Part shown: piece by piece, positions 1 through 48,441 of the stretch | How the letters are laid out: each line of letters opens with the position of its first letter | Numbering within the stretch: position 1 is the stretch's first letter | Source: Actinomycetes bacterium | GTDB taxonomy: Bacteria > Actinomycetota > Acidimicrobiia > Acidimicrobiales > JABEUL01 | Length of the DNA stretch: 48,441 nucleotides | Reading direction: 5' to 3' | Assembly: GCA_021777355.1 (NCBI GenBank) | Contig: JAJYDO010000011.1 | Location: 1 to 48,441, forward strand | Notes under the pieces: model-generated | What the model saw: only the letters and a program-made list of their open reading frames with translations | Database searches by the model: none | What the model was told of the DNA's origin: nothing | Program-made: the position numbers and the translations under genes

Positions 1-2
1 TG

Positions 3-1289
3 GGCAGAGTGTCATTCGTAGTTGATCCATATCTTGCAACAATTTCATTTACGGTTGTGCCTCCACTATTTATCGCTACCTGGTGGTTCAGAGACCGTTC
101 ACGAAGACAGTACGCTTTGGCACGAGAGCGAATTGCTATAGTAAATGCCAATTTACAAGAAGGTATTTCAGGCATAAGAGTGTCGCAGGCCTTCAATCAG
201 GAAAAGAGACACACCACGGCCTTTAAGGAAGTCTCATCTGACTATTTGGAAGCTAGAGTAGGTGCACAAAAGCTTGTGGCTATATATTTTCCTTTTGTGC
301 TGTTTCTTTCAGATGTAGCTACGGCAATTGTCCTCGGCTTCGGATCCCACTTGGTAGTTGACAAAACTATGGCAATAGGATCTCTGATAGCTTTTTTGCT
401 TTTGGTGAATCAATTCTTTAGTCCAATACAGCAGCTGTCGCAGACCTTTGATCAGTGGCAGCAGGCACGGGCATCCATGGCAAAGATTGAAGAGTTGATG
501 TCTGAAAAAGTAACTGTAGAAAATCCCTCGGACGGACTGATCTTTGACCATATTAAAGGTGAGATTTCCTTCCAAGACGTTCATTTTTCATACGTCCACA
601 ACCGTGAACTGGCACTTAGCGGAGCAACATTCAACGTAGCAAGCGGTGAAACTGTAGCTTTGGTTGGAGAAACGGGTGCCGGAAAATCTACAGTTGTGAA
701 GCTGATTGCAAGGTTTTACGATCCTAACGAAGGTGTTGTATCGGTAGATGGAACAGACATTAAGAGATTTAGCCTCCAAAGTTTCCGCCAACACCTCGGT
801 TATGTTCCCCAAGAGGCTTTCTTGTTCACAACGTCAGTGAAAGAAAACATAGCCTATGGAAACCCTAATGCAAGTCCCGCAGAGATCGAACAGGCTGCCA
901 CGGCAGTCGGTGCCCATGAATTTATATCAAGGCTTAGACACGGTTACATGCAGCCAATAGTGGCAGGCGGCAGGTCCCTCTCAGCTGGACAGAGGCAGCT
1001 AATTGCCCTTGCCAGGGCAAAACTGGTGAACCCCTCAATCCTTCTTTTAGACGAAGCTACAGCTAACTTGGATCTATCCACCGAGGCCAAGGTCCAAAAG
1101 GCAATGGAAGTCGTGTCAAAGGAGAGAACAACCATCCTGATAGCACACAGGCTTCAAAGCGCCAAAACGGCTAGTCGAATCATTGTCCTTGACCAAGGAA
1201 AAGTAGTTGAAACCGGCACTCACGATACACTAATTGCAAAGGGAGGGTATTATGCCAAAATGTGGAATGCTTATGCTATTGCTAAGTGA
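3..1289 (+). CDS. ABC exporter, fused permease-ATPase (5' end outside window)
   Basis: This is the C-terminal part of an MsbA/LmrA-type ABC exporter, which pumps a lipid, peptide or drug across the cytoplasmic membrane using ATP. The visible part holds the end of the transmembrane domain (hydrophobic stretches in the first 135 residues) and a complete nucleotide-binding domain: Walker A GETGAGKST, Q-loop YVPQEAF, signature LSAGQRQ, Walker B ILLLDEAT and switch histidine IAHRL. The frame is open to the first base of the window, so the listed GTG at position 9 is internal and the protein is cut by the window edge. Half-transporters of this type often work as heterodimers, and a partner may lie to the left. 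The substrate cannot be told from the sequence. Confidence 0.93.
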   Translation, partial: GRVSFVVDPYLATISFTVVPPLFIATWWFRDRSRRQYALARERIAIVNANLQEGISGIRVSQAFNQEKRHTTAFKEVSSDYLEARVGAQKLVAIYFPFVLFLSDVATAIVLGFGSHLVVDKTMAIGSLIAFLLLVNQFFSPIQQLSQTFDQWQQARASMAKIEELMSEKVTVENPSDGLIFDHIKGEISFQDVHFSYVHNRELALSGATFNVASGETVALVGETGAGKSTVVKLIARFYDPNEGVVSVDGTDIKRFSLQSFRQHLGYVPQEAFLFTTSVKENIAYGNPNASPAEIEQAATAVGAHEFISRLRHGYMQPIVAGGRSLSAGQRQLIALARAKLVNPSILLLDEATANLDLSTEAKVQKAMEVVSKERTTILIAHRLQSAKTASRIIVLDQGKVVETGTHDTLIAKGGYYAKMWNAYAIAK

Positions 1290-1345
1290 AGGTACATCTA
1301 AGAGAATCTTTTAAATGAGATCTATTGACAACGAGATAAAAGTTC

Positions 1346-2626
1346 ATGAATGAAAACTTTTTAACAAGCCAAATTGAGAAATCTTCAGGATCCACCTGGG
1401 ATGCAGTAGTCTCCCAAATTAGAAGAGCGGGTGAGATTTTAGGGATAAGTGAAGACATAATTGAAGTAATAATTGCTCCGGAAAGATCTCTAAAGGTATC
1501 AATTCCAATAAAGAGAGATAGCGGAAAAATCGAAATATTCCAGGGGTGGCGTATACTCCACGACACGACTAGAGGTCCGGGAAAGGGTGGCATTAGATAC
1601 CACTCAGAATTAACAGAGGAGACACTGATGGCATTGAGCGCCGAGATGTCTCTTAAAACGGCATTAGTTGGAATCCCTTTTGGCGGCGCCAAAGGAGGGG
1701 TAAAGGTAGATCCCAGAAAGCTTTCACAATCCGAGCTCGAACGACTCACCCGCAGATTCGCCCTTGAAATTTCATCGTTAATCGGTCCTGCCAAAGATGT
1801 CCCGGCGCCCGATATAAATACGGATGCAAATGTCATGGCTTGGTTTGCAGACACCATCTGGAACATCAGCGGCAATTTCCAAAGTGCAACAATAACCGGC
1901 AAGCCATTTGCCATTGGCGGAGTTATGGGCCACCAAGGCGCAACTGCACAAGGCGTGGTGACAGTATGTAAGCGGCTTCTTGAAAAGCACAATGCAGGTC
2001 TGGCAGGCACTAGAGTCGCTATTCAAGGACTCGGGAAAGTTGGAGGTCCGCTGGCTTTTCTTCTATCTTCTTTAGGCGCTCGAATAGTTGGGGCCCAAGA
2101 CATTTCTGGAACGATAACAAACCGGGCGGGAATAAATATCGCCAAACTTCTCTCGCATATTGAAAACAGGAATCCGATCTCGACTTTTGGCGAGGCAGAA
2201 CCTATATCTCCTGATGATTTTTGGTCGCTTGACTGCGATGTTCTTATTCCTGCTGCACTCGGAGGAGTAATTGATAGCCAAATTGCTTCAAAAATCAAGG
2301 CTCGTTTTGTAGTCGAGGCCGCAAACGGTCCAACGCTTGGATCGGGAGATGAGGAATTCAATACAAGGGGAGTAATCGTAGCTCCAGATATTCTTGCCAA
2401 CGCAGGCGGAGTCGTAGCTTCTTCATTCGAGTGGGCTCAAGACCTCCAAGGCTACCTCTGGGAAGAAGAACTCACTGCCACGCGTATTAGAGACACCATG
2501 GAAAAAGCATTTGATTCAACTTGGGCTAAAGCAGAAGTTTTAGGAGTTAGTTTAAGAATAGGAGCAGTCGCCCTTGCAGTGGAAAAGATCGCAGAAGCCC
2601 ATCGATTGCGAGGTTTGATCTTCTAA
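1346..2626 (+). CDS. gdhA: Glutamate dehydrogenase (Glu/Leu/Phe/Val dehydrogenase family)
   Basis: Catalyses reversible oxidative deamination of glutamate to 2-oxoglutarate and ammonia in the cytoplasm. The 426-residue length is that of the hexameric bacterial enzymes. The N-terminal dimerisation/catalytic domain has the substrate lysine in PFGGAKGG (about K116) and the catalytic aspartate in VPAPDINT (about D156). The C-terminal Rossmann domain starts with AIQGLGKVGG near residue 225. GKPFAIGG before the Rossmann domain is typical of glutamate rather than leucine or phenylalanine dehydrogenases, although amino-acid specificity is inferred. The gene has its own start after a 56-base gap from the ABC gene. 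No strong ribosome-binding site is visible before the ATG. Confidence 0.92.
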   Translation: MNENFLTSQIEKSSGSTWDAVVSQIRRAGEILGISEDIIEVIIAPERSLKVSIPIKRDSGKIEIFQGWRILHDTTRGPGKGGIRYHSELTEETLMALSAEMSLKTALVGIPFGGAKGGVKVDPRKLSQSELERLTRRFALEISSLIGPAKDVPAPDINTDANVMAWFADTIWNISGNFQSATITGKPFAIGGVMGHQGATAQGVVTVCKRLLEKHNAGLAGTRVAIQGLGKVGGPLAFLLSSLGARIVGAQDISGTITNRAGINIAKLLSHIENRNPISTFGEAEPISPDDFWSLDCDVLIPAALGGVIDSQIASKIKARFVVEAANGPTLGSGDEEFNTRGVIVAPDILANAGGVVASSFEWAQDLQGYLWEEELTATRIRDTMEKAFDSTWAKAEVLGVSLRIGAVALAVEKIAEAHRLRGLIF

Positions 2627-2641
2627 TCAGCTGCACACTCA

Positions 2642-2663
2642 ACTAACTCCCAACTGTGTTAGT
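2642..2663. terminator. Hairpin between convergent genes, possible bidirectional terminator
   Basis: ACTAAC and GTTAGT form a perfect 6-bp stem around a 10-base loop in the 38-base gap between the convergent glutamate dehydrogenase and surface-protein genes. No long T-run follows on either strand, so terminator strength is uncertain. Confidence 0.4.
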
Positions 2664-2664
2664 C

Positions 2665-3975
2665 CTATTTACCTTTCTTCAGCCTAAATACCAGCAATCC
2701 ACCCAATACAAGCAGAGCAATACTCAGCAAGGTCTCTCCAAAGAACGGCTTACCTGTTGAAGCACTAAGGGAATTGGTCACAATTGGTGCAGTTGTAGAA
2801 GAATTCGATGTTGGTGCAAGAGTGGTTGAAGAAGCAGTGGTTACAGGAGCAGTTGTTGGAGGTGCAGTAGTTGGGGGTGCGACAATACTGGTTGTAGAAA
2901 GAGTTCCATTTGCAAGAACGCTCACTTCGGCAGATGCGACTTCATATCCAGTTCCCGAAGTATCTCCTGCACACACTTTTGAGGTGTCGTTACCTGGGAA
3001 AACGCTAGATCCAAGATCTTGCTCACAAACAAATACGTTGTAGTTGCCAGTGGCAAGGCCGGATGGCAGGGTCAGAGTTCCGCCCATTTGGGGAGCAAAA
3101 AGTGTCGTGCCGTCATAACAATCATTTGTTATTTGGACATTGGAAGGAGACAGCGAGATAATCGAACCGCCTCCAACGGGTTGCAACTCGGCTTCGATGA
3201 AATTGGTAGCAGTATATCCATAGCCACCGCCTGTACCACAAGTTGCAGGAGGCGGCGTAGGTGTGGTTCCGTTAACAACGGCCTGTACAGCTTGAATTGC
3301 ATCCGCTGCCCAAAAACTTGTACTCCCAGAAGCATCTCCCAAAGTCACGGTAAGACCAGAGCTTGGCGCAACAAGTGCAAGAGTTGGTAGAGCCGGAGCA
3401 GATTCACTGGCATACAGATCAAGAGTCTCAGCAACCGGGGCCAGCGATGCATTCACCACTGCAATGGCACATCCAAAAAGACCTTCATTTATCTGGGCCT
3501 GAGTAGGGGGGCACTGTGCATTTGTATCCTTCGTCGCCGTAAATGTGGCTGGCAATGCCAAGTCGAATCCGGTACAAGTAGTGGCGTCCGGACAAAGTGT
3601 ATCATGGGTGGCAAGAGGTTTAGCTAATGGTGGACCTGCCTCATTAATTTGAGACACACCGGTAGTTCCGACAGCTGCCAACAGCGAAGCCTGTACCGCA
3701 GCTGCAGGATTGGCGCTTGAATTGCAGTCTATGTATACCACCGTGGACCCTCCAACCACCCCGGTAATGATCTGAGTTCCCGCAGCACTCATTACGGTTC
3801 CAGGACCGGATGCAATGGAATAGTTACATTGAGATGAAGTTGCAGCTCTAGCCGAACCATTTGAACCTACTCCGACCACTGCGGAAAGAAAACCTGCCGT
3901 CATAAAAACCAAAACCGCTACCGTCAAACGGACAATGCTGGATCTCTCCTTAAGGAAAGCTTTCTTGAACCTCAT
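2665..3975 (-). CDS. Secreted surface protein with Thr/Pro stalk and C-terminal membrane anchor
   Basis: Family not recognised. The N-terminus is a long signal peptide (basic start, hydrophobic LTVAVLVFMTAGFLSAVVGV, then an Ala-rich cleavage zone near SARAA). The middle is Ala/Thr/Ser-rich with scattered cysteines. A Thr/Pro/Ala linker (TTAPPTTAPVTTASSTT) leads to a hydrophobic segment with a basic tail, FRLKKGK. This is the layout of a wall-spanning protein held by a sortase or a membrane anchor. The residues before the hydrophobic segment read LSASTG, not a canonical LPXTG. The ORF track starts four codons earlier, but that upstream ATG overlaps a GGAGG five bases before MRFKKAF, so I place the start at 3975. 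A good promoter lies upstream. Confidence 0.8.
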   Translation of the reverse strand: MRFKKAFLKERSSIVRLTVAVLVFMTAGFLSAVVGVGSNGSARAATSSQCNYSIASGPGTVMSAAGTQIITGVVGGSTVVYIDCNSSANPAAAVQASLLAAVGTTGVSQINEAGPPLAKPLATHDTLCPDATTCTGFDLALPATFTATKDTNAQCPPTQAQINEGLFGCAIAVVNASLAPVAETLDLYASESAPALPTLALVAPSSGLTVTLGDASGSTSFWAADAIQAVQAVVNGTTPTPPPATCGTGGGYGYTATNFIEAELQPVGGGSIISLSPSNVQITNDCYDGTTLFAPQMGGTLTLPSGLATGNYNVFVCEQDLGSSVFPGNDTSKVCAGDTSGTGYEVASAEVSVLANGTLSTTSIVAPPTTAPPTTAPVTTASSTTLAPTSNSSTTAPIVTNSLSASTGKPFFGETLLSIALLVLGGLLVFRLKKGK

Positions 3976-4046
3976 CGAAACCTCCATAGTTCATAAAATA
4001 AAAGAAGCAAGCGAGACGCAAAATTCCCTACTCACCACACTAACCC

Positions 4047-4076
4047 ATTTTAACTCTTAATTTAACCAGGAGTCAA
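4047..4076 (-). promoter_or_regulatory. Predicted sigma-70-type promoter of the surface-protein gene
   Basis: On the minus strand TTGACT (-35, 5 of 6) and TAAAAT (-10, 5 of 6) are separated by 18 bases, about 70 bases before the start codon. The rest of the 333-base gap 3976-4308 shows no convincing gene. Confidence 0.5.
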
Positions 4077-4296
4077 TACCCAAAAGTTAAGACATTCTAA
4101 GTATAACAAGACATTGAGCAAAACAAAGATGCCTTTAGACTCGATGTTGGGTATAAATTGGTATTAGATGCTAAATAAAGTTACTTGATCCCACCTGCCT
4201 CTAATTAATCTCGGAAATTGCCGCAGCTCTATTTTGCCAAGCCCAGGTACTTGCTTTTCATCATCATTCCCGTTCTAGCTCGACTCATGTTGTAAG

Positions 4297-4302
4297 TATT
4301 AT
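4297..4302 (+). promoter_or_regulatory. -10 element of a probable leaderless transcript (methyltransferase gene)
   Basis: TATTAT lies six bases before the ATG at 4309 and there is no Shine-Dalgarno sequence. Transcription starting about seven bases after the -10 box would begin at the start codon. No clear -35 box is seen. Confidence 0.4.
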
Positions 4303-4308
4303 TATCAC

Positions 4309-4947
4309 ATGACAAAGTCACATTGGGAAAGCTGGCACGATCCCTATAGAGACAAGGACTCCTATCTATCTCATCGACTTGAAACCGTCAAAAGAAGACT
4401 AAAGGAATCAATCGGGCAATTTGAAGTTCCGGTTAAAGTTCTTAGCCTGTGCGCCGGACAAGGTCACGATGTGATTCAGACACTAAGAGAAAACCCTTCT
4501 TTGAACATCTCCAAGGCCTTGTTGGTCGAGCTTGATCCAAAAAATGTTTCCATAGGGGAAGGTGAAATTAGATTATCCGGACTTGAAAACGTAAGCTACC
4601 TTGAGGGGGACGCAGCCAATATGGCATTATATTCAGATTTTGTCCCCGTCGAGATTTTAATGCTTTGTGGAATATTTGGAAATATAACTTTAGAAGACAT
4701 AAGAAAAACTCTTGCCGCATCCAGTTCCTTTTTAACGCTTGGAGGAACTCTTATTTGGACTCGACATCGAAGGAAACCCGATGTAACTCCTAAAATTAGA
4801 AATTGGTGCGAAGAATTTGGATATCAAGAAGTAGCTTTCGATGCTCCAGATAAGGATGACTTTAGCGTAGGGACTTACCAGCTGGAAAAAGCTCCTTTGC
4901 CGTTTGTGTCCGACGGAAAATTATTTCAATTCATTACTTCCAATTAA
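4309..4947 (+). CDS. Class I SAM-dependent methyltransferase
   Basis: A 212-residue protein with a Rossmann-type SAM-binding fold. Motif I is VLSLCAGQGHDV (about residues 44-55), the acidic residue that binds the ribose is in LLVELDP (about residues 77-83), and the motif around LEGDAANM gives the adenine-contacting acidic residue. The start SHWESWHDPY and the late TRHRRKPD stretch do not match any methyltransferase subfamily whose substrate I know, so the target is open. The gene stands alone, between divergent and convergent neighbours, and is probably translated from a leaderless transcript. It ends 24 bases from the convergent ABC permease gene. Confidence 0.8.
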   Translation: MTKSHWESWHDPYRDKDSYLSHRLETVKRRLKESIGQFEVPVKVLSLCAGQGHDVIQTLRENPSLNISKALLVELDPKNVSIGEGEIRLSGLENVSYLEGDAANMALYSDFVPVEILMLCGIFGNITLEDIRKTLAASSSFLTLGGTLIWTRHRRKPDVTPKIRNWCEEFGYQEVAFDAPDKDDFSVGTYQLEKAPLPFVSDGKLFQFITSN

Positions 4948-4971
4948 GGAACTCATTGAGTAAGAAGAACT

Positions 4972-6120
4972 TTATTTATTTGAAATAACATGCCTTAGTC
5001 GAGTTGAAGAGATAACAACCAATATCACTGAAAAAGCAAGTAAAGCAAGTACGTCGGGAAGAATTTGCCCAATGCCAGCTCCGTTGTAGATTAATTTTAC
5101 GAAAGCATCCATCGCCCAAGCTTGCGGGGCAATATGACCAAACTCTGCCATTGCTGGTCCCACAATGGAAGTTGGCCACATGCAACCCCCCAACATGCCT
5201 AGAGCAATACCCGCTACGGTCCCTATTGCAATAGCTTGTTCAGAAGATTTTGCAACGGTGCCAAGTAAAGTGGAAGCTCCGGCGGCACAGAGAGAAAGCA
5301 CTACTAATAAAACTCCAAGTGCAAGAGGATCGCCAAAATTAACTCCAAGCATTACGCGGCCAATAACTACGAGAAAAACACATTGCCCTATTGCGAGAAA
5401 AAACAGTCCGAGCATATGGCCAATTACAACTGATATTGGTCTCACAGGAGCGGCAAGGATTCTCGAAAATACTCCAAGCTTGCGTGTATCTACAAATGCC
5501 GATGATGCCCCAAGGAGCGTAATGAAAACAAATAAAACAAGGTTTGATGGAGCAGTATAAGAGAAAGGACTCTGTTGTTGACTAACTTTCTTTGATATGA
5601 GAGTTTCGGCCGAATTTGTCAGTTTCTCAGCTTCGGCTAAAGCTTTATCAAGGGATATATGATTTTTTTTCGAAGCCTGAAGAGCTGCAGTCCACTCCGA
5701 GGACACTACAGCTACAGCAGCGGTAACAATTGTTCTAGCAGTTATTGCGGGAGCTTGCCCAGCCGGTGCGATTAAATCAATTGAAGGATTTTTTCCTTCA
5801 TCCACCTGTGACATGAAGTTTTGAGGAATTTCAACCCCGGCGACCACGCGTCCTCTCAGAATGTCATCTTGCATCTGAGGAAGGTTGTTGTAGTAGTGAA
5901 GTGACACGGAGTTGGAACTCTCAAGTACTGAAACGAGCCTTTGAGTAATTTGGTCGTTGGATTTTATTATTAGACCTATTGGTGCAGGGTGGTTGCTCCC
6001 GAAAAGTACCCCGACTAACAGCATTATGACCACAGGGAATAAAATGGCTACCCCTGCTAATCTTTGATCTTTGGCAGCTCTGCGCCTGCCTACCCATAGA
6101 AGCGCATGGATCGACCTCAA
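4972..6120 (-). CDS. ABC-2 type permease (second permease of export operon)
   Basis: Membrane subunit of a DrrB/YhfE-like multidrug or lipid exporter. The topology is the ABC-2 pattern: one N-terminal transmembrane segment (GVAILFPVVIMLLVGVLF), a large extracytoplasmic domain of about 170 residues, then five or so C-terminal membrane segments. It begins with TTG, and that codon overlaps the TGA stop of the upstream permease (TTGA), which implies translational coupling and a 1:1 heterodimer with it. Last gene of the operon TetR - ATPase - permease - permease. It ends near the convergent methyltransferase gene. The substrate is unknown. Confidence 0.88.
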   Translation of the reverse strand: MRSIHALLWVGRRRAAKDQRLAGVAILFPVVIMLLVGVLFGSNHPAPIGLIIKSNDQITQRLVSVLESSNSVSLHYYNNLPQMQDDILRGRVVAGVEIPQNFMSQVDEGKNPSIDLIAPAGQAPAITARTIVTAAVAVVSSEWTAALQASKKNHISLDKALAEAEKLTNSAETLISKKVSQQQSPFSYTAPSNLVLFVFITLLGASSAFVDTRKLGVFSRILAAPVRPISVVIGHMLGLFFLAIGQCVFLVVIGRVMLGVNFGDPLALGVLLVVLSLCAAGASTLLGTVAKSSEQAIAIGTVAGIALGMLGGCMWPTSIVGPAMAEFGHIAPQAWAMDAFVKLIYNGAGIGQILPDVLALLAFSVILVVISSTRLRHVISNK

Positions 6121-7367
6121 AGCTCCACCACTCTTCCTATCCTTATAAGGGAGGCAATTCCGAAAACAATCGCTATGGTTCCCAATACTTCAATTGGACC
6201 AAGTACCCCAGAAAACCCAAATCCTTCCTGGGAAAGCCGCCCAAATCCAACCAATGCCCAGCCGTTCGGGGTCGTGAGACTAATTGTTTGCATCCACGGT
6301 GGCAAACTTCCCGGGGGAAAGAAGTTACCCCCCAAAAGGGCAAGTGCAAATCCAACAATTGCAGACGCGGAAAATGCTTGCTGCTCTGTTTTGGCAAGAG
6401 AAGTTAAAAATATTGAAAGGCCGCACATGGCAAGAGTAGTGGCTACGATCAGCAAGGCTACGCCTAAAGGATTTCCCCAGGAAGCGCCAAAGATTACTGC
6501 CGTTTCTCCCCAAAGAAGAAAAACGCTGACCAAAGAGAGCACCAAGATGGAAAGTATTTTTCCCGCCACTACAGCCCCTGATCTAACTGGCGCAGCGGCC
6601 AGACGGGTAAGCGTCCCGCCTGATCTTTCAGCAACAATTCCTCTCGCCCCCATTCCTGCACCTATAAAGAGAAACACTATTGCCATTGATGGGGCAAAGT
6701 ACCCAATAATGTTTTTTCCGGAACCAAAATCACTGGACTTTAGAGTAAATGGCAAGGGCGTAACTGCCCCTTGCACGGAAAGGCTTAGAAAATCATTCGG
6801 CGAATTTGCCACACTTGTCGTTGTCTTTGGTTGATTTGCACCTGTGATTTCCGTTGTAGTTGCCACAAGCAATCCGGTATAAATTCTCGAATCGATCGAA
6901 GCTGCGATCCCTTTGGCCACTTGACCTGGGACCGCAGAAGAGCCTGAAGAAATGACTGCTATAGAGTATTTGTCAGGCAGTTTCGACGACTGGACAAACA
7001 TGGTGGAATAGAGATCCTTAATATTTTTCAATAGATCCGTAAAACTGCCTTTAGAGCCTAAATCCCCGGGCACGATAATTCCCGCATCAATAGTGTGATT
7101 GGATATCCCCGAGTTTACTTGCGCCACGCTATTAAACCTTTTAATAGTTATGTAGCCGGGAAGCGCTGCTTCGGCCAAACCTGAGTTCACAATAGATATT
7201 GAGGCTGCATTGGGGCTGGTAATCACAATTCCGACTCTGACTAGTCCTGCGGTCTGTGCATTTCCAAACGCCAGCCCAAGAATACTGGCAAGCACAAAAG
7301 GAGCAATGAAGGATGTGATAATGGCGCTTTTGTCTCTTATGCGTCGCTTGAAGTCAAGCCAAGTCAC
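6117..7367 (-). CDS. ABC-2 type permease (first permease of export operon)
   Basis: Paralogue and probable partner of the following permease. It has a first membrane segment (IITSFIAPFVLASILGLAF), a long external domain to about residue 220, then membrane segments including MAIVFLFIGAGMGARGIVAERSGGT, where the ERS-GT stretch is typical of ABC-2 permeases. The track start is GTG, with no clear ribosome-binding site ahead of it. The frame stays open upstream to the end of the ATPase gene, so a slightly earlier non-ATG start is possible. The two-permease, one-ATPase arrangement is common in actinobacterial exporters of drugs or lipids. Confidence 0.87.
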   Translation of the reverse strand: MTWLDFKRRIRDKSAIITSFIAPFVLASILGLAFGNAQTAGLVRVGIVITSPNAASISIVNSGLAEAALPGYITIKRFNSVAQVNSGISNHTIDAGIIVPGDLGSKGSFTDLLKNIKDLYSTMFVQSSKLPDKYSIAVISSGSSAVPGQVAKGIAASIDSRIYTGLLVATTTEITGANQPKTTTSVANSPNDFLSLSVQGAVTPLPFTLKSSDFGSGKNIIGYFAPSMAIVFLFIGAGMGARGIVAERSGGTLTRLAAAPVRSGAVVAGKILSILVLSLVSVFLLWGETAVIFGASWGNPLGVALLIVATTLAMCGLSIFLTSLAKTEQQAFSASAIVGFALALLGGNFFPPGSLPPWMQTISLTTPNGWALVGFGRLSQEGFGFSGVLGPIEVLGTIAIVFGIASLIRIGRVVEL

Positions 7368-7399
7368 GCTTAGGACTACATAAAACGAGTTAGGAACTT

Positions 7400-8368
7400 T
7401 CAGTCTCTTAACTCCCGTCCGGTTAGCGCCAAAAATACTGCCTCTAGATTGGGCTCGACCACTTCCAGCGAAGTAAGTGGCAAGTGGTTTTCGATCAAAG
7501 CTTCAATGACACTTGGTAGCTTTAATCTGGCTTGAGGAATAAGAACTTCTATCTCATCACCAATTTCAATGACTTCTTGAACTCCTTGAAGTTTTCTTAA
7601 GACCTCTGCGCCCTCTCGATGCATTCCGCTCACACTTATGCGAATACGGTCAAGCGAGCCGAGTTGTTCTACTAGTTCACGCCTAGTGCCTTCAGCCACA
7701 ATTTGACCTTTATCTATTATTCCTACTCTGTCACAGAGTCTTTCAGCCTCTTCCATATAGTGAGTCGTATAGAGGACCGCCATCCCTTCGTTGCTTAGAA
7801 GCTGAACGGCTTCTAAAATGGCATTACGGCTCTGAGGATCCACTCCAACTGTCGGTTCGTCAAGTACCAGGAGAGAGGGCTTATGCAAAAGACCCGCTGC
7901 AATGTTTGCACGGCGTTTCATTCCACCGCTAAAACTCTCGATACGGTCATCTCGTCGATCAATAAGTCCTACAGTTTCAAGCGTTTCGTTAATGCGGCCT
8001 TCCAAATCGCGCCCAGAAAGACCGTAAAGCTTGCCGAAAAACCTAAGATTATCTGAAGCGCTCAACTCCGGATAAAGTGCGAGATCTTGAGGAACGTAAC
8101 CAATATCTCTCTTGGGCAGAATGGATTTATGGTTGAGTTCTTTTCCATTTACTTTTACCTCTCCGCTGTCTTTTTGTAGAAGTCCGCACGCGATTGAGAT
8201 AGTTGTGGTCTTTCCCGCTCCGTTGGGGCCCAACATTCCATAGCACTCGCCTTGGTCGATATGGAAGCTTATGTCGTTAACGGCTTTTCTGGAGGCAAAG
8301 CTTTTTACCAAATGGCTGCATTCCAACACCGGCAAAGAGCCTGTTCCTGATACTTTTTCGATTTTCAT
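7400..8368 (-). CDS. ABC transporter ATP-binding protein (DrrA-like)
   Basis: Cytoplasmic ATPase that powers the two downstream permeases. Walker A GPNGAGKTTT (about residues 49-58), Q-loop YVPQDLALYP, signature FSGGMKRR, Walker B LLVLDEPT and switch histidine TTHYMEE are all intact. A C-terminal domain of about 90 residues (from EQLGSLDRIRISV) is the DUF4162-type tail found in DrrA-like subunits. The gene follows the TetR gene by 23 bases and precedes the first permease by 32 bases, so the four genes are very likely one operon under TetR control. Confidence 0.93.
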   Translation of the reverse strand: MKIEKVSGTGSLPVLECSHLVKSFASRKAVNDISFHIDQGECYGMLGPNGAGKTTTISIACGLLQKDSGEVKVNGKELNHKSILPKRDIGYVPQDLALYPELSASDNLRFFGKLYGLSGRDLEGRINETLETVGLIDRRDDRIESFSGGMKRRANIAAGLLHKPSLLVLDEPTVGVDPQSRNAILEAVQLLSNEGMAVLYTTHYMEEAERLCDRVGIIDKGQIVAEGTRRELVEQLGSLDRIRISVSGMHREGAEVLRKLQGVQEVIEIGDEIEVLIPQARLKLPSVIEALIENHLPLTSLEVVEPNLEAVFLALTGRELRD

Positions 8369-8391
8369 AACGCGTAAGGCACTTCGGGCAA

Positions 8392-9099
8392 TTAATTACT
8401 TTCGTTACCGGATGATATATAAAGGAGAGCTTTGAGCGAAAACTTCATAACCGCTTCTGCGCTATCACTTGAATGTCCTTGCACTCTTAGAGATTCCCAA
8501 GCATTCCAGGACGAGACAACTTCAATTGCACTTGCATAAATAGATCGATCGCTGCGTTTATAACTCTTTATTTCATTGGCGAAAACTTTATTTACCTCTT
8601 CTAAGCTCAGCGCGTGGAATAAGTCTCTGGAGCGCCGCAGTTCCGCCGAGTGCATCTCTATTGCCAAAGCAGCCCTTCTAACGGGCGTTAGGGCCTCTAG
8701 GATACGGCTCCTCTGTTTGACATAGGCATCGATGCGCTCTGCAAGCGGGAGACTTGGAGAAATATCTTCTGACATGGCAAGTATGCGAGATAGTTGCCTT
8801 TCCGCCAGAGCTTTGTGCAGTTCTTCTAAGTCTACGAAGTGCTGAAATACGCTTCTCTCGGAAACTCCAGCCCTAACTGCAATCTGCCTTGCAGTTGGCG
8901 AGATGTCTCCCTCTACGATCAGATCCAGTAAAGCATCAATTATGGCCAAACGAGTCCTGGTCGCACGGGCTTGTCTCCCGTCTTGAGAAGCCGCAGGGGA
9001 TTTCTTTGCCAGAACCTTTTCTTTGCTCTTTGATATTGGCTTGGGGTTTACCTCTTCGAAGGCATCTGGGACAATTTGGAGATTTCTTTCAGCTTCCAC
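8392..9099 (-). CDS. TetR family transcriptional regulator of the export operon
   Basis: 235 residues. A basic, Lys/Ala-rich N-terminal extension of about 40 residues precedes the helix-turn-helix: TRTRLAIIDALLDL, then TARQIAVRAGVSERSVFQHF (about residues 65-85). The rest is an alpha-helical ligand-binding domain. As first gene of the ABC export operon it most likely represses the operon and itself until the exported compound, or a related ligand, binds. The start is GTG, and the leader to the divergent monooxygenase gene is about 160 bases and contains inverted repeats that could be its operator. Confidence 0.88.
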   Translation of the reverse strand: MEAERNLQIVPDAFEEVNPKPISKSKEKVLAKKSPAASQDGRQARATRTRLAIIDALLDLIVEGDISPTARQIAVRAGVSERSVFQHFVDLEELHKALAERQLSRILAMSEDISPSLPLAERIDAYVKQRSRILEALTPVRRAALAIEMHSAELRRSRDLFHALSLEEVNKVFANEIKSYKRSDRSIYASAIEVVSSWNAWESLRVQGHSSDSAEAVMKFSLKALLYISSGNESN

Positions 9100-9106
9100 G
9101 CATGAA

Positions 9107-9136
9107 AGGCTAGCGCCTAAAGCGGGGAAACGCTAG
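9107..9136. promoter_or_regulatory. Inverted repeats next to TetR start, candidate operator
   Basis: AGGC-TAGC-GCCT (9107-9118) is a short imperfect palindrome. It overlaps a wider repeat, CTAGCG at 9110-9115 and CGCTAG at 9131-9136. Both lie just upstream of the TetR start codon, where autorepression sites usually sit. Confidence 0.35.
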
Positions 9137-9174
9137 AGAAAGTATTAAATTTGCATAGAATCTGCGAAAAGATA

Positions 9175-9203
9175 TTGACAAATCAATCAACAAGGTGCAA
9201 AAT
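9175..9203 (+). promoter_or_regulatory. Possible promoter of the monooxygenase-SDR operon
   Basis: A perfect -35 box TTGACA is followed after 17 bases by CAAAAT, a weak -10 (4 of 6). It lies 55 bases before the GTG of the luciferase-like gene. Confidence 0.35.
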
Positions 9204-9258
9204 ACCAAAAGCCATTAAGTGAATTCAGTTTTTTTGCTTTTCCAAGGAGGTAAATCCC

Positions 9259-10509
9259 GTGCGATTTGGATTATTTTACGAACATCAGATGTCAAAGCCC
9301 TGGTCAGACGGGGACGAGTACCGGCTCCTTCAAGAAGCATTAGACCAGATCGAACTGGCTGATTCGCTTGGTTACGACTATGTTTGGGAAGTCGAGCACC
9401 ATTTTTTGGAGGAATATTCCCACTCTTCTGCTCCGGAAGTATTCTTGGCCGCCGTCAGCCAGAGGACAAAAAATATTCGGCTGGGCCACGGAATCGTGCA
9501 ATTGCCCTTCGAGGTAAACCATCCGGCCAGAGTTGCAGAAAGAATTGCCACTTTAGACCTTGTTTCAGGCGGTCGGGTTGATTTTGGGACCGGAGAATCA
9601 TCCAGTGAAGCCGAACTCGGCGGATTCGGAGTACAAAGAGCTTTCAAACGTGATGAATGGAATGAAGCACTTGATGTTGTCACCAAGATGCTTACTGAAG
9701 TGCCATTTGCCGGTTACAGAGGAAAGTTTTTCAATATGGTGCCAAGAAATGTAATTCCAAAGCCCATGCAGGTTCCGCATCCTCCCCTGTGGGTAGCGTG
9801 CTCACGCCGAGAAACTATCCATCTTGCAGCCACAAAAGGAATTGGGGCGTTGTCGTTTTCATTCATCGAGCCTGAAGCGGCAAAAGAGTGGGTGGATGAC
9901 TACTACGAAACTATTAAGTCTGAAAACTGCATTCCTGCCGGATTTGCGGTAAACCCACAAATTGCCTGCGTTCTTCCTTTTATGTGCCACCATGATGAAG
10001 CAACCGCAATAGAAAGAGGGCTTGACGGAGCACACTTTTTTGGTTATTCACTGGCTCATTTCTACATATTTGGCCAGCACAAGCCGGGTCAGACTGATAT
10101 CCATGAAGAGTTCGAACAGCGCCGTAGCCTGTTTGGGTTTGACAAGAACATCGCATCACGTCAGGGAGAGCCACTTGGCGCACAGGTAATGGAAAACGGG
10201 CTGGGGGCCCTCAGGGGGGCAATTGGAACACCCAGCCAGTTGCGTGATCTTATTGCCCGATACGAGCAGGCCGGCATTGATCAGATTATTTTTGTTTCGC
10301 AGTGCGGGAGAAACAAACACGAACATATCTGTGAATCTTTAAAGCTCTTCGCTGACGAAGTAATGGGTGAGTTCCATGAGCGAGCAATTGAAATCGAGGC
10401 GAAAAAGGAAGAGGAATTAAAGCCATATGTAGAAAAAGCTTTGCAAAGAAGGGAGCCTGCCAGGCAATCGCCTGTTGACTACGTCATAGGTGCGGCAGCT
10501 CAAATTTAA
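9259..10509 (+). CDS. LLM-class flavin-dependent oxidoreductase (luciferase-like)
   Basis: TIM-barrel monooxygenase of the bacterial-luciferase superfamily, using reduced FMN or F420. Typical features are MRFGLFYEHQ at the start, DSLGYDYVWEVEHHF (about residues 36-50), RLGHGIVQLPFEVNHPARVAERIATLD and a PPLWVACSR strand. At 416 residues it is longer than the usual 320-380, with a charged C-terminal extension (EIEAKKEEELKPYVEKALQRREP). The GTG start is fixed by a strong AAGGAGGT nine bases ahead. It is followed after 14 bases by an SDR gene, so both probably act on the same substrate. That substrate is unknown. Confidence 0.9.
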   Translation: MRFGLFYEHQMSKPWSDGDEYRLLQEALDQIELADSLGYDYVWEVEHHFLEEYSHSSAPEVFLAAVSQRTKNIRLGHGIVQLPFEVNHPARVAERIATLDLVSGGRVDFGTGESSSEAELGGFGVQRAFKRDEWNEALDVVTKMLTEVPFAGYRGKFFNMVPRNVIPKPMQVPHPPLWVACSRRETIHLAATKGIGALSFSFIEPEAAKEWVDDYYETIKSENCIPAGFAVNPQIACVLPFMCHHDEATAIERGLDGAHFFGYSLAHFYIFGQHKPGQTDIHEEFEQRRSLFGFDKNIASRQGEPLGAQVMENGLGALRGAIGTPSQLRDLIARYEQAGIDQIIFVSQCGRNKHEHICESLKLFADEVMGEFHERAIEIEAKKEEELKPYVEKALQRREPARQSPVDYVIGAAAQI

Positions 10510-10523
10510 GAAAGGAATTTATT

Positions 10524-11321
10524 TTGCAAAATAATAATGCGCCGAAAGAAAACCTGCTGGGAAATCCCGATTCGGGAGTTGTGGTAACTGGAGGTGGGTC
10601 AGGGATAGGAAAAGCCACATGTATTGCTCTTGCATCTGTTGGAAGACCAGTCTCCGTTTGGGATATTAACGGAGCCAGTGCCAAAGAAGTTGCTGAGATT
10701 TGCAACTCCGACTATGGGGTCAAATCACACTACTTAGAAATTGACGTATCTGATTCTTTAGCGATCGAACAAGGAGTAGATCCATCAGTAGAGGCGCTTG
10801 GAAATGTTGGGGGATTAGTACATGCAGCAGGCGTCCCGGGTCCAGGTCCCATAGACATGGTCGATGACAAACTCTGGGACTCGGTATTAGATGTTAACTT
10901 GCGGGCAGGTGCAATACTGACCCGAGTATTTCTTCCGGCTTTAAAGTCTTCAGGGCCGGGTTCTTCGATAGTGATGGTTTCATCAATTGAGGGTCATGTT
11001 GGAAGTGGATTTTTGACAGCATACTGTGCTTCAAAGGCTGGACTACTGGGATTAACCAGGGCACTAAGCCAACGGCTGGGTATGGATCAAATAAGAATAA
11101 ACTCAGTTTGCCCAGGCGTGGTGGAAACTCCGATGATGGCCCCACTTTTAGCAATTGATGAAATACGCGACAAACTTTCAAAGCAAGCTCCGCTTGGACG
11201 AGTGGCGACTCCTGAAGATATTGCTAAGAGCATTCGATTTTTGCTTTCCGATGAAGCTTCTTTTATAACCGGTACGTCGTTAATAGTCGACGGAGGATTT
11301 ATTGCAATCGGTGCAATTTAA
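10524..11321 (+). CDS. Short-chain dehydrogenase/reductase
   Basis: Classical SDR of 265 residues. The cofactor motif is TGGGSGIG (about residues 22-29), the NAG-equivalent is HAAGVPG, and the catalytic Ser is in VMVSSIEGHVG with YCASK as Tyr-x3-Lys. The C-terminal FITGTSLIVDGG is standard. An aspartate after the second strand (VWDING) suggests NAD(H) preference, which is an inference. The start codon is TTG, preceded by AAAGGAA. The gene forms a two-gene operon with the luciferase-like oxidoreductase and may oxidise or reduce an alcohol/ketone in the same degradation route. Confidence 0.9.
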   Translation: MQNNNAPKENLLGNPDSGVVVTGGGSGIGKATCIALASVGRPVSVWDINGASAKEVAEICNSDYGVKSHYLEIDVSDSLAIEQGVDPSVEALGNVGGLVHAAGVPGPGPIDMVDDKLWDSVLDVNLRAGAILTRVFLPALKSSGPGSSIVMVSSIEGHVGSGFLTAYCASKAGLLGLTRALSQRLGMDQIRINSVCPGVVETPMMAPLLAIDEIRDKLSKQAPLGRVATPEDIAKSIRFLLSDEASFITGTSLIVDGGFIAIGAI

Positions 11322-11371
11322 GTAATTGTCGGCTATCACAGCATTTGACATATGTAATCTGTAAAACTTGA

Positions 11372-11566
11372 ACAATAGCTAAGAAAAACGAAATAGTTCT
11401 GCCCGTAGCCAAATTAGATCCACACGTCCGGTCATCGCGCACTAAAAGACGAAATCAAGGACGGGAACTTCGAAGCAAAGTCCCAAGATCTTCGCACTCC
11501 ACTTGGGACAATGCGCAAAGAACTATAGATCCCTTTAAAATCTACGAGGAGACAAACCGCTATCGT
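11372..11566 (+). other. In-frame upstream extension of the DUF2252 gene without a normal start codon
   Basis: The frame of the DUF2252 gene is open from the TGA at 11369-11371. It encodes KVPRSSHSTWDNAQRTIDPF shortly before the track's TTG start. This matches, from memory, the conserved N-terminal VPRSSH...W segment of the family. There is no ATG, GTG or TTG in this stretch. The only near-start is CTG at 11399. Confidence 0.6.
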
Positions 11567-12736
11567 TTGCCCGATTTAATTCCAATCAGGCAAGAGAGGA
11601 TGGCTAAAAACCCATTTTCATATTTTCGTGGCGGAGCTGCAATAATGGCAAATGACTTGGCTACAACTCCGATTACAGGATTGAAGGTACAGGCCTGCGG
11701 CGATGCCCACATTGGAAATTTTGGAGGGTTTGCAACTCCCGAAAGACGTTTTATTTTCGATTTAAATGACTTTGATGAGACTCTTCCGGGTCCTTGGGAG
11801 TGGGACGTTAAAAGACTCGCTACAAGTGTTGTATTAGCCGCAAGACTAGGCAACCAAGATAAATCCATGACTGAAGCGGCAGTGAAGTCCTGCGTAAATG
11901 GTTACCGAACCCACTTGCAAGAACTTTCGCATATTGGATTTTTAGAGGTCTTTTTGGAACGTTTTGAAATGGAGCAAGTACTAAACGAACTATCTCCCGA
12001 GGTTCGAATAAATACTGAAAAGGTAATTGACAAACAGGCAAAGAGGGACCATTCCCATGCATTAAGAAGATTAACTACAGAGGTAAATGGGAGGTGGCGA
12101 ATACTAGATGATCCGCCATTGGTGGAACACACTAGGGAGACTCGTTCAATCTCGCTCATTACCGCTCTTTATCACTCGTATAGGTCAAGCCTTGCCCCCA
12201 ATATTGCACGACTGCTTGATCACTATCGACTTGTAGATATTGCAAGACGGGTAGTAGGCGTAGGAAGCGTGGGAACTAGATGCTGGGTAGCGGTGCTGGC
12301 AGGCAGTGAAGGCGAACCCTTATTTTTACAGGTCAAAGAGGCAATGGAAAGTGTTTTGGAACCTTATGTTGGGCCCAGCCAATTCAAGCCCGGTGAAAGA
12401 GTGGTCACCGGGCAGCGCCTGCTGCAAAGCGCAAGCGATCTATTCCTGGGTTGGGGTGAAGCAGGTGGCCGCTCCTTTTACGTTAGGCAGCTTTGGGATA
12501 GAAAAGTAAGTCCGGATCTCGAGGCATTTGATCACAAAGCCCTAGGTGAATATGCTCGAATCTGTGGCAAGGTTTTGGCCAGGGCGCACGCCAGAACCGG
12601 GGATGCGGCATATATAAGCGGCTACCTTGGAAGCTCGGAAACATTCGATGCATCAATAAGCAATTTCGCCCACGAATACTCCAATCAAGTCGAGATTGAC
12701 TTCCAAAACTTCCTGAAAGCTACCGACCGAAAGTAA
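11567..12736 (+). CDS. DUF2252 family protein
   Basis: Conserved actinobacterial protein with a kinase-like fold of unknown function. Hallmarks are LIPIRQERM, FSYFRGGAAIMANDLA, the GDAHIGNFG motif (about residue 45) and FDLNDFDETLPGPWEWDVKRL, which resemble the catalytic H-G-D and D motifs of aminoglycoside-phosphotransferase-like kinases. The TTG start given here is the minimal one. The true protein probably starts about 50 codons earlier, because the upstream frame carries family-conserved sequence. GAGGAG lies 15 bases before this TTG, which is too far for a good ribosome-binding site. It ends opposite the SRPBCC gene. Confidence 0.88.
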   Translation: MPDLIPIRQERMAKNPFSYFRGGAAIMANDLATTPITGLKVQACGDAHIGNFGGFATPERRFIFDLNDFDETLPGPWEWDVKRLATSVVLAARLGNQDKSMTEAAVKSCVNGYRTHLQELSHIGFLEVFLERFEMEQVLNELSPEVRINTEKVIDKQAKRDHSHALRRLTTEVNGRWRILDDPPLVEHTRETRSISLITALYHSYRSSLAPNIARLLDHYRLVDIARRVVGVGSVGTRCWVAVLAGSEGEPLFLQVKEAMESVLEPYVGPSQFKPGERVVTGQRLLQSASDLFLGWGEAGGRSFYVRQLWDRKVSPDLEAFDHKALGEYARICGKVLARAHARTGDAAYISGYLGSSETFDASISNFAHEYSNQVEIDFQNFLKATDRK

Positions 12737-12753
12737 CAATCTAGATTCGAATC

Positions 12754-12784
12754 CTCGGCAGTTCCGAGTTAGCTTGCTCGCTAA
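12754..12784. terminator. Two adjacent hairpins between convergent genes
   Basis: CTCGG-CAGTT-CCGAG and TTAGC-TTGCTC-GCTAA are perfect 5-bp stems placed back to back in the 58-base gap after the DUF2252 gene. Their position fits termination for both strands. No immediate T-run is present. Confidence 0.4.
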
Positions 12785-12794
12785 TCAAGAAAAC

Positions 12795-13175
12795 TCAAGA
12801 CAATTTTTTCTTCAAGGCCTCAAGGGCCGAGCCGTAAATTGTCGTAAGAAAATCTGCGGCATCGTCTGGATCTGCAGTAAATGCCCACTTCACTACAGTT
12901 CCGGATTCTCCGTCGGAAACCGATACCGTGGCTTCGTGGGAGTCCATTGGAATTCCACTGACTATTGAATATGTGATCTCCATATCGGCGTCATTGACCG
13001 AGATTAGCCTCTCAACCACTTCGCTTCCCATAATAGAGAGATAACGCAAATCACCTTCCACTCTGCAGCTTTCTACGCCAGGGGTCCACTTATCAAGCCC
13101 GCCGAAATCTCCGACTAATGCCCAGGCATCTTCCTTGCTTGCAGGAACTATTACTTCAACTGAATTTGATTTCAT
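12795..13175 (-). CDS. SRPBCC (START-like) family protein
   Basis: Small hydrophobic-ligand-binding fold of about 126 residues: VEVIVPASKEDAWALVGDFGGLDKWTPGV at the start, then alternating beta strands and a final amphipathic helix (FLTTIYGSALEALKKKL). The family includes polyketide cyclase-like and lipid-transfer proteins, and the ligand here is unknown. The track start is 18 codons upstream. I prefer the internal ATG at 13175 because AAAGG precedes it by seven bases and the family homology begins right there. It is divergent from the membrane protein at 13261. Confidence 0.82.
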   Translation of the reverse strand: MKSNSVEVIVPASKEDAWALVGDFGGLDKWTPGVESCRVEGDLRYLSIMGSEVVERLISVNDADMEITYSIVSGIPMDSHEATVSVSDGESGTVVKWAFTADPDDAADFLTTIYGSALEALKKKLS

Positions 13176-13260
13176 CGCTGACCTTTCTAAATTAAGGGGT
13201 TCAACTATTGTTACCTGGAGTGACATCACTTATCAAGCCCGGAATACTACTTTTGTTATA

Positions 13261-13884
13261 ATGACAATCTCCCAAAATAGACGGGTGGGCCAAAAGACGC
13301 CTTCGCGCATTGAAAAAATTCAGGATCGCGGCGCTGAGATTAACAGCAGGCTAACTACACTAAATGGAGCACTTTTGTTCATCCTCTTGGGATTAGTTGG
13401 ACTTACTATTCCGCTAATCCGCAAGGCGCTTTGGCTGCATATTTTTCTGGGGATGTTAATAGTTCCTCCTATTTTGTTAAAACTTGCCACCACTGGATAC
13501 CGATTTATGAGTTACTACATGAAAAGGCCCGCATATAAAAGGCGAGGCCCTCCGCCTATCATATTGCGCCTTTTGGCGCCCTTTGTTGTTGTCCTCACGG
13601 TCGTAGTAATCGCTTCAGGCATTGCATTAGTTCTGGTTCCAATTAGTGATCGGCCGAATTTTCTCTTTATTCACAAAGCAAGTTTCGTTCTCTGGTTTGG
13701 CTCCATGACTATCCATGTATTGGGCCATATTATCGAGACCCTCCAAGTCAGTGTCGAAGAGTGGCTTGGAAAAGGTCCGATTAGAGGATTTTGGTTTCGA
13801 TTATCTTTGGTTTTCTCTGCTGCAATAGTCGGGGTTTTAGTTGCACTTTGGTTTTTGCCATATGGCAATGGATGGTTTCCCTAG
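13261..13884 (+). CDS. Integral membrane protein, cytochrome-b-like (DUF4405-type)
   Basis: About 207 residues with four predicted membrane helices: GALLFILLGLVGLTIPLI, LHIFLGMLIVPPILLKLA, FVVVLTVVVIASGIALVLV and the segment around ASFVLWFGSMTIHVLGHI, plus a final LVFSAAIVGVLVALWFL. Histidines in LHIFLG, IHKAS and IHVLGH are placed as heme ligands are in cytochrome-b561/DUF4405 proteins, so a membrane electron-transfer role is likely but not proven. The ORF track starts 42 codons upstream, inside the divergent SRPBCC gene. I take the ATG at 13261. A TATAAT overlaps this ATG, so the GTG at 13285 is also possible. Confidence 0.72.
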   Translation: MTISQNRRVGQKTPSRIEKIQDRGAEINSRLTTLNGALLFILLGLVGLTIPLIRKALWLHIFLGMLIVPPILLKLATTGYRFMSYYMKRPAYKRRGPPPIILRLLAPFVVVLTVVVIASGIALVLVPISDRPNFLFIHKASFVLWFGSMTIHVLGHIIETLQVSVEEWLGKGPIRGFWFRLSLVFSAAIVGVLVALWFLPYGNGWFP

Positions 13885-14010
13885 CCATTGACATCTCTAA
13901 TTAAGTAAAAATTAAATGCTTGCCTCTCTGAACCTAAGAGCACTAATTGCTTTCGTGTAAGTTAGGGAATTTCACCTATCGAAACGCAATTAATTAAGCC
14001 TGAGTTGCAA

Positions 14011-14955
14011 TCACTCTGCTGGCGGATCGACAGTTTCTCCTCTTGAAGCTACCTCTTCGGGACTGCCCGGAACTTCATGTTCTATCGGTCCAGGATGCCA
14101 CAACCAGTCAAGGGTTCCTTGAGCAGCCCTTTTGCCGTAAAAACCACCTCCGGGGCCCCTTAGAATCCATGCAAATCCCACCGCAATGATCGCTCCAATT
14201 GCAGGTCCCACAATATAGATCCAAAAGTTAGTCCAGTGGCCAAATATGATTATCGGTCCAAGCGACCTAATAGGATTCATGGAAGCTCCGCTCACCGGGT
14301 CGCCGATCATTCCCGCCAATGAAATATACGATGCCACTCCAATGGCAGCCATCGGTCCGACATTTTGCGCTCCTGAACTCGTTCCTAAAACCGTAGAGAC
14401 CAAACCCAGGGTAAGGATAATTTCCCATGACATTGCAGCTACTGGCGTTATGCCAAGACCAGGTAGTGTCAGCCCAGCATTGCCCTGATGCCCTAAGAGG
14501 CTAATAAGAACAAGTGGAGCCAGCATTCCGCCCACTAGTTGGGCAGCTATATACGCCGGGACTCGCTTCCATGGGAAATCCTTTCTTAGTGCGAATGCAA
14601 TCGAAACAATGGGGTTAAGGTGGGCACCTGATACTGATCCCATGAAAAGGATAATGGCCGCCACCATCAAACCGGGAGCCGTTACTCTAACCGCATCGGG
14701 AATGACATGGCCGCCAAACTTGGCATTAACCATTGGCCCTCCCACTGCCACAAAAACAAGCATGAAGGTTCCGAAACACTCAGAAAAAACTCTCCGCCAT
14801 TCGTTTGTCTCGCTATGGAATAAGTGGCGATCCCGAAGGTAGGTCGTAGGATATCCTAAGACTCCAAGCATATTTACATTCTGTCTCCTGCTTGCCAGAG
14901 CTGCGTGTTCCGGCGGAGCCGCAGCGTCTTGGGCTCCTGAATCTTTAGAATCCAT
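14011..14955 (-). CDS. MIP-family channel (aquaporin/glycerol facilitator-like) with NPI/NPI motifs
   Basis: Six-helix aquaporin-fold channel: SECFGTFMLVFVAVGGPM (helix 1), GSVSGAHLNPIVSIAFAL (first half-helix) and VSGASMNPIRSLGP (second half-helix). Both signature NPA motifs are NPI (about residues 114-116 and 227-229), while the neighbouring AHLN, ASMN and the selectivity-filter arginine are kept. About 55 extra N-terminal residues and an acidic, Pro-rich C-tail extend it beyond the usual 230-280. GGGAGG precedes the ATG. The gene stands alone. The solute is unknown, and the altered pore constriction suggests something other than plain water. Confidence 0.88.
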   Translation of the reverse strand: MDSKDSGAQDAAAPPEHAALASRRQNVNMLGVLGYPTTYLRDRHLFHSETNEWRRVFSECFGTFMLVFVAVGGPMVNAKFGGHVIPDAVRVTAPGLMVAAIILFMGSVSGAHLNPIVSIAFALRKDFPWKRVPAYIAAQLVGGMLAPLVLISLLGHQGNAGLTLPGLGITPVAAMSWEIILTLGLVSTVLGTSSGAQNVGPMAAIGVASYISLAGMIGDPVSGASMNPIRSLGPIIIFGHWTNFWIYIVGPAIGAIIAVGFAWILRGPGGGFYGKRAAQGTLDWLWHPGPIEHEVPGSPEEVASRGETVDPPAE

Positions 14956-15029
14956 CTATTGCCTCCCTTCTAATGATTCAATCTTAGAGCGGCATTAGCA
15001 AATTTCTCGGTATTTAGATTCCAAAGAGA

Positions 15030-16745
15030 TCACTTTTGAGTTTTGATCAGTTCTTCTTTAAGCTCTCGCTTCAGGACTTTTCCTGCGGCATTTCTTGGAA
15101 GGCCGTCTTTTTTAAATATCACGTGAACAGGAATTTTAAAAGGTGCCAGATGCTCGGATGCAAATGATTTGAGTTCACCTTCATCAACTGAAGCTCCTTC
15201 TCTTAAAACCACGGCTGCTACTGGTTCTTCGCCTAGTCTTTCATCCGGAATTCCAAAAACCGCAACTTCGGAGACAGCCGGATGTTCGTAGAGCACCGCT
15301 TCAACTTCAGCACAGTAAATGTTCTCGCCGCCTCGAAGAACCATATCTTTTGCCCGATCAACAACAAAAACAAATCCGTCCTCGTCAATGTAACCCAAGT
15401 CGCCGGTTCTTAACCACCCGTCATGGAAGGCTTCCTCTGTAGCTTCGGCATCTTCCCAATAACCAGATATCAGGTTGGCACCGAAAAATTCAATTTCACC
15501 AATCTCTCCAGTGGAGAGTACTTGCCCTTCCTGGGAAACTACCCTTACTTCCATAATCGGAACACAACGTCCGGTGCTGCTCGGCTTGTCTAAGTAATCG
15601 TCATCTGAATTTCCCGGGCCGTAAGCATTGGTCTCGGTCATCCCGTAACCAATCTGGGGTCTTCCGTTTTTAAAACTTCGCTCAATTCGTCGAGCAAGCT
15701 CGGGCGGGGCTGGAGCTCCACCTCCTCCAACGCTTTTCAAACTTGAGGTGTCACGCGTGGCGAAAGAAGGCGACTCAAGCAAATCGTGAGCCTGAGTAGG
15801 GACGCCGACAAAAGTTGTTACTCTCTCCCGCTCAATTAGTTCCAGTGCTCTCTCGGGTTCCCACTTGTGCATCATTACTAATTTGCTTCCCGTTGTAAAA
15901 CAACCTAACATCACTGGAATTGCTCCCGTCACATGAAAAAGCGGAACCACCAATATGAAGCTGCTTTGCACGTCTTCTTTAGGTCCAGATTCTGTTTGAT
16001 ATCTCAAAGCATCGACAGCTCGCCTGCATCCAAAACCAAGCAGGCCATGGAGAACTGCCCGGTGAGTTGAAACCGCACCTTTTGGGCGTCCCGTAGTCCC
16101 TGAAGTAAATAACATTGTGGCGTAGTCCTCAGCTCCAACTTCAACGTAAGGCATAGTTGCGCCTTCTTCGACAAGATCCTCAATTTTGCTCACATTGGAA
16201 GAAGATTCCAAAAGACCGCCTTCGTGCCGGACCACAATAATTTTAAGGCTTTCTAGCAATGGATCATTAGAGGACGTAACAAGTTTTTCAATCCGCAGTA
16301 ATCTCTCGGAATCTACAAAAACTAACTTTGAACCACTCAACTTGATACCATGTTCAAGTTCCTCTGGAGTCCACCAGGCATTGAGAAGAACGGCAATTGC
16401 GCCAACAGATTCAATTGCAAAAAATGCTGCAATCCATTCGGGATAGTTTCGCATGGCAATTGCCACTCGATCACCTTTTTGAATATCGTATTTATTTACA
16501 AGCATGGACGCGTAGCTATCAACCTTTTTTACCAAGTCGCCAAATGTCCAAACTTCATCTTCATAGACAAGAGAAGTAGTATCGGTCCTAAGTCTCGCCA
16601 GATCAAATAGCATTCTTAGTGATGGTGGCGAACTCTTAAACATTTTCATCGCTCGCCCATTCAACTCGGCCTCGTAAATTTCATATAGCGACCCGGCAGA
16701 AGTAGCCTGAGCTACCGCCTCGTCCCATGAAAGTGCATTTACCAT
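15030..16745 (-). CDS. Acyl-CoA synthetase (AMP-binding family)
   Basis: Activates a fatty or other carboxylic acid to its CoA thioester via an acyl-adenylate. The P-loop-like motif is LFTSGTTGRPKG (about residues 211-222), the A5 motif is GYGMTETN, the A7/A8 region is GWLRTGDLGYIDEDG and DRAKDMVLRGGENIY, and the catalytic lysine lies in LPRNAAGKVLKR near the end. 571 residues is normal for medium/long-chain ligases. The chain length accepted cannot be told. The gene has 360 bases of upstream space and is not obviously in an operon. Confidence 0.92.
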   Translation of the reverse strand: MVNALSWDEAVAQATSAGSLYEIYEAELNGRAMKMFKSSPPSLRMLFDLARLRTDTTSLVYEDEVWTFGDLVKKVDSYASMLVNKYDIQKGDRVAIAMRNYPEWIAAFFAIESVGAIAVLLNAWWTPEELEHGIKLSGSKLVFVDSERLLRIEKLVTSSNDPLLESLKIIVVRHEGGLLESSSNVSKIEDLVEEGATMPYVEVGAEDYATMLFTSGTTGRPKGAVSTHRAVLHGLLGFGCRRAVDALRYQTESGPKEDVQSSFILVVPLFHVTGAIPVMLGCFTTGSKLVMMHKWEPERALELIERERVTTFVGVPTQAHDLLESPSFATRDTSSLKSVGGGGAPAPPELARRIERSFKNGRPQIGYGMTETNAYGPGNSDDDYLDKPSSTGRCVPIMEVRVVSQEGQVLSTGEIGEIEFFGANLISGYWEDAEATEEAFHDGWLRTGDLGYIDEDGFVFVVDRAKDMVLRGGENIYCAEVEAVLYEHPAVSEVAVFGIPDERLGEEPVAAVVLREGASVDEGELKSFASEHLAPFKIPVHVIFKKDGLPRNAAGKVLKRELKEELIKTQK

Positions 16746-17105
16746 ATTTGCGCTGCCATCCTTTTTGCAAGTAATTTGGATCCGATAGTCACTTTTCGCA
16801 TCTGAGCAGGTAAAAGCTGCTTACAAAATGCCCACAGATGTGTCTGAAAAGTAATCTAATTATATCGTAGACGCTGGTGGGCTGCCCATGTGCAGAAAAC
16901 CGCTCCTAAACAGTCCAAAGGGGGAAATAGACGAACATTTCCGGCTATTTCTCTTGCAAATAAGCCTTGCGGTTTAACTAAAACTGAATTTGCTTTCGCT
17001 CACGAAGTTATTTTCGAAGTATAAGAATATTGAATTGATGAGTGCGGCATCTGCAAATGCATCCATTATCAGCTTTCGAGTGTTGCTTTGAACTGTTTTA
17101 TTTTG
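16746..17105. other. 360-base gap with nested alternative hairpins
   Basis: No convincing gene. Possible ORFs are under 55 codons and unrecognised. GAAATAG (16924-16930) can pair with CTATTTC (16945-16951), while GGAAAT (16923-16928) can instead pair with ATTTCC (16937-16942). These are mutually exclusive stems. The right end presumably holds the terminator region of the AddA-like gene. Confidence 0.35.
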
Positions 17106-20100
17106 CTAACCCAATGAGCCTATTAATGATCGAACCTCTTGAACTTTGGCTTTGAGATCGCGGCTTTTCCGCTCAATTGCACCAGATTCCTGCAAAAACA
17201 AAAATGTAACATCCACCACAGGCTCTCCAAGAACCTTCTCAACGGCTAATGCGTACGCAGCGCCTTGGTACTCGTAAGCTTCCATTGCCCTGTCTATGTC
17301 GCTCTCAGACTCACTTCGGTCACACTTGAAGTCAACAATTCGAAAACCTTCAGAGGTTTTAATCAATAAGTCAATATATCCTTCTAAATTCCTGTTTCCA
17401 ATTGAAGTTCCAATATAAACTTCTCGCCAGTATTGGTTGGACTCAACTGCACTTAAAACAATTGGTGAAGAAAGTGCATGACTTGCCAGCTTGGCAATCT
17501 CAGAAGAATATTGCGGAACTAATTCCGAGTTCGCGAAATAAGCGGCAAGATCCTGAAGGTTTTTACCGGTACTTAAATCTATAGTCTGTAAAGTAGAATG
17601 AACAGCCCTGCCAACACTAGTCCCAGCCCTCCCGCGTGATTTCAAACTAATTGGAACTAGTCCAACCCAATCTTCACTATTTGTAGTTTCACCAGAGAAC
17701 TCATAACTATCTTGTTCGTAAAACTTTCTAGCGGCTGAGTCGATGTCTTTTGGATCTATGTCATTCTTTGCCAATCGGGCAATTCCGGTTGGGCTCAGAT
17801 TGTATTGGGAGTATCGTGAAACTATCTCGGCATCATATTTGGCTGCGAATATCTCACGTTCGTCCAAGTATTCCTGAACCTTTTCGGCCGGCGATTTTGA
17901 AGAGTCTTCACTTTGGCCATTTGGCATAGAAAATATATTGTCATCTGATCGCCCAAATAACTCGCTTCCAAGGCTGTACTTTATTTCACCATTGCATGCA
18001 TCACAAGCTTCCAAGATTTTTTTTGGATATCCTTTCTTTTCTTTTCCATGGAGAGCAACGATTAGCATGTCTTTGGCACGCGTGAAGGCGACATAGAGGA
18101 GTCTTTCATGTTCGGCAGCGATCTTATCTTTTTCAACTTCTGACAGGACTGCGGAACCTGACGTTCTTAGGCTATTATTAAAATGAAATTCAGGGCAGTT
18201 ACTTTCGGAATCAAAGAGCATCTTAACTTCGGGTTTCGGGCGCATCTCCAAACCACAGACAACTACTATAGGATATTCCAATCCTTTTGCGGAGTGAATG
18301 GTCATGATATCTACAGCATCTCCGTATAGTTCAGGAAGGACCGCTTCGGGAACTCGTGATCCATTGTCTCGCATCTGATCTACCCACAAAATAAAGTCAT
18401 TTAACGACCTAGATCCGTTTTCACATATCTCCCTAGCCTTAGCTGTGATATAGCGAATTCGTCTTATGCCATCTTTTGATCTCTCATTGCCAAGCTCTTT
18501 CAAGAGCAATTCACTTTGATGCTCCACATGTCCGATAAAGAGGCCCGGTTCCATTGAATGTTTTAATTCATAAAGTCCATTAATGAAGGTAAGTGCACTA
18601 ACAACTGGAGACTTCGTTAGTGTGTCGTTATCTAGGCTCTTAACAACTCTAAAGTCCCATAAGCTATCTTTTTGGCCTTTGGAAGTTTTCAAATTATCCA
18701 CGGAACTTTGTCGGATCAACTCGACATATTGAAGCAAATCTTCGTCGTTGACACCGAATATTGGACTCCTCATAACTCCTAGCAGTGCAATTTGATCACT
18801 GGGATCATTTAACACTTTAAGTAAATTTATGTAATCCACTACTTCGTTGTGTCCAAAAATGAATGATTGGCTCGCCAGTCGAAAAGGAATTGAATGTGCA
18901 TTCAGTGCAGCCTCAATTCCAGAAGATCCCGTTCTTGTTCGGGATATGATTGCAATGTCTGAATATTTGGCTGCCCTCCACCTTCCATCTTCTCCACGCA
19001 CTTGGCGCTTTGTCTCAATTAGTTTCTTAATTGTGAATGCAATCTCGGCTCCAGCCTTTTCTCTTGCCTCACCAACATTTTCGGCGAGGCAATCTGTACC
19101 CAGAAGAATTACTTGCTGGTCTTCAGGAATCTCTATTTCACCTTCTGGCACAACTGGGACAATGGGGTCATAGTTTAGGCCCACCTTCGAGTTATTCCCC
19201 GTTGAAAAAATAGTCGAGCAAACATGATTGATCCAGTTAATTATCCCAGGAAGCGAACGAAAATTATTATCAAGCGAAATCACGCTGCCTGGATCAAACT
19301 TCTCTTTAACACTATTGAAAGCTTCAACGTCCGCGCGTCGAAATCTATAGATTGATTGCTTTGCGTCACCTACAAAACAAAAAATGCTGCTTTCCTCATT
19401 GATATTTGCATCGAGAGCACCTAAGTATGAAGCAATTTCGACCTGCAAGGGATCGGTGTCTTGAAATTCATCGATCATTATTCTTGGATATAGCCTCGAT
19501 ACTCTCTTCACTACATCTGGATTGTCACGCAGGAGGTTTCGTGCGATTACAAGTTGATCCTGCGACTCCAAAATTCCATTTTCCTGTCGCTCATGAGCCT
19601 TTTCTAAAACGCACCTGGAGAGGAATGAAATAACTTTATATATTTTGGCGTCAAGTATTGATTTATAGAACAACTCCAGACTATCAGCCAGCTCATTCCA
19701 TACTTCTTGCATTCTGGCAATATCCTGCCATTTTTTTTTGTCTCCGCCGTCTCGAGCAAGGCAGGTCCAATTAGGAATAGACCCGCTTAGTTTTCCAATG
19801 ATTACGTCCAATGGATCTCCTGGCTGGAGCAAACTTGTTAGCTTTGTGAGCACCGGAAATGCCTTGACGTATAACGTGTCCTCTGTTTTCTTGCATTCCC
19901 TGCTGACAAGAAGACCGTTCTCTGCCAGCTGATTCAATTTTACAATGAACTTATCAATCTTTGATACCGTGATATTTACGCTTTTGAATTGTTCAATTGC
20001 AATATCGATCTCTTCACATTTTTCCCAATTATCATCAAGAAGCTTAGTAGCTGATTTCAAGTGCTTTTCTGTTAAACCAAGTTTGTGAAGTATAAAAATA

Positions 20101-20609
20101 TCTTCTTGCAAACTAACCTCTTCGAACAGCATCCCCAAGATACTTTGTACCCGCTCATCTTTTTCTAAATTACCTTCCTCTGGCGAAAGGGTCTCAAAAA
20201 CTAAGGGGAGACCGGCTTCAATCGGGAATTGCCTAAGAATTCTCCTGGCAAAACCATGCAAAGTTGAAATAGGCGCGAAATCCAACTCACTAAGCGCCTC
20301 CTCAACCCTTAGAAGCTCTGCATTTTCCTCGTCGTTTTGGTGAAATTGGCTTAGTGAATAAAAAAGGGTCTCCAATCCTTCGCCAACTCTTTCTCGTAGA
20401 TCACTAGCCGAATTTTCAGTAAAGGTAATAGCTGCAATTTCAGTTATTTTCGCAGTTCCTGAAACTACTAATTCAACAATCCTGTTCACTAGAGCTGTTG
20501 TTTTTCCCGTTCCGGCCCCTGCCGTGATAAATAGCGGAGTTGAAGTATCAACTTTTATTCGATTCCTGACATCTTGGTCGCTTAAGAGTCTTTTAGCCTC
20601 ATTACTCAT
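17106..20609 (-). CDS. addA: AddA/RecB-like UvrD-family helicase with C-terminal nuclease
   Basis: Motor subunit of a double-strand-break end-processing enzyme. Helicase motifs in order are AGAGTGKT (motif I, about residues 30-37), ITFTENSASDLRERV (Ia), MIDEFQDTD (II), VGDAKQSIYRFR (III), LDNNFRS (IV), TIHSAKGLEYP (V) and LLYVAFTRAKD (VI). The last 150 residues carry a PD-(D/E)XK nuclease, GYIDLLIK...RIVDFKCDR, followed by YEYQGAAYALAV. The length (1167) fits AddA. It begins five bases after the AddB-like stop codon, and its ribosome-binding site (GGGGAGG) lies inside the end of that gene, so the two are translated together. Confidence 0.9.
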   Translation of the reverse strand: MSNEAKRLLSDQDVRNRIKVDTSTPLFITAGAGTGKTTALVNRIVELVVSGTAKITEIAAITFTENSASDLRERVGEGLETLFYSLSQFHQNDEENAELLRVEEALSELDFAPISTLHGFARRILRQFPIEAGLPLVFETLSPEEGNLEKDERVQSILGMLFEEVSLQEDIFILHKLGLTEKHLKSATKLLDDNWEKCEEIDIAIEQFKSVNITVSKIDKFIVKLNQLAENGLLVSRECKKTEDTLYVKAFPVLTKLTSLLQPGDPLDVIIGKLSGSIPNWTCLARDGGDKKKWQDIARMQEVWNELADSLELFYKSILDAKIYKVISFLSRCVLEKAHERQENGILESQDQLVIARNLLRDNPDVVKRVSRLYPRIMIDEFQDTDPLQVEIASYLGALDANINEESSIFCFVGDAKQSIYRFRRADVEAFNSVKEKFDPGSVISLDNNFRSLPGIINWINHVCSTIFSTGNNSKVGLNYDPIVPVVPEGEIEIPEDQQVILLGTDCLAENVGEAREKAGAEIAFTIKKLIETKRQVRGEDGRWRAAKYSDIAIISRTRTGSSGIEAALNAHSIPFRLASQSFIFGHNEVVDYINLLKVLNDPSDQIALLGVMRSPIFGVNDEDLLQYVELIRQSSVDNLKTSKGQKDSLWDFRVVKSLDNDTLTKSPVVSALTFINGLYELKHSMEPGLFIGHVEHQSELLLKELGNERSKDGIRRIRYITAKAREICENGSRSLNDFILWVDQMRDNGSRVPEAVLPELYGDAVDIMTIHSAKGLEYPIVVVCGLEMRPKPEVKMLFDSESNCPEFHFNNSLRTSGSAVLSEVEKDKIAAEHERLLYVAFTRAKDMLIVALHGKEKKGYPKKILEACDACNGEIKYSLGSELFGRSDDNIFSMPNGQSEDSSKSPAEKVQEYLDEREIFAAKYDAEIVSRYSQYNLSPTGIARLAKNDIDPKDIDSAARKFYEQDSYEFSGETTNSEDWVGLVPISLKSRGRAGTSVGRAVHSTLQTIDLSTGKNLQDLAAYFANSELVPQYSSEIAKLASHALSSPIVLSAVESNQYWREVYIGTSIGNRNLEGYIDLLIKTSEGFRIVDFKCDRSESESDIDRAMEAYEYQGAAYALAVEKVLGEPVVDVTFLFLQESGAIERKSRDLKAKVQEVRSLIGSLG

Positions 20610-20613
20610 ATTG

Positions 20614-23600
20614 TTAAACCTCCCCTTGTATCAATGAACTGAGTTTTACGAGTGACTCATGATCTTTAATTCTTAGCCATTCAAAATCTTTATCAGTTGG
20701 ACAAACAGTGCTAAAGTCGCAATATTCACAGGGGCTCTTACTGTCATTGTTAAAACTTGAATTGCTTGGAGTGGCAGGGAATATTCCATTGACAATGAAG
20801 AATACTAAATTAGCTAAAAATGCTTCTAAATATTCCTTCATCTCGGCATTAGCGCTAAAGGGCTTGGCCTTTTCTTCTTCTATCGGCAATGAATCTTCTT
20901 CAAGATACCAATAGTACGCAGAGACTTCAGGAACTCCGGTGCTTTCAACATAAGACTGCGCGTACATGGGGAGCTGCAAATACCTGCCGCCAAGAGAATA
21001 TTTCTCTACCGGATTTGAAGTCTCACTGTCCTTTCCGTCTTTGAGCTTGGGGGCACTAGGCAGAGTGCCGCTTTTGTAGTCAAATACACGAATATGGCCG
21101 GCGTTACTAATATCAGTTCTGTCAACTTTCCCATTGACTTCAACCTCTGCGACTTCCAATGTGTCACTTGTGCCCCCGGCTACTCTTACCTTCATGTTGA
21201 TTTGTTCCTCCGTCGCGCGAGGCCTGTAAATTTCACCTTCACCTCTCTTTCTTTGCTCTAAGTCGACCTTCACAAATCGTTTAAGCATCAAAATCAGATC
21301 ATCTAAAAGCCAGGCCTTCGGCGCAAAGTACCCAGTATTTCCAAAGAACTGATTGACCTTAGTCTCTATAAGTGAAATAATGTACTCTTCCCTGTCTTCA
21401 ATGCTCCACTGGTCTAAGCCGGCGAATTCAGGGTAATTCTTAATTTCATGGTCAATGTAGTCCTTCAATATTTCGTGGATTAGGTTTCCCTTTTTACTTC
21501 CACTTATTCCTTCTTCAACTTTGTCCTTTTTCGATATGGAAAGCACATGACGGAAAAAATACTGCCTGGGGCATTTGGAAAATTTTTCAAGCGAAGTCGC
21601 AGAAACAGAGGAGGCAAGGAGAAATTCGCTAGGGTTGACTTTTCCCTTGAACTGGTCAAACTTTAAATTCGCGCGTCCAGAAATATATTCAAGTGATTTC
21701 GAAAGTCTTGGATTAGTTGATTTTGTGAATTTTGCAAGCTCGCCAAGTTCCAAGTTGTTTTTCAATTCTCCTATCGTCGACATGTCAAAATCTCTGAGAT
21801 TTGCCGGGGGAAGCTTAGATCGAATCGAAGACGCGAATGATGGAATTCGGTAGAACTTATCGAATTCCAAGTCTTTTAATTCACTTGCAAACAGCCTTTC
21901 TTTTGACGCCGCTTGTTTTAAGAGATCCAAAAACCATGGAGATGGCCTTAGCTCTCTCCCCTGTAGCTGATCCCCTCTAGCAGTGCTGAGAGTGCAGTTC
22001 TTTGAGCTTGCCAAAAGTCCGTGAAAAATAAAAAGTTCAGTTTCGTTTTCTCGCCTTCTACTTAGAAAATCAAATCCCATTTCCTCTTTAACCGAGTCAG
22101 GCATAATCGGGTCTTCGTTGATCGATTGAGGGAGCTGGCCCTCGACAAGTCCTACAACAAAAAGCTGTTCAAAATTCATGCCGTAGGCTTGTCTCAGCTT
22201 CCCTAAATAAACGCCCTCTCCGAATCTTGCAGTTGTTGCCGCATTATTTCTCAATATAAGAGTTATCTCTTGAACAATCCTCTTAAGTAAAGCATTTGGG
22301 CTTTCATTTTCTCTTGCAGCTCTTTTATGTGAACTTAGTTTTGCAGCTTTGTCTAATTGATCTAATAAAGAGAGCTCGCTTATAATGTCACGGAAGGCCT
22401 GTCTGTCAATAGGGCTCCAATCGTCTAGATTATCTGGCTCGCCAAGCCATTTTTTGGCAAAATTAATCAACCTGTCGCCAAAATCCGCCCACGTTTTAAT
22501 CGGCTTCGAGCCAAGTAGCTCGATGTCTTTCATCAGGTCAAGAAGCACTTGATAATTCTTGGATTTATTTGGTGCATCGGGAGTTTTTTCAATAGAAAAC
22601 TCTAGGTATTTAATCCAGGTAGATAGGCTTTCCTGGCGACCTATTGACTCAATGCATTCGACCATCTCCACTTCGTCCACTTGTTCTCTCAAACCAGTAT
22701 CTAAAGCAATTTGGAGCGGAACCGACCTGACCAAGCCCGTCAGGTCGATATACGATGTTCCGTCAGCCAGAGTTAAGGCCAGGATTTTCATAATAAATTT
22801 TCCTGCGATTGTGTCGTTTAGCTTCAAATAGCTTTGGCCATAAAATGGAATTTGTGAATTGTAAAAGTATTCGCCAAACAGTCTTAAGTAACTGTTGTTA
22901 GGGACTATTATCCCAATATCACTCGGCCGGCTTGATTTAGCCAGGGCCTCTGTAATTAATCGGGTTATGTAGTGGGCTTCAGTATCGGCATTAGGCGCAC
23001 TTAAGAATTGCTTAATTTCCGGCTTTGCTTCACTGGCCACGAAAGAATTAGTATCATCGAAAAATTGCCTGACAATTGTGCTGCATATATTATCTGCCAT
23101 TTTATTTCCAGTGAAACCAAGTATTACGGTTGTATTTAGGTGTTTTAGAAGAAACCTTGCAATGGTGTTGTCAAGAGTTGAAAGTACCTGAGGCAAATAA
23201 ATTATGATATGGCCCAGCTGAGATTGTAACTGTGGATTGGTAGACAGCCTATCTGCGGCAACGGCCGCGGTTTCGATGGGCATTTCGTAAGTGTTTGCAA
23301 GAAGTGCTTGAATGATATTTCTTATCCTTATTAATTCTTTTATCTTTTCCCTCGACTTCGCTGAGAGCTTTTCTAAATCTGAATCGTTAAGTCTAAGCAG
23401 TTGGGCTACTGCCCGCGATATAACTTCAAGGGATAAATCGTGCCATAGAGCAGATGCGTACTTGGAGTCCTCTTGAATTTGTTCTCTTACTAAGTGTCGA
23501 ACCAATGTTTGGCTCAAATTCTGCTTTTTCTCAAGTGATGAATTCGTAACGTTTAGTTCTTTGACCAACTGATCTACTGTGGTGAATTTGATATTGGCAA

Positions 23601-23790
23601 TTCCAGCTCCGTGTGCAGACAGATCCCTCCTTAGTGAAATTGAAGCATGTGACGAAGACGTGATCACCGTAACGGGTGTCATAGGATTTGAACTTCGAAT
23701 CTGAGTTATCACATAACCAATTGCTTCAATTGCCTCGCTGCCAAACTTAGCTGTGACTAATTGAGGAACCCTATTTTCAGTTTCTGCCAT
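20614..23790 (-). CDS. addB: AddB/RecC-like subunit with Fe-S PD-(D/E)XK nuclease
   Basis: Partner of the AddA-like helicase. The C-terminal third holds a RecB-family nuclease: LEKFSKCPRQYFFRHVL, GNLIHEILKDY, GKVDRTDISN...VFDYKSG, LQLPMYAQSYV. Cysteines in FSKCPRQY and in CEYCDFSTVC make the four-cysteine Fe-S staple known from AddB. The N-terminal two thirds look like an inactivated helicase fold. I see no Walker A (the corresponding place reads VITSSSHASI), so it probably does not hydrolyse ATP. 1058 residues is within the AddB range. It is first in the two-gene operon and has CGGAGA before its ATG. Confidence 0.85.
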   Translation of the reverse strand: MAETENRVPQLVTAKFGSEAIEAIGYVITQIRSSNPMTPVTVITSSSHASISLRRDLSAHGAGIANIKFTTVDQLVKELNVTNSSLEKKQNLSQTLVRHLVREQIQEDSKYASALWHDLSLEVISRAVAQLLRLNDSDLEKLSAKSREKIKELIRIRNIIQALLANTYEMPIETAAVAADRLSTNPQLQSQLGHIIIYLPQVLSTLDNTIARFLLKHLNTTVILGFTGNKMADNICSTIVRQFFDDTNSFVASEAKPEIKQFLSAPNADTEAHYITRLITEALAKSSRPSDIGIIVPNNSYLRLFGEYFYNSQIPFYGQSYLKLNDTIAGKFIMKILALTLADGTSYIDLTGLVRSVPLQIALDTGLREQVDEVEMVECIESIGRQESLSTWIKYLEFSIEKTPDAPNKSKNYQVLLDLMKDIELLGSKPIKTWADFGDRLINFAKKWLGEPDNLDDWSPIDRQAFRDIISELSLLDQLDKAAKLSSHKRAARENESPNALLKRIVQEITLILRNNAATTARFGEGVYLGKLRQAYGMNFEQLFVVGLVEGQLPQSINEDPIMPDSVKEEMGFDFLSRRRENETELFIFHGLLASSKNCTLSTARGDQLQGRELRPSPWFLDLLKQAASKERLFASELKDLEFDKFYRIPSFASSIRSKLPPANLRDFDMSTIGELKNNLELGELAKFTKSTNPRLSKSLEYISGRANLKFDQFKGKVNPSEFLLASSVSATSLEKFSKCPRQYFFRHVLSISKKDKVEEGISGSKKGNLIHEILKDYIDHEIKNYPEFAGLDQWSIEDREEYIISLIETKVNQFFGNTGYFAPKAWLLDDLILMLKRFVKVDLEQRKRGEGEIYRPRATEEQINMKVRVAGGTSDTLEVAEVEVNGKVDRTDISNAGHIRVFDYKSGTLPSAPKLKDGKDSETSNPVEKYSLGGRYLQLPMYAQSYVESTGVPEVSAYYWYLEEDSLPIEEEKAKPFSANAEMKEYLEAFLANLVFFIVNGIFPATPSNSSFNNDSKSPCEYCDFSTVCPTDKDFEWLRIKDHESLVKLSSLIQGEV

Positions 23791-24176
23791 TTAAAAATCT
23801 CCGATTCTTTCGGCGGCCCTTTTAACCGTGAACTTTTGCGAGCTGGAAATATAGGCCAAAAAAATGCAGGGTGGGAAACTCATATTCATTTTCATTAAGA
23901 GTGGATCCTTTTGAGTCGGAGGGCCTTTGAAAACGGCACTCATGTCTGTATTTCCTGCAACTGTGACATCACAAGCAATGATGGCACAGTGCTACGACAA
24001 TTTCAGAACTTTTCTACGTGGATGTCTAATGGAATTAATGAAATTGTTAAATCCAATTGTTCCTTTACCTGGGACCAGAGTAGGTTTATCCAATTAACCA
24101 GGATAAATGAGCTTAATATCTAAAAACTAAACTCGGTGATAATTGATCTAAAAATCCTCTGCGCCTAGGGGAGAAA
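23791..24176. other. 386-base gap with one doubtful small ORF
   Basis: The gap separates the AddB-like start from the SDR gene. A TTG-started plus-strand ORF of 70 codons (23911-24123) contains CISCNC but matches nothing I know and has no clear ribosome-binding site, so I do not call it a gene. No strong hairpin was found. Confidence 0.3.
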
Positions 24177-24932
24177 CTACTGCAGGTCGTTTCTTGGTCC
24201 GGGGGCATTTCTGAATTCAAAGGGCTGGCTTTCTCTCCCGGGAACCACAAACCAGCATTTGCCTGATTCATTGCTACTTAGAATCTGCATAAAGGTTTCA
24301 ACTACTTCATCAACACTCAGGATGGGAAAGTGAGCCTCCTGCAAGAACGGCTTTACATCCTTGATTATGTCAGTATCGGCAAATGAAGGACACAGAGCAT
24401 TAACTCGAATATTGTCACTTGGGCCAAAAAGGTTGCCAACTGAGCGCACTAATCCGACAACGGCATGTTTATTGGCGCAATAAATAGCATCCATGGGAAC
24501 AGGAACGATGCCGGCCATTGATGCCGTCGCAATGATGTCGCCGCCTTGCTTTGCCCTCATTGCTCTAAGAGCTAGATGCATTCCGTATACCACGCCGTCA
24601 AAATTGATTTCCATTACCTTTTTGAAATGCTCTACATCAAAGTCATCACCTAATCCAAAGCCGGTTGAAACACCTGCATTCAAGTGCGCTATGTCAATCT
24701 GGCCATATGCGTCAATTGTCCGATTAAATGCCCTTTCCATCTGTCCAAAGTCACGAACATCGCAGTCGATATAAATTCCGCCCAGTTCTTCAGCTAAAGC
24801 TTCTCCTTGTTTTTGCTCAATATCAACCAGTACGACTTTGGCACCTAAGGTCGCCAGTTTTTTGGCCACTGCCCCGCCGATGCCTTTTGAGCCGCCGGTT
24901 ATAAGTGCCACTTTGCCCTCATAAGATGTCAT
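24177..24932 (-). CDS. Short-chain dehydrogenase/reductase of the ACAD10-like operon
   Basis: 251-residue classical SDR: TGGSKGIG cofactor motif (about residues 13-20), LVDIEQ (NAD-type aspartate), DCDVRDF, LNAGVSTG, catalytic Ser in ATASMAGIV, and YCANK as Tyr-x3-Lys. AGGAGG precedes the ATG. It lies 29 bases after the acyl-CoA dehydrogenase gene, as last gene of the HAD - kinase - ACAD - SDR operon. In the levulinate (lva) pathway an SDR also follows the kinase and dehydrogenase genes, so an oxidation or reduction of a hydroxy/ketoacyl intermediate is a reasonable inference. Confidence 0.9.
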   Translation of the reverse strand: MTSYEGKVALITGGSKGIGGAVAKKLATLGAKVVLVDIEQKQGEALAEELGGIYIDCDVRDFGQMERAFNRTIDAYGQIDIAHLNAGVSTGFGLGDDFDVEHFKKVMEINFDGVVYGMHLALRAMRAKQGGDIIATASMAGIVPVPMDAIYCANKHAVVGLVRSVGNLFGPSDNIRVNALCPSFADTDIIKDVKPFLQEAHFPILSVDEVVETFMQILSSNESGKCWFVVPGRESQPFEFRNAPGPRNDLQ

Positions 24933-24961
24933 TTCGTGCCTCCTATCTCAGTTCTATCCAA

Positions 24962-26197
24962 CTATATTGGCAACGAACCGGTTGCCGCATTTGTTGAGCC
25001 GCTGTCTCGATAGGCAGAAATTGTTCGTTCTGCTATCCGCATCTGGTGGATTTCATCTGCGCCGTCGGCAAAACGGGCCCAGCGAGCGTGCTGAAACATC
25101 GATGCCAGCGGGGTGTCGGTTGAGTATCCAAGAGCACCATGCACTTGTATTGAGCGATCCACAATCCTGTTGAGGGCATTTGCTACAAAATGCTTTGCCA
25201 TTGAAACCTCAGTTCGAAAATCATCTCCCCTGTCTATTTTGTATGCGGCATGGAGCACCATTAGTTTGCACTGGTAAAGATCCATTGCGGAATCTGCAAT
25301 TAACCACTGAATCCCTTGTTTTTCTGCTAACAAAGAACCGTGCGAGTAACGGTTGATTGCTCTATCCACCATCATATCCAGTGCAGTTTCGGCTTGGGCA
25401 ATCCACCTCATGCAGTGAGCAAGCCTTGCCGGTCCTAAACGATATTGACCTAGTTTGTGGCCGTTGCCTCTTCCACCTAAAATTGCTGAATCCGGTACTC
25501 TCAGATCTTCGATAAGTATTTCGGAGTGGCCGGTAGAGCCGTGCATTGTTTCAACTTCTCGAACTTCATTCCACCCCTTCTTGGATGTCTCGACAATAAA
25601 TGCGGTATTGGCTCCTCTGGCGCCTTCTGGCATATCTAACTCGGTTTTCGCAAGTAAAATTGCAAAACTTGCGCGTCTGGCATTGGAAATAAACCACTTG
25701 TGGCCGTTAATTACCCACTCGTCGCCGTCTTTGACTGCCGTGGTTCTAATCAAAGTTGGATCGCTTCCTGCCACTTCTGGTTCAGTCATTGCAAAGCAAG
25801 ACATCGTAGTACCTTCGCATAGCGGCCTAAGGTAGTTTTCCTTTTGCTCATCGTTTGCCCAGTGAAGTAATGTGTGCATGTTTCCTTCATCGGGAGCCTG
25901 ACAATTAAGTATCCACGGGCCCAGTCGAGTTTTGGCCGCCTCTGCCTGAACCATTGCCATCTCGACATGACCCAGGCCCATTCCTCCCCATTCCTTGGGC
26001 ATGTGCGGCAGCCAAAGTCCCTCTGCTTTAGCCTGTTCTCTCAGATCCAAGATAGTTAATATGTATTCCTGTCTTGAGAGAAGCTTCTCTTCATCATCAA
26101 AGTCTTTAACCGCTGGCATAATCTTGTCCTGGACAAATGCCCTGACTCTCAGTCGAACTTCTTCGACTTCCGGGGTTAGCGTAAAATCAATTGCCAT
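24962..26197 (-). CDS. Acyl-CoA dehydrogenase, ACAD10/11-like
   Basis: FAD-dependent acyl-CoA dehydrogenase fold of 411 residues. FAMTEPEVAGSDPT and GHKWFISNA are the FAD/substrate-domain motifs, and QVHGALGYSTDTPL with the tail FADGADEIHQMRIAERTI ends the C-terminal domain. Where classical enzymes have the catalytic Glu (YEGT), this one reads ADGADEIH with Asp, as I recall for ACAD10 and ACAD11. Next to it are an APH-like kinase and a HAD protein. The ACAD10/11 subfamily removes a phosphate from phosphorylated 4-hydroxyacyl-CoAs rather than doing simple dehydrogenation, so that role is proposed here. AAAGGAG lies before the ATG. Confidence 0.9.
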   Translation of the reverse strand: MAIDFTLTPEVEEVRLRVRAFVQDKIMPAVKDFDDEEKLLSRQEYILTILDLREQAKAEGLWLPHMPKEWGGMGLGHVEMAMVQAEAAKTRLGPWILNCQAPDEGNMHTLLHWANDEQKENYLRPLCEGTTMSCFAMTEPEVAGSDPTLIRTTAVKDGDEWVINGHKWFISNARRASFAILLAKTELDMPEGARGANTAFIVETSKKGWNEVREVETMHGSTGHSEILIEDLRVPDSAILGGRGNGHKLGQYRLGPARLAHCMRWIAQAETALDMMVDRAINRYSHGSLLAEKQGIQWLIADSAMDLYQCKLMVLHAAYKIDRGDDFRTEVSMAKHFVANALNRIVDRSIQVHGALGYSTDTPLASMFQHARWARFADGADEIHQMRIAERTISAYRDSGSTNAATGSLPI

Positions 26198-26230
26198 CTA
26201 ATTCTCCTTTTTATAAACGGACAGGCCAAT

Positions 26231-27301
26231 TCAGCCCATCCCTGACACCTTTAATGCTTTTTTAAACAGTGCAACTGTTATGTCGTGAAGTAAATCTCCA
26301 ACGCTTTTTTCCGCCTTGCCAGCACACGCTCTCGCATGAGTGCCTTCTAAAATGATTCCCAACTTGAAACACGCCAACACTGTATACCAGTCAATAGAAG
26401 TCAAACTCCTTTCTGAATTCTGCGCGTAGCGTTCGGTGAGCTCATCTGTTGTTGGGAACCCGTCAATATTTGCAAGCGCCATTGATGGTCCTACAGCAAG
26501 TGCATCTTTGCCCGGAAAAGTTGCAATAAGCCAGCCCAAATCAACCAAAGGATCGCCAATTGTCGACATCTCCCAGTCCACAATTGCTGCCAATTTGGAG
26601 CTCTCTCGTTCATATAAAACATTGGCAAGATGAAAATCGCCATGCATAATTCCGGGTTTCCAATTCTTGGGGACATTCTCGCTTAGCCACCCTGCTACTT
26701 CATCAAGACCTCCGATATCAGGCCCTAAGTAGCCGTCAAGGTCGCTGTATCCTTCCAACTCTTTCATCCAACGATTGACTTGGCGCTCCAAGAAGCCTTC
26801 GGGTTTTCCGAAGTCGCTAAGGCCGACTTTTACATGATCTACATTTCCAAGCGCACTAATGGCATCCACTGCTTCAAATCCCATTTCCCTGCGAACATCT
26901 GAACTTCCCAGATGATACGGGAGCAGCCCGCCTGCCGGGTTAAAACCGTCAACATTTTCCATGAGGTAGAAGACAACTCCCATCACGGATTCATCTTTGC
27001 AGCCCGCAATGAATCTTGGATGAGGCACATTAGTATCTCTTAGCGCGCTAAGTACTCGAGACTCTCTTCGCAATACTTCATTTGAAGCGGAGCGAAGATG
27101 CTTGGGCGGCCTTCTTAATACATATGTTTTCCTGCCGCTTTGAAATCTTATTAATATGTTCTGCGTCCCGCCTGCCAATAGTTCGGGGTTTTCAATTGGC
27201 CCGGCTTCTAAACCTTGCTCGTCCATCCAAGCTCTTAGGATTGAAAAATCCAAAATACTCTTATCTATTGCTCCTTGAGTCTCTTCATTATTTGTCGACA
27301 T
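26231..27301 (-). CDS. APH-like acyl-CoA kinase (phosphotransferase family)
   Basis: Aminoglycoside-phosphotransferase-fold kinase of 356 residues. The nucleotide-binding N-lobe includes GGTQNILIRF and YVLRRPPK, the catalytic loop is IMHGDFHLANVLY (about residue 217) and the metal-binding motif is AIVDWEMSTIGDP. This subgroup corresponds to the kinase domain of ACAD10/11 and to the LvaA-type 4-hydroxyacyl-CoA kinase rather than to drug resistance. Its start codon lies two bases after the HAD stop codon and the acyl-CoA dehydrogenase follows after 33 bases, so the three are co-expressed. The substrate is inferred from context. Confidence 0.9.
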   Translation of the reverse strand: MSTNNEETQGAIDKSILDFSILRAWMDEQGLEAGPIENPELLAGGTQNILIRFQSGRKTYVLRRPPKHLRSASNEVLRRESRVLSALRDTNVPHPRFIAGCKDESVMGVVFYLMENVDGFNPAGGLLPYHLGSSDVRREMGFEAVDAISALGNVDHVKVGLSDFGKPEGFLERQVNRWMKELEGYSDLDGYLGPDIGGLDEVAGWLSENVPKNWKPGIMHGDFHLANVLYERESSKLAAIVDWEMSTIGDPLVDLGWLIATFPGKDALAVGPSMALANIDGFPTTDELTERYAQNSERSLTSIDWYTVLACFKLGIILEGTHARACAGKAEKSVGDLLHDITVALFKKALKVSGMG

Positions 27302-27303
27302 GA

Positions 27304-28032
27304 TTACTTTCCTTCTAAAAGCTCTAGAACATTTGGAATAGTGGAGATCTCCCAGTCTGGAATTTGTTCATCATTGGCGGGTCTTGGTCTTCTTGAGCCC
27401 TCTTCGACTATTAAAGCTGCTTTCATCCCGGCTTTTTTGGCTCCATATACGTCAGCCGATGGAGTGTCCCCAACGAAAATTGCGTTTTGGGGATTTACAT
27501 TTGCCATTGAACACGCCATGACAAAGATCTGCTTATCGGGCTTGCATGACTTTGCCGTTTCCGAGCTAAGCGACACGTCAATTAAATTGTCAATTTCAAA
27601 ACGATTCAGTATCTCATCGAAGTAATCATCATCGATATTTGAAACCACTCCAACTTTGATTCCCATGTCTTTGAGCTTCACAAGTGTTTCTTTGCTTCCT
27701 GGCCGGAGACTGGTTTTCCCAACAGTTACCATTCTTTGGCCTTCAAGGGCCTTGTCGATAATTTCTTTATTAGGAGAAGCTCCGAAGTATTTCAAAAAAC
27801 CGACAAGAGCTTGGCTGAATAGATCTCTGTGCAAGTAAAAGGGCTCGGATCCAATTTCAAGAAAAGCCTCGCCGAGGCCTTGGCGGTATGCGGCGGCCAA
27901 ATTCTTCGAATCTGGCTCAAGACCAGCATCTATTGCCAGTTCGTAAAGAACCACGCCAAAAGGGTCCCTAATATCTCTAAGGCTGAACAGGGTTCCGGCT
28001 AAGTCGAAAAAAACGGCATCAATTTGAGGCAT
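27304..28032 (-). CDS. HAD-superfamily hydrolase (ACAD10-like N-terminal domain as separate gene)
   Basis: HAD phosphatase-like protein of about 242 residues: nucleophile motif VFFDLAGTLF, where the usual second Asp (DxD) is replaced by Ala, a helical cap, VVSNIDDDY (motif II), KPDKQIF (motif III Lys) and FVGDTPSADVYGAKKAG (motif IV). DLAGT instead of DxDGT suggests weakened phosphatase chemistry. The track start is 24 codons upstream. I choose the ATG at 28032 because a perfect TATAAT lies seven bases before it (leaderless start) and homology begins there. First gene of the operon with kinase, ACAD and SDR. Confidence 0.85.
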   Translation of the reverse strand: MPQIDAVFFDLAGTLFSLRDIRDPFGVVLYELAIDAGLEPDSKNLAAAYRQGLGEAFLEIGSEPFYLHRDLFSQALVGFLKYFGASPNKEIIDKALEGQRMVTVGKTSLRPGSKETLVKLKDMGIKVGVVSNIDDDYFDEILNRFEIDNLIDVSLSSETAKSCKPDKQIFVMACSMANVNPQNAIFVGDTPSADVYGAKKAGMKAALIVEEGSRRPRPANDEQIPDWEISTIPNVLELLEGK

Positions 28033-28039
28033 ATTATTT

Positions 28040-28061
28040 ATTATATAATGCATATGCATTA
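28040..28061. promoter_or_regulatory. Operator palindrome and -10 box of the ACAD10-like operon
   Basis: TAATGCATATGCATTA (28046-28061) is a perfect 16-bp palindrome in the 44-base space between the divergent HAD and TetR genes. On the minus strand it abuts a perfect -10 TATAAT (28045-28040), which is followed after seven bases by the HAD ATG. On the plus strand TAGAAT (28060-28065) could serve the TetR gene. A dimeric TetR protein bound here would block both promoters. Confidence 0.7.
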
Positions 28062-28076
28062 GAATGCTAATTGAAG

Positions 28077-28709
28077 ATGCCATCAGACGACACCAGAAAC
28101 GCAATAATTTCCTCCGCCGAGAAGCTTTTCGCCAAAAAGGGCATTGACGCTGCCTCTTTGAGGGAGATCAATTCCCTGGCAGGCCAGAAGAACTCAACTT
28201 CGCTTCAATATCACTTTGAGGACCGGGCAGGACTGTTAAAGGCAGTATTAGCTAAGCACTACATGGCAGTTGAGTATCAAAGGCATGCGCTTTTGGATGA
28301 AATTGAGTCAACTCACACGACATCAATCAGAACTCTGGCCGCTGCATTGGTTAGACCTCTTGCTTCCAAGTTGGAAGATGACTCAGGCGGTCGAGAGTAC
28401 CTCCAAATAATGGCCGAGATTCTTAATCGCCCGGATCTATTGTTCAGGGACTTGATTAGCTCCAGAAAAAATGACTCTACCGACCGATGGAGATCAATGG
28501 TTGGAAAACTACTCCCTGACGTGGCAGTATCAAAATTGCATAGGCGCTTTGTAGCTATTCGGATTGCCCACTTGGAACTTTCCAGGCGGGCTGCCTCTCC
28601 AAAAAGGCGAGACAACAAATTATTTACAAGTGACCTAATTGATATTGTTACTTCAATCTTGGAAGCACCCGTCTCAAAAGAAACCGAACAATACCTCTCT
28701 AATCGCTGA
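28077..28709 (+). CDS. TetR family regulator, divergent from the ACAD10-like operon
   Basis: About 210 residues. The N-terminal helix-turn-helix is AIISSAEKLFAKKGIDAASLREI followed by the recognition region ending SLQYHFEDRAGLL. A helical ligand-binding domain follows. The track uses TTG at 28071, but the ATG at 28077 is equally good. Only 44 bases separate it from the HAD start, and the shared palindrome makes it the likely repressor of the operon and of itself, released probably by an acyl-CoA. Its 3' end overlaps the 3' end of the convergent acylase gene by 11 bases. Confidence 0.88.
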   Translation: MPSDDTRNAIISSAEKLFAKKGIDAASLREINSLAGQKNSTSLQYHFEDRAGLLKAVLAKHYMAVEYQRHALLDEIESTHTTSIRTLAAALVRPLASKLEDDSGGREYLQIMAEILNRPDLLFRDLISSRKNDSTDRWRSMVGKLLPDVAVSKLHRRFVAIRIAHLELSRRAASPKRRDNKLFTSDLIDIVTSILEAPVSKETEQYLSNR

Positions 28710-31023
28710 CAACTTCCTCAATCCATAGATCGCTACAAGAAAGTATGTCCTTTTCACTAAAGAGAAGAGGTCTTAGTTCCTTATTTACATAATCTTGAAT
28801 CTGGTCTTTATGATGGGGAGACGCAAGGTCTTCACTCTGGCCGTATACAAGTACGCCATGGGCATTTGGACCACTCTCTTCAAAGGAAAGCACATATAGA
28901 AATGAAGTTCCACAGGAAACCGAATACCCGCCGGTTGTAAGTCCAGTTTTCTCGGTTCTTCCTGGAATATGCTCTCCTACTCCCAGCAGATCTTCACGTT
29001 TCTCGCGTGAGGAGTTCGGCAGTTCGTTTACCGGTGACAAAATATTGGTAGCTCCGTCAGTTTCGTGTGCTCCATGAACCGGAATTTTCTCTCCGCTGAT
29101 TAGGGCAAACTGCGCAACTCCCGGAGATGCGTCAAGTGGTAATCCGGCACTTTCTAAAGCTTTAACCGCATTGATAACTGCATTTTTAATATGGCTAGAG
29201 TTCTCAAGGCTTACCAATTGGCAAGGAGTGTTAAAAGACGAGTTCACGTCAAATGAATCTTGATATAAAGCTCCTGCATCTTTGAGGCTGGCTAGGTCAA
29301 AACCGGCCAAAAACTCCCTGAATAAAATGGCGCCTTTTGAGTCGAGGTTAAAATGCAAATCCCAGTTTCTCAAGATTTTACTTATCTCCAAAAATTCAGG
29401 CTCTCCGGCTTCACCAAACTCTTCAAGTCGCCGCACCAATTGGTCTATGATTAAAGCGCCTGTCTCACTTTTATTTGAAAGCGCCTTTTTAATCAAATCG
29501 TCTTTGGTTATTCTCCCTCCTTCGCCGGTTCCGCCTCTTTGAAGCGTGGCTAAGCACGCCCTCGTCCTCGGAGTGGGAGCCTCGATTAGTCCCTGCATCG
29601 GAGAGAAATCTTCAATCAACTCCTTAGGGTTAGTCAGCCAAGGAGAGTCATTGGAATTTGTGACAAAATCATCTCTGGAGAGTTGTGGAAGTGAAGAAAA
29701 CGGCACAAGTCCCGGAGCCGGCGAATTAGGATCGTCTGCCCAGTCGCAGTCAGGGCTAGAACCGTCTAGCATTGCAATCCGATTATCAAGCAGCAATTTG
29801 GTAAAAGGATCATTCTCTATTTTGTCCAATAGCCACTTCTTGCCGCTCTCCGACAAATTTGGAGTTCTGGATGAATCAATGTACCAAGTTTTGCCCTCTT
29901 TGTCTGCTGCAATCGTGTTAGCCCACGGCATTCCATTTTCGTTCTCGTGGGCTCTTTTGAACTCTTCCATTGAACTAGCAGCATCCATCTCCATGAACTG
30001 CGGAATAAAGGCCAAGTTCCCGATATTTGCATCCCTTGAACTTAGAGCGAACTCATTGGTCCAGCCTAGAAGAGGAAGATTTAAAATTGGTCCGTACTGG
30101 CTTGACCAAACTTCTTTTGTCACCTCTTCAACCATCTCGTCTCTCTTAACTTTTACGGTTATGCGGTGACAATCCATTTGAACTAAATGATCGCCATAGT
30201 AGTAGCTAGTGGGATCCTCCTCATTCAATCGAAGTTTGTAAATAGTGAAGCGTTTCCCGACTGAAAAAGTATGGGTCCATGCGACATTGGCATTAAAACC
30301 AATTAAAATGCCGGGTGCGCCAACCAATGTGGCCCCGTAAACGTCAATTTCTCCGGGAATAGTTAAGTGGCATTCCCAGAACCTATTCTCCCCATACCAC
30401 GGGAAATGAGGATTTCCTACAACCATGCCTCGGCCATTGCTGCTTAAATCGCCTCCAATTGCCCATCCGTTACTCGCAAGCGCCCCGCCTGGAAGAGAAG
30501 AGAGCGGCGGCGTTGGAGCAGGACCATCGGGACCCGGCGGCGCTGCAATTGCCATAAATGGAATCAAGTTTCTCGAACTTGCCGCTAGGGCAATGTCTGA
30601 ATAAAATGCCACCAAGTCGTACTCCGAAATAGGCTTTAGCCACTCCTCATTTCTTACCCATGCCGGGAAATCCTCCGGCTTGGCGTTTTTCAGAAAGTAA
30701 TTGATTCCGGCAGCAAAGCCTTTTACAAAATCTTGGCCTTTTTGCGGAATTGTGTCGAATCCATCTTGTGCAACTTCTCTCAAGCCCAGGTATTTATAGC
30801 CGGCATCGCTGATAATATTTGCATCGTTTTCTCCCGGGCCAAAGTAAAAGGATCTTTCTCCTCTCACCTTTACTATTTGGTCCATAAGAGTTGCTATATG
30901 GTGTTTCGAACACGCGTATCCTTGTCCAAACCCAAGGTCGCCCATGTTCTTGGCCTTGATATGTGGAACGCCTTTTGTGGTCCAGCGAATCTCGCAGCTA
31001 TAAGACTTGTTTGAAGCGTCCAC
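28699..31023 (-). CDS. Penicillin acylase family N-terminal nucleophile hydrolase
   Basis: Ntn-hydrolase that cleaves amide bonds of N-acyl compounds (beta-lactam side chains, acyl-homoserine lactones or lipopeptides, depending on the member). The autoprocessing site is GGALASNGWAIGG, giving Ser184 as the predicted nucleophile after cleavage from a 183-residue alpha chain. The beta chain then has VVGNPHFPWYGENRFWECHL and GATLVGAPGILIGFN, close to AHL-acylase/aculeacin-acylase-like members. Most relatives are exported, but no signal peptide is visible, and an in-frame TAA immediately before the GTG rules out a longer N-terminus. It is the second gene after the ferritin-like gene. Confidence 0.87.
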   Translation of the reverse strand: MDASNKSYSCEIRWTTKGVPHIKAKNMGDLGFGQGYACSKHHIATLMDQIVKVRGERSFYFGPGENDANIISDAGYKYLGLREVAQDGFDTIPQKGQDFVKGFAAGINYFLKNAKPEDFPAWVRNEEWLKPISEYDLVAFYSDIALAASSRNLIPFMAIAAPPGPDGPAPTPPLSSLPGGALASNGWAIGGDLSSNGRGMVVGNPHFPWYGENRFWECHLTIPGEIDVYGATLVGAPGILIGFNANVAWTHTFSVGKRFTIYKLRLNEEDPTSYYYGDHLVQMDCHRITVKVKRDEMVEEVTKEVWSSQYGPILNLPLLGWTNEFALSSRDANIGNLAFIPQFMEMDAASSMEEFKRAHENENGMPWANTIAADKEGKTWYIDSSRTPNLSESGKKWLLDKIENDPFTKLLLDNRIAMLDGSSPDCDWADDPNSPAPGLVPFSSLPQLSRDDFVTNSNDSPWLTNPKELIEDFSPMQGLIEAPTPRTRACLATLQRGGTGEGGRITKDDLIKKALSNKSETGALIIDQLVRRLEEFGEAGEPEFLEISKILRNWDLHFNLDSKGAILFREFLAGFDLASLKDAGALYQDSFDVNSSFNTPCQLVSLENSSHIKNAVINAVKALESAGLPLDASPGVAQFALISGEKIPVHGAHETDGATNILSPVNELPNSSREKREDLLGVGEHIPGRTEKTGLTTGGYSVSCGTSFLYVLSFEESGPNAHGVLVYGQSEDLASPHHKDQIQDYVNKELRPLLFSEKDILSCSDLWIEEVVSD

Positions 31024-31743
31024 TTACGCAGCTATTAGACTTGAGAATTTCTTGGCGGTGTTTCCATAAATCGTGAGGCCTAAATTATTCAGCCGTTTCA
31101 AATATCCCGTCGAGAGATAAGCAACTAGCTTGTGGCCTTGGCCAAGCCTCAAGAAAGCTAGGAAAGGAGCAGATTTTGCTCCGCTGGCCGAAGCCATTCT
31201 AAATAACATTTCTCTTGCAGCTATGGCTGCTCTAAGCTTTGAAATTGGGGATCTGTCAATTAGCTCTCGCAGCTTTTCTTCAGCGTACTTTTCGTGCTGT
31301 GCTTCGTCATTCAACACAGTGTCGATAAAATCGGCAGTATCGGTGTCTACCACTTCTTTTAGCCACCTAAGTAAGTCGGATGCGATCCCCTCTCCCAAAA
31401 AAGACCACATGGCATTTTGAATCTCATTCCCACTTTCTTTGCCATGGTATTGGTTTAAGGAATCAACATAGGGTTTCATTGCACGTTCCGGGTCGGCGCC
31501 AAGGGCGACAAGCCGTTTGACAAAACCCTTATGATGTCTCAGCTCTTGAGCCGCAAATTTCTTGTAAGTGGCCGAGATATCTGGAGTGACGCTCTTTTCT
31601 GCCAACTCCTTGGCACCTTCGTAGGCTTTTAACTCGCCGTAAGCTATGGCACCCAGTACTTGATATAAAGACTTGTTATTTTCCCATTTTGCGATGCTTT
31701 TTTGACCGCTCGCGCTTATGGCGCCACTTTCTTTGCCTTCCAC
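31024..31743 (-). CDS. Ferritin-like diiron protein, MiaE_2-type
   Basis: Helical-bundle protein of 239 residues with carboxylate/His diiron ligands: AYGELKAYEG, AAQELRHHKGF, GEGIASDLL and NDEAQHEKY. LVALGADPERAMKPYVDSLNQYH matches, from memory, the actinobacterial MiaE_2 ferritin-like family (tRNA-hydroxylase-like, function unproven). Starts at GTG with a strong GAGGAGG in front. Its TAA is directly followed, in the same frame, by the GTG of the acylase gene, so rare stop readthrough would fuse the two. The promoter region has a TATAAA box and an 8-bp inverted repeat. Confidence 0.8.
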   Translation of the reverse strand: MEGKESGAISASGQKSIAKWENNKSLYQVLGAIAYGELKAYEGAKELAEKSVTPDISATYKKFAAQELRHHKGFVKRLVALGADPERAMKPYVDSLNQYHGKESGNEIQNAMWSFLGEGIASDLLRWLKEVVDTDTADFIDTVLNDEAQHEKYAEEKLRELIDRSPISKLRAAIAAREMLFRMASASGAKSAPFLAFLRLGQGHKLVAYLSTGYLKRLNNLGLTIYGNTAKKFSSLIAA

Positions 31744-31778
31744 TTAAATTACCTCCTCGGGACAGCTTTTATGAACCT

Positions 31779-31803
31779 AACTGATTACTCAATCAGTTTA
31801 TAG
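31779..31803 (-). promoter_or_regulatory. -10 box with overlapping operator-like inverted repeat
   Basis: AACTGATT-ACTC-AATCAGTT (31779-31798) has perfect 8-bp arms. On the minus strand it directly follows TATAAA (31803-31798), so it covers the likely transcription start of the ferritin-like/acylase operon, a classic repressor position. The rest of the gap up to 32141 shows no recognisable gene. Confidence 0.5.
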
Positions 31804-32141
31804 CCTGACCAGACATTTGACAAATTGGGATGAAAATAGAACCTATGATCCCATCAGCAGCCAAAGCCAGAAGACTGGCGATACCTCCAATGAAAACCGA
31901 GACTTTTGGAAAACTAAAGCTCTTAAAAACCATTCACATTGTTTGTGACTGAAAAAGGATTTGAAAAACAACTTTCTGGGCCCGCCACCTGACAAGTTGA
32001 AAATGCTAATGGAGCGTGGCTTGGAAGATTCTTTTCGGTGGTATCCTTAATGAGCCCATCTGAGCTCTTATGATCCAGCGAATCTGCCAATTTGACCACT
32101 GATGGAATAAGACCGTTCAACCTCTATCCGGCATTGAAATT

Positions 32142-33740
32142 ATGAATGAAGTCACTAATCGAGAAGTACTAAGCCAATCTAAAAGACGCAGAACTTTTGC
32201 CATTATCTCCCATCCCGATGCCGGAAAAACTACTCTGACAGAAAAGCTGCTGCTATACGCTGGGGCCGTTAGCGAAGCTGGTGCCGTCAAGGCAAGAGGA
32301 AGCAGGCGGCGTGCCACCTCCGATTGGATGGCAATGGAGCAAGAGCGAGGAATCTCGATCACCTCAACTGCTCTCCAATTCACGTATAAAGATCATGTGA
32401 TCAACTTGTTGGACACACCAGGCCACCGTGACTTTAGCGAAGATACCTACAGGGTGCTTTCGGCAGCTGACTCTGCTGTGATGGTTCTTGACACAGCTAA
32501 GGGAATCGAAGCGCAAACTCTGAAGCTTTTCCAGGTGTGCAGGTCTCGCAAATTGCCAATAATTACTTTCTTAAATAAGTTTGACAGGCCAGGAAAGGAA
32601 CCTATTGAACTTCTAGACGAAATAGAAAAAGAGATCGATCTCATCCCGGCTCCTCTCACCTGGCCGGTTGGCATCCCAGGAGATTTTAAGGGCGTAGTAG
32701 ATAGGAGAGATGGGAACTTCATAAGGTACTCGCGAACCGCCAGAGGAGCAACCGAAGCAAAAGAAGAGATTTTAGATCCCAAAAGAGCAAGAATTGAGGA
32801 GGGCAAATACTTCGAGCAAGCTATAGAGGAGTGCGACCTTCTCAATGGGACCGGAGCCAATTTCGACTCTGGCCTTTTCCTCTCGGGAATTCAGACTCCC
32901 GTATTTGTTGGCTCGGCATTAACTAACTTTGGCGTACGCATGCTGCTTGAAGCCGTAATTGAACTCTCCCCAAGTCCAAGTGCCAGGCCCGATTATAAGG
33001 GCGATCTAAGGCCACTTGATTCTCCATTTTCGGGATTTGTATTTAAAGTCCAAGCAAATATGGATCCCTCTCATCGGGATCACATTGCCTTTGTAAGAGT
33101 GTGCTCGGGAAAATTTGAGCGTGGAATGAATTTAATTCATCAACCCAGCCTGAAGCCTTTTAGGACCAAGTATGCGGCATCTGTTTTTGGATCTGAACGA
33201 GACACTATTGATGAGGCATATCCGGGAGATGTCATAGGGCTGGTTAATGCCAGTGACCTGCAAATCGGAGATACATTATTTGAAAACGAAGAAGTTAAAT
33301 ATCCTCCAATTGCTTCATTTGCCCCTGAATTATTTGCAAAAGTCAGGGCAAAAGATACCGGCAGATACAAACAATTCAAAAAAGGAATTGTGCAGCTGGA
33401 ACGTGAAGGCACGATTCAGCTTCTCTATGATCTCAAAGCTGAGGGAGACCCGATTGCAGCAGCCGTTGGTGAGATGCAGTTTGAAGTATTAGCCCATCGA
33501 ATGCAAGCCGAGTTCGGCGCAGAAATTGAGATGACAAGAACGCCGCACAAACTGGCAAGGGTCACTGATATTGATACTGCTAATTTGTTGGCCGGTGTCG
33601 GCGGAAACAAAGTAATGAAGCGGAGCGACGGAACTTATTTGGCGCTTTTTGAAAGCCCCTACTGGCTCCAGCGAATTCAAGGAGACCACCCTGAATGGAA
33701 ACTTGACACAATAGTGACCGGAACTAGTCAAGTTCAATAA
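32142..33740 (+). CDS. prfC: Peptide chain release factor 3
   Basis: Translational GTPase that recycles RF1/RF2 from the ribosome after termination. G1 is SHPDAGKTTLTEK (about residues 23-35), G2 is in ERGISITSTA, G3 is LLDTPGHRDFSEDTYR, where DFSEDTYR is diagnostic for RF3, and G4 is FLNKFDRPGKEPIELLDEIE. The C-terminal half (GDTLFENE, FAPELFAKVRAKD, LEREGTIQLL, AAVGEMQFEVLAHRMQAEF) is the normal RF3 domain set. 532 residues is standard. It is monocistronic, and no good ribosome-binding site is visible before the ATG. Confidence 0.96.
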   Translation: MNEVTNREVLSQSKRRRTFAIISHPDAGKTTLTEKLLLYAGAVSEAGAVKARGSRRRATSDWMAMEQERGISITSTALQFTYKDHVINLLDTPGHRDFSEDTYRVLSAADSAVMVLDTAKGIEAQTLKLFQVCRSRKLPIITFLNKFDRPGKEPIELLDEIEKEIDLIPAPLTWPVGIPGDFKGVVDRRDGNFIRYSRTARGATEAKEEILDPKRARIEEGKYFEQAIEECDLLNGTGANFDSGLFLSGIQTPVFVGSALTNFGVRMLLEAVIELSPSPSARPDYKGDLRPLDSPFSGFVFKVQANMDPSHRDHIAFVRVCSGKFERGMNLIHQPSLKPFRTKYAASVFGSERDTIDEAYPGDVIGLVNASDLQIGDTLFENEEVKYPPIASFAPELFAKVRAKDTGRYKQFKKGIVQLEREGTIQLLYDLKAEGDPIAAAVGEMQFEVLAHRMQAEFGAEIEMTRTPHKLARVTDIDTANLLAGVGGNKVMKRSDGTYLALFESPYWLQRIQGDHPEWKLDTIVTGTSQVQ

Positions 33741-33768
33741 ATTCAGATAATTTAGCGGCAAGTGACAC

Positions 33769-33782
33769 AAAAGTGAACTTTT
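33769..33782. repeat. Palindromic motif AAAAGTRAACTTTT, copy 1
   Basis: AAAAGT-GA-ACTTTT lies between the RF3 stop codon and the small membrane-protein ORF. A second copy with spacer AA is at 34064-34077. A T-run follows this copy, so on the plus strand it could also help terminate the RF3 transcript. Confidence 0.5.
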
Positions 33783-33808
33783 TTGTTGCTTGCTTCTTTA
33801 TTACCGGT

Positions 33809-34045
33809 TCAAATTATTGCCGCTCTTTTCAGAGAAACCATGGCTGATCCAAAAGATTGGCTAAACATCTCAATTAGCCATTCAATTAAGAGTGTGGTGG
33901 CACTTCCTGCCAAGCCTCCGATCTCAGGTGGAATGCCCGTCTCAATAGCAATCACGACACCTATCAAATACCCGGCACTTGTTGCAATGGTTTTAGGCCA
34001 GGTGGGTGACAGCTGCTTTGTAATAGTAGATTGAAATTCTGCCAT
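33809..34045 (-). CDS. Possible small membrane protein (holin-like in shape)
   Basis: 78 residues, not recognised. Two hydrophobic stretches (ATSAGYLIGVVIAI and GLAGSATTLLIEWLIEMF) separated by a short turn suggest a hairpin membrane protein. It lies downstream of acetyl-CoA synthetase on the same strand, 132 bases after its stop, and is flanked by the two AAAAGTRAACTTTT palindromes. No ribosome-binding site is obvious. A plus-strand ORF of 83 codons overlaps it almost completely. I prefer the minus strand because its hydrophobic pattern looks like a real protein. Confidence 0.4.
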   Translation of the reverse strand: MAEFQSTITKQLSPTWPKTIATSAGYLIGVVIAIETGIPPEIGGLAGSATTLLIEWLIEMFSQSFGSAMVSLKRAAII

Positions 34046-34061
34046 GACAAGATCGTGGCAG

Positions 34062-34079
34062 GCAAAAGTAAACTTTTGC
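34062..34079. repeat. Palindromic motif AAAAGTRAACTTTT, copy 2
   Basis: GCAAAAGT-AA-ACTTTTGC is a perfect 8-bp-arm inverted repeat just upstream of the small membrane-protein ORF. A half-site ACTTTTGC recurs at 34116-34123. Confidence 0.55.
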
Positions 34080-34177
34080 GTCCAATAGTGGTGCTTTCAA
34101 GTTAACTTCAGTTGAACTTTTGCCTATTTGATCTAGAAACTAAATCAATAGCTATTTTCAAATTTGAGTGTTGAAAC

Positions 34178-36214
34178 TTACTCTTCGGACGGGGAGCTTT
34201 GTGCCCTTTTCTTGATCTCTTCAACTACGTTTGGATCTGCCAAAGTGGTGGTATCTCCAAGATGCCGCCCCTCGGCAACATCTCTTAAAAGACGTCTCAT
34301 AATTTTGCCGCTTCTGGTTTTGGGAAGATCGTCTGTGAATACTATTGTCTTTGGTCTTGCAATAGCTCCAATTTTAGAAGCGACATGGCTTCTTAACTCT
34401 TCCCCTTTTTCAGGCGTTGCTTCATGTCCCCCTTTAAGGGTAACAAAGGCCATTATGGCTTGACCCGTCATGGCGTCATTTGCTCCTACTACAGCTGCCT
34501 CGGCCACGCTTTGGTGATCCACTAGTGCAGATTCAACCTCGGTAGTTGAAACCCGATGGCCTGAAACATTCATTACATCATCTACTCGTCCCAACAGCCA
34601 CAGATATCCGTCATCATCGACCTTGGCTCCATCTCCTGCAAAGTATCTCCCCGGAAATCGGCTCCAATATGTTTCTTTATACCTTTCAGGATCACCGTAA
34701 ATACCGCGAAGCATAGATGGCCAAGGACGAGTAAGTGTCAAATATCCCCCTCCCTTTTCCACCTTCTTCCCTTCATCGTCCACCACTTCGGCACCAATGC
34801 CAGGAAGGGGAAAAGTTGCTGATCCCGGTTTAGTCTCAGTTATTCCTGGGAGAGGCGAAATCATAATTCCGCCGGTTTCTGTCTGCCACCAAGTATCAAC
34901 CACGGGGCAAGTGCTTCCACCTATGTGTTCTCGATACCACATCCAAGCCTCTGGGTTTATCGGTTCGCCAACACTTCCTAAAAGCCTTAGTGAGGAGAGG
35001 TCGTGTTTCGCCGGATACTCGGCGCCCCATTTCATGAATGTTCTTATTGCCGTGGGTGCCGTGTACAAAATTGTTACTTTGTAGTCCTCCACAATTGACC
35101 ACCACCGCTCTCGATTCGGAAAATCTGGAGTGCCTTCATACATGACGCTTGTAGCCCCGTTTGCAAGCGGTCCATAGACAATGTAGCTATGTCCCGTTAC
35201 CCACCCGATATCGGCAGAGCACCAAAAAATATCGGTCTCACGGTGCAGGTCAAATACTGCTTTATGCGTGAATGCAACTTGTGTTAGATATCCGCCGGTG
35301 GTATGCATTATTCCCTTTGGCTTGGCGGTTGTTCCGGAAGTATAAAGGAGGAACAGAAGCTGCTCAGAGTCCAGAGATTCTGGAGAGCCATCTGCGTCCG
35401 GGTCATTTTTAACCTGCTCGACTAATTCATGCCACCAAATGTCTCTTCCCTCCACAAAATTGACGCTGCCCTCGGGAGAACTATCACCTATCCGCTGTAC
35501 AACCACAACATGTTCAATACTTGGACACTGGCTGACTGCCACGTCCGCGTTCACCTTTAGAGGCACCACCGCTCCGCGTCTCCAGCCTCCGTCTGCAGTT
35601 ATTAGTACGTGTGCCTTTGCGTCGTCAATGCGGTCCCTTAGTGCATCTGAAGAAAACCCTCCGAAAACCACCGAATGCGCGGCACCAATGCGCGCACAAG
35701 CAAGCATTGCCACAACTATTTCGGGAATCATTGGCATATAAATTGCCACCCTGTCTCCGGTTTTGACGCCCAATTTACGCAATGCTCCAGCGAAAATCAC
35801 AACCTCGTCCAAAAGTGCAGAATAAGTAATAGTTCTTTTGTCTCCCGGCTCGCCCTCGAAATAATAAGCGACTCTGTTGCCATAACCTGCCTCCACGTGG
35901 CGATCCAGGCAGTTGACCGACACGTTCAACTTTCCTCCGACAAACCACTTCGAAAAGGGAAGTTTCCAATTTAAGACTTCATCCCAAGGCTGATCCCATT
36001 TCAATTCGCTGGCTTTTGCTGCCCAAAAGGACTCCGGATCTGCCTCTGCCTCTTCATAAATTGCCGCATCACCATAAATAGAATGCGCCTTGAACTGGTC
36101 AGATGGTGGGAATGATCGATTTTCGCTAAAGTAGTCCTCGATGGCGGGTCCGCCTGGTTTGCTAATGGAGCCTGGCTTTTCGTCGAGAGCCGAAGATGGG
36201 TCTGTGTCATTCAT
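34178..36214 (-). CDS. acs: Acetyl-CoA synthetase (AMP-forming)
   Basis: Converts acetate, ATP and CoA to acetyl-CoA. About 678 residues, as expected. [20 protein letters not shown] is the family N-terminal block, [12 protein letters not shown] the ATP loop, [11 protein letters not shown] the A5 motif, [23 protein letters not shown] the A7/A8 region and [10 protein letters not shown] holds the catalytic, acetylation-regulated lysine. The track start is four codons upstream, but that ATG is part of ATGGAGG, whose GGAGG serves the ATG at 36214 with five-base spacing. It is divergent from the DUF2156 gene. Together with the nearby thiolase and thioesterase it fits acetate/fatty-acid use. Confidence 0.95.
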
Positions 36215-36324
36215 TGGGTCCTCCATGAAACTAAATTGAGTGTGGTTTAATTATTTCACCTTAGAACAAATAGACATGGCAAATCTGTGAAACTATTGAG
36301 TAGCGAAAATGGCAGGGCCGATTA

Positions 36325-38127
36325 GTGGTAATACCGGAAAATGTGACAGAAAGTGAGTATAAGGATCCTTCTTCGCGCATCCAGCACTTAGTCCATGTAA
36401 AGCGAATTCGCCGAATTGCAGCCTACACAATTGCAATCACGGCATTACTTGACTTAATTTCGGCACTTACGCCTCCTCTTAGGCACCATCTGCATAAAAT
36501 ACGCCAATTTATGCCTTTGGGAGTCTCGGTCACGGCAAGCGCGCTTGTCGCACTAAGCGGCTTGGCCTTGCTTTTTGTCGCAAGAGGGGTCAGGCGAGGC
36601 CAAAGACAGGCTTGGGTAGTCGCTGTCATCCTGCTCACTTTTTCGACGATTGCGCACATATTCAAAGGCTTCGCGCTGGCGCCCGCCCTGATTTCGGGTG
36701 GAGTTTTAATTTTTCTCCTCATCACAAGGAAGTCTTTTTCGGCCAAAATTGATCTTCCCTCTCTGAGAAACGGAATAGCAACTCTTATATTTGGGGGTCT
36801 AATTGCGATCTTGGCCGGCACGGTTGGAATCAAAACGAGCGCTATGATCCAAAATAGGAGACACCAATTGGTCACGCCTATATCGTGGACTGATGCCCTT
36901 CACGCAACTGCTACCAGGCTTGTTGGCCTAAATGGCCCGGTACTGCCTGATACATTAAATGATTTTGCATCCACGGTTTTAGGGACAATAGGCATTGGTC
37001 TTGCTCTAGTGGCATTGGCATTGGCATTTCGCCCAATAGTAGATAGAAGATTGGTGCATTCAACAGAGCACAGAGGCAAAGCTTTTGACATAGTAAAGAG
37101 ATTTGGTTCAGGAACACTTGACTACTTTGCGCTCCGAGATGACAAGCGGAATTACTTTTATAATGACACGCTCGTTGCATATGCAATTTACGGCGGCGTG
37201 TGCTTAGTCTCTCCTGATCCCATTGGTCCCGAAATTGAGAGAGAAGCGGCTTGGCGTACATTTCTGCACTTTGCAGACGAACAGGGTTGGACGGTGTGCG
37301 TATTGGCAGCAAGCGAGCAATCACTGCCGCTCTATAACAAAACAGGACTTACAACGGTTTACATGGGAGACGAAGCGGTAGTAGATTGCAAGAACTTTTC
37401 ATTGGCAGGAGGTAATTTCAAAGGACTGCGCCAAGCTTATAACCGGATCGCAAAGTATGGATATACTATTGAATTTCATGATCCGGCAAAGCTTGATCCA
37501 ATAATCAAAGCTTCGCTAGTCGAACTTATGCCCAAGACCAGAAAGGGTGAAGCCGAGCGTGGGTTTTCGATGACTTTGGGCAGAATCTTTGACTTGAGAG
37601 ATGAAGGCTTGCTGCTTGCCGTTGCAAGGGATCCGAATCAAAAGCCGGTTGCGTTCTGCCACTTTGTTCCCGCAATTGGAATAAATGGCTTTTCACTCGA
37701 CTCGATGAGAAGAGACCCGGATCCTACACACCCAAACGGACTGATCGATTTTGTGCTGTGTGCCACCATTTTTCATCTTAAAGAGCAAGGTTTTTCAGCC
37801 CTTGATTTAAACTTTTCAACCTGGAGAGCAGTGCTGGCAGGAGAGTCCGGGCCTGGAAATCTTGAGAAGGGAAAGAGGTGGATACTGAAGCATTTATCTT
37901 CGAGCATGCAGATCGAATCCCTCTGGCGCTTTAACTCCAAATATGAACCAAGTTGGCTTCCCCGCTACGTGGCGTTTGAAAATATAGAGGTAGCATTACC
38001 TGCAGCAATAGCAATTGCCAGAGCTGAATCATTTGCAGAACTTCCATTATTGGGAAGATTTTTTGCCGCCAAACCTCCTAAGGAATCTCCGGATCCAACT
38101 GGCCCTTCCAACAGAGGTGTTGGGTGA
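36325..38127 (+). CDS. MprF/LysX-like DUF2156 membrane protein (lipid-modifying)
   Basis: 600 residues. The N-terminal 250 hold about six membrane helices (AIALLDLISAL region, ALVALSGLALLFVA, ALISGGVLIFLLI, IATLIFGGLIAILAGTV, LGTIGIGLALVALALAF). The C-terminal domain is the DUF2156/GNAT-like fold of aminoacyl-phosphatidylglycerol synthases: RFGSGTLDYFALRDDKRNYF, ASEQSLPLYNKTGL, LRQAYNRIAKYGY, FSLDSMRRDPDPTHPNGLIDF, LDLNFSTWR. It probably transfers an amino acid from tRNA to a membrane lipid, which changes surface charge. The GTG start is weakly supported. Its stop overlaps the start of the acyltransferase gene (GTGA), so both are coupled. Confidence 0.83.
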   Translation: MVIPENVTESEYKDPSSRIQHLVHVKRIRRIAAYTIAITALLDLISALTPPLRHHLHKIRQFMPLGVSVTASALVALSGLALLFVARGVRRGQRQAWVVAVILLTFSTIAHIFKGFALAPALISGGVLIFLLITRKSFSAKIDLPSLRNGIATLIFGGLIAILAGTVGIKTSAMIQNRRHQLVTPISWTDALHATATRLVGLNGPVLPDTLNDFASTVLGTIGIGLALVALALAFRPIVDRRLVHSTEHRGKAFDIVKRFGSGTLDYFALRDDKRNYFYNDTLVAYAIYGGVCLVSPDPIGPEIEREAAWRTFLHFADEQGWTVCVLAASEQSLPLYNKTGLTTVYMGDEAVVDCKNFSLAGGNFKGLRQAYNRIAKYGYTIEFHDPAKLDPIIKASLVELMPKTRKGEAERGFSMTLGRIFDLRDEGLLLAVARDPNQKPVAFCHFVPAIGINGFSLDSMRRDPDPTHPNGLIDFVLCATIFHLKEQGFSALDLNFSTWRAVLAGESGPGNLEKGKRWILKHLSSSMQIESLWRFNSKYEPSWLPRYVAFENIEVALPAAIAIARAESFAELPLLGRFFAAKPPKESPDPTGPSNRGVG

Positions 38128-38822
38128 GTTTTTGGGAGAAGGATTCTGATCCTCCGGCTAGGCATATTGGGTCCTCTCTCAAAAGGAAGGCCAAAGTTAG
38201 AAAGTTTTTGGCTCCAATTGTGCAAGATCTTTGGCAGAGAGTTTGTGAGATTGGGATGCTGACTAAAGAGCACCCGCGAGGAAAACGATTTCACCAATTT
38301 GGAAGGGGAAGCTTCATCTCTTTCCCTCCCGGCACAATCTACGGAGAACACGCGATATGCATAGGCGAGGACACAATGATAGGTCCTTGGGTTTCTATAT
38401 CTGCAGGAATGATGCCCGGGCAGGAACTTTTATCAGATAGAGTCGTGGCAATCGGCGATCGGTGCATGATCGGAAGAGGTAGTCACATCGTGGGCCACTT
38501 TGGAATTGAAATCGGCAATGATGTAATTACCGGTCCTTATGTCTACATAACCGATCAAAACCATGGATACGAAGACGTGGAAAAACCAATTTGGAAGCAA
38601 GCGCCGAAAGATTCGGGTGTCCACATTGGAAACGGTTGTTGGCTTGGAACAAACTGCGTAATTCTTCCCGGAACTTTTATCGGAGATAATGTTGTCGTCG
38701 CAGCTAGTGCAGTGGTCTCAGGCGAGGTGCCCAGCCACTGCGTGGTGGCCGGGGCACCTGCCAAAATAGTTAAACGCTATATAAAAGGTGAAGGCTGGAA
38801 GAAAGTGCCAACCGACACTTAA
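38124..38822 (+). CDS. Left-handed beta-helix acyltransferase (hexapeptide repeat)
   Basis: 232 residues with hexapeptide repeats forming a beta-helix: GEHAICIGEDTMIGPWVSIS, IGDRCMIGRGSHIVG, IEIGNDVITGP, then the catalytic-loop region YITDQNHGYEDVE with the conserved His, and IGNGCWLGTNCVILPGTFIGDNVVVAASAVVSGEVP, ending AGAPAKIVKRY. This is the maltose/xenobiotic/NodL-type O-acetyltransferase group. The basic N-terminus (SLKRKAKVRKF) may contact the membrane. It overlaps the MprF-like gene by four bases, which suggests O-acylation of a lipid or envelope glycan in the same pathway. It ends only three bases from the convergent thiolase gene. Confidence 0.88.
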   Translation: MSFWEKDSDPPARHIGSSLKRKAKVRKFLAPIVQDLWQRVCEIGMLTKEHPRGKRFHQFGRGSFISFPPGTIYGEHAICIGEDTMIGPWVSISAGMMPGQELLSDRVVAIGDRCMIGRGSHIVGHFGIEIGNDVITGPYVYITDQNHGYEDVEKPIWKQAPKDSGVHIGNGCWLGTNCVILPGTFIGDNVVVAASAVVSGEVPSHCVVAGAPAKIVKRYIKGEGWKKVPTDT

Positions 38823-38825
38823 TTA

Positions 38826-40004
38826 TTAGCCGAGCCTCTCAATGATTGTGGCATTTGCCATTCCGCCGCCTTCGCACATTGTCTGGAGACCATAACGTCC
38901 GCCGGTTCGCTCCAGTTCACAAAGAAGAGTTGCCATCAGCTTGGCACCGGAACATCCAAGTGGATGCCCGAGGGCTATTGCCCCGCCATTTACATTGACC
39001 TTGGACATATCAGGGTGATGCTCTTTCTCCCAAGCTAAAACAACGGAAGCAAATGCTTCGTTAATCTCAACTAAATCAATGTCGTCTAGAGTCAATTTGG
39101 CTCGCTCTAATACTCTTGTAGTCGCAGGAATAGGACCTGTCAACATTGTTACGGGATCAACACCGGCAATCGCGAAAGTGTGGAATCTGGCTCTTGGCTT
39201 AAGACCGAGCGCATTTGCTTTTTCCTCGCTCATTATTAGGACAGCTGCTGCTCCGTCGGTAATTTGCGAGGAGTTTCCGGCAGTTACTTTGCCGTCTGGT
39301 TTAAATGCCGGCTTTAATGCACCTAGAGTCTCAGCTGTTGTTCCGGGACGAATGCCTTCATCTCTTGTTACCATTTCATCGGTGTCATTGCCCGAGTCGT
39401 CTTTTACCGCAACGGGAATGATCTCTCTTTCAAATCTCCCTTCTTCAGTGGCAGTCAGAGCTCTTTTTTGGCTTAGTGCTCCAAATCCATCAAGGTCTTC
39501 TCTAGATAGCCCCCACTTGTCTGCAATCATTTCGGCCGAAATCCCTTGAGGGACCAATCCTCCGGAAGCTGCATATCTTAGAGACATTCTTGATCCAAAT
39601 GGAAATCCAACTCCTTGTGAAATTGATGCGCCCATGGGAACCCGAGACATTGACTCTACCCCGGCAGCGATTACGACATCGTACGCTCCAGCAATTACTC
39701 CTTGAGCGCCAAAGTGTGCAGCTTGCTGACTAGAGCCGCATTGCCGGTCGATAGTAGTGCCGCAAACATCTTCCGGAAACCCTGCTGCAAGTGCCGCATT
39801 CCTTCCGATATTGAGCGACTGCTCACCAACCTGCATCACGCAGCCTGTAATAACATCTTCCACCAAGGCTGGATCGAGATCGTTTCGCTTCACTAAAGAT
39901 GACAGAACTTCGGCGAGAAGATCCGCCGGGTGCCAATTCTTTAGCTGTCCGTTTCTTTTGCCTCCCGCAGTTCTCACTGCATCGACAATTACTGCACTTG
40001 TCAT
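38826..40004 (-). CDS. Acetyl-CoA acyltransferase (thiolase)
   Basis: Last step of beta-oxidation, or acetoacetyl-CoA formation. 392 residues with the nucleophilic cysteine in [11 protein letters not shown] (about residue 88), [18 protein letters not shown] (catalytic His) and the second cysteine in [22 protein letters not shown] is the third signature. The family includes FadA-type degradative enzymes and biosynthetic thiolases. [10 protein letters not shown] is typical of FadA-like actinobacterial ones, so a degradative role is likely. AAGGAGCAC precedes the ATG. A TetR-type operator lies 77 bases upstream. Confidence 0.94.
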
Positions 40005-40080
40005 TTTATTTGTGCTCCTTCAAAGTCCTAAAGGCGAGCATTCCTACAAATTGTAGATACACCCGGGATAATTTCATAAA

Positions 40081-40094
40081 TGACCAATCGGTCA
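40081..40094. promoter_or_regulatory. Operator-like palindrome upstream of thiolase
   Basis: TGACC-AATC-GGTCA is a perfect inverted repeat resembling the TGACC-n4-GGTCA sites bound by TetR-type regulators of fatty-acid degradation. It sits in the thiolase promoter region. Which protein binds is unknown. Confidence 0.5.
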
Positions 40095-40159
40095 GTTATG
40101 ATTCTGCCACAAACTGACTTTAAAGTCAACTAGAAGTTCACTAAATAAGTTTGTTCTTT

Positions 40160-40309
40160 GGATATTTCGTGCTGGTTTTTGGAAATATCCCTGTTAAAGA
40201 GCCAATTTTCCCAATAGGTTAAGCTCTTGAATTCGAGAATTTGCGGGAAATTGAAATTTCCGCATCGAACTTGCGAAAGTTCCTGACGGCGTTTTTCGAC
40301 TTGGGCGCC
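40160..40309. other. Cluster of inverted repeats, possible structured RNA or regulatory region
   Basis: Within 150 bases: GGATATTTC/GAAATATCC (9-bp stem, 40160-40190), AAGAGC/GCTCTT (40197-40228), a bulged TGCGGAAATT-type stem (40242-40264), and GAACTT-GCGA-AAGTTC (40267-40282), a 6-bp stem closed by a GNRA-type tetraloop. GGCG/CGCC (40288-40309) is weaker. It lies in the 435-base space between the divergent thiolase and thioesterase genes. A minus-strand ORF of 71 codons covers it but matches nothing I recognise and is interrupted by these stems. Confidence 0.4.
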
Positions 40310-40439
40310 ATAGCGACTCAAATTTATATCTGCATAATTAGGCAAAAAGGCACTGGTCAGAGATATCTGTATTCAATATGTCGGGATTTTTATATGCACA
40401 AAATGTTTCATTTGAGCTAACGTTACAGGGGTGAAAAGC

Positions 40440-40853
40440 ATGGATCGCTGGCTCGGCAACGGAGGCATGGAAATAATAGGCCTCATTGGGGGGGACTTCT
40501 CACTTTATGGGGTTGATGAGCACGGAAATGGCTGGGTGGAAGGCACTTGGCTGCCCAAAGAAGTAGCATGTAATCCCCACGGAACCGTCCAAGCCGGGGT
40601 CCACGCAGTGCTGCTAGACGCAGCCATGAATTTTGCGGCCAATACGGCATTAGACGGAAAAGACAGAACGAAAGCCACTTTGGAGATGAAAACTGAACTG
40701 CTTCGTCCGGCGTCGGCAGGCAAAAGCTACCGTTTTCGAGGAGAGACTGTCAGGCTGGCTAGGCAAGTTGCATTCACTCAGGCTGTAGTTGTAGATGAAT
40801 CAGAACGACCTGTCAGCAGATCTTCCGGAACATTCTTGTTGCACAGAGAATAG
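40440..40853 (+). CDS. Hotdog-fold thioesterase (PaaI-like)
   Basis: Hydrolyses an acyl- or aryl-CoA thioester. About 137 residues with the family core: EVACNPHGTVQAGVHAVLLDAAMNFAANTA (HG-G-x-V...D-A, about residues 45-75), ATLEMKTELLRPASAGKSYRFRGE and ARQVAFTQAVVVDESERPVSRSSGTFLL. The track uses GTG at 40431. I prefer the ATG three codons later because AGGGGTG lies six bases before it. The GTG itself overlaps that ribosome-binding site. It may remove dead-end CoA esters arising from the nearby acyl-CoA pathways. Confidence 0.88.
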   Translation: MDRWLGNGGMEIIGLIGGDFSLYGVDEHGNGWVEGTWLPKEVACNPHGTVQAGVHAVLLDAAMNFAANTALDGKDRTKATLEMKTELLRPASAGKSYRFRGETVRLARQVAFTQAVVVDESERPVSRSSGTFLLHRE

Positions 40854-40879
40854 ATTCTTCTAAAGGATAAAGTTTGATT

Positions 40880-40911
40880 GGAATGTTTGGCTGGTCGGAA
40901 TGTTTGGCTGG
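40880..40911. repeat. Direct repeat GGAATGTTTGGCTGG x2
   Basis: Two perfect 15-bp copies (40880-40894 and 40897-40911) with a period of 17 bases, in the gap before the next gene. Could be a recent tandem duplication or paired protein-binding sites. Confidence 0.7.
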
Positions 40912-40943
40912 CATCAAAGGCAAAAATGAGTAAAACTAAGTAA

Positions 40944-41372
40944 ATGGGAACAGACATTACTAATTCAGGAGATGACTCATTAAACTTTGACATGATTGCT
41001 GCATCCATCCGAGCAGATGCAGGGGATTTAGGAACATTTCTTGACGTGTTGGGAGGAAAGCTTTTGGCCACACTTCCTGACCACGTAGAAATTCAGGCTC
41101 CAAAAAAGCACAAGTTTTTCAAAAAAAATGAAGCCCCAGCAGACTCTTTTGGAGCTGAATCCATAACTGCTCAAATCGGTGACGAGCGCTACTTAATAAA
41201 ACGCAATGGCTCGTCTTATAAAGCACTCATCGCTCAAGAAGTTAGAGGGATAAATTTAAAAACCGAAGAAGTTGAACTCGACGAGTGGATAACCAGGCTT
41301 TCAAATTGTTTGGCAGAGTTAGCCGCCAAAAATGCCAAAGCCAGGCAAGCCCTCCAAGGACTTATTACATAG
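40944..41372 (+). CDS. Conserved actinobacterial hypothetical protein
   Basis: 142 residues. No function known to me, but the pattern LNFDMIAASIRADAGDLGTFLDVLGGKL...LP..VEI, a basic linker (KKHKFFKKN), GDERYLIKR and VRGINLKTEEVELDEWITRLSNCLAELAA recurs, from memory, in small cytoplasmic proteins of many Actinobacteria. It has an alpha-rich N-terminus, beta strands in the middle and a C-terminal helix. No membrane segment or signal peptide. No ribosome-binding site is evident before the ATG. Confidence 0.7.
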   Translation: MGTDITNSGDDSLNFDMIAASIRADAGDLGTFLDVLGGKLLATLPDHVEIQAPKKHKFFKKNEAPADSFGAESITAQIGDERYLIKRNGSSYKALIAQEVRGINLKTEEVELDEWITRLSNCLAELAAKNAKARQALQGLIT

Positions 41373-41510
41373 CATTGGCCAAACTACTTTCTAATTAATT
41401 GATTTGAGCGGGTTGTCGAATCTTGAAAATGATCAAGTTCTAAAGATCGTCAGAATTTCACTTAAGGTTCCGGTGCATTCTGAAATTTAGGGTGGTAATT
41501 TGAGATTAAA

Positions 41511-41534
41511 TACAACCTCATTACTTAGGTTGTA
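41511..41534. promoter_or_regulatory. Inverted repeat before the large propeller gene
   Basis: TACAACCT-CATTACTT-AGGTTGTA has perfect 8-bp arms, about 55 bases before the proposed start codon. It could be an operator or a 5'-UTR hairpin. No other feature is seen in the gap 41373-41589. Confidence 0.45.
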
Positions 41535-41589
41535 AACAAATGGGCAGAACTTTCCAGTGCTTATTTGTCAAGCTAAGAGGAAACATTTG

Positions 41590-42309
41590 GTGAGTCGAAT
41601 GGTTAAGCGTATATCAGCACTTGTGTCTACTGCGTGTTTGTTGACATCTCTTCTTTGGGCAGCAAGCGTAGTTGAGCGGCCCAGCACTGCCGGAGCACTT
41701 TCGCCGGGGTGGACTGTGGAAGGTCAAACAAACCTCAACCCAAATGCTTTTAATTCGGTCTCCTGTCCAAGCACTCGGGTGTGTTATGCCGTAGAAGCAT
41801 CCAATAATTCCAGTGAAATCCTAAAAACACAGAACTTAGGAGCTTCTTGGACATCAAGTTCCATTCCCTTTCAACCTCATATTGGAGGCGCGCAGATATC
41901 CTGCGTATCTGTTACGGAGTGTTATGCAGTTTTTTATCGCCTTTCAGACCCGGAATTTGGCATAAGCGGAATTACTTCTTTCTTTGCAACAACTGACTCC
42001 GGGAACACTTGGACGGAAGAATCTTCACCGGGACCAAATTTCTGGCAACTTTCTTGCACCGGCCCGGGAGTCTGTATGGCGGCAACTTCTGTTTCAATGT
42101 CAACATCCTCTTTGGGATTGACTGAAACCACCGATGGCGGGATTGATTGGACTCAGTCGAATCTTTCCATAGCCAGTTACAGCGACAATTTCACCGCATT
42201 TTCATGTTCCAGTTCAACTCAGTGCATCTTTTTATCTGCGGCCCCTATTACCTGTCATACTCAAATGGAAGTTGGAGCGCTTCACTTGCCACTGGGAATG
42301 CTTTTTTAG
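41590..42309 (+). CDS. Secreted Asp-box propeller protein, N-terminal part (frameshifted)
   Basis: N-terminal piece of a large secreted protein whose frame breaks near 42229-42245. A signal peptide (MVKRISALVSTACLLTSLLWAAS) precedes repeating units, each made of SC-x(4-6)-C followed by an Asp-box such as TTDSGNTW or TTDGGIDW. Four Cys-pair units begin here. After QCIFLSA the frame gives unrelated sequence and ends, while the -1 frame continues the pattern. I place the start at GTG 41590, nine bases after AAGAGG. TTG 41587 is possible. The Asp-box repeats are known from sialidases and other beta-propellers, but no catalytic residues are recognised. Confidence 0.75.
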   Translation: MSRMVKRISALVSTACLLTSLLWAASVVERPSTAGALSPGWTVEGQTNLNPNAFNSVSCPSTRVCYAVEASNNSSEILKTQNLGASWTSSSIPFQPHIGGAQISCVSVTECYAVFYRLSDPEFGISGITSFFATTDSGNTWTEESSPGPNFWQLSCTGPGVCMAATSVSMSTSSLGLTETTDGGIDWTQSNLSIASYSDNFTAFSCSSSTQCIFLSAAPITCHTQMEVGALHLPLGMLF

Positions 42310-45300
42310 AAAATGGTAGTTGCGCTGTTGGAACAAACTACTGCGTTGGATTCGGAACAAATTCCTCCAATGTTCCTGGCCTGTTTGCATCAACTGACGG
42401 AGGAAACAGTTGGGTTGATCAGCCAGCAACTAATGGGTATTTATTTTTTCAAATAAGTTGTTATTCTGCAATTTCGTGCTTTGCAATTGATTGCGATGGA
42501 GGCTCTATAAGAGTCGCTCAAACGTCGGATGGTGTGACCTGGACAGTGACAGATGTGCTGCCAATATCAAGGATAACCCTTGATTCATTATCTTGCTACT
42601 CAACTTCATGTATGTTGGTCGGTGCAAATAATGCTTCAGAGCCTATTGCAATTGTGTCCAGTAATGACGGAAGCACGTGGACCAGCATTGGAGTTTCAAC
42701 TTCAAACACAGTTTCGACTTTAAGCTCAGAAAGTTGTGCATCCACATTGTGTGTGGCTGCCGGAGGAAATAGTTTAGAAGTATCTAAAGACAGTGGGAGT
42801 TCTTGGAGTTTGGCTTCGCTTTCTTCAAATCTAAGTAGTGCGCAGTTCAATTCGGTATCTTGTCCGAGTGTACTTACTTGCTATATTGCTGGGTCACTGT
42901 CAGGATTGCCTCTTGTAATTTCAAGCTTTGACGGTGGTAATTCTTGGACATCACAAATCTTGTCTATTCCAATATCAGGAATTTCTTCTAGCTCACTAGT
43001 TTCAATTAGCTGCCCTGAATCTTCAAGTTGCATGGTAATAGGTAATTTTACCGGCTCTTCAATGAATGGAAGTGTTGTATTCTCAACTACTAATTCTGGA
43101 GTTAATTGGAATTACAGTTCATCATTTGAAGCTAATGGTATAACTTCGGTCAATTCAGTATCGTGTCCGGCAACCGGAGTTTGCTGGGTTACTAGGGGAT
43201 CGATAAATGCTTTCGAAACCAAAGATAACGGGGCGACTTGGACTTCTGTTTTTATAACAATCGGCATTAACAATAGCGCAACGGTGACAGACGGAGTCTG
43301 CCCGACTGTTACCAAATGTTATTTTTTCGATACTACCAATTTTGAAGTAATAACTTGGAATAATGGTTCGGAATCAGTACACTTCATTCCGATGTCTGCC
43401 TCCACTTCGCCGGCAATGTCTGTCACAATGTCCTGTCCGTCGAGTACTTCTTGCTTTATTGCCTTTAACTCATCAATTTTTATTTCTCCACCAACTTCGG
43501 AGATTCTAAGCACGACAGATGGGGGCAATAGTTTCCAAGTGGGATTAGGACCTGGCCAAATTAACGGAATACCCTTTGGGCAAATCACTTCAATTTCATG
43601 CGTCACTAATACGCAGTGTCAAGTTATCGGAGAAAGCTATGAGCAGGTATTTCTCGGGTTAAATGTGACAAATCCGAGTGCTCCAACTTCAGTAGTTGCC
43701 ACATCGCAAGTCCAAGGCGCCCAAATTTCATGGACCGCCCCTATCACAGATGGAGGAATGGGGATCTCGTCATATATTGTGACAGGCACAAATCTGACGA
43801 CGGGAACAATAATTGGATCCGTTCAGGCAAGTGGCTCACCGCCGGTTACCGCTGCGTCCTTTTCAGGGCTAGTGCCCGGTGATTTATACTCATTTTCCGT
43901 TGTGGCTAAGAACTCGTATTTCTCAAGTCCACCTTCACAAGCTTCCGCGCCTGTGCTAATACCTCCCGCTATCACTAGCATTTCTCCAAGTTTTGGTCCA
44001 GCTTCCGGAGGAACTGCAGTAACTATTACCGGAATTGGTTTGTCAGGTGTCACTGGTGTTGTATTCGGAGGCGGTGGTTATGGGGGGAATGCCACTTCAT
44101 TTACGATAATCAACAGCACTACAATTTCTGCGGTTTCACCGCCTTTTATAAGCGGCTTTGTAGGTCTCGAGTTAATCAATGCAGGAGGCTACTCTCAAAA
44201 TGTTGCGGCCGGTCAATTTCAATATTATTCCCCGAACCAACCCGTAGTATCTGGCGTGTCTCCAAATATTTCACCACTGTCTGGTGGCAGGCAGGTAAAT
44301 ATTTATGGGATAAATTTTGCTGGGGCAACTCAAGTAAATATCGGGACTACTGCGGTTTCAAATTTTACTATTGCTTCAAATAATGAGATCACATTCGTTA
44401 CCCCTCCTGTTCTTTCTGCCCGAGTGACCGACGTTTCAGTCACAACTCCGTATGGAAGCTCATCTAGCTGGAATCCAGACCACTTGATATTTCAAGATGG
44501 TGGAATATATACTCCGGTCAATTTGACAAGAATCGTCGACACAAGAATAGGAGCTTCAGATCCAAGCACCTATGCCGGTGAGACACTTGGGCTTTCAGGT
44601 AATTCAGAAACTTTAAGTGTCCCTGTTGTTGGTGCTGGCAGTGACCAGGTTCCAATCGGAGCAACTGCAGTGGTATTAAATATAACTGCGCTTAGTCCGA
44701 CAAGTTCCGGGTATTTGACGGTTTATCCTGGAGGCGATCCTATTCCTGGGACGTCAACTCTTAATTTTACTTCGGGCGAGTATGCAGTAGCCAACATGGT
44801 AGAAATCGGATTAGGTTCCGGTGGATCAATTGACATTACAAACTTCAAGGGTGCTGTTGATGTTTTGGTAGACGTCGAAGGATACTTCTCGGTTCCCAAT
44901 TCTGCAAACTCTCCTGGATTATATAATTCGCTCGACCCAATCAGAATCGCCGATACAAGGATGGGAGCTACCGATCCCCCTACCTACGCTGGGCAAACAC
45001 TGACTGGAGGTGGAACCGATGTTTTCCAAGTTGACGGGATGGGATCTAGCGTAAATGGGCTTCCTCAAAATAATGTTTCAGCAGTAGTTGTCAATTTGAC
45101 TGTCACAAATGTGACCTCTGATGGCTTCGCAACCATTTATCCAGACGGCACCTCAAAGCCGAATGGATCAACACTAAATATGATTCCTGGGAATGTGGTA
45201 ACAAATCGCTCCATTGTTCCTGTTGGATCAGATGGAAAGATTGATGTTTTCTGCAATGTCGGATGCGACTTAATCGTGGATATCTCTGGTTGGTTCACTG

Positions 45301-45740
45301 GAGACCTGCCGGGAGGCTCAGGTGATCTTTTTGTTCCAACCACTCCAACACGGGAGGCTGATAGTCGTCCGAATTCTGGACTATGGGATGCTGGTACCTT
45401 ATTTGGATTCTATGGCGGTTCCCAAGGCGGGCTTTCATACCCAATTAATCTTGAGATTTTGATAAGAGATCCTTCGTTGCCATCCAATACAGATGCTGTA
45501 GTGCTAAATGTTACTGTAACTGACGTCTGGGGGCCTGGTTATCTAACCTTGTGGCCTTATGATTACCCAGTTCCACAAACATCGGATATGAACTGGAGCT
45601 CTGGGCAAACAGTGGCAAATCTTGTTATTGCAAAATTAGGTTCCTACTATGGTTTTGGAGTTCCCGATGTATCGATGGCAGCCAACATGGAGGCTATGAC
45701 AGTAGTGGATGTTACGGGATACTACCTGCCGGTATTGTAA
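42147..45740 (+). CDS. Secreted Asp-box propeller / FN3 / TIG / repeat protein, main part (frameshifted)
   Basis: Continuation of the preceding frame, real from about CGPYYLSYSNG (residue 31 of this ORF). Ten more Cys-pair/Asp-box units run to about residue 505 (examples STDGGNSW, SNDGSTW, SFDGGNSW, TKDNGATW). They are followed by a fibronectin type III domain (about 508-600), two TIG/IPT domains (ITSISPSFGPASGGT at 606 and VSGVSPNISPLSGGR at 697) and three repeats of an actinobacterial surface module (IVDTRIG...VVLNITA...YLTVYPGG...VDVEGYF at about 785, 921 and 1056). It is probably an extracellular adhesion or matrix protein. The last repeat ends the protein, with no membrane anchor. Confidence 0.8.
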   Translation: MDSVESFHSQLQRQFHRIFMFQFNSVHLFICGPYYLSYSNGSWSASLATGNAFLENGSCAVGTNYCVGFGTNSSNVPGLFASTDGGNSWVDQPATNGYLFFQISCYSAISCFAIDCDGGSIRVAQTSDGVTWTVTDVLPISRITLDSLSCYSTSCMLVGANNASEPIAIVSSNDGSTWTSIGVSTSNTVSTLSSESCASTLCVAAGGNSLEVSKDSGSSWSLASLSSNLSSAQFNSVSCPSVLTCYIAGSLSGLPLVISSFDGGNSWTSQILSIPISGISSSSLVSISCPESSSCMVIGNFTGSSMNGSVVFSTTNSGVNWNYSSSFEANGITSVNSVSCPATGVCWVTRGSINAFETKDNGATWTSVFITIGINNSATVTDGVCPTVTKCYFFDTTNFEVITWNNGSESVHFIPMSASTSPAMSVTMSCPSSTSCFIAFNSSIFISPPTSEILSTTDGGNSFQVGLGPGQINGIPFGQITSISCVTNTQCQVIGESYEQVFLGLNVTNPSAPTSVVATSQVQGAQISWTAPITDGGMGISSYIVTGTNLTTGTIIGSVQASGSPPVTAASFSGLVPGDLYSFSVVAKNSYFSSPPSQASAPVLIPPAITSISPSFGPASGGTAVTITGIGLSGVTGVVFGGGGYGGNATSFTIINSTTISAVSPPFISGFVGLELINAGGYSQNVAAGQFQYYSPNQPVVSGVSPNISPLSGGRQVNIYGINFAGATQVNIGTTAVSNFTIASNNEITFVTPPVLSARVTDVSVTTPYGSSSSWNPDHLIFQDGGIYTPVNLTRIVDTRIGASDPSTYAGETLGLSGNSETLSVPVVGAGSDQVPIGATAVVLNITALSPTSSGYLTVYPGGDPIPGTSTLNFTSGEYAVANMVEIGLGSGGSIDITNFKGAVDVLVDVEGYFSVPNSANSPGLYNSLDPIRIADTRMGATDPPTYAGQTLTGGGTDVFQVDGMGSSVNGLPQNNVSAVVVNLTVTNVTSDGFATIYPDGTSKPNGSTLNMIPGNVVTNRSIVPVGSDGKIDVFCNVGCDLIVDISGWFTGDLPGGSGDLFVPTTPTREADSRPNSGLWDAGTLFGFYGGSQGGLSYPINLEILIRDPSLPSNTDAVVLNVTVTDVWGPGYLTLWPYDYPVPQTSDMNWSSGQTVANLVIAKLGSYYGFGVPDVSMAANMEAMTVVDVTGYYLPVL

Positions 45741-46029
45741 AGACATAAATTTAGTTGCTCAAACTTAAATTTACAATTCTGATATTTCCCAAGCTTCGAA
45801 AATAACGGCCCTTCATTTCTTCAGCCTAATTTAACCTCTAATTGCTTATTTGATTCTGGCTGGTTGAGGTAATAACATTACAGCTGGGAAAAGCGTTAAC
45901 GTGGATGCCCTGGCGAATCATAGTGTGATTTGCGAAACTCTCCTACCTAAACTGTGCGCCATATTCGATTAGTTCCTTTTAGTCCAGATGCATTGTGTTG
46001 TTAGGCGACTCTCTAAATGATTACAACAA

Positions 46030-46236
46030 GTGTGGTTTAGGCCATTGATGGTGAGGATGCAAGGATATTCGGTACCTGTTGGATGTGAATTGGCCGCCTA
46101 TAACGCGAAAGAGCAACCATCACTGGAGACTAATGGCGATTTGGTTATCAGTTATAACGTTATAGGTTGCCCATGGGCACCAAATGGGAATAACTATCGA
46201 CCAAGATTCCTGATTTTATCTAGCAGTTCGGCGTAA
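46030..46236 (+). pseudogene. C-terminal remnant of a DUF4185-like secreted protein
   Basis: The 68-codon ORF reads AAYNAKEQPSLETNGDLVISYNV...NNYRPRFLIL. This resembles, from memory, the final strand set of DUF4185-like glycosidase-fold proteins (AYNA..HPEL...LLVSYNV...YRPRF). Nothing upstream in the 45741-46029 space extends it, and its GTG start has no ribosome-binding site, so it is most likely a leftover of a deleted gene. Two perfect 12-bp palindromes (46153-46164 and 46168-46179) fall inside it. The rest of this 515-base gap shows no gene. Confidence 0.5.
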
Positions 46237-46243
46237 AAAGGAA

Positions 46244-46249
46244 TAAAAT
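46244..46249 (+). promoter_or_regulatory. -10 element of a probable leaderless transcript
   Basis: TAAAAT is six bases before the ATG at 46256, the same layout as at 4297. AAAAGGAA also lies upstream, about 14 bases from the ATG, so ordinary initiation is not excluded. Confidence 0.35.
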
Positions 46250-46255
46250 TAATCT

Positions 46256-47674
46256 ATGAGATCCTTTCTTTTAAAGAAACTCAGCTGGGCAACTAAGTCC
46301 AAGAGGATGCTTTTCATAACTTCGGTGGGAGTAATTGTAAGCATTGTAGTAATAGTTACAATCACTTCAATCATTTCAAGTCCCACGCAAAAAGATGCCA
46401 GGTCAATAACTTCAACCAGCAGTAATCAATCTGCTTCGTCAACGTCTACTTCCTTAGGGACTACTGATTCAAGCACTACTACTTCAACGAATACAACAAC
46501 ATCAACCTCTAACGGATCAACAACAACGATTCAATCAACTTCTACGACTACAGAACCCCCGCTACCGAGTTGGCATAACGTCGTGCCTTCTACTGGTGTG
46601 AGTATGTTTTCAAATTTGGCGATTACTGGTCTCTCGTGCCCCACTCTGACATTTTGTGTTGCTACGGCCAAACCAGGAGCTCCGACTGTAGGTAATTCAG
46701 TGGTTTATGTGAGCAACAATTTCGGAGAGTCTTGGAGCACAAAACAATTTAGCAACCAAGAGCTGTCGTCACTTACTTGTTTATCGTCGACGACATGTCT
46801 CGTTGTTGGTGAGGCTTACTTGAATTCCAAGCAATCTGATGTAGAGTATCGGACAACTGATAGCGGGCAAAATTGGCAGTCAATCGCACTTTCATCGTCG
46901 TTTTTTGACGCCTCAATTATCTACTGTGAATATGGAACTCAAGTTTGCTTGCTGTTCGGTGGAAATTCTTCTTCAAATTATTCGAATAGCTACTTAGCTA
47001 AATCTACTGATGGCGGGTTAACCTGGATGTCGGATATTGCAACTGGGACTATGCTCGCTGGCATTGACGTAACTGGCATATCCTGTCTCGATCAAAGTAG
47101 GTGCGTTATAGCTGGATACAGTGATATATACTCGCAACCAGGACCTTCACCAGACTGGCAACCAGGGAGTGATTATAGCTACGAAGCTTTTACGATCGAT
47201 GGCGGACAAACTTGGACTAACAACACAAATATGGGTAATTATGGCACAGTATACGCCGTACGGTGCCCGACAAGTGGAAGCACATGTTGGATGATAGTCG
47301 CGTACCCATCAGATGGGAGTGCTTCAGGAACAAGTTCGTGGGCGCCAGTGAGCCCAGTAGTGGAACAGATACAGTTTTCAGCTACAGGCGTTACAGTCAA
47401 TGATACGCCGGAAGTTCCTTCAGCAGTATCTGGTGAGGGTGGCGTTCTAGGCACCTTCCTTGCTTGCAACGCTAGCGCCTGTCTATTCCCTACCGAATCT
47501 GAAATTGATTCGGTTACGATGACCGGACAACCGAGTTTTAGTTCTGTATCGGCTAACAGCTTGACAAATGACAATACCGTCGTAGGTGCTTGTGTTGAAG
47601 ACGGACCTCAATGCCTAATCTTAGGGACCATCAGAAATGGAACCCCACAGAATGTCGAAGTAGCCTTTAGTTGA
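46256..47674 (+). CDS. Membrane-anchored Asp-box propeller protein, seven Cys-pair units
   Basis: 472 residues. A basic start and one hydrophobic segment (MLFITSVGVIVSIVVIVTITSII, about residues 18-40) act as signal anchor. A Ser/Thr-only stalk of about 65 residues follows. The rest has seven Cys-pairs (SCPTLTFC, TCLSSTTC, YCEYGTQVC, SCLDQSRC, RCPTSGSTC, ACNASAC, ACVEDGPQC), several followed by Asp-boxes (STDGGLTW, TIDGGQTW, TTDSGQNW). This fits a single seven-bladed propeller displayed on the outside. It is related to the large protein 500 bases upstream. The function is unknown, and binding of a polysaccharide or another surface component is only an inference. Confidence 0.85.
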   Translation: MRSFLLKKLSWATKSKRMLFITSVGVIVSIVVIVTITSIISSPTQKDARSITSTSSNQSASSTSTSLGTTDSSTTTSTNTTTSTSNGSTTTIQSTSTTTEPPLPSWHNVVPSTGVSMFSNLAITGLSCPTLTFCVATAKPGAPTVGNSVVYVSNNFGESWSTKQFSNQELSSLTCLSSTTCLVVGEAYLNSKQSDVEYRTTDSGQNWQSIALSSSFFDASIIYCEYGTQVCLLFGGNSSSNYSNSYLAKSTDGGLTWMSDIATGTMLAGIDVTGISCLDQSRCVIAGYSDIYSQPGPSPDWQPGSDYSYEAFTIDGGQTWTNNTNMGNYGTVYAVRCPTSGSTCWMIVAYPSDGSASGTSSWAPVSPVVEQIQFSATGVTVNDTPEVPSAVSGEGGVLGTFLACNASACLFPTESEIDSVTMTGQPSFSSVSANSLTNDNTVVGACVEDGPQCLILGTIRNGTPQNVEVAFS

Positions 47675-47733
47675 ATAAGTAGTTAAATCGCCTCAATGCG
47701 AAAGGGCCCAAGAAAGTGCAGGCCTCGCTAATT

Positions 47734-47757
47734 TCAACTACTAACTTTAGTAGTTGA
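47734..47757. terminator. Strong hairpin between convergent genes
   Basis: TCAACTACTA-ACTT-TAGTAGTTGA is a perfect 10-bp stem with a four-base loop, midway between the two converging genes. There is no clear T-run, but its place suggests bidirectional termination. Confidence 0.55.
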
Positions 47758-47825
47758 TCCATTCTCCACTCATGAGAAAGTGACACTTCTATCATCATTG
47801 ACCCTACTTCCTCGAGAAGCCGTAC

Positions 47826-48188
47826 TTATTCGTCGAAGTCTTTAGATCGAACTTCACCTTCATCCCGATTCTTTAGCATTTTTTTGAGATATTCGGTGCG
47901 TTTGTACATTCTAAGTAATAACCAGCCTGAAATACCTGCAATGTAACAGCCGGCAATTAGTGCCCAAATGCTTTGTGGAATTCTGAGAATAAATATAGCC
48001 GACAATATTCCACCTCCAACCATGTAAAACCCAATGGCAACGAGGACCCCAGAGTTAGTCATTAGCATTGAGAGTCGAATCTCTTCATGTCCCCTCTTGT
48101 AGGCATATCGGCCAAGTAAATACATAATGTACAGCGCCAAGATACCTGAAGCTATAGCACCACACAATACAATTGCTACATGAATCAC
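47826..48188 (-). CDS. Small integral membrane protein, unknown function
   Basis: 120 residues with three or four hydrophobic helices (IVLCGAIASGILALYIMYLLG, LMTNSGVLVAIGFYMVGGGILSAIFI, IWALIAGCYIAGISGWLLL) and a charged cytoplasmic tail (KRTEYLKKMLKNRDEGEVRSKDFDE). I do not recognise the family. It starts at GTG, with an in-frame TAG two codons upstream, so the start cannot move far. It lies 58 bases from the end of an IS element, whose insertion may have cut its promoter region. Confidence 0.65.
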   Translation of the reverse strand: MIHVAIVLCGAIASGILALYIMYLLGRYAYKRGHEEIRLSMLMTNSGVLVAIGFYMVGGGILSAIFILRIPQSIWALIAGCYIAGISGWLLLRMYKRTEYLKKMLKNRDEGEVRSKDFDE

Positions 48189-48246
48189 AATCTACCGCAT
48201 CTATCTTTTCTTCTTATACCTTGATGGCAATAGTAATGAAATAATA

Positions 48247-48441
48247 GGGCTCTTCGCACCAATCCGTGGGTCGATTATGCAGCTTTCCGACCAGGTAGAG
48301 GTGGGCAGTAGCCACCACGATCGAGAAGACATAGTGCTATGAGGTTATCTGTTGATTTGAATCCGAATGCCTTTCTTGTAATCAAACGTAGTTTGGTGTT
48401 GGTTGATTCGATCAAGGCATTTGATAGTCCATGAGTGAGCG
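48247..48441 (-). mobile_element. ISL3-family insertion sequence, right end (continues beyond window)
   Basis: The segment holds the 3' end of a transposase gene and, outside it, a likely terminal inverted repeat beginning GGGCTCTTCGCACC at about 48247, as expected for ISL3-type ends. The other end and the flanking 8-bp duplication lie outside the window, so the boundary is approximate. Confidence 0.6.
48275..48441 (-). CDS. ISL3-family transposase, C-terminal fragment cut by window edge
   Basis: Missed by the ORF track because no start codon is inside the window. The minus-strand frame from the edge to TAA at 48275 reads LTHGLSNALIESTNTKLRLI, then TRKAFGFKSTDNLIAL and PPLPGRKAA. SNALIE-x2-N-x-K-x-R-x-I-x-R-x-A-x-G-F is the signature block of ISL3 transposases and contains the glutamate of the DDE triad. 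The remaining protein should lie to the right of the window. Whether the element is intact cannot be judged here. Confidence 0.85.
   Translation of the reverse strand, partial: LTHGLSNALIESTNTKLRLITRKAFGFKSTDNLIALCLLDRGGYCPPLPGRKAA

Follow-up and report, generated by a model that had tools for sequence, protein, structure and literature searches.

The window analysed here, a stretch of 48,441 nucleotides from an actinobacterium of the order Acidimicrobiales, encodes two proteins whose repeat units carry a pair of cysteines in every case and an Asp-box in many. These proteins belong to a Cys-paired variant of the known Asp-box/YCF48 propellers, a branch that is strongly expanded in a little-studied order. 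The overall explanation towards which we lean is that Cys-stapled Asp-box/YCF48-type blades make up a disulfide-reinforced binding scaffold, which would serve as a sensor when anchored in the membrane. The features concerned are as follows (positions are those of the window).

41557-42309, + strand: ORF1, 250 residues; N-terminus resembling a signal peptide, then three full Cys-pair units (1-3) and the first half of unit 4
42147-45740, + strand: ORF2, 1197 residues; remainder of unit 4, units 5-14, a fibronectin type III domain, two IPT/TIG domains and three C-terminal modules
42205-42309, + strand: reading-frame break within unit 4; the overlapping ORF1 and ORF2 differ in frame
42321-43619, + strand: Cys pairs of units 5-14, ten of the SC-x(4-6)-C type, with Asp-boxes after units 5, 7-11 and 13
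43677-43946, + strand: fibronectin type III domain (PF00041, E 7.8e-9)
43965-44225, + strand: first IPT/TIG domain (PF01833 matches in two stretches, with an E of 9.4e-16 for the whole protein)
about 44253-44501, + strand: second IPT/TIG domain, placed by reading the sequence
44502-44906, 44916-45314 and 45324-45737, + strand: three C-terminal modules of the xDTR type, about 135 residues each
46256-47674, + strand: ORF3, 472 residues; short cytoplasmic stub, one transmembrane (TM) helix, Ser/Thr-rich linker and a predicted seven-unit Cys-pair propeller, with the ectodomain at residues 105-472 approximately
46307-46378, + strand: single TM helix of ORF3, residues 18-41 approximately, read from the sequence (MLFITSVGVIVSIVVIVTITSII)
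46637-47614, + strand: Cys pairs of the seven ORF3 units, with starts at 46637, 46778, 46925, 47084, 47264, 47465 and 47591

The large protein is split between ORF1 and ORF2. Direct counting gives four Cys pairs in ORF1 (C70/76, C116/122, C167/173 and C217/223) and ten in ORF2, all within its first 491 residues. The unit-4 pair lies at 42205-42225, and the break falls between that pair and the stop codon of ORF1 (42309). A preliminary description of this DNA had counted 14 pairs after joining the two frames, with the break in unit 4, and this count is borne out: the same-genus orthologue (L072:357-4547, contig C287 of genome G001) carries 14 units in a single frame of 1397 residues, so that 14 is the true unit number of the large protein. 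It should be noted that this number holds whether the break is a mutation or an assembly error. The GTG start of ORF1 is a mechanical call, and a downstream GTG or ATG start (about 41590-41599) is also conceivable. The GC content of the array genes is that of the window. The three C-terminal modules have no match in Pfam, NCBIfam or the PDB; in many paralogues they contain a Cys pair (CDTR...QC), of which both Cys are absent in the window modules.

The split over two frames could mean that the large gene of the window is a pseudogene without function, as disrupted propeller genes are already known (PMC9218822), or else that the break is a sequencing or assembly error. We consider this pair of readings rather unlikely: ORF2 is still open over 1197 codons, it keeps 77% identity to the intact L072 orthologue (77-81% across comparisons) and the genome retains 25 further array genes.

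The repeat unit comprises about 46 residues with one Cys pair each, and the repeats are spaced by about 40-55 residues. Compared with the published Asp-box blade (PMC2716378), the Cys pair brackets the turn between strands 1 and 2, and the Asp-box forms the turn between strands 3 and 4. Repeated S/T-x-D-x-G-x-x-W/F hairpins are present at blade spacing, as in the definition of Quistgaard & Thirup (2009). The preliminary description had given each unit an SC-x(4-6)-C motif followed, about 30 residues later, by an Asp-box. The Cys pairs are indeed present in all units, but the strict Asp-box pattern occurs in only ten of the 14 units of the joined ORF1 and ORF2 and in four of the seven units of ORF3 (units 1-4), so that an Asp-box in each unit was too strong a statement. 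The distance was also overestimated: the Asp-box mostly starts 20-27 residues past the first Cys (range 16-29) and only once, in unit 4 of ORF3, at 36.

The Cys-pair pattern is not due to chance. The profile search that had been suggested for the unit was run blind to Cys, and 1,396 of the 1,438 distinct units that it retrieved have the pair; many of the single-Cys units among them are alignments starting past the first Cys. An ordinary profile retrieved 2,037 units with both Cys, compared with two with a single Cys, and 95% of the Cys within arrays fall in C-x(4-7)-C pairs. Among same-genus orthologues, Cys residues are kept in 124 of 124 cases (100%) and the Asp-box at 86%, while the top loops 2-3 and 4-1 are conserved at 63 and 69%, respectively. 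The dN/dS ratio is 0.1-0.3 everywhere in these orthologues, and their top loops show no sign of positive selection (dN/dS < 0.3). In Asp-box propellers the bottom face, with the Asp-box, is structural and the top face is functional, loop 2-3 of the top face being the functional loop in known members (PMC2716378). As far as sequence conservation can tell, the pattern in the arrays matches this published rule. Many relatives have an NGxxW hairpin in place of the Asp-box and yet retain the Cys pair, and it is therefore the Cys pair, not the Asp-box, that defines the branch.

In the mechanism that we propose, each unit would be one blade of an Asp-box/YCF48-type β-propeller, with the Cys pair around the strand 1-2 turn. 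Two turns of the bottom face would be fixed in this way, that of strands 1-2 stapled by a putative disulfide and that of strands 3-4 held by the Asp-box hairpin. The top-face loops 2-3 and 4-1 would thereby be free to vary, and could bind ligands.

Structure prediction is consistent with this reading for ORF3, whose exactly seven Cys pairs the preliminary description had found to fit one seven-bladed propeller. Seven is the number obtained by direct counting, and every Cys of the protein belongs to one of these pairs. The AF2 model of ORF3, built with 15 homologues, is all-β (pLDDT 72.5, pTM 0.77). When this model was compared with the PDB using Foldseek, matches 1-3 and 5 were YCF48, covering the whole target with a TMt of 0.64-0.71, and were followed by GH74, CylK and sialidases. 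A closed propeller fold is thus predicted by AF2 and Foldseek together, and the best match, YCF48, is seven-bladed. The model supports the seven units of ORF3 as one propeller.

Among PDB entries, YCF48 likewise gives the best match between sequence and profile (E 3e-6). The likeness to YCF48/HCF136 (PSII_BNR, PF14870) lies in the seven blades and in the succession of strand 1, turn, GxAVG-like strand 2 and TDGGxTW hairpin. With a PF14870 cut-off of 27 bits, the window proteins score at most 21.5, and the paralogues L010 and L011 score 38.9 and 51.0, respectively. Unlike in YCF48, the turn between strands 1 and 2 carries a Cys pair in nearly every blade here, the arrays are very low in charge and reach up to 14-28 units, and the hosts are mostly actinobacteria. 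YCF48, which takes part in the assembly of photosystem II, is not known to have such a pair in each blade. Since the host group is not, as far as we are aware, photosynthetic, a role in photosystem II assembly is implausible here. No family with a combined Cys-pair and Asp-box code was known to the preliminary description, and we came to the same result: no curated entry in Pfam, NCBIfam or the PDB covers the unit, we found no description of an Asp-box family with one disulfide per blade in the open-access literature, and the words 'disulfide' and 'cysteine' are not present in the two surveys of Asp-box and of repetitive propellers that were searched for them.

Units were counted in homologues by the Cys-pair pattern, adding one lost pair where the spacing was about twice that of a unit and counting pairs less than 24-30 residues apart once. 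The first set consisted of the complete single arrays from the genome itself and its relatives, and the second of arrays found with another query, in genomes that are partly shared with the first set. Multiples of seven account for 46 of 65 complete arrays in the first set and 39 of 58 in the second. The 123 complete arrays, pooled, form 87 clusters at 50% identity, and 59 of these have gap-filled counts of 7 (21 clusters), 14 (34), 21 (three) or 28 (one), compared with 12.4 expected if the counts were indifferent to seven; binomial p-values on such counts serve as a guide only, because related sequences are not independent. The moduli 5, 6, 8, 9 and 10 show no excess among the 87 clusters. 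Single-linkage clustering at 35% leaves 15 clusters, of which 12 have a multiple of seven, and the arrays without Asp-boxes, taken alone, peak at the same numbers (eight arrays of 7, eleven of 14, one of 21 and one of 28). The expected series of 7, 14 and 21 therefore describes most homologues but not all, since about one third of the arrays have other counts: 16 units in L011, 13 in L012, 12 in L050, 15 in L068, ten in L063 and L094, and others. For highly repetitive WD40 propellers, blade numbers were reported to peak at 7 and 14 and to vary continuously in between (Pereira & Lupas, 2022; PMC9218822). The sevenfold peaks observed here are those of the Asp-box branch, and they extend to 21 and 28, beyond the WD40 report. 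The arrays resemble the repetitive WD40 propellers (PMC9218822) in blade amplification, the peaks at 7 and 14 and a minority of other numbers, and differ from them in their Asp-box lineage, mostly diverged blades and a Cys pair per blade.

If seven units form one propeller, fourteen would most likely form two seven-bladed propellers in tandem, by analogy with GH74, where one unbroken stretch of 14 blades, some without an Asp-box, forms two seven-bladed rings (PMC2716378). The 14 uninterrupted blades and the Asp-boxes missing from some of them recall the GH74 xyloglucanases; unlike these, the arrays have Cys pairs and other C-terminal domains, and no GH74 family match was found in Pfam or NCBIfam, the PDB profile match being weak (E 0.11). 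Unit 14 has no Asp-box and usually no Trp, and a Trp strand is often found before unit 1, a pattern as would be expected from 1+3 'Velcro' ring closure. The complementarity between the N-terminal Trp strand and the Trp of the last unit is marginal (p = 0.036). For the 14-unit homologue L124 (full-length, 1165 residues, six sequences), AF2 gave a pLDDT of 51.7 and a pTM of 0.43, and the top Foldseek matches of this low-confidence model have a TM of about 0.1; the model was therefore discarded for the array. We may wonder whether the 14-unit arrays instead divide in some other way, such as 8+6, or close as one large ring, with the sevens reflecting common ancestry only. This would fit the arrays of 10, 12, 13, 15 and 16 units, and also the WD40 array of 15 that is predicted as 7+8 (PMC9218822). 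Lag-7 self-similarity, the sign of a whole-propeller duplication, is not above chance in the 14-unit arrays (331 of 2000 permutations), a linker was sought at their 7|8 border and none was seen, unit 7 retains its Asp-box, and just one Velcro end is visible. Such rings are nevertheless unlikely in our estimate: the peaks at 7, 14, 21 and 28 recur across two collections and in both hairpin subtypes, unit 7 is the most divergent among units 1-13 (p = 0.013), and the GH74 case shows that tandem seven-bladed propellers can arise from one continuous Asp-box stretch (PMC2716378).

The closest protein to ORF3 in its own genome is encoded on contig C93 (L009), where an ECF sigma gene (182-739; PF04542 and PF08281 above cut-off) is followed by a propeller gene (729-2207) whose start overlaps the end of the sigma gene. 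The same overlap is found in a sister genome at L268, L269 and L273, the last of which is cut by a contig end. At four loci overall, then, an ECF sigma gene overlaps the start of a seven-unit membrane-anchored paralogue, in which one TM helix separates a short cytoplasmic N-terminus, of 37 residues in L009, from an extracytoplasmic domain. ORF3 has no such adjacent coupled gene, and the window contains no sigma gene; its N-terminus is about 20 residues shorter than that of the sigma-coupled type. A similar short form with seven units exists in genome G002 (L288), so that membrane-anchored forms without a sigma partner, the orphans, make up a second type. The paralogues overlapping ECF sigma genes share the topology of anti-sigma-like membrane partners of ECF sigma factors. 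No Pfam anti-sigma domain was found in these paralogues. They are unlike those partners in that the ectodomain is a Cys-paired propeller, and we found no description of propeller ectodomains of ECF sigma partners in the open-access literature. Since ECF sigma factors are the translationally coupled partners of its close paralogues, the most likely role of the seven-unit form, now or in the past, is that of a sensor, a membrane-anchored ectodomain whose binding outside would be reported to a sigma factor inside. The large form with its IPT/TIG domains and C-terminal modules would be an exported surface- or wall-associated binding protein.

The orthologous pair L009 and L268 is 83% identical in the sigma factor, 68% in the N-terminus and TM helix and 70% in the linker, and only 32% in the propeller; the identity drops abruptly past the motif DPNPTW. 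The L009 propeller is nearer to that of the paralogue L269 (42%), whose sigma factor is just 47% identical. The simplest reading of these sequences is that the propeller may have been swapped as one cassette, the anchor in front of it being conserved. With one pair from two genomes, this exchange is a lead, not a rule. A wider hypothesis, which we put forward tentatively and think more doubtful than not, is that of modular sensing, in which stapled propellers would be swappable ligand-binding cassettes on a conserved, ECF-coupled TM/anti-sigma-like anchor, drawn from a recombining, genome-wide reservoir of paralogues. If this were true, exchange of an entire propeller would let the cell direct an existing signalling circuit, with its sigma factor unchanged, at a new target.

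Other roles have to be weighed against a binding scaffold. The arrays could be ordinary adhesin- or S-layer-like repeats, i.e. passive wall or biofilm spacers with neither specific ligands nor signalling, and we give this reading a real but lesser chance of being right. The large forms have signal peptides, IPT/TIG and fibronectin type III domains and triplicated C-terminal modules, paralogues are many, and the arrays are poor in charge, with DEKR at 7% on average compared with 20-27% in neighbouring housekeeping proteins, which would also suit an acidic milieu. A spacer, however, has no need of the several membrane-anchored seven-unit forms coupled to ECF sigma genes, and the top-face loops are the most variable part. 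Asp-box blades in a membrane-anchored extracytoplasmic receptor are known from Sortilin/Vps10, which itself has ten blades per ring and 10CC domains while the arrays cluster at seven; matches to the Sortilin model PF15902 are weak, and those of the window proteins are below cut-off. Annotation pipelines name such proteins as extracellular glycosidases, either sialidases (GH33) or xyloglucanases (GH74). Foldseek and the profile comparisons do bring up GH74 and sialidases, and one homologue is annotated as a sialidase family protein. Such an activity is highly improbable, since the [FY]RIP motif with the catalytic arginine of GH33 sialidases is found in none of 176 array proteins; moreover, the glycosidase models of Pfam and NCBIfam remain far below cut-off and charged residues are sparse in the arrays.

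The state of the cysteines is a related matter. Extracytoplasmic oxidases of the VKOR and Thioredoxin_4 types were not found in the 94%-complete genome, where the single DSBA-family match looks cytosolic and two CcdA/DsbD_TM matches occur. The lack of VKOR and Thioredoxin_4, together with some relatives whose isolate names point to metagenomes of peat and probably of mine sites, would fit Cys pairs whose thiols bind iron or some other metal in a habitat that is acidic and rich in iron. We nonetheless think metal binding very improbable: there are just two Cys per blade, the similar Cys pair of the C-terminal modules is present or absent as a whole, as structural disulfides are, and paired Cys outside the cell usually exist as disulfides. 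We regard the Cys pairs of the blades as probable disulfides, and the stapled binding scaffold remains our preferred explanation. The missing VKOR and Thioredoxin_4, the arrays that are not multiples of seven, the low dN/dS and the position of ORF3 without a sigma gene in the window were all counted against it in this estimate.

A Cys pair in each blade, placed at the turn between strands 1 and 2, is a simple sequence code that marks a large unnamed branch of bacterial propellers. As its blades can be counted from the sequence, the branch is well suited to asking why there are seven blades and how arrays grow by rings. The forms coupled to ECF sigma factors point to sensors built with an ectodomain that can be exchanged. 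New here are the membrane-anchored seven-unit paralogues overlapping ECF sigma genes and the 25 array genes beyond the window in the 2.78 Mb genome, some of which are cut by contig ends; these occupy 76 kb, or 2.7% of the assembly. Match counts are comparably high across the family of the host, and strong matches to the seven-unit profile occur in 45 of 247 genomes spread over the phylum, so that this low-charge, probably disulfide-reinforced scaffold appears to be much expanded in Acidimicrobiales and relatives. Named relatives include Acidimicrobiales and Acidimicrobiaceae MAGs, Conexibacter, Terrabacter, Pedococcus and Solirubrobacterales, and others are found in records named Chloroflexi and Dormibacterota. 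Phage records contain no relatives and plasmid records only three. Finally, a plasmid of Legionella longbeachae encodes a 'sialidase family protein' (WP_125466284.1) with seven near-identical 56-residue units, each with SC-x4-C and an Asp-box; it differs from the arrays described here in being gammaproteobacterial and recently amplified, with another N-terminal part.

At four loci with arrays of such units, one in the own genome and three in the sister genome, an ECF sigma gene overlaps the start of a gene for a membrane-anchored seven-unit propeller:
L009:182-2207 (own genome), ECF sigma gene and overlapping propeller gene
L268:7033-9040 (sister genome), the same pair
L269:785-2783 (sister genome), a pair of the same kind
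L273:2-1655 (sister genome), a pair of the same kind
Between the orthologues L009 and L268, identity is 83% for the sigma factor, about 70% for the anchor (N-terminus, transmembrane segment and linker) and 32% for the propeller, by far the most diverged part; in the sequences of this one pair, the propeller looks as if it had been swapped.

The large window protein ends in a module without matches in Pfam, NCBIfam or PDB:
window 44502-45737, triplicated C-terminal xDTR module (~135 aa)
The own genome holds 40 match segments for it, and paralogues occur at L124, L125, L128 and L130. Its Cys pair (CDTR...QC) is either kept or missing as a whole. Neither VKOR nor a Thioredoxin_4 oxidase was found in the own genome, although many exported disulfides are predicted; the single DSBA-family match lacks an obvious signal peptide.

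In one array subtype, with 12-14 units of almost exactly 40 aa, the Cys pair is unchanged and an NGxxW hairpin replaces the Asp-box:
L012:4133-7366
L045
L050
L051
L078:8099-11389

Two tandem array genes (L010:3504-9166) have near-identical unit stretches in common (SLSEISCATSSFCVAVGNSNTNG), possibly through gene conversion; the contig ends within the repeat, a possible source of assembly breaks. A plasmid of Legionella longbeachae encodes a protein that carries a sialidase-family annotation and contains seven near-identical 56-aa units with SC-x4-C and an Asp-box:
L210, NZ_CP020895.2:32942-35038
At L171 and L198, an SGNH/DUF459 hydrolase-like domain is fused to seven-unit propellers, which may hint at an enzymatic or carbohydrate context.

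The window also carries an AddAB/AdnAB-like gene pair:
window 17106-23790, minus strand, two adjoining UvrD-helicase plus PDDEXK nuclease genes (~1,060 and ~1,170 aa)
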